From assembly GCF_030068445.1 (NCBI RefSeq), contig NZ_JAQPOK010000068.1, positions 1 through 64,000 of the forward strand: 64,000 bases of DNA, written 5' to 3'. The notes below the pieces were generated by a model, which did no database searches, had not been told where the DNA came from, and was given only the letters and a program-made list of their open reading frames with translations. Positions 1 to 64,000 of the stretch are shown piece by piece. The first letter of the stretch is position 1; each line of letters begins with the position of its first letter. Both the position numbers and the translations under genes were made by a program. The stretch is from Roseofilum halophilum BLCC-M91 (GTDB lineage: Bacteria > Cyanobacteriota > Cyanobacteriia > Cyanobacteriales > Desertifilaceae).

Positions 1-2
1 AG

Positions 3-545
3 ATGAGAGCGCGATACCAATATCGAATCTATCCAACCCAGCGCCAGACACAAAAACTTGCCCAGTTGTTTGGCTGTTGTCGCGTTGTGTGGAATGATGC
101 TTTGACTAGAGTTAAATCAACCCCATCAGGAGAAAAGTGGCCGAGTAACTCAGAGCTACAAAAACAGGTAATCACTCAAGCTAAAAAGACTCCTGAACGG
201 CATTGGCTATCTGATGTTTCAAGTGTTCCTTTACAGCAGTCTGTGCGAGATTTAGGTGTAGCCTTCTCTAATGTTATCAGTCGTTGGGAACCAACATCTC
301 AAACTTGTTCAGAGTGCGGCTATAAATGGGGCAAAATAGACTTATCTATTCGTTCCGTTGTTTGTCTCAATTGCGGAACTGAACATGATAGAGATGAGAA
401 TGCTGCCAAAAACATAGAAAAAGTCGGGGCAGGGCATACCCACGACTCTAAATGGATAAAGAACGGGCATAAGACCAGGGTTTCTGGCAATCCGATAGCT
501 TTGTCAAACCAACCGTCAGTTAAGCAGCTTAGTCTGTTTGATTAG
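3..545 (+). pseudogene. Internally deleted TnpB (IS200/IS605 family) remnant
   Basis: The first ~90 residues match the N-terminal helical region of TnpB (start MRARYQYRIYP). The sequence then jumps directly to the C-terminal zinc ribbon (C102, C105, C121, C124) and the last RuvC motif (HDRDENAAKN, about residues 128-136). Intact TnpB proteins have about 400 residues; here 180 remain and the frame is open throughout. The central part carrying the first RuvC Asp and the catalytic Glu is missing, so nuclease activity is not expected. The deletion is in frame and the ATG at position 3 is intact, so a small protein could still be made. A right-end hairpin follows directly. The intact relative is at 27989-29218. 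Confidence 0.85.
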
Positions 546-584
546 CCGGAGAATCCCCATCTCTTTAGAGTGGGGAGTATGTCA
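545..584 (+). mobile_element. IS200/IS605 right-end hairpin (copy 1)
   Basis: Directly after the TnpB stop is a stem with CCCC/GGGG arms and a CTCT/AGAG inner stem (about 555-575), ending in GGGGAGTATGTCAA. The same terminal motif GGGAGTATGTCA ends the intact TnpB locus in reverse orientation at 27974. In this family the right end overlaps the 3' part of the guide (omega/re) RNA, so the bases after about 584 would be its guide. Confidence 0.65.
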
Positions 585-632
585 AATTTGTAAAGAACCT
601 GTACAGTAGACATCGATGAGTTAAATAACATA

Positions 633-2060
633 ATGGTTGAAATACTCCCTTGGGTGTGTTCTCACACCCCAACCAGCCTCACCCCCTTATTAGCCACAGC
701 AACTGAAAGCCAAGAGCCACCCAGCGCTACCCTCGTCTTAGCTGGGGTTCTTCTGAGCCTCGTTACCATCTATCTTGCCAGTAAAATTGGTAGCGAATTA
801 TGCGCTCGCCTTGACTTACCTCCCGTCCTAGGAGAACTTTTGGGAGGGGTGATTATCGGGGTCTCTGTGTTCAAATTTCTGGTTTTTCCAGAAGGTGGAG
901 CAACAGCCGATGAATCCTTGATTATTACCTTACTGGAAAAAACAGCCGGTTTAACCCCGGAAGGAGCCAATGGTGTTTTTCTGGCTGAAAGTGAAGTCAT
1001 CTCCGTTTTATCAGAATTAGGAGTTATTTTTCTCCTGTTTCAAATTGGTTTAGAATCAGATTTAAAACAACTTATTGATGCCGGAGTGCAATCGGCATTA
1101 GTGGCCGTGACTGGGGTAGTCGTCCCGTTTTTAACCGGTACATTGGGACTGATTTATTTTTTCAACGTGCCCAATATTCCCGCCATCTTTGCCGGTGCAG
1201 CTTTGACGGCGACCAGTATTGGCATTACGGCGAAAGTGCTGGCAGAAATTAAACGTCTGAATGACAAAGAAGGACAAATCATTATCGGCGCAGCCGTATT
1301 AGATGATATCCTCGGCATTATTATTCTGGCGATCGTGGCTTCCTTAGCGGAAAAAGGAGAAGTTGAAGTATCGAGCATTGTTTATTTGGTGATCAGTGCT
1401 GCTGCTTTCCTAATTGGCTCGATTTTCCTGGGTCGTCTCTTAATGCCCTATTTTATGGGGATGCTTAACAAACTCACCACCCCAGGAACACTGTTAATTG
1501 GTGGATTAATTATCGCCTTTATCTTTGCCTATATCGGTGCAATTATCCAACTCGAAGCCATTTTAGGAGCCTTTACAGCCGGTCTAATTTTGGGAGAAAC
1601 GGAGAAACATCGAGAACTCGAAGAATTAGTAGAACCGATTGGATTTATGCTCGTTCCCGTCTTCTTCGTCACGGTAGGGGCGCAAACCGATCTATCCGTT
1701 CTCAACCCTGCTGTGCCCAGTAACCGAGAAGGCCTGATTATTGCCAGTTTCCTGGTGATAGTGGCGATAGTTGGTAAAGTAGTCAGTGGATTTACCCTCT
1801 TCGGCGGTGAACCGGTGAATCGGATTGCCATTGGTGTGGGCATGATTCCACGGGGCGAAGTCGGATTAGTCTTTGCTGGAGTCGGTTCTGCCAGTGGTGT
1901 ATTGCCAGAATCCTTGGATGCGGCGATTATTGTGATGGTCATTTTGACCACGTTTGTTGCGCCCCCCTTATTGAGAGTGGCTTTTCAACAATCAGAACCA
2001 TCCAGTGGAGAACCGAGCAAAGAACCCGCAGCGATCGCCAAATCGGAATCGAGCAAATAA
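633..2060 (+). CDS. nhaS3: CPA2-family Na+(K+)/H+ antiporter, NhaS3-like
   Basis: A 475-residue integral membrane protein of the monovalent cation:proton antiporter-2 family. It has about 12 hydrophobic segments and the family signatures TATSIGIT (about residues 190-197) and VLDDILGI with paired aspartates (about 220-228), which bind the transported ion. A Pro/Ser/Lys-rich hydrophilic tail ends the protein. There is no TrkA-N or USP domain at the C-terminus, unlike Kef channels. The length and motif context resemble cyanobacterial NhaS3, a thylakoid Na+/H+ antiporter, so the symbol is by resemblance only. It stands alone, with a terminator following. Confidence 0.8.
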   Translation: MVEILPWVCSHTPTSLTPLLATATESQEPPSATLVLAGVLLSLVTIYLASKIGSELCARLDLPPVLGELLGGVIIGVSVFKFLVFPEGGATADESLIITLLEKTAGLTPEGANGVFLAESEVISVLSELGVIFLLFQIGLESDLKQLIDAGVQSALVAVTGVVVPFLTGTLGLIYFFNVPNIPAIFAGAALTATSIGITAKVLAEIKRLNDKEGQIIIGAAVLDDILGIIILAIVASLAEKGEVEVSSIVYLVISAAAFLIGSIFLGRLLMPYFMGMLNKLTTPGTLLIGGLIIAFIFAYIGAIIQLEAILGAFTAGLILGETEKHRELEELVEPIGFMLVPVFFVTVGAQTDLSVLNPAVPSNREGLIIASFLVIVAIVGKVVSGFTLFGGEPVNRIAIGVGMIPRGEVGLVFAGVGSASGVLPESLDAAIIVMVILTTFVAPPLLRVAFQQSEPSSGEPSKEPAAIAKSESSK

Positions 2061-2106
2061 TCAGGCGATCGCCGCCCATCGGCATTACAATCAGCATTGA
2101 ACAACA

Positions 2107-2187
2107 GATAGTGGGGGTGCAATCATACCGTTAGAATCGCGACTAGATCGCGATCGCTACCGAGATTGCCCCCCCATCTTTTTTTTG
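2107..2187 (+). terminator. Probable intrinsic terminator of the antiporter gene
   Basis: A long imperfect hairpin: GATAGTGGGGGTGCAATC (2107-2124) pairs with GATTGCCCCCCCATC (2163-2178), followed by a run of eight T. It lies 47 bases past the antiporter stop and before the amidase promoter region. Confidence 0.65.
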
Positions 2188-2247
2188 GTCAGCACTTGTA
2201 ATATAGTGACTTGACTGTTACTTACAGACTCCTCCCAATCAACCGTC

Positions 2248-4185
2248 ATGAAATTTAGTCACTCTTCTAGAGGCCCATCTGTGAAACTGCATTGGTTATT
2301 ATCTAGCCTTTTAGGACTCTGGCTTTGGTCAGCTCCAGTCCAAGCAGCCAGTTTACAATATTGGCGGTTTGATGCCAGAAACAATCGTCTGGAATTTGCC
2401 ACCAATGGCCGAGTTCAACCCAGCGCTCAACTGATCTTTAACCCCACCCGCTTAGTAATCGATCTACCGGGAACCAGTTTGGGCAACCAAATTCGCTCCC
2501 AACTGGTCTCTACCCCAGGCATTAAACAAGTCAGAACTGGGCAATTTGAGCGCAACACCACCCGCATCGTCATTGAATTAAACTCTGGCTACACCCTCGA
2601 CCCCTCTCAAGTCAGATTTGTGGGATCTTCTCCTTCCCGATGGACGGTGCAACTGCCCCAACCCCAACGAGAGAGCAGCACCCCAAGGCGCTCTAATCCT
2701 CAGCCCACCTTAACTTCACCTCCCCCTTCTCGGCCGGTGGCTCAACAACCCTCCCCCAACCGCAGCAGCACGGGCAATAAAATTGAAGCCGTTCGCATCA
2801 CTGGGGATGGGTTTTTCATTCGCACCACAACTCCCGCAGAAATTGCCAGGGTTGAGCGCTCTTCAGACCAGCGCCAAATTGAAATCGATCTCGAAGGGGT
2901 GAGTTTACCCGATAACTTAAACCCCAGACGCTTAAACATTAATAGCCGAGGGGTTAATCAACTGATTCTCAGTCCCTTAGAGGGGGATGAAACAGGAACC
3001 CGCATTACCCTCAATGTCAACCCGAATAGTGCAGATTGGCAAGCCTTATCCAGTCGGTTAGGGGTGGTTCTGATTCCCAGAGCAGGCAGTGGAACTGATG
3101 TGGCTAGTGCTAACCCTTGGCCGGCCGGTCGCGAGATTGAAGCCCCCGATCCCAATGTGCCCGATCCGAGTCAACCGCCCCTAATTCAGGCGATCGAGGT
3201 GTCTGGCAATAGCACGAATTCTCAATTGGTGATTCGCGCCAGTGGCCGAATGAATGCGGTGGGCGACTGGCCCAATCCTTCGGTCTATACCTTAAGATTA
3301 TCTCCCGCTCGCTTAGGACAAAATCCGCCCCAGATGCCTACAGGGGGAAATAGTCCCTTTACCCGTTTTGATGTGCAACAAGCTGACGAGCAAACGGTGG
3401 TGATTTCCATGACCCCTCGTTCTGGATTTAGCTTGGGACAGATTAATCAACCGGGTTCTCAGGTGATTTCCCTATCCTTGGGGTCAGGCACAACTGCCCT
3501 CCCCCCCATTGCCACAACTCCTAATCCTCCCTCCGCAAACATTCCCATTCCCGTCCCTAGACCGGCTAATCCTCTCCCTCCTCAGCCGACGACTCCACCC
3601 CGTACCCAATGGCCCCTGCCTTCTCCAGGACGCACGCCCAATTCTCGGATTCGGGTGGTGATCGATCCGGGTCATGGGGGTCGCGATCCCGGTGCAGTCG
3701 GCATTCGTGGATTGCGAGAAACGGATGTGGTTTTAGATATCTCTCGGCAAGTGGCGGCTATTTTGCAACAAAATGGGGTGCAAGTGGTGTTAACCCGCGA
3801 TCGCGAAGTAGAAATTGACCTTGCTCCTAGGGTGAATCTGGCCGAGCGAGTCAACGCCACCCTCTTTGTTAGCATTCATGCCAATGCAATTAGTATGAGT
3901 CGCCCGGATGTCAATGGAGTAGAAACGTACTATTACAACAGTGGCGCTCGTCTAGCCCAGATGATTCAAGGTTCCATCCTCCGGAGCATACCGATGAGAG
4001 ACCGGGGAGTAAAACGCGCTCGCTTTTACGTCCTGCGTAGAACTTCGATGCCCGCCGTATTAGTGGAAACTGGATTTGTGACTGGGGCCCAGGATGCTCC
4101 CAGGTTAATGAATCCGGCCTTTAGAAGTCAGATGGCTCAGGCGATCGCCAATGGAATTTTGCTGTACATCCGGCAATACTACTAG
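2248..4185 (+). CDS. amiC: N-acetylmuramoyl-L-alanine amidase, three AMIN domains (AmiC-like)
   Basis: This enzyme cleaves the amide bond between muramic acid and the stem peptide in peptidoglycan. A signal peptide ends near AAS (residue ~35). Three AMIN-type beta domains follow (about 37-135, 175-275, 310-410), then a Pro-rich linker (about 420-465) and an Amidase_3 domain (about 467-640). The zinc and catalytic residues are visible: H476 in DPGHGG, E491 in LRETD, the His of SIHANAI, and the Glu of LVETGF. The second and third AMIN-like domains are an expansion relative to the downstream paralog. The two genes are a tandem duplication; in filamentous cyanobacteria AmiC enzymes open septal nanopores for cell-cell communication. 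Alternative start: an in-frame GTG 33 bases in, matching the paralog's start. Confidence 0.9.
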   Translation: MKFSHSSRGPSVKLHWLLSSLLGLWLWSAPVQAASLQYWRFDARNNRLEFATNGRVQPSAQLIFNPTRLVIDLPGTSLGNQIRSQLVSTPGIKQVRTGQFERNTTRIVIELNSGYTLDPSQVRFVGSSPSRWTVQLPQPQRESSTPRRSNPQPTLTSPPPSRPVAQQPSPNRSSTGNKIEAVRITGDGFFIRTTTPAEIARVERSSDQRQIEIDLEGVSLPDNLNPRRLNINSRGVNQLILSPLEGDETGTRITLNVNPNSADWQALSSRLGVVLIPRAGSGTDVASANPWPAGREIEAPDPNVPDPSQPPLIQAIEVSGNSTNSQLVIRASGRMNAVGDWPNPSVYTLRLSPARLGQNPPQMPTGGNSPFTRFDVQQADEQTVVISMTPRSGFSLGQINQPGSQVISLSLGSGTTALPPIATTPNPPSANIPIPVPRPANPLPPQPTTPPRTQWPLPSPGRTPNSRIRVVIDPGHGGRDPGAVGIRGLRETDVVLDISRQVAAILQQNGVQVVLTRDREVEIDLAPRVNLAERVNATLFVSIHANAISMSRPDVNGVETYYYNSGARLAQMIQGSILRSIPMRDRGVKRARFYVLRRTSMPAVLVETGFVTGAQDAPRLMNPAFRSQMAQAIANGILLYIRQYY

Positions 4186-4291
4186 AGCTACGTTCGGAAA
4201 GTTTCACGCCCTCATAGCGGGTTCATTTCCAAAGCTTAGGTAGTGAGTCGGAGCAGCAAGGGCGTATCACTATCATCAGCGAGGAAACGGC

Positions 4292-5830
4292 GTGAAACTT
4301 CATTGGCTCTTACCAGGTGTTTTAGGATTATGGCTGCTCTCATCTCCCGTGTATGCAGCCAGTTTAGAAAATTGGCGCTTTGATGCCAGAAACAATCGTT
4401 TAGAATTTACCACCGATACCAATGTTCAGCCCAGGGCGCAGCTCATTTACGGGCCGACTCGTCTGGTGATTGACTTACCCGGCATTCAGTTAGGCAGAGC
4501 CTTACGAGAGCAGTTGATCAATACTCCTGGCATTGCCACAGTCCGCACCGGCCAGTTCAATTCTAATACCACCCGCTTAGTGGTGGAACTTGCACCGGGC
4601 TATACCCTTGACCCCAATCAAGTCAAATTCCAAGGCATTTCCCCCCGTCGATGGGCGGTTCAAATTCCCAATCCTCAACGGGATGAACGACCCGTTCCTC
4701 CTCCTGTTGCTACGCCTGCCCCCCCTAGCAGTGCTTCATCGGTGGTCGAAGCCATTCGGGTGACCGATGGTGGCTTTTATTTACGGGTAAATGGCGAAAA
4801 GCCTAAAGTCAAGTCGGTTAGACGCACCTCAGATCAAGAGCAAATTACGATCGATTTTGAGGGGGTGACCTTAGCGCCGGATTTACACCAAAGACCGTTA
4901 CCGATTAATAGTCGAGGGGTACGGCAAATCCAGATGAGCCAACGGGAGGATTCTATCGTGCGGGTGACTTTAGATGTAACTCCTGCCAGTCCAGATTGGC
5001 AAGGGTTAACCAATAAGTTTGGAGCAGTGATTATTCCCATTTCCGGCAGTCGTGGTTCCATGGGTCAAGAGGCCCAACAGCCTTGGCCCAGAAATCGGGA
5101 ACTGGCATCGGTGAATTCTTCCCTGGGCCCTGCTCCGACGCAACCTCCATCTGCTCTACCGCCTCAAGATGGAATTGCGATTAATGTGCCGCCACCGGCT
5201 AATCCTTTGCCTCCGACTCCCCCTCGTCCCCAACCTTTACCTCCTCCGACAACCAATCCTCGTCCGTCTACTCCGACTCCTCCTCGTAATTCTCGCATTC
5301 GGGTGGCGATTGACCCCGGCCATGGGGGCAGAGACCCTGGAGCAGTGGGCAATGGACTGCAAGAGAAACATATTGTGATGGATATCTCCAATCAAGTGGC
5401 GGCTATCCTGGAACAGAATGGGGTGCAAACGGTGATGACTCGTCGGGATGACCGGGAAATTGATTTAGCGCCTAGGGTAGCGACGGCCGAACGAGCTAAT
5501 GCGACGTTGTTTGTGAGTATTCATGCGAATGCTATTAGTATGAGCCGTCCGGAAGTGAATGGGCTGGAGACATTTTACTATCAAACGGGTGAACGTTTAG
5601 CTCGCGATATCCAGAATAGTATTCTGCAAACTTTAAATATTCGCGATCGCGGAGTGCGGCGTGCTAGATTTTATGTGCTGAGGAAAACATCCATGCCTTC
5701 TGTCTTGGTGGAAACTGGTTTTATCACGGGTCGGGAAGATTCGGTGAAGTTAGCTAATCCGGTTTTCCGTCGCCAGATGGCTCAAGGAATTGCCAATGGC
5801 ATTCTGCGCCATATTCAGCAAAACTATTAA
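4292..5830 (+). CDS. amiC: N-acetylmuramoyl-L-alanine amidase, two AMIN domains (AmiC-like paralog)
   Basis: A paralog of the preceding gene, sharing near-identical stretches such as the ENWRFDARNNRLEF region after the signal peptide. It has a signal peptide (residues 1-22), two AMIN domains (about 25-120 and 150-250), a Pro-rich linker (about 280-335) and an Amidase_3 domain with H344 in DPGHGG, the Glu of LQEKHIV, SIHANAI and LVETGF. The start is GTG, 12 residues later than the paralog's ATG. Its spacing of 106 bases from the first amidase contains no obvious terminator, so co-transcription with it and possibly with murI is likely. The periplasmic cell-wall hydrolase role follows from the family. 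Confidence 0.9.
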   Translation: MKLHWLLPGVLGLWLLSSPVYAASLENWRFDARNNRLEFTTDTNVQPRAQLIYGPTRLVIDLPGIQLGRALREQLINTPGIATVRTGQFNSNTTRLVVELAPGYTLDPNQVKFQGISPRRWAVQIPNPQRDERPVPPPVATPAPPSSASSVVEAIRVTDGGFYLRVNGEKPKVKSVRRTSDQEQITIDFEGVTLAPDLHQRPLPINSRGVRQIQMSQREDSIVRVTLDVTPASPDWQGLTNKFGAVIIPISGSRGSMGQEAQQPWPRNRELASVNSSLGPAPTQPPSALPPQDGIAINVPPPANPLPPTPPRPQPLPPPTTNPRPSTPTPPRNSRIRVAIDPGHGGRDPGAVGNGLQEKHIVMDISNQVAAILEQNGVQTVMTRRDDREIDLAPRVATAERANATLFVSIHANAISMSRPEVNGLETFYYQTGERLARDIQNSILQTLNIRDRGVRRARFYVLRKTSMPSVLVETGFITGREDSVKLANPVFRRQMAQGIANGILRHIQQNY

Positions 5831-5894
5831 TGGGGGGAAGCACCCATTGCTAAACCCCATGGTGTGAGTGAGTGATTTGGAGTAAATACGAAGC

Positions 5895-6719
5895 ATGACC
5901 ATCAACCATCGGCCAATTGGGGTTTTTGATAGCGGTGTGGGTGGACTGACGGTTCTGAGCGAACTGTATCGTCAGCTTCCCCAGGAATCGATTATTTATT
6001 TTGGGGATACGGCACGCTTGCCCTATGGTACGCGATCGCCAGAAGAGATTATTCAATTTGTACGGGAAATTATTACCTGGATGGAAAACCAACAGGTGAA
6101 AATGGTGGTGATGGCTTGTAATACCAGTAATGCCTTGGCCTTAGAAGCCATTAATGGTGAGTTCTCGGTTCCCATCCTGGGATTGATTTTACCAGCCGCG
6201 AGAGCGGCTGTTTCTGTGGGTAAACGTATTGGGGTAATTGCTACTCCTGCTACTGCTGCCAGTCAAGCCTATCGCCAAGCTATGATTGAAGTCGATCCGA
6301 CGGTTCAGGTTTGGCAAGTGGGCTGCCCAGAGTTTGTGCCCCTGATTGAACAAAATCGGATTAACGATCCCTATACTTATGAGGTGGCTCGCTCCTATTT
6401 GCAACCTTTGCTACAACAAAAGATTGATACCCTGGTTTATGGCTGTACCCATTACCCTCTGTTAGATTCGGTGATTCGTCAACTGTTGCCCAAAACTGTA
6501 CAAATCATTAATCCAGCAGTTCATGTGGTTCAATCCACGGCACAAGAGCTAGATTTGTTGGGTTTGCGCCATACTTGTGCCCCTAAACCGACCTACTTTT
6601 GTGTTAGTGGTTTGGCTCAACAGTTTAGGAGTCGTTCTGTGTGTTGGTTAGGACATACTCCCCAGGTTGAACAGGTGGATTTGAGTTATCTACCTATGTC
6701 GAATTCTCTGGCTTCTTAA
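5895..6719 (+). CDS. murI: Glutamate racemase
   Basis: Converts L-glutamate to D-glutamate for the peptidoglycan stem peptide, in the cytoplasm and without a cofactor. The 274 residues are the normal family length. Both catalytic cysteines are present: C75 in MACNTSNA and C184 in YGCTHYPLL. The N-terminal FDSGVGGLTV (11-20) supplies the conserved Asp-Ser. It lies 64 bases after the second amidase on the same strand, grouping cell-wall precursor synthesis with cell-wall remodelling. Confidence 0.95.
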   Translation: MTINHRPIGVFDSGVGGLTVLSELYRQLPQESIIYFGDTARLPYGTRSPEEIIQFVREIITWMENQQVKMVVMACNTSNALALEAINGEFSVPILGLILPAARAAVSVGKRIGVIATPATAASQAYRQAMIEVDPTVQVWQVGCPEFVPLIEQNRINDPYTYEVARSYLQPLLQQKIDTLVYGCTHYPLLDSVIRQLLPKTVQIINPAVHVVQSTAQELDLLGLRHTCAPKPTYFCVSGLAQQFRSRSVCWLGHTPQVEQVDLSYLPMSNSLAS

Positions 6720-6754
6720 TCCCCTCATGGCAAGACTTTAGCCGGGTCACGGGA

Positions 6755-8035
6755 CTAGCACCCAGGGCTATAGGGGATGTCTATTTGTGCGATCGCCATC
6801 TGAGCTAATTCTGCTGCCGCTCCACGGTGTCCGCGCACCTGAGCGAGGCGATCGCCCATTTCTTCTAATTGCTCTGGATACTCTAAATACTCAATCACTT
6901 GCTGGGCAACGGCTTCAGCCTCTAAATGTCCCACCCATTCCGGCACGATCATTTCATTTGCCCAAATATTGGGCCAGGCAAAAAATTCCCCTCGCTGCTG
7001 TTTCCAGAATAAAATCGCTTTATTTATCGCTTTAGCCAGACTCGAACCCACGGCTGGTAAATGGGCTAATAGTCCCCAAATGCCATCCCAACTCCGCATC
7101 GCGTCGAGCTGTTGGGTGGGCAATAACACGATCATGGGAATCCCCAAAGACCCCAATTCTGCCGTATTTGCCCCCACAGTGGTGATACACAATTGACATT
7201 GCCTTAGCACGTCATAGGCAGGAAAGGGAGTCCAGAGGTCAATTTCTAAGCTACTGGGGGTTTTGAGGCGCGGTATGGGCCCGGTTTGGATTAACTCCGC
7301 TTCCCCTGTGGGCCAATGGTGCAACGTAGGATTGAATTGGGGATTACCAAATTGGGCTAAGGTTTGGATATCGAGGGTCGGCGCAACGGGAATGATAAAC
7401 TGGGTTTGAGGGCGCTGTTGATGGATTAATTGGGCGATCGCCAACGAAAATGGTAATCCCGGCCGTAGTTTATCCGGTTTTGACCCCGGTAATAGGGCAA
7501 TCAACTCCCCGTTAACTGGATATTCTGATGTTGAGACAGACTCGGCCGAGTCTGCCATTAAATCTCCCACTACGGTGAATTTATGGGATAATGAAGGCTT
7601 AACTTTGTCTAAAACTTGCCGATTCATCACCGCAAATTGGTCAATCCAAGGCTGCCATCTGGCTTCCCATTCTGCATAAACCAAGGTTCGATAGCCCAAC
7701 CGCTTGCCTAAAACCAGGGTAAAAAACTGATCGCCACCCAGAAAAAGTACCAGACCGCGATCGCTCCATGGCCAATTTTGGGCCGTTTTCCCCCACAATA
7801 AAAAAGGGATAAAATCCTCCGGCCCCTGAACCCGGTTCACCTCTGGCCAAGCAGCCGCCATCTGCATTTCCGAACCACTCGCATTCGGACAGGGAGACAA
7901 CACCACCGAGATGCGAACCCTGTTGTTATCGACTCCTAAAGCTTGGCGAATTTCTTTGACCACTGGACGCACCCAAGTGGTTAATTCTCCCGGCCCATTG
8001 GAGAGAATCAGAATATCGATCGTACTTTCAGACAC
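6755..8035 (-). CDS. LpxB-related glycosyltransferase-like protein (TIGR03492 type)
   Basis: Resembles the cyanobacterial family distantly related to lipid-A-disaccharide synthase LpxB. The N-terminal ILILSNGPGELTTWV segment and a C-terminal nucleotide-sugar-binding half (TTVGANTAELGSLGIPMIVLLP) are visible. The true substrate is unknown; cyanobacteria generally make atypical lipid A, so LpxB function should not be assumed. I chose the GTG at 8035 (MSESTIDIL..., 426 residues). The open frame continues 43 codons further upstream, but those codons translate the heptamer repeat (repeated ITHYPLP) and an inverted-repeat element, so they are unlikely to be native protein. Confidence 0.75.
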   Translation of the reverse strand: MSESTIDILILSNGPGELTTWVRPVVKEIRQALGVDNNRVRISVVLSPCPNASGSEMQMAAAWPEVNRVQGPEDFIPFLLWGKTAQNWPWSDRGLVLFLGGDQFFTLVLGKRLGYRTLVYAEWEARWQPWIDQFAVMNRQVLDKVKPSLSHKFTVVGDLMADSAESVSTSEYPVNGELIALLPGSKPDKLRPGLPFSLAIAQLIHQQRPQTQFIIPVAPTLDIQTLAQFGNPQFNPTLHHWPTGEAELIQTGPIPRLKTPSSLEIDLWTPFPAYDVLRQCQLCITTVGANTAELGSLGIPMIVLLPTQQLDAMRSWDGIWGLLAHLPAVGSSLAKAINKAILFWKQQRGEFFAWPNIWANEMIVPEWVGHLEAEAVAQQVIEYLEYPEQLEEMGDRLAQVRGHRGAAAELAQMAIAQIDIPYSPGC

Positions 8036-8040
8036 AGATT

Positions 8041-8117
8041 GGGTAATGGGTAATGGGTAATGGGTAATGGGTAATGGGTAATGGGTAATGGGTAATGGGT
8101 AATGGGTAATGGGTAAT
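8041..8117. repeat. Heptamer tandem repeat (GGGTAAT)x11
   Basis: Eleven exact head-to-tail copies of GGGTAAT, 77 bases. It matches the short tandemly repeated repetitive sequences known from cyanobacteria. It begins 5 bases upstream of the chosen GTG start of the LpxB-related gene and so sits in that gene's leader, where copy-number change could affect translation. Related shorter arrays occur near 52156 and 58458. Confidence 0.95.
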
Positions 8118-8264
8118 ATCAAGTCCGGTGAATGGGAAAAGACAAGCGGGCAAGATGCCCGCACTCCTGGAATACCTTGATATTCTGGAGTGGGAGCGTC
8201 TCGCTCCCTAGACTTTTAATTATGGTGTTTCCGCTTCGCGGACATGAATAACCGGACTTGATAT
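8116..8264. mobile_element. 149-bp MITE-like element with 14-bp perfect terminal inverted repeats
   Basis: ATATCAAGTCCGGT (8116-8129) is exactly inverted at 8251-8264. Inside are three further small hairpins: GCGGGCAAGATGCCCGC, GGGAGCGTCTCGCTCCC and CCGCTTCGCGG. There is no coding capacity of its own. It lies between the heptamer array and the end of the gene at 8295. No clear target-site duplication could be assigned because the left flank is the repeat array. Confidence 0.7.
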
Positions 8265-8294
8265 AATTGGTAAGGGGAAAAACTGATTACTCAA

Positions 8295-9083
8295 TCAGAC
8301 CCCGAATTGTCCCCAAATTTGTTGGGCAATGCGTTTGGTTAATGTGGGTCGAGAAGTAAACAATTCTCGCAAAGCCCAAGAACTGAGCCGGGGAAGCGTT
8401 GTCATCATCCGCCGAATTAACCAGTCCCGGAACCAAAAGCCCAGAAATGTGCCAATGACTGCGGGTAAAACCACCCAAAGCAATAGGGAGATCAGGACTT
8501 GTTGAAGAGCGCCAGGGTCTTGAAGAACGACGATCAGGTTTCTGATCACCAAGATCGCGTCTGGAATCCAGATCGTCAGCATGGCGATCGCCCAAGCAAT
8601 GCGATCGACCAACTGAGTCGTTCTCAATTGCAAGAAACTCAACAGCTCATTAATCAACCAATTGTGGCTTTGAACCACTCGCAAACACTCCGGTTTGTTC
8701 AGTAACTCTCGACCTACTTGGTTGATAATGTCACCATCCGGAGATAGCACCGTCCGTAATAGAAACTTGCCTTCCTTCGCCTCATTGCCTACATAGAATG
8801 TCTTAAATGTCAAGGCAGATTGAATCGTTCCCCAAGAGGTCGTATCAACAACTACCAGTTGCCTCAGATCCACCAGGAGACGAGCCAACTGGCGGGGGGG
8901 GATAATTAGGCGATCGCCTCCCAACCGCACTCCCTCAATTTGCCTGAGCATCAACGGATTCAGATAAAATACAAATTCGCCCTCTTCCGCTCGAATACAA
9001 GGCGCAATCAAGCTTCCTGGGGTTTCTGGGGGATTTACCAGCGATCGCACCCGCTCTGCCGTATTTCGGATAAACTTAAACAC
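8295..9083 (-). CDS. Uncharacterised two-helix membrane protein with DGDI-H domain
   Basis: 262 residues, family not recognised. The soluble N-terminal part carries FLLRTVLSPDGDIINQVG (108-124) with H140 exactly 24 residues after D116. The same arrangement occurs in the next three genes upstream. Two hydrophobic segments (about 162-186 and 195-218) end the domain and a basic C-terminal tail follows, so it probably anchors the group to a membrane. The start is GTG preceded by a clear GGAG. It is the last gene of the minus-strand block, only 20 bases after the previous gene, so translational coupling or co-transcription is likely. Confidence 0.75.
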   Translation of the reverse strand: MFKFIRNTAERVRSLVNPPETPGSLIAPCIRAEEGEFVFYLNPLMLRQIEGVRLGGDRLIIPPRQLARLLVDLRQLVVVDTTSWGTIQSALTFKTFYVGNEAKEGKFLLRTVLSPDGDIINQVGRELLNKPECLRVVQSHNWLINELLSFLQLRTTQLVDRIAWAIAMLTIWIPDAILVIRNLIVVLQDPGALQQVLISLLLWVVLPAVIGTFLGFWFRDWLIRRMMTTLPRLSSWALRELFTSRPTLTKRIAQQIWGQFGV

Positions 9084-9103
9084 ACTCTCCTTTGGAGTCT
9101 CAT

Positions 9104-9856
9104 CTACCGATTAGGATTAACAAACGTAGCAGCCGGTAATCTAAACCGTCCATCCGTACTTTTTTCCAGAATATTTTGCACAATCTCCACCATAAACTCC
9201 AGCAAACCGCGCCATTGCCGTTCCCCAGAACTCACCCCCTCATTATGAATTTGGATCAACAACTCCTTCTGATCGAAACTCAACAGTTGCTCATGGTAGC
9301 GATTAATAATATCACCATCGAGCTGCATCACCGTTTGGGCATAAATAATATCCGTTGACTCAGAACTGAGATCTTGACTATCCAAAGCCGCTTTCAGTTC
9401 TAGCAGTTTACGCAAACCCCGTAAAAAACGCCCATTCGAGAGCAACTGCTGTAGCTTTTCCTCATCCTTGGGATCGTCTGGATTCGGCAGTCGCTCTTGA
9501 GGATCGAATAAATCATTCGTCGGACTATTAAGTACCTGGCGATACTCCATCAGCATTTTACGACGCAATCCATAATAGCGATGGTAAAGAGCTGGCGGAA
9601 TTTTACGCTCATAAAAATATTGTTCATCCCCTTCATGCTCCGGAATCTCATAAATATAACGATAGGCCTCTTGGGGGACAAATTTGCTCCCCGTAATCTG
9701 AGCCACCACCATCGTATTCACTTCCAAGGCAGTCATATCGGTGAGGACTTCACCCAACCCAATGACAAAATCACTAAACCGACGCTGAAGACTAGAGGTT
9801 TGTGTTGGTTGCCCATCCTGGGTGGGCGTTATCTCAGTTGAATCAGGCATAACCAT
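9104..9856 (-). CDS. Uncharacterised soluble protein with DGDI-H domain
   Basis: 250 residues, not recognised. No signal peptide or membrane segment is visible. Residues 25-100 form one predicted alpha/beta region (FSDFVIGLGEVLTDMTALEV...), followed by a charged linker (about 110-135). A C-terminal region has AQTVMQLDGDIINRYHEQLL (173-192) and H204, which is 24 residues after D180, matching the neighbour at 8295 and, more loosely, the two genes upstream. GGAG stands 6 bases before the chosen ATG; a second ATG two codons later is possible. It lies between the membrane protein (20-base gap) and the acidic repeat protein (70-base gap). Confidence 0.75.
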   Translation of the reverse strand: MVMPDSTEITPTQDGQPTQTSSLQRRFSDFVIGLGEVLTDMTALEVNTMVVAQITGSKFVPQEAYRYIYEIPEHEGDEQYFYERKIPPALYHRYYGLRRKMLMEYRQVLNSPTNDLFDPQERLPNPDDPKDEEKLQQLLSNGRFLRGLRKLLELKAALDSQDLSSESTDIIYAQTVMQLDGDIINRYHEQLLSFDQKELLIQIHNEGVSSGERQWRGLLEFMVEIVQNILEKSTDGRFRLPAATFVNPNR

Positions 9857-9926
9857 TTCACTCCTATTGAAAAAAGTATAGATCGACTAGGCTAGAGAAT
9901 CTCTGAGCCGACAGAGAACTCTAATT

Positions 9927-12900
9927 CTAAGATTTTTTGTCCTCAAAAGGATCTTCTAAATCAGCAAAAGGATCTTCATCCAAATCATCAAAGAGTTCTG
10001 AATCTTCTTGGGTTGATTGCTCGAATGAGTCTAGAGACTCGCCAAAAGGATCGGCCTCTTCTTCATCAGCAAACAAATCTGCTAAGGGGTCAACCTCATC
10101 CTCCTCTTCTAACATCAGTTCTTCTGTCGTGGCCGCAGGGGCGATCGCCTCCTCCTCTGTCTCCCAATCCTCAGACAACAGATCGTCTAGTCCATCTGAG
10201 CGATCCAAAACTGAATCTCGATCTGACTCCCCAGAGGAATCTAACCCCTCTTGGGCAAATTCGTCAATCATTTCTTCTGACTCTGGCTCCACCACCGTCG
10301 GTGCAGTATGACTCACAGGTGACTCCTCCCACAGATCCCCCATATCTGCCTCAATTTCCTTCACCGCTTCCGCATCTCTGCGCGATCGAGCTTGAGCCGG
10401 ATCTTCAGCCTCTATAGTTCCCTCATCAACGGACGGAAAATCTAACTCCTCCGTATCCCCAAAAACATCTAACAGATCCTCCTCTTCTTCCACACCCCGA
10501 TCCTCAGTCACACCCCCAGAAAAATCCGGAGCTTCCAAAGGCGTTTGCACTTCCTCTTCTGCAAATACATCGAGTAACTCTTCTGTTTCCCCAGAAAATT
10601 CCTCGGAAGAGGTTGGATCGTTCCAGATCGTCTCTGACATCGTATCCGTTTCAAACTCGCTTAAAATTTCTGCTTCTTGTTCCTCTGATACTTGTGGAAT
10701 ATCCAATGACTCTTGCTCGGAACTCCCAAACGGATCTCCTTCCGCTTCTTCTATTTTTTCCCATAACAATTCTTGGGATTCATCCGTGAGCAGATCTCCC
10801 GATTCTTCACCCGCAAACGGATCTTCTTCCGTCACCACTAATTCCTCTTCTACCGATTCTTCAAATACGGGCGTTTCTACTGATTCTTCCTCTTCCCATA
10901 ACCCTTCCATTTCTGAAGTCTCTTCACTAGCAAACGGATCGTCTTCCGTCACCACCAATTCCTCTTCTACCGATTCTTCAAACACCGGCGTTTCTACTGA
11001 TTCTTCCTCTTCCCATAACCCTTCCATTTCCGAAGTCTCTTCACTAGCAAACGGATCGTCTTCCGTCACCACCAATTCCTCTTCTACCGATTCTTCAAAC
11101 ACCGGCGTTTCTACTGATTCTTCCTCTTCCCATAATCCTTCCGTTTCTGAAGTCTCTTCACTAGCAAACGGATCTGCTTCTGCCGATTCTTCCAATTCTT
11201 GCATTTCTGAAGTCTCTTCACCAACAAACGGATCTTCTTCCGTCACCACCAATTCCTCTTCTACCGATTCTTCAAACACCGGCGTTTCTACTAATTCTTC
11301 CTCTTCCCATAATCCCTCCGTTTCTGAAGTCTCTTCACTAGCAAACGGATCTGCTTCTACCAATTCTTCCAATTCTTCCATTTCTGAAGTTTCGTCACTA
11401 GCAAACGGATCGTCTTCCGTCACCACCAATTCCTCTTCTACCGATTCTTCAAACACCGGCGTTTCTACTGATTCTTCCTCTTCCCATAATCCCTCCGTTT
11501 CTGAAGTTTCGTCACTAGCAAATGGATCTTCTTCTACCAATTCTTCCAAGTCTTGCATTTCTGAAGTTTCTTCGCCCGCAAATGGATCTTCTTCCGTTAC
11601 TACCAATTCTTCGTCTAGAGATTCTTCAAATACGGGCGTTTCTGAAGTCTCTTCACCCGCAAACGGATCTGCTTCTGCCGATGCTTCCAATTCTTGCATT
11701 TCTGAAGTTTCTTCGCCCGCAAACGGATCTTCTTCTGCCGATGCTTCCAATTCTTGCATTTCTGAAGTTTCTTCGCCCGCAAACGGATCTGCTTCTGCTG
11801 ATTCTTCCAATTCTTCCATTTTTGAAGTTTCTTCACTAGCAAACGGATCTTCTTCCGTCACCACTAATTCTTCGTCTAGAGATTCTTCCAATTCTTGCAT
11901 TTCTGAAGTTTCTTCACCTGCAAACGGATCTTCTTCCGTTACCACCAATTCTTCGTCTAAAGATTCTTCAAATACGGGCGTTTCTACTGATTCTTCCTCT
12001 TCCCATAACCCCTCCGTTTCTGAAGCTTGTTCTAAGGATTCTTGAGAAGAGAGATCGCCAGAAGATTCTGTGTCTGTTTCTTGGTGTGTTGTTCCATATT
12101 GAGCATCAAACTCTGCCATAATATCATCTTCGTCTGAATCTTCGTCGGACGACTCTAGATCGGGCAAGTTTTCTTCTGGCTGTTGAGAAGTTTCAGCAGA
12201 GGACTCTTGGATATCGGTGGGTAAGGAATCTATTGGGGAATCAGGGGTTCCTTCTTCTGTATCGAAACTTTCTAATAAATCTTGATCGCTCGAGTCAGTT
12301 ATTTCAGACAAAGATGAATCAGCACTTTCGGTTTCTAGTTGGACTGCATCGATGACGGGTAAGGTTCCTAATTCTGAAGGGGTTAGGTCGGGTTCTACAC
12401 TTAATTCTTCCGAGCCAACTTCGGAATCATCAGCATCAAATGCAGCCATAATTTCATCGTCTTCTGGGTCTAAGCTAGAATCGACACTGGGTAATGATGA
12501 ATCGATTTCAGTTTCTAGGGTTGAAGATTCTAGGTCTGTGTCTAGTTCGGGGATTTCTGGAGAGTCTTCAATGGGGATTAAGGGGGGTTCTTCGATCGCA
12601 CCTTCGGCGATCGCTTCTGAACTTTCCTCTAGATCGGATTGAGCCGCATCTGAGTAAGTCGCATCAAAGGCGCTCATGATCTCTTCTTCTTCATCATCTA
12701 GAGGTTCTTCAGATTCGATCTCTAGATCGTTAGTGTCTTCTGAGGGATCGTCTGGTTGTTCTTCCGGTTCAGATGCTTGTGCTGCTGAGGTAACCGCAAC
12801 GGCGGCGGCGGTAAATCCGGCTGCTGCCGCAATGGTTTCTAGGCTGAGATCGGTTTGTTTTTGGCTCTCTGATGAAGATTCGGGTTCATTTTCCCCAAAA

Positions 12901-13526
12901 ATGTCATCGAGGGGATCTGAGGGGGTTTCGGGTTGAGTTTCAACCGGTTGAGTATCAAAAGAGTCGAAAAAGTCCTCTTCGGGGTCTTCTGAGGGGGGTA
13001 GGGAAGGTTCTGGGGGGCGATCGCCCATTTCCTCACCCCTATCTTCCACTGGAGGCACTTCTACCTCCCAATCCACGGTTTCTGAGTTTTCCTCCGAAGA
13101 AGGAGCGCTCTCATTATTTTGACCCGCAACTGTTTCCAGATGAGTCACCACCGTCTCAAACTCAGTTTGTTGCATCTCTGCCCATAATCCAAACAGTTTT
13201 TGAATACTGTTAAGATTGCGTTTAATGATTTGCCGACTCGATCGAATCTGATTAATGTGGAACTCTCGCAGTTCAGTAAAAGGCCCATTCCCCACAAAGT
13301 GACTACCCACTTCGGTATCGATTTCGCCATCAACGATATTAATCCGGCTATGCATCCGATAACCCGGTTGGGATTCTGGTTGCTCATCTGGGTTGACGCT
13401 ATAGGGATCGGCTAAGGAGATCCAGGTCGTGATTTCCAGTTCTATTGATTCACTTAAGGCGGTTTTCAAAGCATCGAGGAGTTCTCCTGCTTTGATTGCT
13501 TCCCGAAAGTCGTCAGTGGCTGCCAT
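9927..13526 (-). CDS. Giant acidic repeat protein with N-terminal DGEI-H domain and DPF-motif tail
   Basis: 1,199 residues. Residues 1-135 form a folded domain also found in the neighbour at 13648 (FREAIKAGELLDALKTALSE, then RINIVDGEIDTEVGSHFVGNG, H90). The other ~1,060 residues are extremely acidic, poor in basic residues and probably disordered. The first part of the tail has three EIMxxFDAxY-like motifs (IMSAFDATY, IMAAFDADD, IMAEFDAQY). The middle has a ~39-residue tandem repeat (ETSEMEGLWEEEE / SVETPVFEESVEEELVV / TEDDPFASE). About 18 DPF tripeptides occur in all, and the C-terminus ends in DPFADLEDPFEDKKS. A Pro/Ala-rich hydrophobic patch (AAAAGFTAAAVAVTSAA) lies near residues 230-250. 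Function unknown; a multivalent scaffold is an inference. The long opposite-strand frame across it is a shadow. Confidence 0.85.
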   Translation of the reverse strand: MAATDDFREAIKAGELLDALKTALSESIELEITTWISLADPYSVNPDEQPESQPGYRMHSRINIVDGEIDTEVGSHFVGNGPFTELREFHINQIRSSRQIIKRNLNSIQKLFGLWAEMQQTEFETVVTHLETVAGQNNESAPSSEENSETVDWEVEVPPVEDRGEEMGDRPPEPSLPPSEDPEEDFFDSFDTQPVETQPETPSDPLDDIFGENEPESSSESQKQTDLSLETIAAAAGFTAAAVAVTSAAQASEPEEQPDDPSEDTNDLEIESEEPLDDEEEEIMSAFDATYSDAAQSDLEESSEAIAEGAIEEPPLIPIEDSPEIPELDTDLESSTLETEIDSSLPSVDSSLDPEDDEIMAAFDADDSEVGSEELSVEPDLTPSELGTLPVIDAVQLETESADSSLSEITDSSDQDLLESFDTEEGTPDSPIDSLPTDIQESSAETSQQPEENLPDLESSDEDSDEDDIMAEFDAQYGTTHQETDTESSGDLSSQESLEQASETEGLWEEEESVETPVFEESLDEELVVTEEDPFAGEETSEMQELEESLDEELVVTEEDPFASEETSKMEELEESAEADPFAGEETSEMQELEASAEEDPFAGEETSEMQELEASAEADPFAGEETSETPVFEESLDEELVVTEEDPFAGEETSEMQDLEELVEEDPFASDETSETEGLWEEEESVETPVFEESVEEELVVTEDDPFASDETSEMEELEELVEADPFASEETSETEGLWEEEELVETPVFEESVEEELVVTEEDPFVGEETSEMQELEESAEADPFASEETSETEGLWEEEESVETPVFEESVEEELVVTEDDPFASEETSEMEGLWEEEESVETPVFEESVEEELVVTEDDPFASEETSEMEGLWEEEESVETPVFEESVEEELVVTEEDPFAGEESGDLLTDESQELLWEKIEEAEGDPFGSSEQESLDIPQVSEEQEAEILSEFETDTMSETIWNDPTSSEEFSGETEELLDVFAEEEVQTPLEAPDFSGGVTEDRGVEEEEDLLDVFGDTEELDFPSVDEGTIEAEDPAQARSRRDAEAVKEIEADMGDLWEESPVSHTAPTVVEPESEEMIDEFAQEGLDSSGESDRDSVLDRSDGLDDLLSEDWETEEEAIAPAATTEELMLEEEDEVDPLADLFADEEEADPFGESLDSFEQSTQEDSELFDDLDEDPFADLEDPFEDKKS
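10790..12045 (-). repeat. Degenerate tandem repeats inside the acidic protein gene
   Basis: About 1.25 kb of in-frame repeats. Long units of ~117 bases (three near-identical copies between about 10795 and 11150) alternate with short units of ~57 bases around 11640-11840. Some adjacent units differ at only one or two bases, which indicates recent duplication or gene conversion and makes this stretch prone to length change and assembly error. Confidence 0.85.
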
Positions 13527-13647
13527 GATGATAGTTCCTCGTTAATCGATGCCGGAAGCCGATACTCGACCCCATATGAGCAAACCTAAACACCTGTCTA
13601 TGCTATCTGAAATTTGCACAAGTTTGATACTGTTTTCACAAACCCAT

Positions 13648-14091
13648 CTATTTACCCTTGAGTAGGTTGGAGGGTTTAGAGCTAGAGAGTTGAGCCGCTT
13701 GTACTGAAGAGATTTTCTTCATGCTTGCGGCCAAGATAGCAAAGAGTTGCTCTAGGTTATCTAAGTTCTGTTCCAGGATATCGCGGCTTTCGTCAATTTG
13801 ACTCAGATGAAAGTCTTTTAGCTCAGTGTAAGGGCCATTCCCCACAAAATGACTCCCTACTTCGGTATCAATTTTGCCTTCTATGATGTTGATCCGAGTT
13901 CGCATCTGATAACCTGATGTCGCCTGAGTTGCACTGTCGGTTGGATGAGAGTTCGCAGGACGTTCATAGCGAACGCCGTCGGCAACCCAGGTTTTAATAT
14001 CAAGTTCGACGGCTTCGCTCAAAGCAATTTGTAGAGCATCTTTAATATTCCCAGCTTTGAGCGCGGCTTTGAAGTCATCACTAGCTGCCAT
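13648..14091 (-). CDS. Stand-alone paralog of the acidic protein's N-terminal domain
   Basis: 147 residues. It aligns along almost its full length with residues 1-135 of the 1,199-residue protein downstream: MAASDDFKAALKAGNIKDAL against MAATDDFREAIKAGELLDAL, and RINIIEGKIDTEVGSHFVGN against RINIVDGEIDTEVGSHFVGN. H95 is 24 residues after E71. It lacks the acidic tail and ends with a short Ser/Lys-rich tail (SSSKPSNLLKGK). A GAGGGGG stretch precedes the ATG. It lies 121 bases upstream of the long gene on the same strand, a tandem duplication in which one copy acquired or lost the tail. Function unknown; it may bind or cap its larger paralog (inference). Confidence 0.8.
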   Translation of the reverse strand: MAASDDFKAALKAGNIKDALQIALSEAVELDIKTWVADGVRYERPANSHPTDSATQATSGYQMRTRINIIEGKIDTEVGSHFVGNGPYTELKDFHLSQIDESRDILEQNLDNLEQLFAILAASMKKISSVQAAQLSSSKPSNLLKGK

Positions 14092-14185
14092 CCCTAAATC
14101 CCCCTCTTGAGTTTGCGTGCCTTAACTTAGGCCCATGGAATAATTATCAGGGATTGAGTATGAATAATCAAGGAGATTTCACAGT

Positions 14186-15943
14186 TCAACTCAATTCGGA
14201 TGAGTTTTCCTGCTTCTGCTTTTTCCATAAAATGGCGATCGCCACCCGCACCGACTTCCCCATCATGGACACCCGCATTTCTGGAGAAGCCTTTTTCTCC
14301 CACTGAAGCAAGCTATTACGAAAAGCCTCATCCTGTTGCGATCGCTGCACTATAGCTGACACAATCACCTTTTTCTGGAGCTGCTCTAGGGCAATCCCTT
14401 CCTCTTTCAAATAATTTAACAACCGTTCAATATTAGCCACAAACTGCTCCGGTAGTTGGGAAAACAGAATCGACTTAATCTGCTTCGAGGTCTCCTGATA
14501 CAACTGCTGTTGGCGATCGAGCATCGGTTTCGGAGGCGGAGGGGGTGGGGGACTCTGATTTACCACAGGTCGAGATTCAGGTAAAGTTGGATGTTTCAAA
14601 AGGCTCAATAATTGCTGGCGACACAGCGTAAACCGTTCCTTAACTTCCGGATACAAATTCAAAATCTGTTCAGAAAGTATTTTGGCATTCACCACATGAT
14701 TCGCTAATAACCTCAGCAAATATTGATGATCCATCGGCACATAAGATTCAATCGTTAAATGCAGCTCTAAATTTTCCTGTTGCAATTCCGCCAAAGTCAG
14801 AATCAACACTTCCCAATTGGGCGGCTCGCTAAACAAAACCTCAATCGTTGTACTACTTTCTTGATACTCTTGCCCCAGTTCTCCTGGCTCAAAATCTCGA
14901 TTCACTGGATAGCGGCTGGTGGGACGTTTCGTCGTAAAATTATATTGTCTCCACAAATATCGACAGATGACCTTAGATAAATCAACACCCTCAATTTTCC
15001 AATTTTGGATACACGCACCCGTTAAATTACAACCATCTAAAATTGTCCGAATCAGTCGAGTTTCCAATAACAGAGCATCCGTCAGATCCGTTTCCCCCAA
15101 ATTGGCATCACTCAAATAAGATCCACTTAAATCGGCCCGTCTGAGATTCGACCCCCGTAAATTGGCATGACTTAAATTTCCTTGCAACAGATAAACATCT
15201 TCTAAATTCGTTCGCAACAAATGAGAATTCTTAAAGCTCGTTTTCAGCAAATACGCTCCAGCCAAATCAGCCCGACTCAAATCGGCATAATCTAGCATTG
15301 CATCGCTTAAATCAGCCCCCGTAAGAATCACTCGATGTAAATCCGCTCGACTTAAATCAGCCGATCGCAGACAACAGTTGAGTAAATTCGCCTCCGTTAA
15401 ATTCACCTCAACCAAAATTGCATTGCGTAAATTGGCCTCCTCTAAATGGCTCTCCCGTAAATTCGCCCCTGTTAAATTGGCTCCCGTCAAATTTGCATGA
15501 CGCAGATTTGCTTCCATTAACTCCGTTTTGCTTAAATTCACACTCGTTAGCTTTGCCCGTTCTAAATTAATTTGATCTAACGTTGAATTTTGCAAATCAG
15601 CACTGGTTAAATCTGCTTCTGTCAGGATCGCCCAATTGAGTTCTGCTTCCTGGATTCGGGATAAGCGTAAATCCGCCTTAGTTAAATTCGCCCCACTGAA
15701 ATTACAACCCTTTAATTGACTACTGGTTAAAACCACATTACTTAAATCCGCATGTCGCAAACAGGCTCCTGTAAGATTGGCTTCATTGAGCGATACCCAA
15801 GTTAAATTGGCTCCAGTTAAATCTGCCCCAGTCAAATCAATTTGCCGTAAACTTGCCCCACTGAGGTGAGCGCCACTGAGGTCTACATGGGCAAAATCCC
15901 GTTCTCCTTGTCGATAGCGATTGAATAACTCTTGTGTTTCCAT
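14186..15943 (-). CDS. Pentapeptide-repeat protein with C-terminal helical domain
   Basis: 585 residues. Residues ~15-310 are A(D/N)LxxA-type pentapeptide repeats, which fold as a right-handed quadrilateral beta-helix rod. A middle domain (about 350-460, EVLFSEPPNWEVLILTLAEL...) follows, then a Pro run linker (SPPPPPPPKP, ~475-485) and a helical C-terminal domain (490-585). The last two are not recognised. The gene is 94 bases upstream of the DGEI-H block on the same strand and may be its first gene. Pentapeptide proteins are common in cyanobacteria and mostly uncharacterised, so linkage to the block is inference from position. Confidence 0.8.
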   Translation of the reverse strand: METQELFNRYRQGERDFAHVDLSGAHLSGASLRQIDLTGADLTGANLTWVSLNEANLTGACLRHADLSNVVLTSSQLKGCNFSGANLTKADLRLSRIQEAELNWAILTEADLTSADLQNSTLDQINLERAKLTSVNLSKTELMEANLRHANLTGANLTGANLRESHLEEANLRNAILVEVNLTEANLLNCCLRSADLSRADLHRVILTGADLSDAMLDYADLSRADLAGAYLLKTSFKNSHLLRTNLEDVYLLQGNLSHANLRGSNLRRADLSGSYLSDANLGETDLTDALLLETRLIRTILDGCNLTGACIQNWKIEGVDLSKVICRYLWRQYNFTTKRPTSRYPVNRDFEPGELGQEYQESSTTIEVLFSEPPNWEVLILTLAELQQENLELHLTIESYVPMDHQYLLRLLANHVVNAKILSEQILNLYPEVKERFTLCRQQLLSLLKHPTLPESRPVVNQSPPPPPPPKPMLDRQQQLYQETSKQIKSILFSQLPEQFVANIERLLNYLKEEGIALEQLQKKVIVSAIVQRSQQDEAFRNSLLQWEKKASPEMRVSMMGKSVRVAIAILWKKQKQENSSELS

Positions 15944-16094
15944 GAAAACTGGTGATGGGTTCCCTGAACTGGAGTAAAATCGGGTTTTGATTGACCGGAG
16001 CTGTTACTCCAGTCCCCCCTAGTGTACGTCAACCGGTTGAGCATAGGAGGAAACTAGATTACACCATTGCGTCAGCCGATGGAGGAGAGCCGGG

Positions 16095-17594
16095 TTAAGG
16101 TAACCATTGAGGATCGGAGCCTTTTAAGGGCAGAACTTCGGGTTTAATTTGGGGATCTTCCTTTAATTGGTCGGCATCAATAATCGGTAAGATCCAAAGG
16201 TTACTGTTGACTGAGTTCTCTGGAGGAGTAGCTGGGGAGTCTTCGAGGGCATCGACTTGGTTGTGATCGAACAAAATCGCCACGCCATCGGGGGATAAAC
16301 TGATCTGGATTTCCCGTTGGTTGGGCAAGCCGACTAAGGGAATTTGCTTGCTGGTTTCTAGATCGATGAGGCTAATATAGGGCAGTTCTTGGTACACCTC
16401 TCCGGGTAAGAGTTCGGAGAGCAAACAATAGAGTAGGGTTTGGGTGGGGTCAAATTCGCAGGCTTTAATTGATCCATTGGTTTTGAGTAGTTCTTTTTCG
16501 GTTCCTTGGTTGGTGACGAGATAGAGCGATCGCGTGAAGTCGGTATTAAATTTGATCATCGTCGCGGCGGAACCATCGGGGGCAAAGCTGAGAATTTGAC
16601 CAAATTTAGGCAGAAAGTCTAAGGGTTGGTTCGTGGGTTCGGAGTCATCCGGATAGAGGGGAAGCAGGGCAACCCCTTCTCCTTGTAAGAGGGCTAAAGC
16701 CTGGGAATCGGGAGTAATTAAAAATTCTCCTCCGGGTTGGTTTTCCATGGGATAGGGGTCTCCTTTTTCCGGAATTAGCCAGAGGCCAAAATCTCCGGGG
16801 TCGTCACGATTCACCCGTTGTACTACAATGGTTTTACCGTCAGGAGAGAGATCGAAGGCCAGATTTTGATGGGTTTCGTTGTCTAGAATGTCTTCGATAA
16901 TCCCCGGATTTTCCCCAGATTTTAAGCCGGTGGTGGTGGTATAAAGCTTTTGCTCGATCAGTTCCTCACTCTCGGCTTCCGTATCCCGTGCTGAAAAGAG
17001 GATGCGATCGCGATCGGGATATGGCTCAAAGGCCATCACCTCCAGATTAGGCGGGCTGAGGATCTCTAGATGATTTTGAGTCAGATTATAGAGAATTAAG
17101 CGCCCCGACTCTTCGCCCTGATTGCCAATATAGACAAACACGCGATCGCGAGTTCTAAATTGACCCACAAAAGGTTGAATAGTCGCTCCCTGTCGAGCAT
17201 CAGAATATTGATCCCTTGCCCCTTCAATTTGCACCTTAAATTCTGTCCCATAGGGTGCAGGCTTATTTAACGTATACGCCATTCTGCGACCGGCCCAACT
17301 GGTTTTACCCGATAACGACGGTTCAATTTTCAGATTATTTTCTACACTTTCCCGATTCATGGGATGACTAAATTGCAAAATAAATGCCTTATCTTGAGCC
17401 ATAATCGTTTTATTTTCCCAAGTAAATGCCCTTACCCTGGGCGCGGCATTCCTGCCGGTAATGACTAGGAAAAACATGACCACAAATAGCACAATGACTA
17501 CCCCAATTACCACGCGATCCAGAGGTTGCCAATCTTTAACCTTGGGTTCGATTTTGGCGGTGTAAAAATCCATTAAATAATCGGGAATATTCAT
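16095..17594 (-). CDS. Membrane-anchored Ig-like/beta-propeller protein
   Basis: One N-terminal membrane helix (VVIGVVIVLFVVMFFLVIT) is followed by an SbsA-type Ig-like domain (FILQFSHPMNRESVENNLKI). A WD40-like/PD40 propeller of about 350 residues follows, with repeated DPDG/SPDG turns (LSPDGKTIVVQ, FAPDGSAATM, LSPDGVAILF). It is probably extracytoplasmic. The open frame reaches 17678, overlapping the upstream gene by 56 bases; I chose the ATG at 17594 (MNIPDYLMDF), with another ATG four codons earlier. The substrate is unknown. It follows the TIGR03943/permease pair on the same strand. Confidence 0.7.
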   Translation of the reverse strand: MNIPDYLMDFYTAKIEPKVKDWQPLDRVVIGVVIVLFVVMFFLVITGRNAAPRVRAFTWENKTIMAQDKAFILQFSHPMNRESVENNLKIEPSLSGKTSWAGRRMAYTLNKPAPYGTEFKVQIEGARDQYSDARQGATIQPFVGQFRTRDRVFVYIGNQGEESGRLILYNLTQNHLEILSPPNLEVMAFEPYPDRDRILFSARDTEAESEELIEQKLYTTTTGLKSGENPGIIEDILDNETHQNLAFDLSPDGKTIVVQRVNRDDPGDFGLWLIPEKGDPYPMENQPGGEFLITPDSQALALLQGEGVALLPLYPDDSEPTNQPLDFLPKFGQILSFAPDGSAATMIKFNTDFTRSLYLVTNQGTEKELLKTNGSIKACEFDPTQTLLYCLLSELLPGEVYQELPYISLIDLETSKQIPLVGLPNQREIQISLSPDGVAILFDHNQVDALEDSPATPPENSVNSNLWILPIIDADQLKEDPQIKPEVLPLKGSDPQWLP

Positions 17595-17622
17595 GCTTCT
17601 ACCCATCGATAATACAATAGCT

Positions 17623-18405
17623 TTAGTAGTTATAAGGATTTCTAGGTTCGGGAATGGGCTGAATTTCTTGGGCAACAATTACCAACCTGCGCTCATCATT
17701 TAAAACTTCTGTTGCCATTTCTCCTTTTACCTCAATCCAACTATCTTGGGCATAGGTTTCGCGAGATTCGGGAAACTTAACCGGTAAACCAATCGGATAA
17801 GCATCTGCCGCACAACAGGTAATAATAAACCGAGAAACTAATCCATATTCTGGGGGAAAGTCGGGGGGATGAATCACAAACCCACTCACCTGCACCTTTT
17901 GCCCTGTATAGGCATCCGGTTCGGGATAAACATTCAAAGTCCTGACCCATTCCACCAAAGACTTTTCCTCCGGTCTCGTCACAGCCGTAAATGACTGGGG
18001 CGTGATTTCTGTAACCGGGACAAAATCATTCACTCCTCGTTTCAAAGCTGTTTCAGACGTAAACGCTTGGGGACGAATGGTTAGACTAAGGATCGCCGTA
18101 AATAATAACAGATAGCAACTGAAACTCTGGGGCAATAGGGTAACATGCTCCCGCAAATCACCAGAATTTCGAGGACGGTCAACCAAACGTTTTTGGTAAT
18201 GTTTCCACAGTTGCCCTCCCTTGACTATACTGAGTCCAAGTAAACACACTCCGGCCATAACGATCAGCCAATGGTAGGCTGGGTGAATCAGTAAATTCAG
18301 TTCTCCACCGATCCATAATTTGAGTAACAAGAATCCCCATAATCCCGTGGTGACCACATCTAAGGTGGGAAGCCAACGCTGAGGAAAACGCAGTTTATTC
18401 ATCAT
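17623..18405 (-). CDS. TIGR03943-type (YcgQ-like) membrane protein
   Basis: 260 residues: two or three hydrophobic segments near the N-terminus and around residue 100, then a soluble C-terminal domain containing FIITCCAADAYPIG and IEVKGEM, typical of the TIGR03943/DUF1980 family. These proteins are regularly encoded beside a YraQ-type permease, as here with a 9-base gap, and act as its partner subunit. In Bacillus the equivalent pair is under zinc control; whether that holds here is unknown. Confidence 0.8.
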   Translation of the reverse strand: MMNKLRFPQRWLPTLDVVTTGLWGFLLLKLWIGGELNLLIHPAYHWLIVMAGVCLLGLSIVKGGQLWKHYQKRLVDRPRNSGDLREHVTLLPQSFSCYLLLFTAILSLTIRPQAFTSETALKRGVNDFVPVTEITPQSFTAVTRPEEKSLVEWVRTLNVYPEPDAYTGQKVQVSGFVIHPPDFPPEYGLVSRFIITCCAADAYPIGLPVKFPESRETYAQDSWIEVKGEMATEVLNDERRLVIVAQEIQPIPEPRNPYNY

Positions 18406-18414
18406 CCTTGAAAA

Positions 18415-19464
18415 TTAATCCACCATGTGATAGAGAAAGGTCAACACAAAGGTTAACTGGGCGGCTAAAACCAATAAATAGATAATAGGCCTGGGTTTAA
18501 ACATCGACAACATCAGCCCGACACTTTTGATATCAATCATGGGGCCAAAAACGAGGAAAGCCAGTAAGGAGGCGCTCGTAAATGTGGAGGCAAAGGAGAG
18601 GGCAAAAAAGGCATCAACGGTGGAGCAAATGGAGACCACTGCCCCTAAAATCATCATGGCAACAATTGAGCTGACAGGGCCTGTGCCCACGGCTAGGATG
18701 AGATCGCGGGGCATTCCTACTTGAATGATAGCGGCGATCGCACTGCCAATGACTAACACTCCCCCCAACTCCCGTAACTCTTGCAGCGTATTGTCCATAA
18801 ACAAGCGTGCGCGATAAGACCAAGGCTGTTTGACTAAATCTTGAGATAACTGGGTTGCGTCCCAAGTTGACTGATCCAGACGTACCCGTTTCCCCTGCTC
18901 GCCAATAATATAGGTTCCCGATTGCAAGAGCGATAAGGATTCATCTTTCTCTTCATCAAAGTCAGAATTAAAATTAGAACTGCTAGAATCAGCAGCAGGC
19001 ATTAAGCGCACCATTCCTGGTTGCAACAGGGGGCGCAAATCCGCTTGTGAACTAAAAATCCAAGCAATTCCTGTGGCAATCAGCAAGGAAAAGATGACCC
19101 GAAAGACGACTAATTCCGGTTGGTCTCGAAAAGCTGTCCAGGTTGACCAAATCACCACGGGATTAATCGTCGGTGCAGCCAGCAAAAAACCCACTGCCAC
19201 CGAAGGGGGAAATCCCTGAAGTAAGAACCGACGAGCAACGGGCACATTGCCACATTCACAGACCGGAAATAGAAAGCCAATGGCGCTTCCTGCCAGCGCT
19301 CCGAGTAAGGGGTGTTTGGGAATAAAGTTCAGGAGTTTGCGCTCATCTACAAAAAAGAGAAGGGCGCTAGAAAGTAATACTCCCAGTAACAGAAAGGGAA
19401 AAGCTTCAACAATGAGGCTTAAAAAGATGGTAAAGGCAGTTTTGAACTGAGTCATTGGGTTCAA
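18415..19464 (-). CDS. YraQ/DUF318-type permease
   Basis: 349 residues, with about eight membrane segments in two halves of four and a long hydrophilic loop in the middle (Ser/Asp/Glu-rich, about 160-215). The family signature FPVCECGNVPVARR lies near residues 66-79, followed by AAPTINPVV. The second half repeats the pattern. It forms a two-gene unit with the TIGR03943 partner downstream. The transported solute is not known for this subfamily; related proteins export arsenicals or respond to metals. Confidence 0.85.
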   Translation of the reverse strand: MNPMTQFKTAFTIFLSLIVEAFPFLLLGVLLSSALLFFVDERKLLNFIPKHPLLGALAGSAIGFLFPVCECGNVPVARRFLLQGFPPSVAVGFLLAAPTINPVVIWSTWTAFRDQPELVVFRVIFSLLIATGIAWIFSSQADLRPLLQPGMVRLMPAADSSSSNFNSDFDEEKDESLSLLQSGTYIIGEQGKRVRLDQSTWDATQLSQDLVKQPWSYRARLFMDNTLQELRELGGVLVIGSAIAAIIQVGMPRDLILAVGTGPVSSIVAMMILGAVVSICSTVDAFFALSFASTFTSASLLAFLVFGPMIDIKSVGLMLSMFKPRPIIYLLVLAAQLTFVLTFLYHMVD

Positions 19465-19605
19465 CGCTTGGGATAGGTGAAGAGCGCTCCTGGGATCGTA
19501 TGGGAGTAAGGGTTTGCCCAGTTATTTTATCTGAAAACTCTTCATAGAATATTAAACCCTTGTTGATTCTTTCTCCAGGGAATCTCTTTATCCGGCTTGG
19601 TGGGC

Positions 19606-21879
19606 TTATCGTTTTGTGCTTTTTTCTCCAGGCCGTGGTGTGGGAGCTTTGCCATTACCATTATGACCATTATGACCATTATGACCATTACGTGGGAAGG
19701 CATGAGTGCCATTGCCCTCATTCAGGATAGCTTCAGACTCAAGGTCTCCATTGAGATCGGGAGTTTCGACGATCGCCGGTGGAGGTAGGGGCTGGATGTT
19801 CATTTCCTCTGCATTAATCACAATGCCCAATAAACTGTAGTCCTCGGATTCTTCGAGGAGGTCAATTTTATCGGCTAAATGGTCGCTGATGGTATAACCG
19901 GCACGGGTGACGAGGATTACGCCATCGGTATAGCGCTCTAAAATGAGAGGATCGTTACAGAGATTGAGGGCAGAAGCGTCAACGACGACAAAATCAAACC
20001 GTTGGCGAGCATCTTGGATTAGAAGGCGCATTTCGGCGGATTCGACTACGGCGGCGGCATATTCGTAGGGGCCAAAACTGGGGACAATGTAGAGGTTTTC
20101 AATGTTGGGAACCAGGCGAATGCAGTCGCTAATTTGGCTGTAGTAGCGCAGGGGTTCCAGGGTGGAGTCGGGATCGGGAACGACTTTTAGGTTGTGGGCG
20201 TTGGAGGGGTTGCGTAAGTCGGCTTCGATCAGGAGGGTACGTTTTCCGGCTCTGGCGGAGGCGATCGCCAAATTATAGGCAGTGACACTTTTTCCTTCCT
20301 GGCGATCGCCACTGGTAACTAAGACCACTTTGGGCTTTTCTTCCACTTGCCGCAATGTAGAGCGGAATCGTTCATAACTATCCAAATAGGGGGAATGGCG
20401 AGAGAGCATGAGCGGCACTTCTACCCCAAAAGCATCCCACTCTTCGACAAAGGGTAGAATCCCCAAAATTTGCACTTCACGCTCACTAACAAAGGCTTGA
20501 ATATCTTCCACGGTTTGCATAGCGGTAGCGAATACCATACCCAAACCAAAGATGGCTGCTGCTCCTAAAATTGTGCCCCCGACTGCGCCAGCCGGTAGGA
20601 GCAGCAAAATCGGTAAAGGGGCTGGCGGAACAATGGTGTCAGCTAATCGGGGCGGTTGGGCAATGTTTAAATTACCCACCGTTTCCGCTTCGGCGGTTTG
20701 GGCATCAATCAATTTGGCTTGAATGGTGTCATAAAATTGTTTGGTCAAAACCACCTGCTGTTCTAATCTCGCCCGTTCTGCTTGAGTATTGGGCAACCCA
20801 GCATATTCCTGTTTCAATTCGGCGGCAATGGTTTTCGCGACTGCCAATTCTTTCTCTAGGGTTTCTTTTTGGGTTTGCAGACCTACCAATTCTTGGGCGA
20901 TCGCCTGCCGTGCCGGATCGAGACTACTATCCTTACGAATTTGGTCACCACTTCTCAAGGGGGCAGCCAGTCCATCCCCCCCAATCACCTCAGCCGCTCG
21001 CGCTGTTAACAAATTCTCTGACGAGGCTAATTGTCGTCTTAACTCCACCATTTGCGGATTATCCGGGCGCAGGGTTTGACGAAGCAACAACTCCTGAGAT
21101 TCTAACTCATACAACTGACCCCGCAATCTTTGAATGATCGGATCGGCACTTAAAGCGGCTGAAGCATAGGCTTGATCGGGATTCAAACCCAATTGCCGTT
21201 GCAGACTCGCCATCTGAGTTGCCACCGTTTCAATTTGCAACTCTAATTGTCGTTGCTGCTGTTCATTTTGCGTAATTGAACCCGGTAATTGAGTCCGTTT
21301 AATTTCTGCGAATTCCGTTTGTCGAATAAATGCTTCCAGCTCATTTTCCGCCTTACGCAGCTCTTCTACCACCTTCGGTAAGCGCTCATTGAGGGTTTGA
21401 ATAATCGACCGCAAGCGACTGGTATTGAGGCGACGGCTTTGTTGAATCAACTCTTGCACTAACACTTCAGTAATTTGTCTACCTTGCGATCGATTATCCC
21501 AAGTGAAAGACACATACAACAGAGAAGGGGTTCGACTATTGTCCCGAATTGAAGCCTCTTTCTGTAATTCCCTAGGGTTAATCTGAATTTTGGGATGATC
21601 CGCAACCGTTTCTAAGACCTCACCGGTTAAGAGCAACTCTTCAGCATTTTCTTTAAGTTGTTGGCTTTGGGCCTGGATAGAGGTTCCGGTTTCCGAAATC
21701 GTTACTGGAGGCGTAGTAATTCGCAAAACCGCTTGGAATTTATAACTGGGAAGACCTTGGGGTTCTTGAAGCACTGCAAATCCTCCACCCCCAAGTGCCC
21801 CTACCATCAGGCCAATGGGAATTGCTAACCAATATTTTTCAAAGGCAAGTTTATATTTTTTGATCAGGGGTGAAGTCAT
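19606..21879 (-). CDS. Wzz/BY-kinase-type polysaccharide co-polymerase (GumC/Wzc-like)
   Basis: 757 residues. It has an N-terminal membrane helix (~17-37), a Wzz domain and a long coiled-coil region (~170-400). A Pro-rich second helix follows (PPAPLPILLLLPAGAVGGTI, ~425-445), then a cytoplasmic P-loop ATPase. The Walker A-like motif is SGDRQEGKSVTAYN and the Walker B-like segment is FDFVVVDASAL. It controls chain length or export of a surface polysaccharide. The C-terminal tail has no tyrosine cluster, the usual autophosphorylation site; it ends in a repeated HNG tract. It is flanked by unrelated genes. Confidence 0.85.
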   Translation of the reverse strand: MTSPLIKKYKLAFEKYWLAIPIGLMVGALGGGGFAVLQEPQGLPSYKFQAVLRITTPPVTISETGTSIQAQSQQLKENAEELLLTGEVLETVADHPKIQINPRELQKEASIRDNSRTPSLLYVSFTWDNRSQGRQITEVLVQELIQQSRRLNTSRLRSIIQTLNERLPKVVEELRKAENELEAFIRQTEFAEIKRTQLPGSITQNEQQQRQLELQIETVATQMASLQRQLGLNPDQAYASAALSADPIIQRLRGQLYELESQELLLRQTLRPDNPQMVELRRQLASSENLLTARAAEVIGGDGLAAPLRSGDQIRKDSSLDPARQAIAQELVGLQTQKETLEKELAVAKTIAAELKQEYAGLPNTQAERARLEQQVVLTKQFYDTIQAKLIDAQTAEAETVGNLNIAQPPRLADTIVPPAPLPILLLLPAGAVGGTILGAAAIFGLGMVFATAMQTVEDIQAFVSEREVQILGILPFVEEWDAFGVEVPLMLSRHSPYLDSYERFRSTLRQVEEKPKVVLVTSGDRQEGKSVTAYNLAIASARAGKRTLLIEADLRNPSNAHNLKVVPDPDSTLEPLRYYSQISDCIRLVPNIENLYIVPSFGPYEYAAAVVESAEMRLLIQDARQRFDFVVVDASALNLCNDPLILERYTDGVILVTRAGYTISDHLADKIDLLEESEDYSLLGIVINAEEMNIQPLPPPAIVETPDLNGDLESEAILNEGNGTHAFPRNGHNGHNGHNGNGKAPTPRPGEKSTKR
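19658..19692 (-). repeat. 9-bp repeat encoding the HNG tract
   Basis: Near-perfect repeats of TGACCATTA on the plus strand, read as His-Asn-Gly on the minus strand, in the last 30 codons of the Wzc-like gene. They are slippage-prone, but in-frame copy change would only lengthen or shorten the disordered tail. Confidence 0.8.
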
Positions 21880-21999
21880 GGTTATATCCAGGCTACTTAC
21901 AAAGAAATTCCCTTATGTCTACTTTAACTTAGACCCAGTTGAATGAACAACGGACAAAACCATGACTACAGTTAGCTAGGCAAAAGTTGGGATATGACT

Positions 22000-23298
22000 C
22001 TACCCATTAGTAATGAATTGGGGTTCGATATAGGGTTTGGAAATATTGACTTGGAATAATATCCGCAGTCCCAAGCGTTCAAACCAGGGCACTCCTAAAC
22101 CCCATTTCATTTTCACTATAAAGTAATATTCCAGGAGTTCTTTGGCCCAAACGACCCAATGGCCTTTAAGAGCATAGGAGTTTTGGCGCTCTCCCAAACT
22201 CGGATCGGGTAATACCGGAATGGCCACATACACAATGCCTGTATCTCCATATTCGGCTAAACAAACGGATTCTAGGGTGGGGCGCTGGAAGGGGGCTGAA
22301 ATGGCTCCACTGGCGACACCAATATTATGGGCCACAGCTACGGCCATTGCTTCGGTCATGGCTCCACTTTTGGGTAAACCGATGGGAATGGGGGTTCGAT
22401 CGGGTTGGTCGAGAGCAACGGTTACTCCTAGGGCATAGACGGAGGGAAAGTCCCGATGCCGATAGGTGGGGGTTACGGGAATAAAGCCTTTGGCGTTGGC
22501 AAGGTCTGGGAGTTGTTGCAGGTATGTGGCTCCCCGGAAGGCGGGTAATATCATGGAGTAGCTGAAGGGGAGTTGTTCACCGGTTTTCAGGGTAACGGTG
22601 TCTGGGCTAATGTGGGTAATTTCGGCATTGGTAATGGTTTGGATGCCCCGTTCTTGTAGCAGTTCGCTGGTGTATTCTTGGGAGTTTTTGACATTATTTA
22701 CGCCGAGGTGGCCGATGTAGGGTTCTGGGGTGACATAGGTGAGGGTGACTTGATCGCGTAATCCTCGACGGCGTAATTCCCAATCTGCCATGAGGAGGAA
22801 TTCGTAAGCGGGGCCAAAACAGCCCGCTCCGGCCATGGCTCCCACGACCATGGGGCCGGGGTTTTCCAGATATTTTAACCAGGCTTCTCGCGCATGTATG
22901 GCGTGATCGGGGGTACAAACGGATTGGGTGTAACCGCCATGGGGGCCGAGGCCAGAGATTGCGTCAAAGGCGAAGGAGGCTCCAGTGGCGATCGCTACAT
23001 AATCATAGTCAACGGTTTGCCCGCCTTCTACGGTAATGGTTTGGGTATGGGGGTTGAGATCCGTGACTTTGTGGTTAATCCATTCAATGCCTAAGCGTTT
23101 CAGATGGGGTTCGAGATCGATTTGAATGGACTCTAGAGAAGCCATATCGAGGGCGACTCGGATTAATCCAGGGATAAAGGTAAAGTGGGAGTGATCGCTA
23201 ATGAGGGTGATGCGATCGCTCTTGGGTAGTAAGCTGCGTAATTCATGTACTGCGGGCAGCCCACCTAAACCTGCACCAATTACCACAACGTCTGTCAT
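22000..23298 (-). CDS. sqr: Sulfide:quinone oxidoreductase
   Basis: 432 residues. A FAD-binding Rossmann motif VVVIGAGLGGLPAVHEL lies at the N-terminus and a second ATG motif, VAIATGA, at ~101-107. Three cysteines, C128 (QSVCTPD), C160 (AGAGCFGPAYEF) and C346 (LESVCLAEYGDTG), match the catalytic set of SQR (C128, C160 and C356 in the Acidithiobacillus enzyme). This separates it from NDH-2 dehydrogenases. It oxidises sulfide to polysulfide/sulfur and reduces membrane quinone. The C-terminal amphipathic region fits membrane attachment. A GGAG lies about 8 bases before the ATG. It is transcribed alone. Confidence 0.85.
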   Translation of the reverse strand: MTDVVVIGAGLGGLPAVHELRSLLPKSDRITLISDHSHFTFIPGLIRVALDMASLESIQIDLEPHLKRLGIEWINHKVTDLNPHTQTITVEGGQTVDYDYVAIATGASFAFDAISGLGPHGGYTQSVCTPDHAIHAREAWLKYLENPGPMVVGAMAGAGCFGPAYEFLLMADWELRRRGLRDQVTLTYVTPEPYIGHLGVNNVKNSQEYTSELLQERGIQTITNAEITHISPDTVTLKTGEQLPFSYSMILPAFRGATYLQQLPDLANAKGFIPVTPTYRHRDFPSVYALGVTVALDQPDRTPIPIGLPKSGAMTEAMAVAVAHNIGVASGAISAPFQRPTLESVCLAEYGDTGIVYVAIPVLPDPSLGERQNSYALKGHWVVWAKELLEYYFIVKMKWGLGVPWFERLGLRILFQVNISKPYIEPQFITNG

Positions 23299-23370
23299 CT
23301 TTTTTTCTCCAAAGCTTGCTTGTGTACTGACCTCGCCCTAACCAGAGACGAGTTGATAAATGTTTAGTTA

Positions 23371-23399
23371 TTAATATAACTATATAGCGATATTATTAA
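23371..23399. promoter_or_regulatory. AT-rich dyad upstream of sqr
   Basis: TTAATA and TATTAA arms bracket an AT-rich core (TAACTATATAGCGATA) 70-100 bases upstream of the sqr ATG. ArsR-type sulfide-responsive repressors bind sites of this general form, but the symmetry is imperfect and no arsR gene is in the window. Confidence 0.25.
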
Positions 23400-23417
23400 A
23401 AAAGCAAGATTTTCTAA

Positions 23418-23498
23418 TCATGTCCGCTTGCAGAAAATCCCCCTACTTGGAAAGCAGGCTGTAAACAGCCCCCCTTTTTGAAGGGGGGTTGGGGGGAT
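23418..23498. repeat. Dispersed repeat block between sqr and tRNA-Leu
   Basis: Two parts. A 24-base segment beginning TCATGTCCGCTTGCAG (23418-23441) recurs exactly at 53825-53848. A poly-C/poly-G palindromic repeat, CCCCCCTTTTTGAAGGGGGG then TTGGGGGGAT (23469-23498), recurs inverted at 25893-25965. No coding potential. Confidence 0.75.
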
Positions 23499-23557
23499 GG
23501 AGATGCAGGAAATACAGCTTTCTGGCTGTATCTTCTTTTTTATCTCCTTGTCGATAT

Positions 23558-23638
23558 GGGCGGAGAGAGACTCGAACTCTCATACCCGAAGGTGCCACAT
23601 TTTGAGTGTGGTGCGTCTACCAATTTCGCCATCCGCCC
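23558..23638 (-). tRNA. tRNA-Leu (CAA)
   Basis: 81 bases with a 7-bp acceptor stem (GGGCGGA / TCCGCCC), D-loop TTGGTAGAC, and anticodon stem CCACA/TGTGG around loop CTCAAAA, giving anticodon CAA (Leu, codon UUG). It has a long class II variable arm and a T arm GAGAGTTCGAGTCTCTC. CCA is not encoded. Its 5' 22 bases overlap the 3' end of the M48 protease gene on the same strand. Confidence 0.93.
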
Positions 23639-24492
23639 TTGTGGATAGCTCGATCATTATAACCTATTTTCAGATTTTGCAACAGGTTTTGATAATCTTG
23701 GCTTCTTCCCCATCGATCCACTTCCCGTGCCCGGAGAACGGGAACGGGGTGGGTAAGTTCTGAACTTTGGGCTTCTTTGAGCAGTTGACCGAGTTGGCTC
23801 TCATCAATGCGATCGTAGGCACGGGCTTGGTCAATAAAGGCATCTAGGTTAAGTTGGGGAGCCAGAGAGGGCGATCCCCCGGCGAGTTTCATGAGGACGG
23901 ACATGACGACTCTGGGATTTTGGCTGACGAGGAGGGCGGAGCGATCGCAGGAAAACTCAGCACACCTCACCCATTCCATTAACTGGCTCTGTAGTTGTTG
24001 AGCGACTACGGTTCCCCAGGTGGGGACTAAACTAGCTCCGAGTACCATCAGGTTGGCTAAGGTCAGATATACCCCATGGTCGCATTTGAGGTGGCCTAAT
24101 TCATGGGCAATCACGGCTTGAATTTCTTCGGGATTAAGCAGTTCGATCAAAGAGGTATGAACCACCATAAACGGTTGTCGTCCCCGCATGGCGAAGGTAT
24201 AGGCGTTGGGAACCGGATGCTGTTTAATGTAGAGTTGGGGGGGTTCTAGGTCTAAGATCTGACAGGCTTCTAGGAGCAACTGGTGTAAATGGGGCAGTTG
24301 GCGATCGCTCACCAAAATACTAGAGGCAATATTATCCAAATAGAAATATTTTTCTCCCACGGGAGCGAGCAAATTCCGGATCGCCATATCGAGTCCCGGT
24401 AATTGCTTGAGCGCTTGCGTCGCTTCCCGATCCAGGGGATGACGGAAATGATCGGCTTTAAGACCCCTAAAAATCAGTTTTGATAGTTCCAT
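23617..24492 (-). CDS. M48-family zinc metallopeptidase
   Basis: About 291 residues, related to HtpX/Oma1-type proteases. It has HELGHLKCDHG with the zinc site at residues ~130-134 from this start, and a downstream ECSD-like EFSCDRSALL as third-ligand region. One or two hydrophobic segments flank the site (LMVLGASLVPTWG). The open frame starts at a TTG (24504); I chose the ATG four codons later. The last codons (KGGWRNW, then TAG) are read from the 5' part of tRNA-Leu, with the stop formed by TGGTAG of the D-loop. The role is presumably membrane protein quality control; substrate unknown. Confidence 0.8.
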   Translation of the reverse strand: MELSKLIFRGLKADHFRHPLDREATQALKQLPGLDMAIRNLLAPVGEKYFYLDNIASSILVSDRQLPHLHQLLLEACQILDLEPPQLYIKQHPVPNAYTFAMRGRQPFMVVHTSLIELLNPEEIQAVIAHELGHLKCDHGVYLTLANLMVLGASLVPTWGTVVAQQLQSQLMEWVRCAEFSCDRSALLVSQNPRVVMSVLMKLAGGSPSLAPQLNLDAFIDQARAYDRIDESQLGQLLKEAQSSELTHPVPVLRAREVDRWGRSQDYQNLLQNLKIGYNDRAIHKGGWRNW

Positions 24493-24570
24493 AGAACACT
24501 TCAACTTTCACGATTTGGGCAATGAACTGAATCAACACTCTCAATTCCCAACTGATTGTAGCAACAATTG

Positions 24571-24604
24571 CCAAAAGCGGGTTGAATATTCAACCCGCTT
24601 TTGG
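24571..24604. terminator. 34-base perfect palindrome
   Basis: CCAAAAGCGGGTTGAA and its exact complement meet at a TA centre. It lies 116 bases beyond the stop of the small gene at 24720 and upstream of the M48 gene. It may terminate the former, though it lacks a long T run; a protein-binding site is the alternative. Confidence 0.4.
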
Positions 24605-24719
24605 ATGTTTAACTTGTTGATGATTACCTGATGAAGCGTCATCCAGGCATTAGTTAGAATCCGTTTTAGAGCGACGATCAACTCTAACCTCCATAGTCTG
24701 ATTCCACTTGACCTAAGAT

Positions 24720-24911
24720 CTAGGCAGTTTCCAGCCAATCAAAGATTTGATCGAGCTGCTCTAAAGTCACTAAGCCATATTGCCACAAGACCATGGGTAA
24801 GGGGCCGGGATCGTGTTCGCACTGTCTCATCGCTAAGGAGATCGAAGAAGAAGAGATAGATAACTCGTCTTGTAAAAACCGAATTAATTGGGCGTAGCTT
24901 CCGGGGGACAT
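24720..24911 (-). CDS. DUF2949 family protein
   Basis: 63 residues from the ATG at 24911 (MSPGSYAQLIRFLQDELSI). The open frame can be extended five codons to a GTG that itself overlaps the GAGGTG ribosome-binding stretch. The conserved C-terminal block LPMVLWQYGLVTLEQLDQIF identifies DUF2949, a small cyanobacterial family of unknown function that is probably all helical. Monocistronic by position. Confidence 0.8.
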   Translation of the reverse strand: MSPGSYAQLIRFLQDELSISSSSISLAMRQCEHDPGPLPMVLWQYGLVTLEQLDQIFDWLETA

Positions 24912-25009
24912 AATCAAATTTTTCACCTCATTATCTTAAAAACTTATTTTGAAATCAGGATTTGTTAATTGGGGGGTGGGGGAGTCAGTTTATATTCTGT
25001 CCCCGTCAT

Positions 25010-25207
25010 CTAAGCATAATTCAAGGGCTTTAATTCAGGATGTGATCGTCTACCCTCATGCAAGAGGATCTCGATCACAATCTGACCCAAAGTTAAGGGT
25101 CTGATGAGCAGGATATAAAGTTCCAGGAGATCTCGATCGTCTGCGATCGCCGGTTTACCCATTTTCCCAGATATTGGGGTTGGGTTGATGGCTTTATTAC
25201 GCTTCAA
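25010..25207 (-). CDS. Possible small hypothetical protein
   Basis: 65 residues from a TTG start, with no clear ribosome-binding site. The segment DRDLLELYILLIRPLTLGQI looks like a natural amphipathic or membrane helix. No family recognised. It may be a remnant rather than an expressed gene. Confidence 0.3.
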   Translation of the reverse strand: MKRNKAINPTPISGKMGKPAIADDRDLLELYILLIRPLTLGQIVIEILLHEGRRSHPELKPLNYA

Positions 25208-25368
25208 GTTTTTCAGACTATCAAAACTTTAAGGTTTTGTAAAGGCTTGTACAGATTTTTAATCGATTTTGTTAATGGGGATCAACTCTGAGCCATAGAG
25301 ATTGGAAGATAAACCCGTAAAAACCCTTGACCAGCAAGAGATCCAGCCCTTAAGTAACCATCTATGGA

Positions 25369-26010
25369 TTAGGGAGAATCTAAAAACTCAATCTCCAGGC
25401 GATCGCCCACTTGTAGGCCTAATTCTTCGGCACGTCCAGAGCGTAACTCAATCACTTGATTTACCGGTTCATTCGGGCCATAAACGGGACAAGAGGGAGT
25501 GGTACAAGGAGGAACCGAAGCGGCTAAAGCCTTCACTTCTCCATCGAGCAAAAAGATCATATCTAAGGGAACCGGGACATTTTTCATCCAAAATGTCAGG
25601 ATTCTAGGAGAACTAAAGGGAAATAACATCCCCCGATTATCGGGTAATTGGGGTCGATACATTAATCCTAAAGCCTGTTGCTCAGGGGTACGAGCCACTT
25701 CTAGATCGATCGTTTCTCCAGAAATTGCCACTTGTGCAGACACTTCTAACTGCTGTCCCTTGGGGTTTTCCTCAGAGATGGGATCGACAGCAACAGGGGG
25801 AGGAGTCGATCCGGCACATCCGATCGCCCCCAGACTCAACCACAAACACAATCCTAATACAGCCCAATTACCCCTCTTTTGAAGTACGTTTAGATCCCCC
25901 CAACCCCCCTTAAAAAAGGGGGGCAGTGAAAGTCCCCTTAAAAAAGGGGGATATAGGGGGATCGAGAGATGCCGGGAGGAAAAATTTTTAACCGTGTTCT
26001 TCTTCACCAT
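25369..26010 (-). CDS. DUF192 lipoprotein
   Basis: From the ATG at 26010 there are 213 residues. The stop of nblR (TGA at 26014-26012) is one base upstream, so the two genes are translationally coupled. The C-terminal ~125 residues are a DUF192 domain (IDLEVARTPEQQALGLMYR, ILTFWMKNVPVPLDMIFL, VPPCTTPSCPVYGP). A lipobox SLGAIGC follows a hydrophobic stretch, consistent with export as a lipoprotein. The residues before it (SIPLYPPFLRGLSLPPFFKG) are the translation of a dispersed palindromic repeat, so the native start may have been displaced by insertion. An upstream extension to 26082 overlaps nblR and is unlikely. Confidence 0.75.
   Translation of the reverse strand: MVKKNTVKNFSSRHLSIPLYPPFLRGLSLPPFFKGGWGDLNVLQKRGNWAVLGLCLWLSLGAIGCAGSTPPPVAVDPISEENPKGQQLEVSAQVAISGETIDLEVARTPEQQALGLMYRPQLPDNRGMLFPFSSPRILTFWMKNVPVPLDMIFLLDGEVKALAASVPPCTTPSCPVYGPNEPVNQVIELRSGRAEELGLQVGDRLEIEFLDSP
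25893..25965. repeat. Poly-G/poly-C palindromic repeat inside the DUF192 5' region
   Basis: Two hairpin units, CCCCCCTTAAAAAAGGGGGG and CCCCTTAAAAAAGGGGG, ending GATATAGGGGGATCG. The first unit matches, inverted, the repeat at 23469-23498. It lies in frame within the predicted leader of the lipoprotein. Confidence 0.8.
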
Positions 26011-26011
26011 G

Positions 26012-26707
26012 TCAAGGTTCCCGTAAAACATAGCCGACTCCGCGCACCGTCTGAATGAGACGCTTTTCACCCTCATGTTCAATTTTCAGTCGCAAGTAAC
26101 GGATATAGACCTCAATCACATTGGATTCTCCCATAAAGTCATAGCCCCAAACCTGTTCTAAGATCTGTTCGCGGGTTAACACATCGCGGGGATGTTCCAT
26201 CAAACACTTGAGCAGTTCAAACTCCTTCATCGTTAACTCGATCGCCCGTCCATCGCGAAAGGCCTTGCGAGTACCGAGATCCAAAATCAGGTCACTAAAG
26301 CGCAACTGTTCGTTATTTTCCGTATTGCTTTTCAGATACAGTCGCAAGCGTTCTAAAAATTCTTCTGGTCGATAGGGTTTAATAAAATAATCATCTGCTC
26401 CGGACTCTAGACAAGCGACCCGGTCTTCTACCGTATCTTTGGCCATTAACATTAAAATCGGGGCCACAATGCCCTGTCCCCTCATTTTTTCACAAACACT
26501 TAACCCCGAATCGCCCACTAACATGCGATCGATAATAATTAAATCAGGTTTAATCCGATCCGCTTGAGTCAGAGAAAGTTTCGGATCGCTGGCCAAAACT
26601 GGATCGTAACCCGATTCTTGTAAGTCCAGACTCATTTTTTCAGCTAAGTTTGTATCACTCTCAATCACCAGGATACAAGGGTGAGACTCAAGGACAACGG
26701 TGTTCAT
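26012..26707 (-). CDS. nblR: OmpR-family response regulator, NblR-like
   Basis: 231 residues: a receiver domain (10-125) with phosphoacceptor-position D60 in LIIIDRM and K110, and a winged-helix DNA-binding domain (135-231, ending YIRYLRLKIEHEGEKRLIQT...). The beginning CILVIESDTNLAEKMSLDLQ and the segment MLVGDSGLSVCEKMR resemble NblR, the cyanobacterial regulator of phycobilisome degradation under nutrient stress and high light. The usual acidic pair is E-S-D rather than D-D. The gene follows clpS and a CPBP protease and is coupled to a DUF192 lipoprotein. RpaA/RpaB paralogs are the main alternatives. Confidence 0.7.
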   Translation of the reverse strand: MNTVVLESHPCILVIESDTNLAEKMSLDLQESGYDPVLASDPKLSLTQADRIKPDLIIIDRMLVGDSGLSVCEKMRGQGIVAPILMLMAKDTVEDRVACLESGADDYFIKPYRPEEFLERLRLYLKSNTENNEQLRFSDLILDLGTRKAFRDGRAIELTMKEFELLKCLMEHPRDVLTREQILEQVWGYDFMGESNVIEVYIRYLRLKIEHEGEKRLIQTVRGVGYVLREP

Positions 26708-26743
26708 AAGATTCGAGTTGACCCGGTAAGGATTCCTAGGTTA

Positions 26744-27577
26744 TCAGGGATTTGAGCAGCGTTTCAGAAGCTTGCGCGATCGCCGTCTGAGCCAAAAGCC
26801 AATCCCACTGAGAAATAATATCCCCATCATACCTGCTAGGGGATTTCGATCAATACCAGTCACCCAAGGGGGAACGCTTTGGGTATACTCAATCAACTGA
26901 CCCACGTTAATCACATAAAAGGTCGCTACTAACCCCGTATGCAAACCAATAGATAATCCTAACCGTCCATAGGTTGCATATTTCCCCCAAACTAGGGTGA
27001 CACCCAAAAGCACCAAACCCGGAAACTGAACCCAGGTTCGCACAATTTCCCCTAGAGGTTTAATAAAGTGCAGCACGGCAAAGATCAAGGCGTTGATCCA
27101 AGCGCTACGGTTCGGGGAATAGTCCCGTTGTAGTTCACTCAGGAACCATCCGCGAAAAAACAGCTCTTCTGCACAACCGACTCCGAAACCCACCAGGGCT
27201 GCTTCTAGAATGACTAGGGTAATCGATGCCGGTAAGGGTTTCCAACTCACCCAACCCATTAGCTCTTGTAGGGTAAACAACCCGAAAAGACAGGCAACAG
27301 CAATACACAAACCCGCTAAAAACTCTAAGCGGTTGGCTTGGGTTAACCGCACCCCATAATATTTGAAGAGATGGGGAATCCGGTCAACCCAGCGAGACCA
27401 GATATACACCAGCAACAGGAACTCGATATACAATATCCCCATCGCCAAAATACTCTGCCAGTTGGGATCGGGAACCCAGAGATAAATGGGCCAGGCAATA
27501 GGTAACCAAACACACAAAAGCACCACCAAAAAGAGGAGGATTCTTTGAACGGCTGACGCTTTTTGTATGTTCCTCAT
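26744..27577 (-). CDS. CPBP-family intramembrane glutamic protease
   Basis: 277 residues with about eight membrane segments. The family's catalytic motifs are visible: EELFFRGWFLSEL (E137, E138, R142) and FAVLHFIKP (H170). CPBP (CAAX protease/bacteriocin-processing, Abi) enzymes cleave within or near the membrane; the substrate here is unknown. It lies 12 bases after clpS and 36 bases before nblR, so the three are probably co-transcribed. Confidence 0.88.
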   Translation of the reverse strand: MRNIQKASAVQRILLFLVVLLCVWLPIAWPIYLWVPDPNWQSILAMGILYIEFLLLVYIWSRWVDRIPHLFKYYGVRLTQANRLEFLAGLCIAVACLFGLFTLQELMGWVSWKPLPASITLVILEAALVGFGVGCAEELFFRGWFLSELQRDYSPNRSAWINALIFAVLHFIKPLGEIVRTWVQFPGLVLLGVTLVWGKYATYGRLGLSIGLHTGLVATFYVINVGQLIEYTQSVPPWVTGIDRNPLAGMMGILFLSGIGFWLRRRSRKLLKRCSNP

Positions 27578-27589
27578 TGGTTTGAGGGT

Positions 27590-27871
27590 TTACTCATCTG
27601 GCTCAATGGTACTGGTGAGTCCGTTATTATTCAGGGTTTCACAGTAAAATTCAGCATGTTCTTGAGCGCAGGTAATCACTAGGGCTAGGCCACTATTGTG
27701 AGCTTCCATCATAATACTGACGGCCTGGGGCTGAGTTAAGCTCGATACCGTTTTTAGGAGGGTTTCGACGACATATTCCATGCTGTTGAACTCGTCATTA
27801 TGGAGAAGCACCCGATAACGAGGGGCAATTTTGCGAGTTGTTGACGGTTTTTGAATGGTTTCCACAGACAT
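27590..27871 (-). CDS. clpS: ATP-dependent Clp protease adaptor ClpS
   Basis: 93 residues with the classic ClpS core YRVLLHNDEFNSMEYVVETL (binding to the ClpC N-domain and N-degron pocket) and AVSIMMEAHNSGLALVITC. It delivers N-degron substrates to ClpC-ClpP in the cytoplasm. The short unstructured N-terminus is typical. First gene of the clpS-CPBP-nblR-DUF192 run. The 117 bases upstream separate it from the right end of a TnpB element. Confidence 0.93.
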   Translation of the reverse strand: MSVETIQKPSTTRKIAPRYRVLLHNDEFNSMEYVVETLLKTVSSLTQPQAVSIMMEAHNSGLALVITCAQEHAEFYCETLNNNGLTSTIEPDE

Positions 27872-27973
27872 AGCTTTATACCTCTGGGTAATGGGTCAAA
27901 GGAAAGCATTTGTATTTGAGCGATTAAATGCTAAGAACTCTGATTGGCTTGATACAGCGCTCTTTTGTATACG

Positions 27974-28012
27974 TGACATACTCCCACACTAAGCTGACGC
28001 TATAGTGTGGGC
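27974..28012 (-). mobile_element. IS200/IS605 right end and guide-RNA 3' region (copy 2, intact locus)
   Basis: Read on the minus strand: CCCACACTATAGCGTCAGCT then TAGTGTGGGAGTATGTCA. The CCCACACTA/TAGTGTGGG stem overlaps the TnpB stop codon. The terminal GGGAGTATGTCA equals that of copy 1. The predicted guide would be the bases just beyond it, CGTATACAAAAGAGCGCTGT. Confidence 0.65.
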
Positions 28013-29218
28013 TTCTCGCTTCACAGCCCCGCCATTGCGTCGGGCTCCACGAGCTTTAAGGACGGAATGCCCTGCCGCCCTATTTTTTATGTTTATTGCG
28101 GCATTCAAGTCACGGTCTATGACGATACCGCAATGTGAGCAAGAATGAGTTCTGATAGATAATTCTTTAGGGACTTTTTCACCACAATTCGAGCAGTCTT
28201 GGCTAGTATTTTTGGGGTTCACAGCTATAGTTTTTTGCCCAGCATTCTCAGCTTTGACAGTTAAAATAGTTAAGAATTGTCCCCATCCAGCATCATTAAT
28301 CGACTTGCTCAATTTAGTTTTCGCCAGCCCTTTAATATTTAAGTTTTCGTGGGCCACAACATCCGCTTTGGATAATAATTCATTAGCTGTTTTGAAATGA
28401 AAATCTTTGCGCTTGTCGGCAACTTTTTTATGTTGCTTTGCCACAGATTTCACAGATTTTAAGCATCTTTTGCTGCCTTTTTTCTTACGGGATAAACGTT
28501 TTTGTAGAGTCTTTAACCGCTTCTGAGACTTTCGATAATATTGAGGAATTGGAACCGATTCTCCATCACTCGTTACCAAGAAGTCTTTCAGCCCCATGTC
28601 GATACCTAGGGTATTTTCTAGGATTGGTTCAACATCACAAGTTAAGACTGGAACTGATTTATCCTCCAACGACAAGGTTACATAATAGCCATCTGCTTTA
28701 CGGCTAATAGTGACGGTTTTAATTTGAAAACCTTCTGGCAACGGTCGATGTTTAATTAACTTTACTTTACCTATTTTGGGTAAAGTAATTTTATTTCCTT
28801 CTATGCAATCTTGCTTGATTTGAGGATAAGTAAAACTATGATAACGACCTTTTCCCTTGAACCTTGGCTTCCCTAATTTCTGCCCATTTTTATCCGTTTT
28901 CAACCATCTATCGAAGCCAAGCTTTACCCGTTTAATACAATCTTGCAATACTTGAGAATGAACTAACTTGTACTCAGGAAATTTATCTTTGGTATTTACC
29001 AAATCCTTTTTTTGAGAATAATAGTCTGGATTATCTCTAAGTTGAGGAATTGGTATTATTAACGGGCAAGCATTTACCGGACAGCAGTTTTCTTCCCACC
29101 ATGAGAACCGCTCACCCAAGCGATAGTTGTACTGCCGACGCAATAAATCCAGCCACAATTCTATTACTGCGACTTGTTCTTTATTGGGTCTAAGCTTGTA
29201 CTGGTAAGCGGTTCGCAT
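27989..29218 (-). CDS. tnpB: RNA-guided endonuclease TnpB (IS200/IS605 family)
   Basis: 409 residues, full length for the family. It has an N-terminal helical domain ([15 protein letters not shown]), a basic middle region, a split RuvC nuclease with D207 (GIDMGLKDF), E291 ([11 protein letters not shown]) and the final [10 protein letters not shown] (D368/D370), and a zinc ribbon C342, C345, C360, C363. All catalytic residues are intact. No tnpA transposase is beside it, so it is an IS1341-like tnpB-only element, mobile only in trans. TnpB uses an RNA from the right end to cleave DNA and favour element retention. It sits between clpS and small conserved genes. Confidence 0.92.
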
Positions 29219-29299
29219 ATCTACTTTAACTTGGTGTATGCTTTTATTGTAGCACCAATTTTCAAAAATGACAACTATTATGCAATTAGAGTAATATTG

Positions 29300-29374
29300 T
29301 TAATTAAGTAGGCATCGAGCCTACTTAATTAACCGCCAATTCATCTCACGCCAAATCACAGATTATGGCGTGAG
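29300..29374. mobile_element. Two strong hairpins upstream of TnpB, candidate left end
   Basis: TTAATTAAGTAGGC (29300-29313) is exactly inverted at 29319-29332 around a 5-base loop. A second inverted pair CTCACGCCA/TGGCGTGAG lies at 29345-29353 and 29366-29374. They stand 80-155 bases before the TnpB start. Subterminal hairpins mark the left end of IS200/IS605 elements, but the exact boundary cannot be read from one copy. Confidence 0.4.
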
Positions 29375-29512
29375 GCTTCTCGGCGATCTAGCTAAAGTGG
29401 AATTATAGCATCCCCTGTCGAGATCTGTGAATTTTTGTTAAATTGATCGACGACGAGTATACTCAGAATCTATACCCATAACGGATAATTGATGATTGGT
29501 TAATCTTCGACC

Positions 29513-29887
29513 ATGGAGAACCGGGACAATATCCAACCGTATCAAATTGTATATTTAGAAGTTAGAGGCGATCGCCTCTATAGTGAAGTGATTCAGATTG
29601 TTACCCCTAGGGGTTTGGCTTGGGTGCGCCCTTTACTTTTGGTAACATCTGCCGAGGATTATAGCCCTCTGTCAACGGATCTGCCCATTTATTATGATTT
29701 ACGTCAAGGCCCAGATTTATTATGGCCGCTCGATGCTTTTCATCCAGCCTTAGACACCGATGTGATTCCTATCATTACCCAGTTAGGAACAATGCCCCCC
29801 GGTAACGCTAAGGGGAGTGAACAGCATCAGCAGTTACGATCTTTTATCGATCGCCTATGGAATCTTAATCAGAACCCTAGGGATTAG
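29513..29887 (+). CDS. Conserved hypothetical protein
   Basis: 124 residues, soluble, no signal peptide. The N-terminal half looks like a small beta-rich domain (YQIVYLEVRGDRLYSEVIQI, LAWVRPLLLV); the middle carries DLRQGPDLLWPLDAFHPAL and the C-terminus is helical. It resembles proteins seen in many cyanobacteria without assigned function. Its stop overlaps the convergent next gene by 11 bases. Confidence 0.6.
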   Translation: MENRDNIQPYQIVYLEVRGDRLYSEVIQIVTPRGLAWVRPLLLVTSAEDYSPLSTDLPIYYDLRQGPDLLWPLDAFHPALDTDVIPIITQLGTMPPGNAKGSEQHQQLRSFIDRLWNLNQNPRD

Positions 29888-30071
29888 AAACCAATTGAAT
29901 ACGCCCTTCATCCATTTCGGTCATCAGCAATTCTAGGGCTTCATAATCCACATCGGAAATATGGCCTAAGCGGGTTAATTCTGCGTTAATGGCATTTTCC
30001 AATTCGGGGGTGAGCCGTTTTAAGTAGAGGATCTGCTCTACTAACCGACGGATTAAACTGGTGGGCATCAT
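29877..30071 (-). CDS. Conserved small helical protein
   Basis: 64 residues, predicted all-helical (LIRRLVEQILYLKRLTPELE... EALELLMTEMDEGRI), no membrane segment. Convergent with and overlapping the preceding gene by 11 bases. A recurrent cyanobacterial small-protein type; function unknown. Confidence 0.6.
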   Translation of the reverse strand: MMPTSLIRRLVEQILYLKRLTPELENAINAELTRLGHISDVDYEALELLMTEMDEGRIQLVSNP

Positions 30072-30223
30072 AATTGAACCTCACTTTCTTGATATACCTA
30101 TAGTTAACTGTCAATTTCTAGGCTCAGATGTGATCGAATTAGCGAAATTGAAGTGACATAGATCACTCAAGAGCGGGGATCGCGGGAGGATCGAGACTTG
30201 GGCTGATGGATTCGATCGATTGG

Positions 30224-30352
30224 TTAAAGTAATGATACCGATAAGAAGGGCGGGAGAAACGATCGTAGAGAATCGGGATCGATATTTAATTGTTGTAGTT
30301 TCTGGCGTAGCTGTTGTAAATCCAATTCGGCGCGATCGCCCTGGGTCGAACA
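30224..30352 (-). pseudogene. Possible coding remnant without a start codon
   Basis: The 367-base gap 30072-30438 has one frame that looks protein-like: DRAELDLQQLRQKLQQLNID then PDSLRSFLPPFLSVSLL and a stop. It is closed upstream by TGA and has no ATG or GTG, only a TTG. The amphipathic pattern suggests a gene fragment. The longer open frame over the same bases (30111-30356) reads like a shadow. Nothing else is seen in the gap. Confidence 0.25.
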
Positions 30353-30438
30353 TCAAAGACAGGGGAAAGGTTGCTACGGTATGCTAGAGGTTTGTACGAT
30401 CGCCCATTGGAAACACAGGTAACACGAGAGGTGAAATT

Positions 30439-33093
30439 ATGGTTATTGCCATCGATCAATTACTGACCCCCGATATCCATAAACCCGCTCGCTATATTGG
30501 TAAGGAATTAGGGGCAGCGTATAAATCCTGGTCAGACACATCTGTGCATTGGGTGTTGAGCTATCCAGAATTGTATGAATTAGGCTCATCGAATCTGGGG
30601 CATCAAATTCTATACAACATTATTAATACCCAGCCGCGTCAACTGTGCGATCGCACCTATTTACCCGGCCCAGATATGAGCGCTAAACTGCGGGAAACCC
30701 AAACTCCCCTATTTGCCCTTGAATCCCGCCGCCCTCTGCAAGACTTTGATATCATTGGCTTTAGTCTCAGCTACGAACTTGGCGCTACCAATATCCTAGA
30801 AATGCTCGATCTTGCCGGTATTCCCCTCACCTGGGAAGAGCGCCAAGAGGGAAACTTTCCCCTCATTTTTGCCGGTGGACAAACGGCTACCTCCAACCCC
30901 GAACCCTACGCCCAATTCTTTGATTTTATGGCTCTTGGAGATGGGGAGGAATTGCTGCCAGAAATTGGCTTAATTGTGGAAGAAGGCTTAAATAATAACT
31001 TAAGTCGTGGGGATTTACTCTTGGATTTGGCCCAAATTCCTGGAGTCTATGTACCTCAATTTTATCAACCCACGGCAGATGGCCCTGTAGTTCCCCTGCG
31101 TGACGATGTGCCCGATCGCATTTTACGCCGAACAGCGCCCCCCATGCCCGCCTATTCCGTCGCCCTTGTGCCCTATATTGAAACCATCCACGACCGTTTA
31201 ACCCTGGAAATTCGGCGCGGATGCACCAGAGGATGCCGGTTTTGCCAGCCAGGAATGCTCACCCGTCCAGCGCGGGATGTGGCTCCCGATGATGCGATTG
31301 AGGCGATCGCCGACGGCATTCAAGCCACCGGTTATAATGAAATCTCCCTGCTCTCCCTCAGTTGCTCCGACTATCTCGCCCTTCCTGCCGTCGGCTTAGA
31401 ACTCAGAAACCGACTTCAAGACAAAAAAATCGCCCTCTCCCTCCCCAGTCAACGGGTAGACCGGTTTGATGAAAACATTGGTAACATTGTCGGGGGCACG
31501 CGCAAAAGTTCCCTCACCTTTGCCCCCGAAGCCGGAACCCAACGGATGCGCGACATTATTAACAAAGGCTTAACCAATGAAGAACTCCTGCGCGGCGTAA
31601 AAAGTGCCTACGATCAAGGATGGGATCGAGTCAAACTTTACTTTATGATTGGCTTACCCGGAGAAACCGATGCAGATGTGTTAGGCATTGCCGAAACCGT
31701 CCATTGGCTCCAGCAAGAATGCTATACTCGCGGTCGAAAGCGCCTAGGCGTTACCCTCACCATCTCCAACTTTACCCCCAAACCCCATACCCCCTTTCAA
31801 TGGCATAGCGTATCTACAGCAGAATTTGAGCGCAAGCAGGAACTCCTTCGGGAACAATTTCGGCAGATGCGGGGAGTCAAGGCCAACTTTACCGATATTC
31901 GATTATCGGCCATGGAAGACTTCCTTTCAAGAGGCGATCGCCAACTCGGCCCCGTTATCCTCCAAGCCTGGAAGCGCGGCGCAGGCATGGATGCCTGGTG
32001 GGAGAGCCTCCATACCGCCTATAATGCTTGGGAACAAGCCATTGACGAAGCCGGACTCACCTGGAAATACCGGCAAATTACCGAAGGAACCTGGCACGCC
32101 ATTCCCGATCATCTTTCTGAAAATACCTCACCTCGACTCCGCTCGGTGACCTCATCTGAGTCTCTTTCGGTGACCTCATCTGAGTCCCTTATAGATCAAC
32201 CCCTCCCCTGGGATCACATCGACACCGGAATCAGCAAAACCTGGCTCAAAGAAGACCTTAAACGCGCCCTCCAAGAAACCACCGTCCCCGACTGCTCCTT
32301 TGACACTTGTTCCCACTGCGGAGTCTGTGGAACCGACTTCGGCCATAACATCATCGTCACCCCGCCCCCCATTCCCAAACTAGAAACTCACGACAACACC
32401 AAAGTCCAACCTGTCCAACGCCTGCGAGTCAAATGGGGCAAACAAGACGAAATGGCCCAAATTAGTCACCTAGACTGGCTGCGACTCCTCGACCGGGCAG
32501 TTCGTCGCGCTGCCTTACCCGTTGCCTATAGTGGAGGATATCATCCCGGCCCCCGGATCATGGTTGCCAGCGCCCTCTCATTAGGCATCACCAGCAGTGG
32601 CGAATTAGTCGATTTTGAACTCACCCAGCCCGTCCCACCAGAAGAATTTTTACAACGTCTTCGCGCCCAACTGCCCGCCGAATGTCCCCTTTACGAAGCC
32701 AAAGAAGTCCCCTTAAAAGGGAAAAGCAGCGCCAAATTATTAGAGCGGGCAGAATACCAAATTACCCTAGAGTGTTCCCAGTCCGTGACTTCCCAAGACT
32801 GGCAAGACTGGATTCAGACCATTTTAGACCGTCAGGAAATCATCAAGGAAGGCCAGACCAAATCCGGGAAACCCAAACGGGTTAACCTGCGAGAGCAGTT
32901 ATTTGAATTAGAATTAGAATCGTTTTCTGCTGACGGTTTAGCCCATATTCGTTATCTCGGCAGTTGCCGCAATGACGGAACCCTATTGCGTCCAACAGAT
33001 GTGGTTTATCTGTTTGAATTAATTAATTCTCATGCAGTGGAATTTTCTGTGCGCCATACTCACCGAAAGCAATTGATTTTATCCGATGAGTAA
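30439..33093 (+). CDS. B12-binding-type radical SAM protein fused to DUF2344 (TIGR03960/TIGR03936)
   Basis: 884 residues. The N-terminal ~200 residues are a cobalamin-binding-like domain. The radical SAM core has RRGCTRGCRFCQPGM around residues 257-271 (CxxxCxxC for the 4Fe-4S cluster). A Cys cluster CSFDTCSHCGVCG sits near 615-627, and a C-terminal DUF2344 domain follows from about 655. The fused architecture is normal in cyanobacteria. The substrate is not established; DUF2344-linked proteins are often encoded near RNase E/G. A tandem duplicated SVTSSESL-type insert at about 566-583 is unusual. Monocistronic. Confidence 0.85.
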   Translation: MVIAIDQLLTPDIHKPARYIGKELGAAYKSWSDTSVHWVLSYPELYELGSSNLGHQILYNIINTQPRQLCDRTYLPGPDMSAKLRETQTPLFALESRRPLQDFDIIGFSLSYELGATNILEMLDLAGIPLTWEERQEGNFPLIFAGGQTATSNPEPYAQFFDFMALGDGEELLPEIGLIVEEGLNNNLSRGDLLLDLAQIPGVYVPQFYQPTADGPVVPLRDDVPDRILRRTAPPMPAYSVALVPYIETIHDRLTLEIRRGCTRGCRFCQPGMLTRPARDVAPDDAIEAIADGIQATGYNEISLLSLSCSDYLALPAVGLELRNRLQDKKIALSLPSQRVDRFDENIGNIVGGTRKSSLTFAPEAGTQRMRDIINKGLTNEELLRGVKSAYDQGWDRVKLYFMIGLPGETDADVLGIAETVHWLQQECYTRGRKRLGVTLTISNFTPKPHTPFQWHSVSTAEFERKQELLREQFRQMRGVKANFTDIRLSAMEDFLSRGDRQLGPVILQAWKRGAGMDAWWESLHTAYNAWEQAIDEAGLTWKYRQITEGTWHAIPDHLSENTSPRLRSVTSSESLSVTSSESLIDQPLPWDHIDTGISKTWLKEDLKRALQETTVPDCSFDTCSHCGVCGTDFGHNIIVTPPPIPKLETHDNTKVQPVQRLRVKWGKQDEMAQISHLDWLRLLDRAVRRAALPVAYSGGYHPGPRIMVASALSLGITSSGELVDFELTQPVPPEEFLQRLRAQLPAECPLYEAKEVPLKGKSSAKLLERAEYQITLECSQSVTSQDWQDWIQTILDRQEIIKEGQTKSGKPKRVNLREQLFELELESFSADGLAHIRYLGSCRNDGTLLRPTDVVYLFELINSHAVEFSVRHTHRKQLILSDE

Positions 33094-33264
33094 TATAGCG
33101 CTTTGCGCTGTATCTTCTGGCATCGAGGCTAGGGCATAATGTCATACGTCTATTGCGGAGAGAGAAAACATTACCTGTGTTCTCACGCTAGATCGCCGAG
33201 ATTTTTCTATAATTCGTCCACGACATTGTGAGTATTTCGAGATTTTGCCGGATTGAATTGATGG

Positions 33265-33429
33265 GTAGGGGCGGGTTAAACCCAAATCTAGAATACCCAC
33301 CGATAACTTTGTGAACCCGCCCCCACCCCACCAATATACCCCAATTAATCATCGTTTATCGCGGGGGATGGGGCGGGTTTACCCCATTGATTTGTTGGTT
33401 TCCTAAATCTCGGTGAAACCCGCTCCTAC
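33265..33429. repeat. 165-bp GC-rich inverted-repeat element, copy A
   Basis: Begins GTAGGGGCGGGTT and ends AACCCGCTCCTAC (one mismatch in the inverted terminus). Homologous over its full 165 bases to copy C at 36018-36182. Internally it looks like two ~60-bp hairpin units, each GGGCGGGTT...AACCCGCCCC, separated by a spacer containing TTAATCATCGTTTATCGCGG. The rest of the 346-base gap after the radical SAM gene shows no gene. Confidence 0.85.
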
Positions 33430-33439
33430 GGTATCAATG

Positions 33440-34438
33440 TTAATGCCGCTTCAACAGGGAACCAACCGCGCCAACGGCTAACAGTCCCAAAAGTGCCGAA
33501 GGTTCAGGCACTTTTTGATGACAGGCAGAACTTGTCCCGGTAACGGCAGTTTCACATTCATCGGGTTTCCAACTGGTGGAAATATAGGAATATTTTTGCC
33601 CCCCACCCGGTTTATTGGCAACATCAACTTGACTGTAAAGGGTGACAGGGTTACCCAAAAAGTCGATAAAATCACCGGTGGGAGCAACGCCTTGACTGGG
33701 AACCGAACTCCAATGGGTGAAAATATCATTAGGTGCAACTTCTACTGCACTATTGAGTAAATCTGCACCATAGAATACCCCATCAGTAGAAGGATTCGTT
33801 CTCCCACTAAACCTAGCCATTTGCTCTGGGAAGAGAGCATCAAGCATATAGTTAGGATCAAGTTGAAAATCGTAATGATCGGTACCGATCAAAATCCCTC
33901 CTCCCCGTTTAGCCAGTGCGTAAACTTGATTAGCGGTAAAGTTACCCAAGGCATTATTGGGGCCAGGAAAATCAGTTTCTGGCTTATATTCAAAACTACG
34001 GATGGCTAGACTTCCATCGAGCATTAAATTCGAGTTCTGGGTATAGTACTCTTTCAAAGCGTCCTGATCTGCGGAATTAAATGGAGAAATAGGGACACGA
34101 CCAGGGGCACGTAGAGTATCTAAAACCACCACATCATAGCTGTTAGAGGCTAAATGGGCTTCCAGACCTCCAGATGTTTTGTGGGAAATATACGTGGTAT
34201 TAAAGACATCTCCACCGCCAAAAGCATCTAGAAAAGTGGGAATTTCTTCACGAATTTCATCTCGGAGTTGACCCAAATGAGACTCTGTTGTATCCCACCA
34301 CAAGACGGAAAACTGAGCAGCATTGGCTTTCGAGTCCAGGTTCAAACCGCTCCAACAGAGAACCACAGACGTTACTCCAAGAGCAACGCGCTTAACGGTG
34401 CGAGCAACTCCATTAATCCCAGATTGGTTCGTTAACAT
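33440..34438 (-). CDS. Secreted PEP-CTERM protein
   Basis: 332 residues. It has an N-terminal signal peptide (cleavage near ANAAQF, residue ~40) and a C-terminal sorting signal KVPEPSALLGLLAVGAVGSL followed by KRH, the PEP-CTERM pattern processed by an exosortase. The middle resembles a class I glutamine amidotransferase-like/ThuA-like fold (VLWWDTTESHLGQL, YDVVVLDTL, GGGILIGTDHYDFQ). Exported and probably surface-associated; the ligand is unknown. No exosortase gene is in the window. Confidence 0.8.
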   Translation of the reverse strand: MLTNQSGINGVARTVKRVALGVTSVVLCWSGLNLDSKANAAQFSVLWWDTTESHLGQLRDEIREEIPTFLDAFGGGDVFNTTYISHKTSGGLEAHLASNSYDVVVLDTLRAPGRVPISPFNSADQDALKEYYTQNSNLMLDGSLAIRSFEYKPETDFPGPNNALGNFTANQVYALAKRGGGILIGTDHYDFQLDPNYMLDALFPEQMARFSGRTNPSTDGVFYGADLLNSAVEVAPNDIFTHWSSVPSQGVAPTGDFIDFLGNPVTLYSQVDVANKPGGGQKYSYISTSWKPDECETAVTGTSSACHQKVPEPSALLGLLAVGAVGSLLKRH

Positions 34439-34727
34439 GGATTTATTCTCCTAATCGTTTTCAGTTCCAGAGCGGGAGACTCTATCCGTAAAATCCCTCT
34501 CTGGATGGACATAGGAGGCTGTTAAGGTTGCGTTTCTGGGTAATTTCCCGTCCGGATTTTCCCAGAAATTTATTATCCCTCCTATAAGTTAGTCAGTTTT
34601 TTTGGGGCGATTTTATGCAAATTCGCGGATATTGTAATAATTGTTTACAAAAATGAGGGGCGATCGGCCCTTGTTAAGCGCATCTTTATGGAGAATAGGG
34701 CATAACCCATTTTTAATTGATAGGCCT

Positions 34728-35330
34728 ATGGTTCAACTGCAATCCGAACAAGTCAAGTGTCCATCCTCGGATCAGCGTATTGTCCATTCTGGGATTACTT
34801 GGGAGCAATTCAAACTCCTTCAGTCTGGATTTGGCGATCGCCGCAATCTGCGACTTTTTTACTACCAAAATACCGTAGAAATTCTCATGCCGGGACGAGA
34901 ACACGAATTTTTCAGTCGCTTAATTGGATTTCTGATTGGGTTATTTTGCCTGGAAATGGGCATCGAATTTGAACCCCTTGGCTCGACGACACAGGAGCGC
35001 GAAGGTACAGTTTCCGCAGAACCAGACGAGTCTTATTGTTTCGGTACATCTAAGCCTAGCCCGGATTTAGTCATCGAAGTCATCTTTACCAGTGGCAGCC
35101 CCAACAAACTGCAACGCTACCACCTCCTAGGTATTCCAGAAGTATGGTTTTGGGAAGATGGTGTATTTAGCCTCTATCGACTGCAAGGGGAAAATTACAG
35201 TCAAAGTTCCCGCAGTGCAATCCCAGAACTGATCGACTTGGATATAGAACTGCTCACTCGCTGCGTGTTGATGGCACAAACGTCACGCTTAGAAGCCGCC
35301 AATGAGTTTCGCAGATCGATTAAAAAATGA
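34728..35330 (+). CDS. Uma2-family (DUF820) putative restriction-like nuclease
   Basis: About 200 residues from the ATG at 34728 (MVQLQSEQVK). The open frame begins 29 codons earlier, but that stretch does not look like protein of this family. Motifs include PSPDLVIEVIFTSGSPNKLQ and YHLLGIPEVWFWEDG, typical of the PD-(D/E)XK fold of Uma2. These proteins are present in many copies in cyanobacteria; their biological role is unknown and they may derive from mobile elements. Repeat copies lie immediately downstream. Confidence 0.8.
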   Translation: MVQLQSEQVKCPSSDQRIVHSGITWEQFKLLQSGFGDRRNLRLFYYQNTVEILMPGREHEFFSRLIGFLIGLFCLEMGIEFEPLGSTTQEREGTVSAEPDESYCFGTSKPSPDLVIEVIFTSGSPNKLQRYHLLGIPEVWFWEDGVFSLYRLQGENYSQSSRSAIPELIDLDIELLTRCVLMAQTSRLEAANEFRRSIKK

Positions 35331-35347
35331 AGCCAATGCATTGATCC

Positions 35348-35476
35348 GTAGGGGCGGGTTTTGCCCAAATTTACAACACCCACCGATAACTTCTGTGAAC
35401 CCGCCCCTACAACCATGTAATTATTCATTACCCGTAGGGGCGGGTTTTACCCAAATCTACAACACCTACCGATAAC
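35348..35476. repeat. GC-rich inverted-repeat element, copy B plus truncated copy
   Basis: A 63-bp single unit (35348-35410) with 13-bp perfect inverted ends GTAGGGGCGGGTT/AACCCGCCCCTAC, followed 23 bases later by the left two-thirds of another unit (35434-35476) that lacks its right end. Single units here versus double units in copies A and C suggest the 63-bp hairpin is the basic element. Confidence 0.85.
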
Positions 35477-35557
35477 GATGTACCCCTTCAGCAGATCAAA
35501 GTGCTATATCATGGTTATAATCCATCGGAGTTCTAAGGAAATTCATCCTCTCACCCT

Positions 35558-35794
35558 ATGAAAACGACTGAATACTTTGACTCGGTGAGAAAGCGTCCAG
35601 ACCGTTCGTTTATTAAGGACGAGTGGATTCTATATGTAATAGAGAACCCTGAACGGACTCAAGTACAATCAGATGGTAGAGTTAGGCGATGGGCACAAAT
35701 TACAGAAGCTCAAGGACGATACCTGCGCGTCGTTTTATTACCCGATGAAGAAACGGTTCATAATGCATTTTTCGATCGGAGGTTCAAGCCGTGA
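35558..35794 (+). CDS. Putative small toxin-like protein (DUF4258-like)
   Basis: 78 residues, basic, with the pattern of DUF4258/BrnT-like small proteins (FIKDEWILYVIENPERT, VRRWAQITEAQGRYLRVV). It ends in GTGA, overlapping the start of the next gene by four bases. The family assignment is tentative; the pairing with DUF2283 supports a toxin-antitoxin-like unit. Confidence 0.6.
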   Translation: MKTTEYFDSVRKRPDRSFIKDEWILYVIENPERTQVQSDGRVRRWAQITEAQGRYLRVVLLPDEETVHNAFFDRRFKP

Positions 35795-35988
35795 AAATCC
35801 AATACTTCCCAGATACAGATACCTTATATCTAGAATTCAACGCCTCTAACATCGTCGATACTCAAGAGCTTGACGAGACAACTTTGTTGGAATTTGACGA
35901 TCGCGGGAATATTTGTGCGATCACCTTAGAACATGCAAGCGAGAGAACTGATGTCACTCATCTGATCGCCGAAGGAATTGCAGCTTAA
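35791..35988 (+). CDS. DUF2283 family protein
   Basis: 65 residues with the DUF2283 pattern: YFPDTDTLYLEFNASNIVDT, then LLEFDDRGNICAITLEHAS. GTG start inside the stop of the preceding gene. DUF2283 proteins are commonly the second gene of small two-gene units with DUF4258-type partners, and may act as antitoxins. Repeat element C begins 30 bases downstream. Confidence 0.78.
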   Translation: MKIQYFPDTDTLYLEFNASNIVDTQELDETTLLEFDDRGNICAITLEHASERTDVTHLIAEGIAA

Positions 35989-36017
35989 TTGATGATGAAT
36001 GGGAAAAAAATAAACCC

Positions 36018-36182
36018 GTAGGGGCGGGTTTTACCCAAATCTACAACACCTACCGATAACTTACCTAAACCCGCCCCCACCCCACCAATACACCCAAATT
36101 AATCATCGTTTATCGCGGGAGATCGGGCGGGTTTACCACATCGATTTGTCGGTTGCCCAGATCTCGGTGAACCCGCCCCTAC
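36018..36182. repeat. 165-bp GC-rich inverted-repeat element, copy C
   Basis: Termini GTAGGGGCGGGTT and AACCCGCCCCTAC, perfectly inverted. Exactly the same length as copy A, with scattered substitutions throughout. It lies between the DUF2283 gene and gatB, 101 bases before the gatB start. Confidence 0.88.
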
Positions 36183-36283
36183 GACTATGCAATTATCCCC
36201 CCATCCCCCTATCTCCCCATTCCCCCATCCCCACAGATCGGTGATAATAGAACTTAACCTGAAATTATAAGAAGACTTCACCT

Positions 36284-37768
36284 ATGGCCACTGCTGCACC
36301 TGCAAAAACCGAGTATGAAGCGATTATTGGTTTGGAAACTCATTGTCAGTTGAGTACCCAAACCAAGATTTTCTCCTATTCTTCCACAGCCTTTGGTGCA
36401 ACACCGAACACGAATATCGATCCCATTTGCTTGGGGTTACCGGGGGTGTTGCCGGTTTTGAATCAGAAGGTTTTGGAATATGCGGTGAAAGCGGGTTTAG
36501 CCCTGAACTGCACGATCGCCAAATACAGTAAGTTCGATCGCAAACAGTATTTTTATCCCGATCTGCCCAAAAATTATCAGATTTCTCAATATGACCTGCC
36601 TATTGCCGAACATGGATGGCTGGAAATTGAGTTATCCGATAAAGATGGGAAAGCGAAACGGAAAAAAATTGGCATTACCCGCTTACATATGGAAGAGGAT
36701 GCGGGAAAATTAGTCCACGGAGGGAGCGATCGCCTTTCCGGTTCCACCTTCTCCCTGGTAGACTACAATCGCGCAGGCGTTCCTCTGATTGAAATTGTCT
36801 CGGAACCCGACTTGCGCTCTGGCGAAGAAGCGGCCGAATATGCCCAAGAATTGCGCCGCATCGTCCGCTATCTGGGCGTTAGCGATGGCAACATGCAAGA
36901 AGGATCATTGCGCTGTGATGTGAATATTTCCGTGCGTCCCGTTGGGCAAAAAGAGTTTGGCGTGAAGGTGGAAATTAAGAATATGAACTCCTTTAGCGCC
37001 ATTCAAAAGGCCATTGATTACGAAATTGAACGGCAAATTGAAGCCATTGAAGCGGGAGAACCCATTTTTCAAGAAACCCGCTTGTGGGAAGAAGGAGCGC
37101 AACGCACGGTGAGTATGCGGAGTAAGGAAGGATCGAGCGACTATCGTTATTTTCCCGAACCCGACTTACCCCCCATTGAGGTTTCTGCGGATCGACTCTC
37201 GGAATGGACGGGAGAATTACCCGAATTACCAGCTCAAAAACGCGATCGCTATGAAAGCGAGTTAGGCTTATCCTCCTATGATGCTCGCGTGATTACTGAT
37301 GATAGCAGCGTTGCCACCTTTTTCGAGGCCACCCTCGCGGCTGGAGGAACCGCCAAACTTGCCGCCAACTGGATTATGGGCGATATTGCCGCTTATCTCA
37401 ATGCCGAGAAAGTGAAAATCACTGAAATTGCCCTCACTCCAGAAGCCTTAGCCGAGTTGATCCAGCTCATTGAAGCCAAAACCATTAGCTCCAAAATTGC
37501 CAAGGATCTGCTCCCGGAACTCCTCACTAAAGGCGGATCGCCGAAAACATTAGTCGAGAGTAAGGGGTTAACCCAGATTTCCGATCCCGAAACCCTCAAC
37601 GCCATGATTGCCGAAGTTCTAGCCGCTCATCCCAAGGAACTGGAACAGTATCGCAAGGGTAAAACCAAGCTCAAAGGCTTCTTTGTCGGACAAATGATGA
37701 AGAAAACAGGGGGGCGAGCCGATCCCAAGTTAACCAACCAACTGTTAGCCAAACAGTTAGACGGTTAA
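36284..37768 (+). CDS. gatB: Aspartyl/glutamyl-tRNA amidotransferase subunit B
   Basis: 494 residues, standard length. Motifs [36 protein letters not shown] and [20 protein letters not shown] are the GatB kinase/transamidase core; the C-terminal YqeY-like domain binds tRNA (about 400-494). With GatA and GatC (not in the window) it converts Glu-tRNA-Gln to Gln-tRNA-Gln. Monocistronic. Confidence 0.97.
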
Positions 37769-37985
37769 TTAGACGGGTGAACTTCATCATTGCTTCACAT
37801 TAGTGCCCAGATCTCCGATCCGTAGTCTTTTCAGTAGTCACACTGAGGGTTTAACCCAAATTCAGCTCTTTTGCCAAAAAATCGGCGGTATTCCCCCAGA
37901 TTACCCTGAAGTTGACTTCAAAAATTAATTCATCTCCTAGGGAGTGTACGGGAGACAACTAGAAAAAATACGGAATTTGGGCACA

Positions 37986-38016
37986 AAAATGGGGTCTAAA
38001 ACACCCCATTTTTTTC
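37986..38016 (+). terminator. Intrinsic terminator in the gap after gatB
   Basis: AAAATGGGGT (37986-37995), a 7-base loop and ACCCCATTTT (38003-38012) run into more T. It lies 218 bases past gatB inside the 383-base gap 37769-38151. Being symmetric, it may also serve transcription from the minus-strand nuclease gene. Nothing gene-like is seen elsewhere in the gap. Confidence 0.6.
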
Positions 38017-38151
38017 ATCAAAACATTACAAAAAGGGGTTACACCCCACACCCCTATTATGTAATAATATGGTAAGTAGATGCACCCTGATGGTAGGGAG
38101 AGTCCTATGGCTCTCCTTATTTTTTTTGCCCTCAGACACAGAGACGGCCCA

Positions 38152-38709
38152 TTACCGATGACCGAGCAAAGTGCTGTCAGGCTGTTGACGACGACGAAAC
38201 TCACTAGGAGTCAAGCGCATGGGGTTTTCCGGATTCCAAATGCCCAAACCCAGGGTTCTTGCCCTTTGCTCGGCATACTGGAGACGCTGGCTATATTGGG
38301 TATTGGGAAACCATTGTTGGGCTAAAACATACCCTTCTTTAACCAATTCTTCGTTAATCAACTCCCCATCATGCCAGATATAGCCCAAGATACGCCCATA
38401 GCGGTCTTCAGTTTCTCGATCCAATTCCAGGATAACGGCTTGTTGATGAAGACGGTTTTCTAGATACTGTTGAACTTCCCTGCCCCAGGGTTTCTGCTCT
38501 TCAGATGGGGCAGTAATACCAATGAGTCTGATGGTTTCCGAGGTAGAGCGATCGCCGATTACCTCTAGGGTATTGCCACTAACAATTCTCTCCACCGTCA
38601 CCGTTTTGCCCACCGGAGGAGAAGATGGACAGCCCGCCAAACCTAGACTCAAGCTCACCCAAGCCAGGGTTTTCCATGCACGATTCCAGCCGGATTTATA
38701 TTTAATCAT
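38152..38709 (-). CDS. Thermonuclease-family lipoprotein, catalytically degenerate
   Basis: 185 residues. A lipobox LGLAGC (C27) follows a hydrophobic signal, so it is probably a lipoprotein. The SNase fold is recognisable (VERIVSGNTLEVIGD, IRLIGITAPSEEQKPWG, TEDRYGRILGYIWHDG). The usual DGDT is SGNT (S44, N46) and the usual D of RLIGIDAPE is T66, so both calcium-binding acids are replaced; R61 and R106 remain. Nuclease activity is therefore doubtful. It overlaps the upstream ferredoxin gene by 8 bases, suggesting co-transcription. Confidence 0.8.
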   Translation of the reverse strand: MIKYKSGWNRAWKTLAWVSLSLGLAGCPSSPPVGKTVTVERIVSGNTLEVIGDRSTSETIRLIGITAPSEEQKPWGREVQQYLENRLHQQAVILELDRETEDRYGRILGYIWHDGELINEELVKEGYVLAQQWFPNTQYSQRLQYAEQRARTLGLGIWNPENPMRLTPSEFRRRQQPDSTLLGHR

Positions 38710-39070
38710 CCTCTAAAGGTAAGCCAATTTCCACTTTCCCTTTACCAAAATAGCGCCCAAATTGCAGTTCATACACTTCATCTTCATCCTGGGTTTCCAC
38801 TTCTAAATCGGATCGGGCATAACTGACACACAGCAGGGCATAACCTTGTTGTTGCAAGTCGGGGGAGAGTCCCATGGCTTCCGGTTGGTAGACTTCTCCA
38901 GACAGGATACGCACCGCGCAGGTGGTACAAGCCCCATTACGACAGGAAAAGGGCAGTTCTGCCCCTTGAGTTTCGCAATTTTGTAGAATATAGCGGTCGT
39001 CGGGAACTTGCAGGGTATGGTGTTGGTTGGTGTGGCGATTATGGATTTTAATCGTGTACGTCTGGGTCAT
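38702..39070 (-). CDS. [2Fe-2S] plant-type ferredoxin
   Basis: 122 residues from the ATG at 39070; the open frame extends 7 codons to a weaker start. Cluster ligands C43, C48, C51 and C81 fit C-x4-C-x2-C-x29-C (PFSCRNGACTTCAVRIL, ALLCVSYA). The acidic C-terminal extension DEDEVYELQFGRYFG and the length set it apart from the photosynthetic PetF type, so it is a secondary ferredoxin. Divergent from an aminotransferase gene involved in sulfur mobilisation by family. Confidence 0.88.
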   Translation of the reverse strand: MTQTYTIKIHNRHTNQHHTLQVPDDRYILQNCETQGAELPFSCRNGACTTCAVRILSGEVYQPEAMGLSPDLQQQGYALLCVSYARSDLEVETQDEDEVYELQFGRYFGKGKVEIGLPLEDD

Positions 39071-39168
39071 GGTTACGGTTGAAAGCTTCATCTAACATTT
39101 TCCCATGAATGGATCGTGCCACCGATCATTTATCATGAGAGCTAGGAAGAGAAAACTTAAAATAGCTC

Positions 39169-40338
39169 ATGAATGTGACTCAACACCGGCAACAGCTTAC
39201 GGCTCTGCACAATAAGGGGTATTTTAATTATGGGGGTCAAGGGCCGCTGCCGGAAGCTGCACTAGAAGCCATTTTTAACTCCTATCGCCACATTCAAAAT
39301 CTAGGGCCATTTTCCCATGGGGTGGGGGATTGGGTGGCTCAAGAATTGCAGGCAACCAGGGAAGTCATCGCGGCTGAAGTTCAGGTTCCCTCTAGTAGTA
39401 TTACCCTCACAGAAAATGTGTCCATGGGATGTAATATTGCCCTGTGGGGAATTCCCTGGAAAGCGGGAGATCATATTCTATTGAGTGATTGCGAGCATCC
39501 GGGAATTATTGCCGCAGCTCAAGAAATTGGCCGTCGGTTTGGGGTTTCGCTCTCTACTTGTCCGGTTTTGGAAACGCTGAATGAAGGGAACCCGGTAGAG
39601 GCGATCGCCAGTCGAGTCCAACCTAACACTAAACTGGTGATTATCAGCCATCTGCTTTGGAATACGGGCCAAGTGTTGCCACAAAAGGAAATTGTCGAGC
39701 AAGTGCGATCGCAAAATCCAGACACTCAAATCTTAGTCGATGCCGCCCAATCTGTCGGCTCTTTACCCCTGAATTTAACCGATGATGGGGTTGATTTTTA
39801 TGCCTTTACCGGTCATAAATGGTGGTGTGGCCCGGAAGGATTAGGCGGTTTATATGTGCGTCCTGAAGCCTTAGAAACCCTCAATCCCACCTATATCGGT
39901 TGGCGTGGCATTCTCACCACCACCACCGCACAACCCAAGGGATGGAAAGCCGACAGCCGACGCTATGAGGTGGCTACATCTGCCTATCCCCTACTCGCAG
40001 GACTGCGCGAGGCCATTTCCTTTCATCAATCCTGGGGCACTGCCCAACAGCGATACGATCAAATCTGTAAACTCAGTGCTATACTCTGGGACAAGTTGGG
40101 ACAAGTTCCCCAAGTGCATCGACTGCGAACCACGCCACCCGAATCTGGTTTAGTTTCCTTCCAACTCGAAAGCGGTCAACACGAGCAACTTGTCAGTGCT
40201 TTAGAAGCTGAAAACCTGATGGTGAGAACGATCCTAAATCCCAACTGTGTCCGGGCTTGTGTTCACTATTTTACCGAAGTTGGGGAAATTGAGGGATTGG
40301 TGGAGGCGATCGGGCATTTTTGTAAATTAACTGTATAA
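39169..40338 (+). CDS. Class V aminotransferase, cysteine desulfurase/C-S lyase-like
   Basis: 389 residues, PLP enzyme. The PLP-lysine motif is FTGHKWWCGPEG; upstream DAAQSVGSLPL and the substrate loop are typical of the NifS/SufS fold. The cyanobacterial subgroup includes cyst(e)ine C-S lyases that release sulfur for Fe-S clusters, and divergence from a ferredoxin gene agrees with that. No conserved SufS-type active-site Cys loop (RxGHHCA) is seen, so a lyase rather than a persulfide-forming desulfurase is more likely. Confidence 0.75.
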   Translation: MNVTQHRQQLTALHNKGYFNYGGQGPLPEAALEAIFNSYRHIQNLGPFSHGVGDWVAQELQATREVIAAEVQVPSSSITLTENVSMGCNIALWGIPWKAGDHILLSDCEHPGIIAAAQEIGRRFGVSLSTCPVLETLNEGNPVEAIASRVQPNTKLVIISHLLWNTGQVLPQKEIVEQVRSQNPDTQILVDAAQSVGSLPLNLTDDGVDFYAFTGHKWWCGPEGLGGLYVRPEALETLNPTYIGWRGILTTTTAQPKGWKADSRRYEVATSAYPLLAGLREAISFHQSWGTAQQRYDQICKLSAILWDKLGQVPQVHRLRTTPPESGLVSFQLESGQHEQLVSALEAENLMVRTILNPNCVRACVHYFTEVGEIEGLVEAIGHFCKLTV

Positions 40339-40410
40339 ATCAACCTAGTAACACCTCCACTCTCATATTTTGCAACAGCAAGAGTTAAGGAAAAATCGAT
40401 TTTCTAATCT

Positions 40411-41580
40411 ATGAAACTAGCGTACATTACCAGTTATGACGTATTCAATAGCTCAAGCTGGCCACCCCAAAACAGAGGACTATTTGGCGCAGGATCTACT
40501 ATAGCTAAATACATGGAATCTGAATCTGTTTCCATTGACTATTTAGGCCCTTTGCAACGCAGCAAATCTCTAATTACGAGAGTGAAGTGGTTGGCATATC
40601 GTCATTTGTTCAAGAAAAATTATTATAGCTGGGCAGAACCCTTTGTGTATAGAGATTACGCTCGGCAAATTTCTCAAAAATTATCTCACTCTGATGCCGA
40701 TCTGGTTCTCTGTCCAGAAAATGCTATGCTAATTGCTGGTCTTCAGGCCAATAGACCTTTAGTTTTGTGGACAGATGCGCCTTTAGGAAGCTTAATTGAT
40801 TACTATCCCTACTTAAGCAATTTATGCTCAGAAACTAAGAAAAAAATCTACGCTTTAGAAAAAGCAGCCCTAGAAAACTGTCAGCTTATTATTTTAGTTT
40901 CGGATTGGGCGGCTCAAGAGGCGATTAAACTGTATAATTTACAACCAGAGAAAGTAAGAGTGATTCCCCGTGGAGCCAATATTAGAGGCGATCGCACTAC
41001 AGAAGAGATTCATCATCTCATAGACTCTCGACCCCAAAACCTCTGCAAGCTTCTGTTTATTGGAGTCGATTGGATACGCAAAGGAGGAAATATTGCCCTA
41101 GAAGTGACTCAAGAGTTAAATAAACAAGGGTTTCCCACCGAGTTAAGTATAGTCGGGTGTCAACCCATGAGCAAAGACCCCTTACCCAGCTTTGTCAAAG
41201 TCTATGGGTTTATAGACCGTTCCCAGCGATCGGGAGAACAAAAAATTCAAGAATTATTAGGAGCAACCCATTTTTTCATTCTCCCCACTCAAGCAGAAAC
41301 TTTTGGTATTGTTTTGAGCGAAGCTAATGCTTTTGGTGTTCCCTGTTTAACTACTAATATTGGTGGTATACCCACCATTATCAAAGATGGATTGAATGGT
41401 CAGAAGTTTTCTCATCAAGCTGAAATTTCTGACTATTGCAAGTACATCACTTCTGTAATGAATAATTATGACCAATATAAGCAACTCGCCCTGTCCGCTT
41501 TTGAACAGTATCAATCCAGATTAAGCTGGTCTGTGGGTTGCCAACAAGCCAAAAAACTTTTACAGAAATTAATAACATGA
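40411..41580 (+). CDS. Glycosyltransferase family 4 protein (first of a tandem pair)
   Basis: 389 residues with a GT-B fold. The donor-binding half contains LLFIGVDWIRKGGNIALEV and the E-x7-E region ETFGIVLSEANAFGVPCL. No membrane segment. It transfers a sugar from a nucleotide donor in glycan assembly; donor and acceptor unknown. It ends in ATGA overlapping the paralog downstream. First gene of the glycan island. A+T-richer than neighbouring housekeeping genes. Confidence 0.85.
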   Translation: MKLAYITSYDVFNSSSWPPQNRGLFGAGSTIAKYMESESVSIDYLGPLQRSKSLITRVKWLAYRHLFKKNYYSWAEPFVYRDYARQISQKLSHSDADLVLCPENAMLIAGLQANRPLVLWTDAPLGSLIDYYPYLSNLCSETKKKIYALEKAALENCQLIILVSDWAAQEAIKLYNLQPEKVRVIPRGANIRGDRTTEEIHHLIDSRPQNLCKLLFIGVDWIRKGGNIALEVTQELNKQGFPTELSIVGCQPMSKDPLPSFVKVYGFIDRSQRSGEQKIQELLGATHFFILPTQAETFGIVLSEANAFGVPCLTTNIGGIPTIIKDGLNGQKFSHQAEISDYCKYITSVMNNYDQYKQLALSAFEQYQSRLSWSVGCQQAKKLLQKLIT

Positions 41581-42752
41581 TGAAAATAGCATACATTACA
41601 GACTTTGATCTTGCTAGTTTTCAGCAAGGCAATTGGCCAAAAAAGCAAATCGGTCATTGGGGACATTGCTATTATATTGCTAAATCTCTGGAAACTGACT
41701 CAACCACAGTTCAGTATGCTAGTCCCCTAATCTCCAAAAAGGTTATTATTCCTAAAATTAAGAGACGTTTATATTCCACCCTATCTCAGAAAGTCTATCA
41801 CTACTGGGCAGAACCTATATTTAGTCAAGACTTCGCCAAGCAAATTCATGATAAACTTTCTAGCTTTCAACCCGATATTGTTTTCACCTCAGATCCCAAT
41901 CTCATCTCTTATGTGAAATGTAAACAGCCTATTGTGCTGTGGACTGATACCATATATGCAGGGTTGATTAATTTTTATCCAACCTATTTCAATGTCTGTC
42001 AAGAATCCCTGCGGCATTTGAGAACTCTGGATAGATTAGCCTTGAATAACTGTAATCTTATTATCTTAGCCTCTGAATGGGCTGCCCAAACGGTCATTGA
42101 TAACTATCAAATCGATCCCTCTAAGGTTAAAGTTGTTCCTCATGGAGCAAATTTGGAGTGCGATCGGACAGTAGATGATATTAACACAATCATAAAATCC
42201 AGACCTTCAGATCGCTGCAAATTACTCTTTTTGGGAGTAGATTGGATACGCAAAGGTGGGAATGTTGCCTTGGAAGTAGTTAAATCGCTTAATCGTGCTG
42301 GACTATCGGCTGAATTAAACGTAGTTGGAGTAAAGCCAGTGTCTGAGGAACCCTTACCTGATTATGTCCATTCTGTGGGCTTTATTGATAAATCGAAACC
42401 TGAAGGATTAGCCAAGTTAAATCAGCTCTTAGCTGAATCTCACTTCCTAATTTTACCCTCACGAGCAGAATGCTTTGGTCACGTTTTTTGCGAAGCTAAC
42501 TCTTTTGGTGTTCCTTGTTTAGCCACGAAAGTAGGAGGAATTCCTTCTGTGATTAGAGATAATGCCAATGGCAAAACATTTGCTTTAGATACAGATATCA
42601 AAGAATACTGCGATTATATCATATCCTTCATGAAAAATTATGAACAATATGAAAAACTAGCGCTTTCTTCCTTTAAAGAATATCAAACTCGCTTAAATTG
42701 GACTGTTGCAGGTCAAACCGTGAATCAGTTATTAAGGGAGTTGATAGAGTGA
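41577..42752 (+). CDS. Glycosyltransferase family 4 protein (paralog)
   Basis: 391 residues from the ATG at 41577, whose A-T-G-A overlaps the previous stop; the open frame extends 13 codons upstream into the first gene. It is homologous to the preceding protein over its full length (MKIAYITDFDLASF, LLFLGVDWIRKGGNVALEV, SRAECFGHVFCEANSFGVPC). The pair arose by tandem duplication and has diverged substantially, so each probably adds a different sugar or linkage. Confidence 0.85.
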   Translation: MMKIAYITDFDLASFQQGNWPKKQIGHWGHCYYIAKSLETDSTTVQYASPLISKKVIIPKIKRRLYSTLSQKVYHYWAEPIFSQDFAKQIHDKLSSFQPDIVFTSDPNLISYVKCKQPIVLWTDTIYAGLINFYPTYFNVCQESLRHLRTLDRLALNNCNLIILASEWAAQTVIDNYQIDPSKVKVVPHGANLECDRTVDDINTIIKSRPSDRCKLLFLGVDWIRKGGNVALEVVKSLNRAGLSAELNVVGVKPVSEEPLPDYVHSVGFIDKSKPEGLAKLNQLLAESHFLILPSRAECFGHVFCEANSFGVPCLATKVGGIPSVIRDNANGKTFALDTDIKEYCDYIISFMKNYEQYEKLALSSFKEYQTRLNWTVAGQTVNQLLRELIE

Positions 42753-42778
42753 GTAAGTAAATCTACATATCGTGCCAT

Positions 42779-43762
42779 CTAAGGATCGTATCGTAAAAGT
42801 CTCATTAAAGTAGTAACATCAGTTAAGTTGTTCATTTTTATCATTACTTTCTCAGCCTGTTTGTGAGGCAAAATAACTGATATGCCAACTTTCAATAAAA
42901 CCTTCCATAAAATTCGTCTTCGTAAAAGAGAGTAATCATAGTTAATGGCTAACAAAATCAACTTAGTGGTGAAGAAGGATTTTGAGCGATCGGGGATTCC
43001 TAAGAGGGATTTGTAAGTGAGATATTTATAGAGATTAGCCAGACTATCTCGCTTAAGATATTGAAGGGACTCAGGAGCTTGATTAAAAGCTGTCGTAATC
43101 ACTTGCAAGCATCCTGATTCGAGTTTTGCCACATTGGAGGAGAGGGAATATGTAGAAATTCGATACAAAATTTGTGGACGTTGGACGTTAACAAAATGGT
43201 AGTGAGCGGCTAACCGTAGATATAAATCCCAATCTTGTCCAGCCGGTAGAGATTCATCAAATCCCCCTACATGAGTCAATGCTTCCCGGCGGATCAAGGG
43301 ATTAGAACCATTTTCTAAAATATCGGTCAGTAAAAGTTGGGGATAAATATCTCCATGGGCTGTAAAATACCCGCCTTTACGAACCAATTGACTGGATTCA
43401 TTAATGCGATCGCACCAACTATAGGCAACTGCTGCTTGAGGATTATCTTGTAAAGCTTTGAGTTGAGCCTCTAGTTTATCTGCTGTCCACAAATCATCTG
43501 CATCTAGAAAGGCAATATATTCCCCAGAAGACTGTGCAAAACCGCGATTGCGACTAGGGTTAGATCCAGCATTGGGATAGGAGAAAACTTTTAACCTAGG
43601 ATCTTGTATACTTGATAGCACTTCTAGAGTGTTATCTGTTGAGCCATCATTAATGACAATTAACTCAAAGTCGGTAAAGGTTTGTTTGAGAACAGATTCA
43701 ACCGTCTCACCAATGGTGTTTTCACTATTGTAAGCTGGAATAATGACAGAAATGAGGGGCAT
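42779..43762 (-). CDS. Glycosyltransferase family 2 protein
   Basis: 327 residues, GT-A fold. ISVIIPAYNSENTIGETVES opens the nucleotide-binding domain, with FLDADDLW as the DxD metal site and GGFDESLPAGQDWDLYLRL as the catalytic-base region. No membrane helices, so a cytosolic enzyme in glycan repeat-unit synthesis. Opposite strand to the GT4 pair; divergent from the DUF2264 gene. Confidence 0.88.
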   Translation of the reverse strand: MPLISVIIPAYNSENTIGETVESVLKQTFTDFELIVINDGSTDNTLEVLSSIQDPRLKVFSYPNAGSNPSRNRGFAQSSGEYIAFLDADDLWTADKLEAQLKALQDNPQAAVAYSWCDRINESSQLVRKGGYFTAHGDIYPQLLLTDILENGSNPLIRREALTHVGGFDESLPAGQDWDLYLRLAAHYHFVNVQRPQILYRISTYSLSSNVAKLESGCLQVITTAFNQAPESLQYLKRDSLANLYKYLTYKSLLGIPDRSKSFFTTKLILLAINYDYSLLRRRILWKVLLKVGISVILPHKQAEKVMIKMNNLTDVTTLMRLLRYDP

Positions 43763-43832
43763 ATCTGCTCAACTCCTTGGAACTAAACTTTAGTATATAC
43801 TATGTGCAGTATTGGTACAAGAAAATCAAATC

Positions 43833-45887
43833 ATGAATAGCTTTCAATGGACAAGCCCATGGGATTATCAAACTGCTTCTGTAACGGGATTAACTAGAAG
43901 ACACTGGGAAGAAGCGGTTTTGATTTTACTTGCAGGAATGCTTGCCTATGCTTCTCCGGGAAAGGCAAGGATTAAGCTACCCGGAGTGAATAGCACTCAT
44001 GGTGTTGTGGCTGATGAACTTGAAGGGTTTTCTCGGTCTTTGATTATGGCTACGCCATTGCTCAAAGGTAATCCTAACTTGAAATTTACTGTTGGGAATC
44101 AAATTCTGGATCTTGTAGGTTTTTATCGTGAAGGAATTTTGGCCGGAACGAATCCTCAGCATCCTGAGTATTGGGGTCAGATTGAAGATTATTCCCAGAA
44201 TATTGTGGAATGTGGATCTTTGGCATGGTCTTTATATCTTTCACAAGCTCATATCTGGGATAAATATTCAGATAGAGAAAAACAACAGGTTGCTGATTAT
44301 CTGCTGCAATGCAATGGGGTTAAGGTTCATGCGAATAATTGGCTGTTATTTAAGGTGATTATTAATACGGTCTTAGAAAAATTGGGGATGCCTTTTTCTA
44401 AAAAAGAGATCTTTAAAAATCTAGAAATTTGTAAAAAGATGTACCTTGGAGAGGGTTGGTATCGAGATGGAAAGACGAAGCAAATTGATTATTACAATGC
44501 CTGGGGATTCCATTATTATTTTTTGATGTGGGTTGTTTTAGATGGCGATCGCCACCCAAATATTGCCCAACTCCATATCCAGAGGATGGGAGAGTACATG
44601 CACAACTTCCGCTACTTCGTCTCTAGGGAAGGCAATGTACCCTGTTTTGGGCGATCGGTAACCTATCGGTTTGCCTATCTTGCTCCTATTGCTTTGGGGT
44701 TGTATCTCGGTTGCCTAGAGCAAGATTTGGGAGAACTCAAGAGCATTTGTAATCGTTCGCTGCAATTCTTTCTCACTGGAGACATTCTCAGCGATGACCA
44801 TCTGTTAACCCCTGGATATCTCCGTCATTCCCCCAGACTGCTAGAATTTTACTCCTGTGCTGCTTCTCCATACTGGGTAGGAAAAGCCTTTAACCTTCTC
44901 TTGCTGCCAGAATCTCATCCTTTTTGGCAGGCTGAGGAAAAACCTTTAGCGATCGATCGCCAAAGTTTTTCTATTCCCATTCAGTCAGCCGGTTTGTTAC
45001 TGGTAGGCGATCGCCAATCGGGTCATGTTCAGCTCCTCAACCATAAATCTCATCATAGTTATCCCGATCTAAGCAGTAAATATACCAATTTTGCCTATTC
45101 TTCTCTCTTCGGTTATGATATCGGCCCCATTAGAAAAAAATACGATAGTGATAGTTCTCTTTGTGACAATGCGTTGACTTTTTCTGAGGGGAATAGATAT
45201 GTGCAGCGATCGCAGCTTCAACCCCTCTATTGCCAACCAAACTTTATTGCCTCTAAATATCCATTGCGAATTCTCAAGCGGGAGGCAACAAACTGGTTAC
45301 CTCGAATCTATAGTAACCTCGGTTGGGGATGGACTTACACCCTAGTCAAAGATGACTTTATGATTAATGTTCACCACATTAAAGCTCGGAAATCTTTGAA
45401 TTTCAAAGAAGGGGGATATCCATTAGGATTTGACGAAGGTGTACCAGAGATTATCTCAACAGAAGGTGCAGAAGCAGCGTATAAAGACGGTAAAATTAGC
45501 TTTATTCGCAATTTGTATGGCTACGATCGACAGTTTCCCGCTCAACCTTTAATCTCTCAGGATATTGAGAACAATATTAGATATAAATCGAGTGTTGTTC
45601 CCGCTTTAGGGTTTGAAAACAAAACTCAGAAGTCTTTTTATCTTGCCAATATGGTTTATGGAAAAATGGGTAATGACACAATTGAAGATTTAATGAAACT
45701 GGTCACTAATTTTCAAATTGCTGATGGCTTGATTCAAATCCAGTTTTATGATGGCGAACAAGTGGTTATGCAATTAGGTAAAATCAAGCGCCTTAATCTT
45801 ACCCTGAATGGCAAGGAGATCGAGAGTAAAGTGGTTATGGCGAGGGTTTCTGGAGAAGGTAAAACCTGTCAAATCATTCGAGACTAG
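43833..45887 (+). CDS. DUF2264 family protein, probable glycan-active enzyme
   Basis: About 684 residues from the ATG at 43833; a TTG seven codons earlier is possible. The N-terminal ~340 residues match the (alpha/alpha)-barrel DUF2264 domain (TGLTRRHWEEAVLILLAGML, GRSVTYRFAYLAPIALG). The C-terminal half is beta-rich, as in glycoside hydrolases or polysaccharide lyases. No signal peptide, so a cytosolic site is indicated. Activity is not established for the family; some DUF2264 relatives act on plant or bacterial polysaccharides. Its stop overlaps the convergent sulfotransferase gene by four bases. Confidence 0.8.
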   Translation: MNSFQWTSPWDYQTASVTGLTRRHWEEAVLILLAGMLAYASPGKARIKLPGVNSTHGVVADELEGFSRSLIMATPLLKGNPNLKFTVGNQILDLVGFYREGILAGTNPQHPEYWGQIEDYSQNIVECGSLAWSLYLSQAHIWDKYSDREKQQVADYLLQCNGVKVHANNWLLFKVIINTVLEKLGMPFSKKEIFKNLEICKKMYLGEGWYRDGKTKQIDYYNAWGFHYYFLMWVVLDGDRHPNIAQLHIQRMGEYMHNFRYFVSREGNVPCFGRSVTYRFAYLAPIALGLYLGCLEQDLGELKSICNRSLQFFLTGDILSDDHLLTPGYLRHSPRLLEFYSCAASPYWVGKAFNLLLLPESHPFWQAEEKPLAIDRQSFSIPIQSAGLLLVGDRQSGHVQLLNHKSHHSYPDLSSKYTNFAYSSLFGYDIGPIRKKYDSDSSLCDNALTFSEGNRYVQRSQLQPLYCQPNFIASKYPLRILKREATNWLPRIYSNLGWGWTYTLVKDDFMINVHHIKARKSLNFKEGGYPLGFDEGVPEIISTEGAEAAYKDGKISFIRNLYGYDRQFPAQPLISQDIENNIRYKSSVVPALGFENKTQKSFYLANMVYGKMGNDTIEDLMKLVTNFQIADGLIQIQFYDGEQVVMQLGKIKRLNLTLNGKEIESKVVMARVSGEGKTCQIIRD

Positions 45888-46792
45888 ACGAGCCAATGGG
45901 ACAGATCTCGCCCAATCAAATCTTGAAGTTTTAAGATATCTTCTCTAAAGATGGGAATTAATTCTTGTCGCAGTTCAGGAGATAGTGGCTTTAGTCTACC
46001 TAAATTTTTACGATACGCTTTTGCAGCCATCGGCTGACGAATTTTGGCGGGAATCAAAGGTCTGATTATCCTTTTGACCACATTTTTATTGCTGATAAAA
46101 TTGTGGAAAAGTTTATTTTTGGGAACCTCTGATTTGTTATAGCGAAGCTTTAAATTTGGGGTAAAGGTATCATCCACTTCTAGGAATTGGAAAATTTCTT
46201 TAAGCATTGTTTTAGCATCACTTTGTAAGTCTTCGTAAAGATAGACCTTGATTTGCTGGCGATCGAATCGATCGAAATAGCGTTGCAGTTGCAGGCCATA
46301 GAACCCAAAATCTTGATAGCGCCATACAGGAGACCAATGATTTTTTCTGCGATTTTCTTCTTCTTTTAACGCTTTGGAAAAATCTTTAAGTGTCTCTCGT
46401 CCATCTCGGCGCAAGTGGGAATAAAAGGAATAAGCGCGATCGACAGGATGACGTAAAATCGCGATCAACTTTGCATCTGGAATATAGTGTTTTATTCGTT
46501 CTGCTGTTTCTGGGATATAAAGATAAAAAGTAGAGGATTCTCCGATCGCTTTTTCTTCGGTGACCTCTTCAAAAAGAGCTTGATACTCTTTTAAGTAGGG
46601 TATGGTTTTGACATTGGTTGTCGATTCTGCATCTCCAGAGCCGCAGAAATCGGGTTGCCATCCTTCATAAGCGAAAAAATTGGGTTCTTTATTTTTGCTC
46701 ATATAAATTTCAGGGTGCTGATTGAGATAGTTATGCACGGAGCTGGTTCCTGATTTGGCAGCACCTATGAGTAAAAAGTTGGGCATGATCAT
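45884..46792 (-). CDS. PAPS-dependent sulfotransferase
   Basis: 302 residues. The 5'-phosphosulfate loop LLIGAAKSGTSSVHNYL and the 3'-phosphate motif LIAILRHPVDRAYSFYSH define the family (heparan N-sulfotransferase-like). It transfers sulfate from PAPS to a hydroxyl or amine, most likely of the glycan made by its neighbours. Start choice: an ATG at 46807 overlaps a strong GGAGGT, which is correctly placed 7 bases before the ATG at 46792, so the later start is preferred. Confidence 0.88.
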   Translation of the reverse strand: MIMPNFLLIGAAKSGTSSVHNYLNQHPEIYMSKNKEPNFFAYEGWQPDFCGSGDAESTTNVKTIPYLKEYQALFEEVTEEKAIGESSTFYLYIPETAERIKHYIPDAKLIAILRHPVDRAYSFYSHLRRDGRETLKDFSKALKEEENRRKNHWSPVWRYQDFGFYGLQLQRYFDRFDRQQIKVYLYEDLQSDAKTMLKEIFQFLEVDDTFTPNLKLRYNKSEVPKNKLFHNFISNKNVVKRIIRPLIPAKIRQPMAAKAYRKNLGRLKPLSPELRQELIPIFREDILKLQDLIGRDLSHWLV

Positions 46793-47029
46793 TTTTGAGA
46801 CCTCCATGAATTGACGAGGATGATCGTTCAGATTTTAGCAGATGATCGATCTGGTATTTTAATCACAGTTTCTTCAGAGGCGATCGCGCACGGGTGTATC
46901 TTGAGTAAAATTTAAGTGAAAAAACAAATTAATTCAGTATATATTCTTAATTTATATAAAAGAGATTTAAGCTTTAAAACTGTAACAAAACTGTTACAGT
47001 TGAAAGAAGTAATTTCAAGCGCCTTGATT

Positions 47030-47230
47030 ATGACTGAACCTCAAACTCCTCCTATTGCTTCCGAGCAACCGGAAACTCCCGAAACTCCTTCACAAGAACC
47101 TCAACCGAGTTACGTGAAACTAGCGATGAGGAACATGGTGCGTAAAGGGAGAAAATCTTTAACCCACTTTACCCTCACTACCCTTGCTCTCTTGGGTCTA
47201 TTGGTGGGACTCTCTTACCTCACCCGATAG
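47030..47230 (+). CDS. DUF3285 family small membrane protein
   Basis: 66 residues from ATG 47030 (MTEPQTPPIASEQPET). The open frame extends upstream, but the extension is AT-rich and unlike the family. A Pro/Glu-rich N-terminus is followed by YVKLAMRNMVRKGRKSLTHF and one C-terminal membrane helix. DUF3285 is a cyanobacterial family of unknown function. It precedes ybeY by 12 bases, so they are probably co-transcribed. Confidence 0.85.
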   Translation: MTEPQTPPIASEQPETPETPSQEPQPSYVKLAMRNMVRKGRKSLTHFTLTTLALLGLLVGLSYLTR

Positions 47231-47242
47231 GAGATTGGCTCT

Positions 47243-47761
47243 ATGGATGTTGAAGTCAATATTGAGGTTAGTGAGTCTATTTCTAAGCCTCCGGTAAGTC
47301 CAGAAGAATTCAATCAATGGTTTTGTGCTTGGCTGGAGCATTTAGAGCTTAATCTAGAGCTGCCTCCGGCTCGTGCCTATGAATTAAGTTTACGGTTAAC
47401 GGATAATCCAGAGATTCAGAGCTTTAATAGCCAATATCGCCAGCAAGACCGACCCACGGATGTTTTAGCTTTTGCGGCTCTAGAGACCGATACCCCTCTT
47501 CTGCCAGAGAGTGAAGACCCCTTATACTTAGGGGATCTGATGATTTCGGTGGAGATCGCTAGGGATCAAGCTCAAGAACAGGGCCATTCAGAAACGGTGG
47601 AACTGGCTTGGCTGAGTGTCCATGGTTTACTGCATTTGTTGGGTTGGGATCATCCCGATGAAGCCAGTTTACAGGCGATGTGGGAAAAACAGGAATCTCT
47701 TCTGGTGCAAGTGGGTTTAGAGCTAGGCAACCGAGAGGGGATGTCAACTTCGGTCAGATGA
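47243..47761 (+). CDS. ybeY: Endoribonuclease YbeY
   Basis: 172 residues. The zinc motif HGLLHLLGWDH (HxxxHxxxxxH) and the preceding RPTDVLAFA and LGDLMISVEIA blocks are diagnostic. It takes part in 16S rRNA 3' maturation and ribosome quality control. In many bacteria it sits next to dgkA, as here. The N-terminus is slightly longer than in E. coli. Confidence 0.95.
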   Translation: MDVEVNIEVSESISKPPVSPEEFNQWFCAWLEHLELNLELPPARAYELSLRLTDNPEIQSFNSQYRQQDRPTDVLAFAALETDTPLLPESEDPLYLGDLMISVEIARDQAQEQGHSETVELAWLSVHGLLHLLGWDHPDEASLQAMWEKQESLLVQVGLELGNREGMSTSVR

Positions 47762-47877
47762 GTTACCCTCATGGTGAATTCAATTTCTGCTTATGGTCTG
47801 GGTTGCTCTACAGACGACGGAATCTGACGGACGCTCACATTGCTTATATCAACAGATCCCCACCTTTGCCCTCAATT

Positions 47878-48333
47878 ATGGTGAACCTTATGTCCAGTAA
47901 ACTCTCGATTTCAACCGTTGAATCTAACCATTCCTCAAGGGTTACTCATCGTAACTCGTCTTGGCAGGTGGCTGAGAATTTGCTTACGAGTTTTAAGTAT
48001 GCTTGGGCGGGGGTGACTTACGCTTTTAGAACGCAACGCAATTTTCGCATCCATGTGATCTGTGGGAGTTTGGTGATGATTCTGGGGTCGCTGTTGCATG
48101 TGAAGGCGGTGGAAGCGGCGATTTTGGCGGTGATGATTTGTTTGGTTTTGGTGCTAGAGTTGCTCAATACGGCTTTAGAGGCCGTGGTAGATTTAACGGT
48201 AGAACAGAACTATCATGAATTGGCGAAAATTGCTAAAGATTGTGCGGCTGGAGCGGTGATGCTCTCGGCGATCGCCTCAATTCTGGTAGGTGTGATTCTA
48301 CTATTGCCTAAAATGCTTCTCCTGTTCTCTTAA
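47878..48333 (+). CDS. dgkA: Diacylglycerol kinase (DgkA family)
   Basis: 151 residues from ATG 47878 ([10 protein letters not shown]); a second ATG lies four codons later. The open frame begins inside ybeY at 47680, but that part is out of keeping with the family. Membrane segments and the signature [20 protein letters not shown] are clear. It phosphorylates diacylglycerol or undecaprenol at the inner membrane. Gram-positive undecaprenol kinases have the same signature, so the substrate is uncertain. Confidence 0.88.
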
Positions 48334-48341
48334 CGGCTCCC

Positions 48342-48935
48342 ATGATCATTGTTATCGATAACTACGATAGTTTTACTTACAATTTAGTTCAGTATTTGGC
48401 GGAATTGGGACAAGAGTTTTCCCAAGCCAAAGAGATTCAGGTGTATCGAAACGATCGCATCTCCCTGAAGGAAATTCAAGCGCTGAAACCGGATGCGATC
48501 GTGATTTCTCCGGGGCCGGGACGACCGGAAGAGTCTGGAGTGTCTCTAGAGGCGATCGCCCAATTAGGGCCAAATTTGCCCATTCTGGGGGTGTGTCTGG
48601 GTCATCAAGGTATCGGCCAAGTGTTTGGCGCTAAAATTGTCTCGGCTCCTGTCCTCATGCATGGTAAAATTTCCCCCATTCACCATAACGGAGTGGGGAT
48701 TTTTGCCGGCCTAGAAACGCCCTTAAATGCGACTCGCTATCATAGTTTGACCATTGACCGCAACAGTTGCCCAGAAGAGCTAGAAATTACCGCTTGGGTT
48801 GAAGATGGTACGATTATGGGGGTTCGCCATCGTCAATATCCCCACATCCAAGGGGTTCAGTTCCATCCCGAAAGTATTCTCACCACGAAAGGGAAAGACC
48901 TATTGCGGAACTTTGTGCGATCGCTTTCTTCTTGA
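48342..48935 (+). CDS. trpG: Anthranilate/aminodeoxychorismate synthase glutamine amidotransferase subunit
   Basis: 197 residues, class I glutamine amidotransferase. [19 protein letters not shown] opens the protein; the nucleophile elbow is [11 protein letters not shown], and [10 protein letters not shown] supplies His-Glu. It provides ammonia to TrpE or PabB for tryptophan or folate synthesis; one protein often serves both (pabA). It is 8 bases after dgkA, at the end of the run DUF3285-ybeY-dgkA-trpG. Confidence 0.92.
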
Positions 48936-49010
48936 AGAGCGAAACTGCACCATACATAGATCAACCGCACCATAGATAATAAATAGTGGATGAGAGATAA
49001 TTAATTACCC

Positions 49011-49775
49011 ATGAAACGGCGCAACTTTATCAGCATGACAGGGGCAATGGCGATCGCCACCCTCGTCAGTTCTGTGTATTCTTCCCAAGCCCAAACTCCC
49101 AGTGGACTGACCATACAGAGCCTGGGCCATACCTGCTTCCTGTTTACCGGGGGCGGTCATAACATTTTGGTCAACCCCTTTCGCCCCATTGGTTGTACCG
49201 CCCAATACCCCGCCCCCAATGTGGAAGCGGATCTCGTGTTAATCAGTTCCCAACTGTTGGATGAAGGCTATGTGGAAAATCTGCCCGGCCAACCGAGACT
49301 TCTATTTGAACCCGGAGATTATCAACTCGATGAGGGGTTGCAGGTGCGGGGAATGGTGGCCGAGCGGCTGGAAAAACGCCCTGGAAGTCGGTTTCCCAGT
49401 AATGTAGCTTGGGTGTGGAGACAAGCGGGGATGAAAATTCTGCATCTAGGGGGAATGGCTTCTCCCATTACCGTAGAGCAAAAAATTCTTATCGGCAGGC
49501 CCGATGTGGTGTTAATTCCGGTGGGAGGCGGCCCCAAGGCCTATAATCCGGAAGAGGCTAAAGCTGCTCTAGAGATGCTCAATGCCAAAATTGTGATTCC
49601 CAGCCATTACCAAACCCCACAGGCCGATCCTCAAGCCTGCAACTTGGCTAGGGTTGATGAGTTTCTGGCCCTGATGAATGGGACTCCTGTGCAAAGAATA
49701 GCAGGCGATCGCCTCACGCTTCAAGCCAACAGCCTTCCCAATGATGGCTCACAAATTAAAGTGCTGTCCCTGTAG
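49011..49775 (+). CDS. Exported MBL-fold protein lacking metal ligands
   Basis: 254 residues. N-terminal MKRRNFISMTGAMAIATL resembles a twin-arginine signal. The UlaG-like MBL fold is recognisable (LTIQSLGHTCFLFTGGGHNI, LILHLGGMAS-like, IPVGGGP). The segment that should carry HxHxDH reads LVLISSQLLDEGYVENL, so the metal-binding histidines are absent. It is probably a non-catalytic or altered-function member in the periplasm or lumen. Monocistronic. Confidence 0.72.
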   Translation: MKRRNFISMTGAMAIATLVSSVYSSQAQTPSGLTIQSLGHTCFLFTGGGHNILVNPFRPIGCTAQYPAPNVEADLVLISSQLLDEGYVENLPGQPRLLFEPGDYQLDEGLQVRGMVAERLEKRPGSRFPSNVAWVWRQAGMKILHLGGMASPITVEQKILIGRPDVVLIPVGGGPKAYNPEEAKAALEMLNAKIVIPSHYQTPQADPQACNLARVDEFLALMNGTPVQRIAGDRLTLQANSLPNDGSQIKVLSL

Positions 49776-49833
49776 TCGCGTCACATCTCCTTAAACAAGA
49801 TGGGATCGGTTCACCCAATAGCTCGAATACTAA

Positions 49834-49879
49834 TGAGAATCCCCAGCCTTTAACGAAGCGGAGGCCGGGGAGTCTGTCA
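49834..49879 (+). mobile_element. Solo IS200/IS605 right-end hairpin (copy 3)
   Basis: GAGAATCCCC...GGGGAGTCTGTCAA closely matches copy 1 (GAGAATCCCC...GGGGAGTATGTCAA), with an extended stem GCCT/AGGC between the arms. There is no tnpB next to it. The end abuts the stop codon of the DUF760 gene on the other strand (TGA at 49879-49877). Either a decayed element or a domesticated terminator. Confidence 0.55.
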
Positions 49880-50218
49880 ATCAGTCTCAGCTCCGTGAGA
49901 TTCAGAGGCTGACCACGTATGTTCAAACATCATACGCTGTTCTGCATTTCGCAAAAAATAGCCACTGATCATGGCAGAGGCTAAGAGGCGGCCGAGGTTT
50001 TCTCGGTTGGTGGTTACAGTAACCCCAAATTGTTCTGACGGGAGATGGCCCAAAAGTCCAATGATGTTGCTTTCCATCACTTGGAAAACTTCGGAAGAGG
50101 TAGGTTTAGAGAGTTGAGCCACGGTTTCCGGACTCAAAGATTGAACATAGTCCCATAATAAGTTATTGTCAGTGTCGCCCTGAAATAATTCAGGATTTTG
50201 ATTCGACGGGTTATTCAC
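49877..50218 (-). CDS. DUF760 family protein
   Basis: 113 residues, GTG start preceded by GGAGGT at six bases. The conserved core LWDYVQSLSPETVAQLSKPTSSEVFQVMESNIIGLLG then GRLLASAMISGYFLRNAEQR identifies DUF760, found in cyanobacteria and chloroplasts; function unknown, probably helical and soluble. Its stop codon lies within the terminal bases of a solo IS right end, so the C-terminus may have been remodelled. Confidence 0.85.
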   Translation of the reverse strand: MNNPSNQNPELFQGDTDNNLLWDYVQSLSPETVAQLSKPTSSEVFQVMESNIIGLLGHLPSEQFGVTVTTNRENLGRLLASAMISGYFLRNAEQRMMFEHTWSASESHGAETD

Positions 50219-50422
50219 GTTAGACCTCCGTACAGTTCACCGCGACAACTTCTAGCCTTTTAGGTCGGAGCCGCTTTTGCATTCGAGATTGAATAACAGT
50301 AGCAGTTCACTACTGTGCTGTTTTGTCAATCGCTATGCTTATAAACTAATGTAACAGTTTCTTGGCAAAGGCGGGGAGCCTAAACCCAGCTAAAAATGGC
50401 GGATCTGCCCGGTTGACTGGCA

Positions 50423-50809
50423 TTAGGCGAATTTAGAATTCTCTCGTGTAATATCAATGGTGACTTGGCCGCCAAAGTCGGGTATGGGAGGAGATTTGAT
50501 CACGCGCACGCCGACTTTTTGTATGGCCGGGCGTTGGTGGGACTGGTTTTCCAGATTCAGGAGGTCATCGGCGATCGCCGTAGCCAATTTTTCAATTAAG
50601 TCAAATTTGTTGCTGCTCACGATTCCCTTTACCCGGTCAATGGCTTCACAGTAATTGAAGGTGTCATCGATATTATCACTCTGCCCAGATACCGATAAAT
50701 CTAACCACAAGGATAGATCGACGGTAAACCATTGTCCGAGTATTTTTTCTTCCGGTAAGTAGCCAATATATCCATAACAGCGAATATTGGAGACGTGAAT
50801 ACAATCCAT
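50423..50809 (-). CDS. folB: Dihydroneopterin aldolase
   Basis: 128 residues from ATG 50809 (MDCIHVSNIRCYGYIGYLPE); the open frame extends 23 codons upstream without family resemblance. The signature CYGYIGYLPEEK and the C-terminal VGVRVIKSPPIPDFGG are typical. It cleaves dihydroneopterin to hydroxymethyl-dihydropterin in folate synthesis. 106 bases beyond the divergently unrelated but same-strand hemH gene start region. Confidence 0.9.
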   Translation of the reverse strand: MDCIHVSNIRCYGYIGYLPEEKILGQWFTVDLSLWLDLSVSGQSDNIDDTFNYCEAIDRVKGIVSSNKFDLIEKLATAIADDLLNLENQSHQRPAIQKVGVRVIKSPPIPDFGGQVTIDITRENSKFA

Positions 50810-50914
50810 GATGGGGTTAAGGGCAGGGATACAGAGCTTATGGGATTGATTATCCCATTGTCTGGTCTCTCCTGGCAATGTCGGCCAGTCAGAAAAGGGG
50901 GTTAGGAAAAACTT

Positions 50915-52081
50915 CTACAAAATACCGATCGCATGTAAAATTCCTTTTCCACTGAACAACTCTACCAGTAGAGCAATAAAGCCCAACATCGCTAACCGAC
51001 CATTCCAGACTTCAGCGCTAGTCGTCATTCCCATTTCCCAGCGCTCTTGAGGATACATTTTCAGTTCTTCGGAAGGACGCACCACATCGGAGAATTTTTG
51101 ACTCGGAGAGTTGAGCGAATCAATCACTAAATCAGCTAAATCGTCAATAAATCGGGCATGGGTATCCAGGGCAGGGACGCGGCGGAAATTGCTAATCCCA
51201 GCTTCTTCAGCAACTTCTCGATATTCAATATCGATTTCTTGGAGGGTTTCAATATGTTCGCTCACAAAGCTAATGGGAATCACCAACACATCTTTAACCT
51301 GTTTTTCTCCCAATTCTTGTAAGGCATCTTCCGTATAGGGTTGTAACCATTCTACCGGGCCGACGCGGCTTTGATAGGCTAGAGTGTGAGGATTGGGACG
51401 GTTGAGGGTTTTCATAATCAAAGCTGTACAGGCTTCGATTTCCCGTTGATAGGGATCGCCTGCTTCTTCCACATAACTGACGGGAACCCCATGGGCGCTA
51501 AAAAACAGATGGACTCGATCGCGATGTTCAAATTGGTCTAATTGTTGGGCAATCAAGTCCGCCATGGCTTGGAGATAACCGGGGCGATCGTACCAGGAGG
51601 AAATCAGGCTATATTTAACATTATTGCCCAATACTCGGTCTTTTTCCCACAGTTTTTCCAGGACTCGGAAGCTCGAACCACTGGTACTAATGGAAAATTG
51701 GGGATAGAGGGGCAAAATCACCAGATGATCGATTTTATCTTTTTTGATTTCGGCGATCGCATCTTCCGTAAACGGATGCCAGTAGCGCATTCCCACATAA
51801 ATTTTCGCCTCTTGTCCCTTTTCGGCTAAACTCGCTTCCAGGGCTTGGGCTTGTTCTTCCGTAATTCTGCGTAAGGGAGACCCGCCACCGATTTGCTTAT
51901 AATTCTCTTGAGATTTTTTGTAGCGACTACTGGAAATCAACCAGGCTAGGGGTTTCTGTAACCAGGTCACCGGCAGGCGGATAATTTCTGGATCGGAAAA
52001 TAGATTAAACAAGAACGGGCGAACATCCTCTAATTTTTCCGGCCCACCTAAGTTTAAGAGTAAAACCCCAACACGACCCAT
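50915..52081 (-). CDS. hemH: Ferrochelatase with C-terminal chlorophyll-binding helix
   Basis: 388 residues. The catalytic chelatase domain ([51 protein letters not shown]) inserts Fe2+ into protoporphyrin IX. A linker leads to a C-terminal membrane helix with the chlorophyll a/b-binding motif [18 protein letters not shown], the hallmark of cyanobacterial and plastid type II enzymes, which ties the protein to the thylakoid. Monocistronic. Confidence 0.96.
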
Positions 52082-52194
52082 AATTTCTTCGGTTCCCTTA
52101 GTAAATAACTATCTCATGTTTGTTACTGATTTTAACATTAATCTAGCGCTTTGCGCTGGTAATGGGTAATGGGCAGAAAGGTAATAGAAGAGGA

Positions 52195-53769
52195 TTACTC
52201 GGTTCTTCGGGCAAAGACGGGACACAAACCATCGGGACTGACCCGAAATTCAAATAAGGCCGAGGCTGGATTCCAGCAGCGCTGCCGACGATAATGGGCG
52301 CAGTTCCCGCAACAGTCGAGATCGGGGGGCATTTTCGGAATTCCTTGGGACAGTAATTCCCGTTGAGAGAGAGGGCGAATGACTAACTCTTCCCCTTGCC
52401 AACGGGCTTCCAGAATGCCGGTATCGCTGAACTGTTGCCAACGGCGATCGCGGGTAATTTCTTCGGGTAAATGGATGCTAACAGTGGTCTCTAATTCCGT
52501 TAATTCCCCTTCATAATGGGTTTCCGGAGCCGCCGGTTGAATAAAGGTATCACCAATAGGTAATTCTACTCGTTTATTCACCTGGGGACAATGGAGATGA
52601 TAGCGATTTTGGAGTTCTTCCAAACCGGCTAAATCTGTCAGATAAGCATGACTGCCATGAAAAAAAACAATATGTTGGGGACGAATATTATGAATCAGTT
52701 GGGTTGTTCCTAAGCCGTCACAATGTTGGGAAAAAAGATAGGTTTCAATTTTTACGCCTTCAATGGACTCTAAGGTTTGGGTCAGTTGACTCGTATCTTC
52801 GCCATGTTCAGAGAGCAAGACTAACCACCCCTCCGGATCGGCTTCAATCCACTGCTGGAGATGGGATTGGCGATGGGCAACCACAATCGAGGGATATCGA
52901 GGCAGTTGCCCAGAATCCTGATTAGCCGGAAGGCGACGCACTTGGGGACGGACGCGCTCATCCCAAAAAAGGGATTGATGTTGGGCAAAATTTTGTACGT
53001 TGCTGGGCAGATGGGGCAAAATGTCTAGATAGGCATCACAACCCCTGGCAATGGTTTCATCCACCCAAATATCGATATCCTGGCCGGTGAACTGATGGTG
53101 AGAGCGCAGCAACATCAGTAATTCTTGGCCGAGACCGAGAACCGGAACCGGTAGCAACACGGAGGTTTGATGCTTTAGCGTAGTGTAAATTCGCGAAGCC
53201 AGATGGTTTTCTTGGTGGCGGCGGTTGGGATGACGGGCGGTTCCATAGGTGGCTTCGATAATCAGGACATCCGGTTGCAGGCCGCGCACATCTTCAATCC
53301 GCATCCGTTCAACGAGACGGGAGTTAGAGGAAAAGTAATCGCCCGTGTAGAAGAGGGTGTAAGTCCGTTCTGGGGCCCTGTAGGTGAGCAGGAGGGAGGC
53401 GGCTCCTGGGAGATGGCCACAAGGGTAGAGTTCGGCACTGAGATCGGTTTTGAGCGGTTGCGGCGATCGCCACTCTAAAGCCTGACAATTTTCCGGTTCT
53501 AGGCCATGCAGGGATAATAATTGCTGGGTGACCTCACTGCCATAAATCGGCAGATCGGGAAACCGAGCCGATAAATCCGGAAGACCGCGACAATGGTCAG
53601 GATGGGCATGAGAGCAAAAGACCAAATCGGCCGCCTCAGTCGCAAGCAGGGGGTCTATCTGATGTAAACCGCAGTCGAGCAGGATGCGATAGGGGCCCAT
53701 CCGCACCAGCAGACAGACCCCATCCCCAGATTGACCTGTACCATAGGGAATGCATTCAAGGGTAATCAA
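52195..53769 (-). CDS. MBL-fold/beta-CASP protein with C-terminal zinc-ribbon-like tail
   Basis: 524 residues. The metallo-beta-lactamase motif CSHAHPDHCRGLP (HxHxDH) is intact, followed by YTGDYFSSNSRLVERM and IIEATYGTARHPNR and a beta-CASP-type cap (LLPVPVLGLGQELLMLL; FFHGSH). This places it with RNA- or DNA-processing nucleases (CPSF73/RNase J relatives). The C-terminus DCCGNCAHYRRQRCWNPAS looks like a four-Cys metal-binding tail and is not found in RNase J. Probable nuclease; substrate unknown. Confidence 0.78.
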   Translation of the reverse strand: MITLECIPYGTGQSGDGVCLLVRMGPYRILLDCGLHQIDPLLATEAADLVFCSHAHPDHCRGLPDLSARFPDLPIYGSEVTQQLLSLHGLEPENCQALEWRSPQPLKTDLSAELYPCGHLPGAASLLLTYRAPERTYTLFYTGDYFSSNSRLVERMRIEDVRGLQPDVLIIEATYGTARHPNRRHQENHLASRIYTTLKHQTSVLLPVPVLGLGQELLMLLRSHHQFTGQDIDIWVDETIARGCDAYLDILPHLPSNVQNFAQHQSLFWDERVRPQVRRLPANQDSGQLPRYPSIVVAHRQSHLQQWIEADPEGWLVLLSEHGEDTSQLTQTLESIEGVKIETYLFSQHCDGLGTTQLIHNIRPQHIVFFHGSHAYLTDLAGLEELQNRYHLHCPQVNKRVELPIGDTFIQPAAPETHYEGELTELETTVSIHLPEEITRDRRWQQFSDTGILEARWQGEELVIRPLSQRELLSQGIPKMPPDLDCCGNCAHYRRQRCWNPASALFEFRVSPDGLCPVFARRTE

Positions 53770-53824
53770 GGGTTGACACTAGGTAGAGATCGCAACAAGA
53801 CCAGACTGAAATGCCCTCTCCCTT

Positions 53825-53912
53825 TCATGTCCGCTTGCAGAAAATCCCTCTCCCCTAGGAGAGAGACTTTTACTCCCCTTCTCCCACGGGAGAAGGGGCT
53901 AGGGGATGAGGT
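53825..53912. repeat. Dispersed repeat block downstream of the small membrane-protein gene
   Basis: The first 24 bases are identical to 23418-23441. After it come imperfect palindromes, CCCTCTCCCCTAGGAGAGAG and CCCCTTCTCCCACGGGAGAAG, with GGGGCTAGGGGATGAGG. No coding potential. Confidence 0.75.
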
Positions 53913-53948
53913 CAAGTGGATCGCTCGTTTAATTAAAAATGCTATAAA

Positions 53949-54071
53949 TTAATGGGCAGAACCGTTACCGTGGTAACTGTCGGAGTCGTAGAACCCATTT
54001 TTGGTTCCGAAAAATAAGGTGGTGACTGTAAACAGGGCAGTTAGAATGACTAGAACCAATTTAACATCCAT
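53949..54071 (-). CDS. 40-residue single-helix membrane protein
   Basis: A complete 40-residue frame: MDVKLVLVILTALFTVTTLF forms one membrane helix, then FGTKNGFYDSDSYHGNGSAH. The hydrophilic tail with FFGTKNGFYD...YHGNGSAH looks like a small protein conserved across cyanobacteria, from memory and unverified. No function is known to me. It is short enough to be missed by standard gene calling. Possible thylakoid or plasma membrane subunit (inference). It is followed by a dispersed repeat. Confidence 0.7.
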   Translation of the reverse strand: MDVKLVLVILTALFTVTTLFFGTKNGFYDSDSYHGNGSAH

Positions 54072-54155
54072 AGTCTTGTGATTATGATTTAAGGTTTTCA
54101 GTTGTGAATGATAGCGTACTGGGCCAAGGGGCGATCGCTAGGATTAGAGCTTGGA

Positions 54156-54464
54156 TTAATCGGGGTTCGATTCTGGGTGCTGGCGAATTTGTTCGGCTTC
54201 CGGACACTCATCTGAGACCAGCAGTTCAGTATTGCCCTTGGAGACATTAGAGAGCTTTTGGGTCACTGCACCAATGCTTTCTAGGCGAACCATTTCTTCC
54301 CAAGCACAGATCTCATCCTCCTCTTCGGTTTCATAGCGGATCGTGACTAAATCTCCTTCGATTTCTAGAATGCGAGCGCATTCTATCCAGCGTTGCTGGT
54401 CTCGCAAGAAAATCCAGACTTCACGACCCTCGGAGCAGAGTTGATAGATCTTGCGATGTAGCAT
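54156..54464 (-). CDS. Conserved cyanobacterial hypothetical protein
   Basis: 102 residues. A beta-rich N-terminal domain (MLHRKIYQLCSEGREVWIFL, RILEIEGDLVTIRYE) resembles a small SH3-like or Sm-like barrel, followed by an acidic helix region (EEEDEICAWEEMVRLESIGA) and a variable tail. No membrane segment. Function unknown. Upstream of, and on the same strand as, the 40-residue protein gene. Confidence 0.7.
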   Translation of the reverse strand: MLHRKIYQLCSEGREVWIFLRDQQRWIECARILEIEGDLVTIRYETEEEDEICAWEEMVRLESIGAVTQKLSNVSKGNTELLVSDECPEAEQIRQHPESNPD

Positions 54465-54652
54465 AATTGGCTCTTGATATGTGGCTTTAGAGTTGGGCTT
54501 TTCAAATGTTATCGCTTATTTTAACGATAGAACCACATAATTGGATCAACTTTTGTAAATTGGGCAAATTTTTTCCGTAACCGATCGCGATCGCCTTCCC
54601 GGAACCCAAAGAGTTTGCTACCCTAGAGGATACTCTTTTCTCCTTTAGTCTC

Positions 54653-55399
54653 ATGTTGCTCCATCTCAGCACCTGGCCAGAAGTCGAACGCTACCTCGAA
54701 CACTCCACAGGCTTAATTTTGCCCATTGGCTCCACCGAACAACATGGGCCAACCGGATTAATTGGTACAGATGCCATTTGTGCCGAGGCGATCGCCAAAG
54801 GAGTCGGAGAAAAAACCGGAGCCATAGTCGGCCCCACCATCAACGTCGGCATGGCCCTCCATCACACCGCCTTCCCCGGAACCATGAGCCTCCAGCCCTC
54901 CACCCTAATTTTACTCATCAAGGACTACCTCACCCACCTAGCCCAAGCCGGATTTACCAAATTCTTCTTTATTAACGGTCACGGGGGCAATATTTCCCCC
55001 ATGAAAGCCGCCTTTTCCGAAGTCTACACCCACCTAGCCCACCTCAACATCGACCCCGAAGGAAAAGTCACCTGCCATTTAGCCAACTGGTTTATGTGTC
55101 GCAGCGTGTATAAACGGGCCCAAGAGCTATATGGAGATCAAGAAGGATCTCACGCCACCCCCAGCGAAGTCGCCCTCACCCAATACGTTTATCCCGACTC
55201 CATCAAAACCGCCCCCCTCTCTCCAGAAGTCGGCAAAGGCCACCCCATCACCACCCCCGCCGAATTCCGTCGCCATTATCCCGATGGTCGCATGGGGTCA
55301 AACCCCGCCCTAGCCACTCCAGAACATGGCCAAGAATTTTATCAGTTAGCCGTGGAAGAATTGAGTGAAGGCTATCAGAAATTCATCAGCAAGAATTAG
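54653..55399 (+). CDS. Creatininase-family amidohydrolase
   Basis: 248 residues. LILPIGSTEQHGPTGLIGTD (metal-binding E and H, D) and FFINGHGGNISPMKAA (second metal site) are the family hallmarks; EGSHATPSEVALT follows. Family members hydrolyse cyclic amides such as creatinine or formamidopyrimidine derivatives in riboflavin/F420 pathways; the substrate here is open. Monocistronic. Confidence 0.88.
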   Translation: MLLHLSTWPEVERYLEHSTGLILPIGSTEQHGPTGLIGTDAICAEAIAKGVGEKTGAIVGPTINVGMALHHTAFPGTMSLQPSTLILLIKDYLTHLAQAGFTKFFFINGHGGNISPMKAAFSEVYTHLAHLNIDPEGKVTCHLANWFMCRSVYKRAQELYGDQEGSHATPSEVALTQYVYPDSIKTAPLSPEVGKGHPITTPAEFRRHYPDGRMGSNPALATPEHGQEFYQLAVEELSEGYQKFISKN

Positions 55400-55416
55400 A
55401 CCCGAAAGCCTATCTG

Positions 55417-55442
55417 TAGGGGCGAAGGGCTGTTCGCCCCTA
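55417..55442. terminator. Hairpin between convergent genes
   Basis: TAGGGGCGAA and TTCGCCCCTA around a 6-base loop, between the creatininase-family gene and msrA. It could serve both directions; it lacks a T run and its arms resemble the ends of the GTAGGGGCGGG repeat, so it may be a derivative of it. Confidence 0.4.
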
Positions 55443-55488
55443 GATCATCTGCTATTTGATTGTTATTGACAATGACCCTAAAGAGTGA

Positions 55489-56145
55489 TTAAGAAACCGT
55501 CGTCACCCCTGGACAAGACACCTTCGTTCCGCCCAAGCCACAATAACCCCCCGGATTTTTCGCCAGATACTGTTGGTGATAGTCCTCAGCGTAATAAAAC
55601 TCAGGCGCATCAAGAATTTCCGTAGTAATTTCCCCGTACCCCGCTTTCTTCAGCTCTTCTTGGTAGAGTTGACGAGATTTTTCCGCCAGTTCTTTCTGAG
55701 CCTCAGAATACACATAAATCCCAGAACGGTATTGGGTTCCCACATCATTCCCTTGGCCCATTCCCTGGGTGGGGTCATGGCTTTCCCAGAAAACTTTGAG
55801 CAGGGTTTCATAACTAATTTGCTGGGGGTCAAAAACCACTAGCACCACTTCATTATGACCGGTTTTACCCGTACAGACTTCATGGTAGTTGGGGTTAGGA
55901 GTATATCCACCCGCATAACCCACCGCAGTGGTAAACACTCCCGGTTGTTTCCAGAAACAGCGCTCTGCACCCCAAAAACAGCCTAAGCCAAACACCACCA
56001 TTTCCAGTCCCTCTGGGTAAGGGGGTTGGAGAGGGTTACCATTAACAAAGTGTTGGTCGGGTACAGGCATGGGGGTTTTACGCCCTGGTAAGGCTTCTTC
56101 GGGAGTGGGGAGGGTCGTTTTCTTGCCTAATCCAAATAGAAACAT
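55489..56145 (-). CDS. msrA: Peptide-methionine (S)-S-oxide reductase MsrA
   Basis: 218 residues. The catalytic C56 lies in [37 protein letters not shown] and [11 protein letters not shown] follow. Cysteines in the C-terminal [13 protein letters not shown] are resolving residues. It repairs S-epimers of methionine sulfoxide in oxidised proteins. The N-terminal ~50-residue extension is normal for the longer bacterial subgroup. Confidence 0.95.
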
Positions 56146-56263
56146 AGATCAATTCTGAAATAAGGGAACTGGTTCTATTGTTACAAAACTTTGTGAAGTT
56201 GGCACAGATGGGCGAGGTTGGGGGGATGATAGGCTAGTAGAGTCGATTCAAATCGGTAGATGA

Positions 56264-57079
56264 ATGGGAAAAAAACAGAAGGCTAGTGACCAAAAGCCCG
56301 GTAAACTCTCTAAGGAAACATATGAATCGGAATTAACCAAGCTTCATGCAGAATTAGTGAAGTTGCAATATTGGGTACAAGCCAAGGGATTAAGAGTTAT
56401 CGTTGTCTTTGAAGGTCGAGATGCAGCCGGAAAAGGTGGCATGATTAAGCGCATCGTCGATCGCCTCAGTCCTAGGGTGTTCCGCGTGGTTGCCTTGCCC
56501 ACCCCTTCCGAGCGGGAAAAAACCCAGTTATATCTACAGCGCTATATTCAGCATTTTCCCGCAGCCGGAGAAGTGGTCATTTTCGATCGCAGTTGGTATA
56601 ACCGGGCTGGCGTTGAGCGGGTGATGGGGTTTTGCACCGATGAAGAATATCAACGGTTTTTGCACTATATACCCACCTTTGAACATATGATAGTCGATTC
56701 GGGCATTCAACTGATTAAGTATTGGTTGGATATCAGTCAGAAAGAGCAAGAGCATCGCTTTCAAGACCGTATTCATGATCTGCGTAAAGTCTGGAAGTTG
56801 AGTCCCATGGATGTCCAATCCTATCGACGCTGGTATGAGTATTCCCATGCCAGAGATCAGATGTTACAAGCGACAGATACGGATTTGGCTCCTTGGTATA
56901 TTGTGCCAGCCGATCATAAAAAACGGGCCCGCCTCAATTGTATTTCCCATTTTCTCAGTTTAATTCCCTATGAGGAGTTGTCAATTAAACCGGTGAAACT
57001 GGGTAAGCGAGATCTGAAACATCAATATGACGATCATTTGTCGTTGAAGGACAGAAGGGTTATTCCTCAAAACTTCTAG
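56264..57079 (+). CDS. ppk2: Polyphosphate kinase 2
   Basis: 271 residues. The Walker A motif GRDAAGKGG lies at 51-59, the Walker B region is VVIFDRSWYNRAGVERVMGF, and the lid region is KEQEHRFQDRIHD. Single-domain PPK2 of this length transfers phosphate between polyphosphate and nucleoside di- or monophosphates; class I (NDP) is more common for this form. Monocistronic. Confidence 0.93.
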   Translation: MGKKQKASDQKPGKLSKETYESELTKLHAELVKLQYWVQAKGLRVIVVFEGRDAAGKGGMIKRIVDRLSPRVFRVVALPTPSEREKTQLYLQRYIQHFPAAGEVVIFDRSWYNRAGVERVMGFCTDEEYQRFLHYIPTFEHMIVDSGIQLIKYWLDISQKEQEHRFQDRIHDLRKVWKLSPMDVQSYRRWYEYSHARDQMLQATDTDLAPWYIVPADHKKRARLNCISHFLSLIPYEELSIKPVKLGKRDLKHQYDDHLSLKDRRVIPQNF

Positions 57080-57218
57080 AGTAGGGTACTAGGGTACTAG
57101 GGTAGTCCACTCCACTCGCGCAAAATAGGTAAAACAACAGTTGATGGGTTCGTCTAAATTAGCGAATGCGATCGCTCGATTTCTGATACAATACCCTGGT
57201 TCTGTTTGATATCCTCTC

Positions 57219-58160
57219 GTGACGCGATTCATTCACGACCAATTCGCCAAACAATACCTCAGTGAACTGCTTTCTCCTTTGGGAAAAGTAGAAAGCAGCA
57301 AAGATGTTAGCCCAGAAGTCCGTCAAATTGACCTGTTCTTTACTCCTTCTGACTCCAAGGAAGAAGAAAGGAAAAATCTCGGCTTGTTGGGCAAATTAAC
57401 CACAACTCCGACGTTACTTGAACCCTTTCGTAATCCCGTTACACCAAACGAGATCCGGAATTGTATGATGAAACTCTTAGCCGTTCATGGAGAATTAGAA
57501 AGAGAAACCAAACGTAAAAAAATATCATTCGATGATACGAAAATGCCGCAATTATGGATTTTAACACCAACAGCTTCAGAGAACTTACTAGAACAATTTC
57601 GTTGTCATTCCTCCCAAGAATGGGAAGAGGAAGGAATATATGATGCGGGGTCAGGTTGGAAAATGGGAGTGATAGTCATTCATAAACTGCCCAAAACCCT
57701 GGAAACCCTATGGCTGAGATTATTAGGAAAAGGGAGAGTCCAAGCACAAGCGATTCAAGAACTCGAAACCTTACCCCAAGAAAACCGCAGTCGAGAAAGT
57801 GTTATAAAATTGGTAAGAGAATTGGTTGCTCTGTTAACCAAACGACAAAACCAAGAACAAAATTTAGATCGTGACGATAGGGAGTTAATCGTGACTTTAA
57901 CAGAACTCTATGAAGAAGCGATGGCAGATGTGCGGGAAGAAATCCGCCAGCAGGCCAAAGAAGAATTCCTTCAACAAGGAAAAAAACAAGCGACTCTGGG
58001 TTTGATTAACAATCTTCTACGGACACGCTTTGGTGAAGTTGATGAGGAACTAGCGGAAATTGTAGATGCGATCGCCTCCCTCCCCTCAGAAGAATGGGTT
58101 CCCCCACTTCTGCAACTTTCCCGTGAGGAATTATTGGTGCGCTTTGGGAAGCAGGGATGA
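57219..58160 (+). CDS. Conserved cyanobacterial protein, possible Rpn/PD-(D/E)XK-like
   Basis: 313 residues, GTG start. The N-terminal ~190 residues (MTRFIHDQFAKQYLSELLSP; RQIDLFFTPSD; KMPQLWILTPTASENLLEQF) resemble multicopy cyanobacterial proteins related to Rpn/transposase-like nucleases. The C-terminus is helical with a coiled-coil stretch (DVREEIRQQAKEEFLQQGKK) and a DUF4351-like end (LINNLLRTRFGEVDEELAEI). The PD-(D/E)XK residues cannot be assigned with certainty. Repeat DNA follows directly. Confidence 0.6.
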   Translation: MTRFIHDQFAKQYLSELLSPLGKVESSKDVSPEVRQIDLFFTPSDSKEEERKNLGLLGKLTTTPTLLEPFRNPVTPNEIRNCMMKLLAVHGELERETKRKKISFDDTKMPQLWILTPTASENLLEQFRCHSSQEWEEEGIYDAGSGWKMGVIVIHKLPKTLETLWLRLLGKGRVQAQAIQELETLPQENRSRESVIKLVRELVALLTKRQNQEQNLDRDDRELIVTLTELYEEAMADVREEIRQQAKEEFLQQGKKQATLGLINNLLRTRFGEVDEELAEIVDAIASLPSEEWVPPLLQLSREELLVRFGKQG

Positions 58161-58216
58161 TGGGGAGCAGGGGAGCGGGGGAGTGGGGGAGATTTGGTAA
58201 CAGTCTTGCGATCGCA

Positions 58217-58325
58217 TCAATTCAAACCCGCTTCTGCACGCACCAGACGCAAATCCGCACTCAAACCGAGTTGTATCCCCCACTCTTGCAGATAGTTGAG
58301 ATCGAGTAACTCTCCTTGAACCCTC
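58217..58325 (-). pseudogene. C-terminal fragment of a truncated gene
   Basis: The frame reads RRVQGELLDLNYLQEWGIQL then GLSADLRLVRAEAGLN and stop, with normal codon texture. It has no start and is cut immediately upstream by a TnpB-type right-end motif at 58329. The D-Y/L-L-x-x-W-x-x-x-L-G pattern resembles the C-terminus of nucleotidyltransferase/HEPN-associated proteins; identification is tentative. The overlapping 58131-58400 frame is a shadow. Confidence 0.4.
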
Positions 58326-58328
58326 CTT

Positions 58329-58345
58329 TGACATACTCCTCATCA
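58329..58345 (-). mobile_element. Right-end remnant of an IS200/IS605 element (copy 4)
   Basis: The minus strand carries GGAGTATGTCA, the terminal motif shared with the ends at 545-584 and 27974-28012. The adjoining hairpin is degraded (ATCCTTGATGAGGAG). No tnpB is attached. Confidence 0.45.
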
Positions 58346-58457
58346 AGGATTTCAGTTCTCCATTGCTTGGCCGATGGCTTATCATAGATCTTTGGTACAT
58401 AATAATAAATTTCTATTGTTCTCACTTCTTAGGGGGGACTTTAAGGGAAAATGGTTT

Positions 58458-58490
58458 ACCCATTACCCATCACCCATTACCCATTACCCA
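58458..58490. repeat. Heptamer repeat (ATTACCC-type), about 5 units
   Basis: Complement of the GGGTAAT array at 8041, with one variant unit (ATCACCC). It lies 13 bases before the chosen prfC start and would be translated as [12 protein letters not shown] if the longer frame were used. Confidence 0.85.
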
Positions 58491-58502
58491 TTTATATCCC
58501 TA

Positions 58503-60122
58503 ATGTCTACTGAACTGTCTACGGAAATACACAACGCGGTTGATGGCCGGCGCAACTTTGCGATTATTTCTCACCCGGATGCGGGGAAAACTACATTAAC
58601 GGAAAAATTGCTGCTCTATGGAGGGGCAATTCATGAAGCGGGGGCAGTAAAGGCGAGAGCCAGTCAGCGCCGAGCCACATCGGATTGGATGGCAATGGAG
58701 CAACAACGGGGAATTTCGATTACCTCGACGGTGTTGCAGTTTGAGTATCAGGGCTGTCAGATTAATTTGTTGGATACTCCGGGACACCAGGATTTTAGTG
58801 AAGATACCTATCGCACGTTGGCGGCGGCGGATAATGCGGTGATGTTGGAGGATGGGGCGAAGGGGTTAGAGCCACAAACCCGGAAGCTGTTTGAAGTTTG
58901 TCGGATGCGGCGCATTCCGATTTTTACGTTTTTTAATAAGATGGATCGTCCCACCCGCGAACCTCTGGAGTTGTTGGATGAGATTGAGCAGGAGTTGGGG
59001 TTAAAAACTTATCCGGTGAATTGGCCGATTGGGACGGGCGATCGCTTCCAAGGGGTGTACGATCGCCATACTCAGGAAATCCATTTGTTTGAACGCAATG
59101 CCCATGGTAAACAAGCGGCAAAGGATACCATGATTCGCTTGGGCGATCCGCGCATTGAGGAGTTGTTAGACCAGGATTTGTATTATCAGCTCAAGGAAGA
59201 TTTGGAATTATTGGATGGCTTGGGGTCAGAGTTTGACTTGGACGAGATCCACGCGGGAGAGCTAACCCCGGTGTTTTTTGGTAGCGCCATGACCAATTTT
59301 GGCGTACAGCTCTTTTTAGATGCCTTTTTAGAGTATGCCCTGAAACCGGGCGATCGCCAAAGTTCTCAGGGGTTGATGTCTCCAGAGTATCCGGAGTTTA
59401 CGGGGTTTGTGTTTAAGTTGCAGGCGAATATGGACCCGAAACACCGCGATCGCGTGGCATTTGTGCGCGTTTGTACGGGTAAGTTTGAAAAGGATATGAC
59501 AGTTAGTCATGCCCGCACGGGGAAAACAGTACGGCTCTCGCGCCCTCAAAAACTGTTTGCCCAAGACCGAGGATCGGTGGATGTGGCTTATCCAGGGGAT
59601 GTGATTGGGTTGAATAATCCGGGGGTGTTTGCGATCGGCGATACGATTTATACGGGTAAAAAGTTGGAATATGAAGGCATCCCCTGTTTTTCCCCGGAAT
59701 TATTTGCCTATTTGAGAAATCCCAATCCCTCCAAGTTTAAGCAATTCCACAAAGGAGTAACCCAATTGCGAGAAGAGGGAGCAGTACAGATTATGTATTC
59801 GAGCGATGAATCTAAGCGCGACCCCATTTTAGCGGCCGTGGGACAGTTGCAATTTGAAGTGGTGCAATTTCGACTGCTGAATGAATATGGGGTAGACACT
59901 CGCACCGAGTTGTTACCCTATTCAGTGGCGCGATGGGTGCTGAATGGTTGGGACTTTTTAGACCAAATAGGTCGCTTGTTTAATACGATGACCGTTAAAG
60001 ATAATTGGGATCGACCGGTGCTACTGTTTAAGAATGAGTGGAACTTACACCAAGTCCAAGGCGATCATCCAGATATGAAACTCAGTGCGATCGCGCCTTT
60101 ATCCTCTGGACAATCCAATTAA
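58503..60122 (+). CDS. prfC: Peptide chain release factor 3
   Basis: 539 residues from ATG 58503 ([20 protein letters not shown]); the longer frame from 58374 reads through heptamer repeats and is rejected. GTPase motifs [15 protein letters not shown] (G1), [14 protein letters not shown] (G2), [15 protein letters not shown] (G3) and FFNKMDR (G4) are intact, followed by the RF3-specific C-terminal domain. It recycles RF1/RF2 from ribosomes after termination. Its end overlaps the open frame of the ABC gene, but not the chosen start. Confidence 0.95.
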
Positions 60123-60147
60123 GATAGGGCCCAGCGCTCTAAAATCC

Positions 60148-60882
60148 ATGAACCAAGCATTAGAAAAAAAAGATATTATTCGCTTAGAACAGATCTCTAA
60201 AGTTTATCAGATGGGGGATGTAGAAGTTCAGGCGATCGCCAATGTCAGTTTAAGTATTCAAGCGGGGGAATATTGCGCCATTATGGGCCCCTCTGGGTCG
60301 GGAAAATCCACCGCCATGAACATTATCGGCTGTTTAGACCGTCCCAGCAAAGGGCAGTATTACTTAGATGGCACAGATGTGGCTCAGTTACCGAAAAAAG
60401 AACTTTCCGCCATTCGCAATCAAAAACTAGGGTTTGTGTTTCAGCAATTTCATTTATTAGCCCAATTAACCGCCCTAGAAAATGTGATGTTGCCCATGGT
60501 TTATGCGGGGATAAAAGGGCGAGAACGTCGAGACAAAGCGGCGGAAGCCTTGAAACAAGTAGGTTTAGAAAATCGAATGCAAAATAAACCCAATCAACTC
60601 TCTGGAGGACAACAACAACGGGTGGCGATCGCCAGAGCGATCGTCAATCGTCCCGTCGTCCTACTTGCGGATGAGCCAACGGGCGCATTAGATACCAAAA
60701 CCACCGAAGAAGTGATGGATATCTTTACCCAATTAAACCAGGATGGCATGACAGTGGTTATGGTCACCCATGAACCCGATGTGGCTCGGTTAACCAACCG
60801 CATCATTTGGTTTAGGGATGGTCAAGTGGTTCAGTCCCATTTGACTTTAGATGAGTTTCAACCTTCCCATCATCACGCTTAA
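60148..60882 (+). CDS. ABC transporter ATP-binding protein, MacB/LolD-like
   Basis: 244 residues from ATG 60148 (MNQALEKKDIIRLEQISKVY). Walker A GPSGSGKST, Q-loop FQQFHLLAQLTALENV, signature LSGGQQQRVAIARAI, Walker B VVLLADEPTGALD and H-loop VMVTHEPDV are all present. It belongs to the LolD/MacB/DevA subfamily, which drives export through membrane-fusion partners; no permease gene is next to it. It starts 25 bases after prfC, so the two may share a transcript. Confidence 0.9.
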   Translation: MNQALEKKDIIRLEQISKVYQMGDVEVQAIANVSLSIQAGEYCAIMGPSGSGKSTAMNIIGCLDRPSKGQYYLDGTDVAQLPKKELSAIRNQKLGFVFQQFHLLAQLTALENVMLPMVYAGIKGRERRDKAAEALKQVGLENRMQNKPNQLSGGQQQRVAIARAIVNRPVVLLADEPTGALDTKTTEEVMDIFTQLNQDGMTVVMVTHEPDVARLTNRIIWFRDGQVVQSHLTLDEFQPSHHHA

Positions 60883-61006
60883 ACTCGATCGCCTTTAAGA
60901 TTGACGATCCTCATTACCGCTGACCTAGTGACCCGGCCATTTCATATCCGGGATGGCAGAAAGGGATATAATTCACATCAGGTGTAATTTATAATTTGGA
61001 ATTGAC

Positions 61007-61423
61007 TTGGCTTCCTCAGATTCCCAGATTGACCTCGATCCCCAGTTTCAGGCGCAAGTAATGCGCTATCATCGGCTACTGGTTGGGGGACGGTGGTTTG
61101 TGGTGAGTTTATGGTGGCTAGTTTTCGGGTTGCCCAGTCTTTGGGCTATGCGATCGCCCCTATTGCTCCTACTTGACCATTTTACCTGGTCTGGACTCTA
61201 CTATAGCTTATACTTTCATCCCCTAGCGGCGATCGGCTTTTCTAGCAGTATCGGTTTAACCACCGCCGTTTTAGTCTGGCAAAGTCGGAATATTCTCGTC
61301 GGTTTTCCACGCCCTTACCAGAAAGGCTTAGAGCGTAAGGTCTTTCATATTCGTCAACAGGGAGAACATCACCCCCTCTGGCAGTGGGTCGTTGCAGGTC
61401 AAAGGAAGAGGGAATGGAAATAG
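61007..61423 (+). CDS. Hypothetical two-helix membrane protein
   Basis: 138 residues from a TTG start (a later in-frame ATG codes for MRYHRLLVGG). Two hydrophobic segments (about 29-58 and 70-90) are followed by a basic cytoplasmic-type tail. No family recognised; appears to be a conserved cyanobacterial type. A terminator follows 25 bases after the stop. Confidence 0.6.
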   Translation: MASSDSQIDLDPQFQAQVMRYHRLLVGGRWFVVSLWWLVFGLPSLWAMRSPLLLLLDHFTWSGLYYSLYFHPLAAIGFSSSIGLTTAVLVWQSRNILVGFPRPYQKGLERKVFHIRQQGEHHPLWQWVVAGQRKREWK

Positions 61424-61447
61424 GGAAATGGTACGATTTTCGATAAA

Positions 61448-61480
61448 AAAAGATACGCCTTCTGGTTGGGCATATCTTTT
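61448..61480. terminator. Bidirectional intrinsic terminator
   Basis: AAAAGATA (61448-61455) and TATCTTTT (61473-61480) flank an inner GCC/GGC stem with one mismatch. A-rich on the left and T-rich on the right, it suits both the plus-strand gene ending at 61423 and the minus-strand thioredoxin gene ending at 61529. Confidence 0.7.
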
Positions 61481-61528
61481 GGGCATTCAGAGGGGAGAGT
61501 TGATGAGTTTCGATCCATCTATGTTCAG

Positions 61529-61900
61529 TTAGCGACTGGTTTCAAGATCGATGGCATCAACTGTTTTTGTCCCGGATAAACTTTGACAACTCACTTCCAG
61601 TTGTCGATATAAGTCTTCTGCACTATGGAAGCCTTCAACCCGATTTTGCACTCGCCCCTGATGGAACAAAATTACCGTGGGTAAGGTTCGCAGTCGATAG
61701 GCATTGGCAAGCTTGAGGCTTTGATCGGCATTAATGGAAACCACTTTGATGGTTTGTCCCCATTCGGTTTGAAAGCGGCTTAAGACAGGGGTTAAAAGCC
61801 GACAAATTCCACACCAGGGGGCCCAAAAGTTGACTAATACCGGGGTTTGTGCATCGAGGACTTCGTGATTAAAGGCGCGTTCACTGATTTGTACCACCAT
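61529..61900 (-). CDS. Thioredoxin with WCGIC active site
   Basis: 123 residues from ATG 61900 (MVVQISERAFNHEVLDAQTP); the longer frame upstream has no family resemblance. Thioredoxin fold with FWAPWCGICRLLTPVLSRF as active site and the cis-Pro LRTLPTVILF. The usual CGPC is CGIC, a change expected to alter redox potential. Ends with a short variable tail. Convergent with the preceding gene. Confidence 0.9.
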   Translation of the reverse strand: MVVQISERAFNHEVLDAQTPVLVNFWAPWCGICRLLTPVLSRFQTEWGQTIKVVSINADQSLKLANAYRLRTLPTVILFHQGRVQNRVEGFHSAEDLYRQLEVSCQSLSGTKTVDAIDLETSR

Positions 61901-62054
61901 AATTATGCCGTTGTTGGTATCTGGATTTCTTATACTTGCTCTTGGGATCATGCTACACCCATTTGGGTTGGATTGAGCAACACAGTTTAAGGGAATAGGC
62001 ACTCATGCAAAAGGCAAGAGGTAATTTCCCCCTGTCCCCTATCCCCCTATCCTC

Positions 62055-62771
62055 TCAAATGGGAACTTTAAGGGTGGCTTGCATCAGCCAAGGATGGGCC
62101 CACCACAAAAGGCCTATAAAGAGCAGTACGCCGAGGTAAGCGGGACGGAGAAATTCTTGGAGTTCTAGGGTTTGACGACCTTGAACGATCGCCAAAAATG
62201 GGATAACAGAAGTGCGCTCTTTGGCCTTGAGGAAGGCTTCCCCATAGCGGTTGTACAGGCGGCGATCGCCATTCCAGACAGCAAAGAGATGATGGAGAAT
62301 GAGTCCTAGGGAGGTGACGAGGGTAAAGCTAGTACCGAGCCAAAGGGTATGGGCAATACACCAGATCACTTGACCCACCATTTGGGGATGCCTAGTAATG
62401 CGGATAATTCCGGTTTCGTAGAGATGAACTTCCGGTTTGGCGATCGCCGCGATTTCCAGTAAATTAAAGGTCGCTGGATATAAAAACAAAAATGAAATTG
62501 CTGAGAGTACCCAAACCAGCGATCGCACCCCTGGAACCCCTTGCACTTGCCACAGTTGTATACCGTCATAGCGATGGTTGAAAAAATAAATAATCAAAAT
62601 GACCGCAAAGGGAATACTCACTAGGGCAAACCCTACCCGATAGACTCTTGCGCCAATCCTCTGTTCTCCCCAAGGTCTAAGGCTGGCGAGTCCGCTATGG
62701 GCGATCGCAAACCCGATCAGCAATATTACCATTACCCAGTGGCTCAATGACGAATTATCAATCATTACCAT
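62055..62771 (-). CDS. NnrU-family membrane protein (Z-ISO-like)
   Basis: 238 residues, about six membrane helices. The NnrU domain signatures IGFAIAHSGLASLRPWGE and IIRITRHPQMVGQVIWCIAH carry conserved histidines. Plant Z-ISO, a heme-containing 15-cis-zeta-carotene isomerase, belongs to this family; denitrifier NnrU is another member. A carotenoid role in this photosynthetic host is plausible but inferred. Confidence 0.78.
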   Translation of the reverse strand: MVMIDNSSLSHWVMVILLIGFAIAHSGLASLRPWGEQRIGARVYRVGFALVSIPFAVILIIYFFNHRYDGIQLWQVQGVPGVRSLVWVLSAISFLFLYPATFNLLEIAAIAKPEVHLYETGIIRITRHPQMVGQVIWCIAHTLWLGTSFTLVTSLGLILHHLFAVWNGDRRLYNRYGEAFLKAKERTSVIPFLAIVQGRQTLELQEFLRPAYLGVLLFIGLLWWAHPWLMQATLKVPI

Positions 62772-62963
62772 ACATTTTTATTACATCGATAAGATTTTGA
62801 TCATGAAAGAGTAGTCTTTGCTACTCTCGTGATAAACTAGAAGGCTAATAACAGAAACAATAGCCTTCGGCTATCAGTGACCGTTTTTACTAGAAACAGG
62901 GTATCCTGATATCTAGCAACAATTCACTGGTTGTCTTTGTTATTCTTTCACAATTTCTAACCT

Positions 62964-63680
62964 ATGTTTTCAGTGTCTCCAGAATCCGAATCTTCAACCT
63001 CCCGTCCGTTTTTGACCTGGCAGCGAATTATTGATTGGGCGCAAGATCACTATCGCACCCGCACCTTTAACAAGGATGATAAAATTCCTGTCCGTCCGGG
63101 CTTGCTCTATCTGGTACAGCGCGGTTCCGTTCGACTCGTCAGTGCCCAAATTAGTGCATCGACCAAAACGCCCAGTTTAGTCGCCCGCTTAAGCGCTAAC
63201 ACCGATCCCGATAATCTCAGTCCTGATGAATCCTTTTTAGGGTTTGTGGGAGCAGGTCAACCGTTTGAAATCGTCTCCCAATCTCCGTTTACCATTTCCA
63301 GTTATGCCCATGTGGATAAAACCACGGTTTTGTGGATGTATTGGCATGATTTAGATAACTGGCCCCATTTCCGTCGTGAAGTGATGGAAGCCTTCCGTTA
63401 TCAAAACCAGCGTAAACTGCTGTGGTTGGGAACCATGGGCCAACGGCGCACGATCGATCGGCTGTTGGGCTTTTTGACCCTATTGATCGAAGAGTATGGC
63501 GAAGTGTGCGAACAGGGATATTATTTGCCCTGGACGTTGACTCATGCCCAAATTGGTAGCGCCATTGGGTCTACGAGGGTAACGGTTACTCGGTTAATGG
63601 GTAAGTTGCGCTCGAAAGGCCTGATTATTACCTTGGATGATAATTTGATTTGTCTTCCGCCTTCTAACCCTGACAGTTAG
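62964..63680 (+). CDS. Crp/Fnr-family transcriptional regulator
   Basis: 238 residues. The N-terminal cyclic-nucleotide-binding-like beta-roll (PGLLYLVQRGSVRLVSAQ) lacks an obvious cAMP phosphate-binding motif (RxS). A long helix precedes a winged helix-turn-helix (LTHAQIGSAIGSTRVTVTRL), resembling NtcA/Crp-type DNA recognition. The effector is unknown. Divergent from the NnrU-like gene, with a 192-base intergenic region between them. Confidence 0.85.
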   Translation: MFSVSPESESSTSRPFLTWQRIIDWAQDHYRTRTFNKDDKIPVRPGLLYLVQRGSVRLVSAQISASTKTPSLVARLSANTDPDNLSPDESFLGFVGAGQPFEIVSQSPFTISSYAHVDKTTVLWMYWHDLDNWPHFRREVMEAFRYQNQRKLLWLGTMGQRRTIDRLLGFLTLLIEEYGEVCEQGYYLPWTLTHAQIGSAIGSTRVTVTRLMGKLRSKGLIITLDDNLICLPPSNPDS

Positions 63681-63778
63681 CAGACTGGGCCAAACGCTCT
63701 AACTCGATCTAAAATTTCCTAACCCCTTTTCCACGCTTTTACAACTTGCCACCTCCGGGTTAGGAAATTATTCTTAGT

Positions 63779-64000
63779 ATGCGATATCAAATTATTTACG
63801 ACGGAAACTGTAATTTATGCTCGTCTTTGGTTCAGGTGCTGGCCGGGTTTGACCAAGGACAACAGTTTACCTATAGCCCCATGCAAGACGAAGAAGCCTT
63901 GGCAAAATGGGGCATTACACCCCAAGATTGTGAATTAGGGATGATTTTAATTGATACAGAAAATCCCCAAAATCGATGGCAAGGGAGCGAAGCAGCCGAA
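63779..64000 (+). CDS. DCC-family thiol-disulfide oxidoreductase (DUF393), partial
   Basis: The first 74 residues (cut by the window edge): MRYQIIYDGNCNLCSSLVQV shows the family DGxCxLC motif at residues 8-14. DUF393 proteins have a thioredoxin-like fold and redox-active cysteines. No stop reached. Confidence 0.85.
   Translation, partial: MRYQIIYDGNCNLCSSLVQVLAGFDQGQQFTYSPMQDEEALAKWGITPQDCELGMILIDTENPQNRWQGSEAAE

Follow-up and report, generated by a model that had tools for sequence, protein, structure and literature searches.

A small module shared by four adjacent genes of Roseofilum halophilum BLCC-M91, with a possible role in a membrane-tethered assembly

Four consecutive genes of the cyanobacterium Roseofilum halophilum BLCC-M91 share a short sequence motif on very different protein bodies, which raises the question of whether they carry one homologous module and, if so, what such a set of proteins might build. 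We examined these genes within the window, i.e. the whole stretch of DNA analysed (64,000 nucleotides), and by profile searches for their families in a sample of 244 cyanobacterial genomes. The proteins encoded at 13648, 9927, 9104 and 8295 are referred to as A, B, C and D, respectively, and AB denotes the short/acidic family. Coordinates are those of the window, and all features described lie on the minus strand.

The shared module and its four settings

A six-frame translation of the window (127,996 residues) contains the pattern [DE]G[DEK]I[DI]x19H four times, and all four matches fall within genes A–D: EGKIDTEVGSHFVGNGPYTELKDFH in A (13807..13881), DGEIDTEVGSHFVGNGPFTELREFH in B (13257..13331), DGDIINRYHEQLLSFDQKELLIQIH in C (9245..9319) and DGDIINQVGRELLNKPECLRVVQSH in D (8664..8738). 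An earlier note on this DNA had placed the motif at residues 71, 66, 180 and 116 of these proteins, respectively, with a His 24 residues beyond its start, and both statements proved exact. The constancy of this spacing extends only partly to relatives. Gly (42/46 AB, 24/24 C and 20/21 D rows) and His (46/46, 24/24 and 19/21, with Gln replacing it in two D rows) are nearly always kept, but a spacing of exactly 24 is not invariant, being found in 39/46 AB, 18/24 C and 8/21 D rows; the distance is 26 in the other six C rows and 25 in 13 D rows, a drift of one or two residues, and shifts more widely in a few of the remaining seven AB rows (16–29). The observation named in the note as refuting, a Gly/His spacing that varies among homologs, is therefore made only if exact spacing is demanded. 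The Thr of strand 1 is present in all 46 AB and 24 C rows, and Thr or Ser occupies the position in 19 of the 21 D rows.

Around this motif, the four bodies are those originally described. Gene A (13648..14091; 147 aa), judged from its structure model and from comparison with B, is the bare module; its best 19-residue hydropathy of 0.91 (cut-off 1.6) gives it no membrane-like segment. The model, whose mean pLDDT is only 64.7, predicts helices at residues 2–12 and 16–27, strands at 29–36, 61–68 and 73–78, and a long helix at 89–136, and places the [DE]G pair in the turn joining the second and third strands. Strands ahead of the motif, as the note had proposed, are thus seen in the A model, whereas the C model (mean pLDDT 60) is too poor to judge them; it lacks the expected strands at that low confidence and was left unused.

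Gene B begins with a module (residues 1–135; 13122..13526) that is 48% identical to A and continues into an acidic low-complexity tail of 1,064 aa (9930..13121) with a net charge of −387, 38% D+E, 1% K+R and no Cys, a composition from which the tail is presumably disordered. A repeat scan located tandem EETSEM..EEDPFA units within it, in several overlapping arrays (10804..11985). The 21 B tails that were examined are all net negative (−11 to −568) and extend 31 to 1,796 residues past the cut, so that the sign of the charge is preserved although length varies more than fifty-fold.

Gene C (9104..9856; 250 aa) has no hydrophobic segment, its best 19-residue hydropathy being 1.03, not near the cut-off of 1.6. 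It contains the whole module, divided by an insert between strands 1 and 2 (approximately residues 55–170; 9347..9694), delimited by flanking AB-profile matches and mostly helical in the weak C model. In gene D (8295..9083; 262 aa), the module is followed by two hydrophobic segments (residues 162–180, 8544..8600; residues 196–214, 8442..8498) and a basic C-terminal tail of 48 aa (8298..8441; net +6), and all 21 D tails carry positive net charge. The two segments lend support to the description of the set as membrane-tethered.

Profile–profile comparison shows that the module is homologous in all four genes. hhalign scored AB–C at 46%, AB–D at 49% and C–D at 87%, far over the best of 100 column-shuffled controls for each pair (5.0, 0.7 and 0.9%, respectively). 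The D alignment excluded a pyruvate kinase-like ORF (L085_954) that was the match of another query, and later profiles were built without the partial L098. In addition, at an E cut-off of 0.05 the AB profile matched 13 of 23 C proteins (lowest E 2.9e-7), including C of the window (E 0.0012), in two collinear pieces, one on either side of the insert; non-family ORFs (794 ORFs scanned, 88 of them family) and reversed decoys gave no match. The same profile did not significantly match D of the window (E 5.9) and reached only two of 21 D proteins (E 0.0015 and 0.037), so the AB–D link depends on the profile–profile comparison. It is hardly credible that the resemblance is that of an accidental or convergent DG hairpin rather than a sign of descent: identity across the aligned AB–C and AB–D stretches is only 11–21%, and AB against D of the window alone is not significant, but the collinear match in C proteins with empty controls speaks against it, as do the C profile reaching a D gene in genome G187 (E 5.5e-4) and the D profile a C gene in G166 (E 7.9e-4). 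Duplication in place, as had been suggested, is supported, and the acidic-tailed B copies are compatible with a single ancient origin, their grouping as one clade not being rejected (AU p 0.537).

Occurrence, genomic organization and database comparison

AB was found in 31 of the 244 genomes. C and D occur in an identical set of 25, every one of which lies within those 31, and the proposed co-occurrence of the genes is thereby borne out. The four genes form a conserved operon. D is retained in G105 despite being unlinked from A and C, and locus L011 of the PMM_0019 MAG has C with no recognisable D adjoining. Six genomes, all of one family, encode A and B without C and D and can thus do without the D anchor. 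The acidic tail is dispensable as well, since it is missing from the A-C-D sets of six loci and of three more (L165, L170 and L172). Collectively, these results describe a clear case of a single domain that was duplicated in place, attached to four different bodies and retained jointly across families.

Several candidate matches were set aside. Matches of A to signal peptide peptidase SppA (own-genome L104, E 0.0185; L102 of G127, E 0.003) were false on reading the sequences, and the tally of 21 genomes for the A query includes G127 through that false match. An own-genome match of A on C137 (E 0.25) was dropped. A C-profile match in G219 (E 0.005) was counted as spurious because neither AB nor D matched there, as was a match of a single C query, one of 18, in G098 (E 0.003), where companion searches gave none. 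In L012, the distance from maf to the first AB gene came out as −1, a value left out of consideration because ORF starts were assigned mechanically and the actual start probably lies further inside. A promoter and terminator scan gave nothing beyond shuffles.

The view that the module belongs to no described family withstood scans of Pfam, NCBIfam, PADLOC and PHROGs, none of which gave a credible match. No protein of the set A–D in the window exceeded a Pfam-A (2025) gathering score, the nearest matches of B (CofB_C, 24.8 bits; cut-off 27) falling in its repeats, and the best value for relatives from L005–L012 was E 0.013. NCBIfam likewise gave no credible match for A–D of the window; in its scan of relatives, which covered AB and C, the best AB matches (each in 1/46 members, E 0.006 or more) and a leucyl aminopeptidase match (1/24 C members, E 0.0012) were not believed, nor were PADLOC matches to JetC (2/46 AB members) and to three other models (1/46 each), or PHROGs matches at E 0.029 and 0.092. 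Profile searches of the PDB gave best E values of 0.6, 0.23 and 0.28. With the weak A model, Foldseek reached E 1.4 at best, and the top VIA-align rows, with Z up to 5.4, aligned chiefly along the long helix. Neither comparison singled out a fold for this model, which does not in itself make the fold new. A narrow literature search found nothing on the operon, and absence from print is not claimed.

A possible membrane-tethered assembly and its alternatives

Because the gene set recurs in distant relatives, a multi-part protein assembly is probable. More specifically, we tentatively propose that A–D are paralogous components of a single membrane-tethered assembly in the cytoplasm. The module common to them would start with two N-terminal helices, followed by a sheet of three strands with [DE]-G in its last turn and by a long His-bearing helix. 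Modules may pair with each other, with A, B, C and D as specialised partners, while the two-helix hairpin of D would anchor the assembly to the membrane and leave its basic tail on the presumed cytoplasmic face. The earlier idea of a self-associating scaffold is plausible to a similar, still tentative, degree, and draws on the tandem paralogues, an amphipathic helix, the membrane hairpin with its basic tail and the PopZ-like acidic tail. In all three families, the His-bearing helix is amphipathic around that residue and beyond it (shuffle p 0.004 for AB, 0.010 for C and 0.038 for D). Its heptad pattern is of marginal significance (p 0.020, 0.041 and 0.113, respectively), and the helix may therefore simply pack against its own sheet.

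The strong retention of the His and of the strand-1 Thr/Ser could also mean that they form the site of an enzyme or ligand-binding domain, the operon then encoding a small metabolic or signalling pathway. We regard this as unlikely, since a buried structural His–Thr contact would give the same pattern, the residue before Gly is D/E in only 36/46 AB, 22/24 C and 16/21 D rows, Gln takes the place of the His in two D rows, and the searches brought up no credible enzyme family or fold. Gene neighbourhoods could reflect another role, in photosystem or thylakoid assembly, with the acidic tail as a holdase-like or cation-binding arm: of the 27 loci with a visible operon start, 13 have maf upstream in the same orientation (as direct neighbour in 12, a small opposite ORF intervening in L089), and psbP precedes maf in 11. 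The other 14 loci, that of Roseofilum among them, have different neighbours, and AB was not found in 213 of the 244 genomes of the phylum, many of which are presumed photosynthetic; this role is therefore quite improbable.

A part in multicellular life (filament, septum or motility) would fit the enrichment of HetR (PF03574) in genomes with C and D (19/25 versus 38/219 others; Fisher p 4e-9, uncorrected for kinship), but it, too, seems decidedly improbable: HetR is present in none of the six A-B-only genomes, 38 HetR genomes lack AB, and the gene set is carried by Prochloron (L012) and an Aphanothece MAG (L007), both unicellular. Gas vesicle protein shows a comparable excess (12/25 versus 25/219; p 3e-5, ignoring kinship); both markers overlap the distribution, and neither explains the gene set. 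Patchy presence in 31/244 genomes and a weak PADLOC match of the B module to PtuB of Septu (E 4.7e-4) could point to a defence or selfish system. That reading is very improbable, however, given that PtuB matches 1/46 AB members, that searches of plasmid records with C and of phage records with A gave nothing at E 1e-3, and that a position beside maf is common to several families.

Likeness to known systems

Under the proposed assembly of paralogous subunits, the B tail may act as a multivalent arm for recruitment or spacing, adjusting the density and stickiness of the assembly, a role modelled on the acidic linker of PopZ. As regards a cyanobacterial point of comparison, we know of no membrane partner or paralogue set for McdB. 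This carboxysome-positioning protein is described in PMC10554743, a study set among cyanobacteria, as phase-separating and oligomerising. MamJ, an acidic bacterial protein, is thought to tie a membrane organelle to a filament, according to a passage in PMC5059902, and the title of a work in its reference list describes the acidic repeats of MamJ as hypervariable and as not required for chain assembly. The B tail resembles it by description alone, in its acidic tandem repeats and variable length.

PopZ combines an oligomerising domain with an acidic disordered region that tunes its condensate, and its linker, of net charge per residue −0.28, adjoins a helical oligomerisation domain (as given in the text of PMC9512792). 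B, too, places a strongly acidic low-complexity region, of −0.36 per residue (387/1,064), beside a folded domain. The oligomerisation domain of PopZ is helical and C-terminal, and its linker is 29% proline (same text), whereas the module described here is N-terminal, modelled as alpha/beta and encoded in an operon of paralogues; the likeness is in plan only, with no kinship detected in the Pfam and NCBIfam scans. It is possible, if doubtful, that part of Cyanobacteria has a paralogue-only, membrane-attached organising centre, PopZ-like in its working, of separate origin and made from an undescribed cytoplasmic domain that was copied and reshaped in place, in which A would supply the bare module, B the giant acidic arm, C a helical insert and D the membrane hairpin. 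If so, part of a well-studied phylum would possess an overlooked modular, membrane-linked assembly that is genetically testable.

Homology of the module families

A small domain, the module, is common to four consecutive minus-strand genes, A (14091-13648), B (13526-9927), C (9856-9104) and D (9083-8295), separated by 121 (A-B), 70 (B-C) and 20 bases (C-D). This module family and its conserved operon are real, and the family is apparently undescribed. Using family alignments of 46 rows for A and B together (AB), 24 for C and 21 for D, hhalign gave 46% for AB-C, 49% for AB-D and 87% for C-D, with the best of 100 column shuffles each reaching 5.0, 0.7 and 0.9%. An earlier, smaller comparison gave 22, 32 and 86%, respectively, with reversed profiles at ≤2.0% and 30 shuffles each at ≤0.8%.

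HMMER searches, with the database size fixed at 5,000 and a cut-off of E ≤ 0.05, linked the families further. Of the 23 C proteins, 13 were matched by the AB profile, at best with 2.9e-7, and five by the D profile; among the 21 D proteins, the AB profile matched two (0.0015 and 0.037) and the C profile three. Cross matches between C and D extended to genomes not used for the profiles, down to 6.6e-5 (locus L167) and 9.1e-5 (L165); in whole-genome searches the C profile matched the D gene of G187 (5.5e-4) and the D profile the C gene of G166 (7.9e-4). Beyond the 88 family members, the three profiles found no match at E ≤ 0.05 among 794 ORFs, and none among reversed sequences. Counting against homology, the AB profile returned the window's own C at E 0.0012 and its D at 5.9. 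Module identity between A and B is 45-53%, varying with the alignment.

Conserved residues and module architecture

The earlier note had proposed a duplicated self-associating module with the motif [DE]G[DEK]I[DI]x19H and exact Gly/His spacing. Its residue positions were reproduced in all four proteins, and the pattern occurs four times in the window's six-frame translation (127,996 residues), always inside A-D. Relatives bear out the Gly (42/46 AB, 24/24 C, 20/21 D) and the His (46/46, 24/24, 19/21), whereas the exact spacing proved a local feature: the acidic position lies 24 residues from the His in 39/46 AB, 18/24 C and 8/21 D rows, other distances being 25 in D (13/21), 26 in C (six rows) and 16-29 in AB (seven rows). 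A third common position, absent from that account, is a strand-1 Thr (46/46 AB, 24/24 C; in D, Thr 11/21 and Ser 8/21).

The predicted model of A (17 alignment rows, mean pLDDT 64.7, pTM 0.40) runs helix, helix, three strands and long helix; [DE]G occupies the turn that joins strand 2 to strand 3, and the His falls early in the long helix. The model of C (eight rows, pLDDT 60.0) is unreliable at the motif. Family and structure libraries yielded weak hits and no credible match.

Going beyond the earlier account, the sequence alignments indicate that C is most likely a complete module carrying an insert, because collinear AB pieces lie on both sides of ~90-135 residues. Among five proteins whose AB-profile alignments were inspected, the four C proteins contain helix 1 and strand 1, then strand 2 to the His helix, although the first piece (profile 3-40 in the C protein of L092) is weak taken alone; the one D protein (L099) aligns over the second part of the match only. 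In the window's C the pieces fall at residues 37-54 and 174-230.

The attached bodies differ. D of the window has two hydrophobic segments; in the remaining 20 D proteins the number called is one to four. The D tail is net-positive in 21/21. B tails are net negative in all 21 examined (D+E 17-42%), that of L095 being incomplete at a contig edge. A single Ala-rich stretch of borderline hydrophobicity (1.66) lies at residue 227 of B in the window. 'DPF' occurs 39 times in B tails against 4.2 in shuffles (10/21 tails) and '[DE]W..[LMIWF]' 34 times against 9.2 (12/21), an excess due in part to tandem repeats, e.g. 10804-11985. Acidic-Trp motifs also occur in short tails of other families (e.g. L094, L097, L087, L093, L103); examples from the B tails of genome family f8 (L087, L093, L103, L173-L175) are DDWNEWIE and EEWQEWLE. 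On the plus strand opposite the B repeats, 10786-12045 is an open frame of 419 aa, probably an artefact of repeat composition.

Distribution and genomic neighbourhood

Profile searches found AB in 31 of 244 sampled genomes of the phylum, and C and D each in 25/244, the same genomes, all within the 31; one C-profile row (G219, E 0.005) was removed, reducing 26 rows to 25. Single-sequence searches of 146 genomes gave A in 21, C in 18 and D in 14, including false matches (one genome each for A and C). Relatives include Roseofilum acuticapitatum, an Aphanothece MAG, Trichocoleus, the filamentous ESFC-1, a Leptolyngbyaceae MAG and Prochloron didemni.

The order A-B-C-D is found in the window and other loci. 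Some loci read A-C-D and lack any long acidic tail (L083-L086, L090, L099, L165, L170, L172), others have a tail-bearing module followed by C and D (L088, L092, L100, L171), and six f8 genomes have A-B alone. C is present with D unrecognisable in L011; D is unlinked in G105 and on a separate contig in G117, where a different gene follows C. Acidic-tailed modules require five changes on the free tree, but a single clade for them is not rejected (p-AU 0.537).

Among 27 loci with a visible start, maf precedes the operon in 13 and psbP lies upstream in 11, which suggests an ancestral site with later losses rather than recent transfer. C had no match in plasmid records, nor A in phage records.

Directly upstream of A, after 94 bases, a 585-aa pentapeptide-repeat protein is encoded on the same strand (14186-15943, minus); this gene also precedes the operon in L005 and L006, and adjoins it in no further locus of the neighbourhood comparison. 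Elsewhere in the window, eleven perfect TGGGTAA copies (8040-8117) encode an odd LPITHYP repeat within the 5' end of ORF 6755-8164, whose true start is probably further in. By eye, the adjacent similar genes 2248-4185 and 4292-5830 (both plus strand), with N-terminal AMIN-like and C-terminal N-acetylmuramoyl-L-alanine amidase-like parts, are probably a tandem duplication, and 27989-29218 (minus) encodes a TnpB/OrfB-like transposon-associated protein.

A putative module-based assembly

Retained tandem paralogues with differing attachments are often partners. The simplest reading of these sequences, and a plausible mechanism, is that the like modules of A-D would assemble together, D tying the assembly to the membrane and the acidic arm of B dressing it. 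Since some lineages are without D or the B tail, neither is indispensable, and core function therefore probably resides in the module itself. Rival explanations would make the module enzyme-like, or give the operon a role in the photosystem or thylakoid, in multicellularity or in defence. An assembly of like modules armed by B would recall PopZ, where the properties of the condensate depend on a disordered, charged arm next to the oligomerising domain (PMC9512792); the likeness to B would be one of plan, not of kinship.
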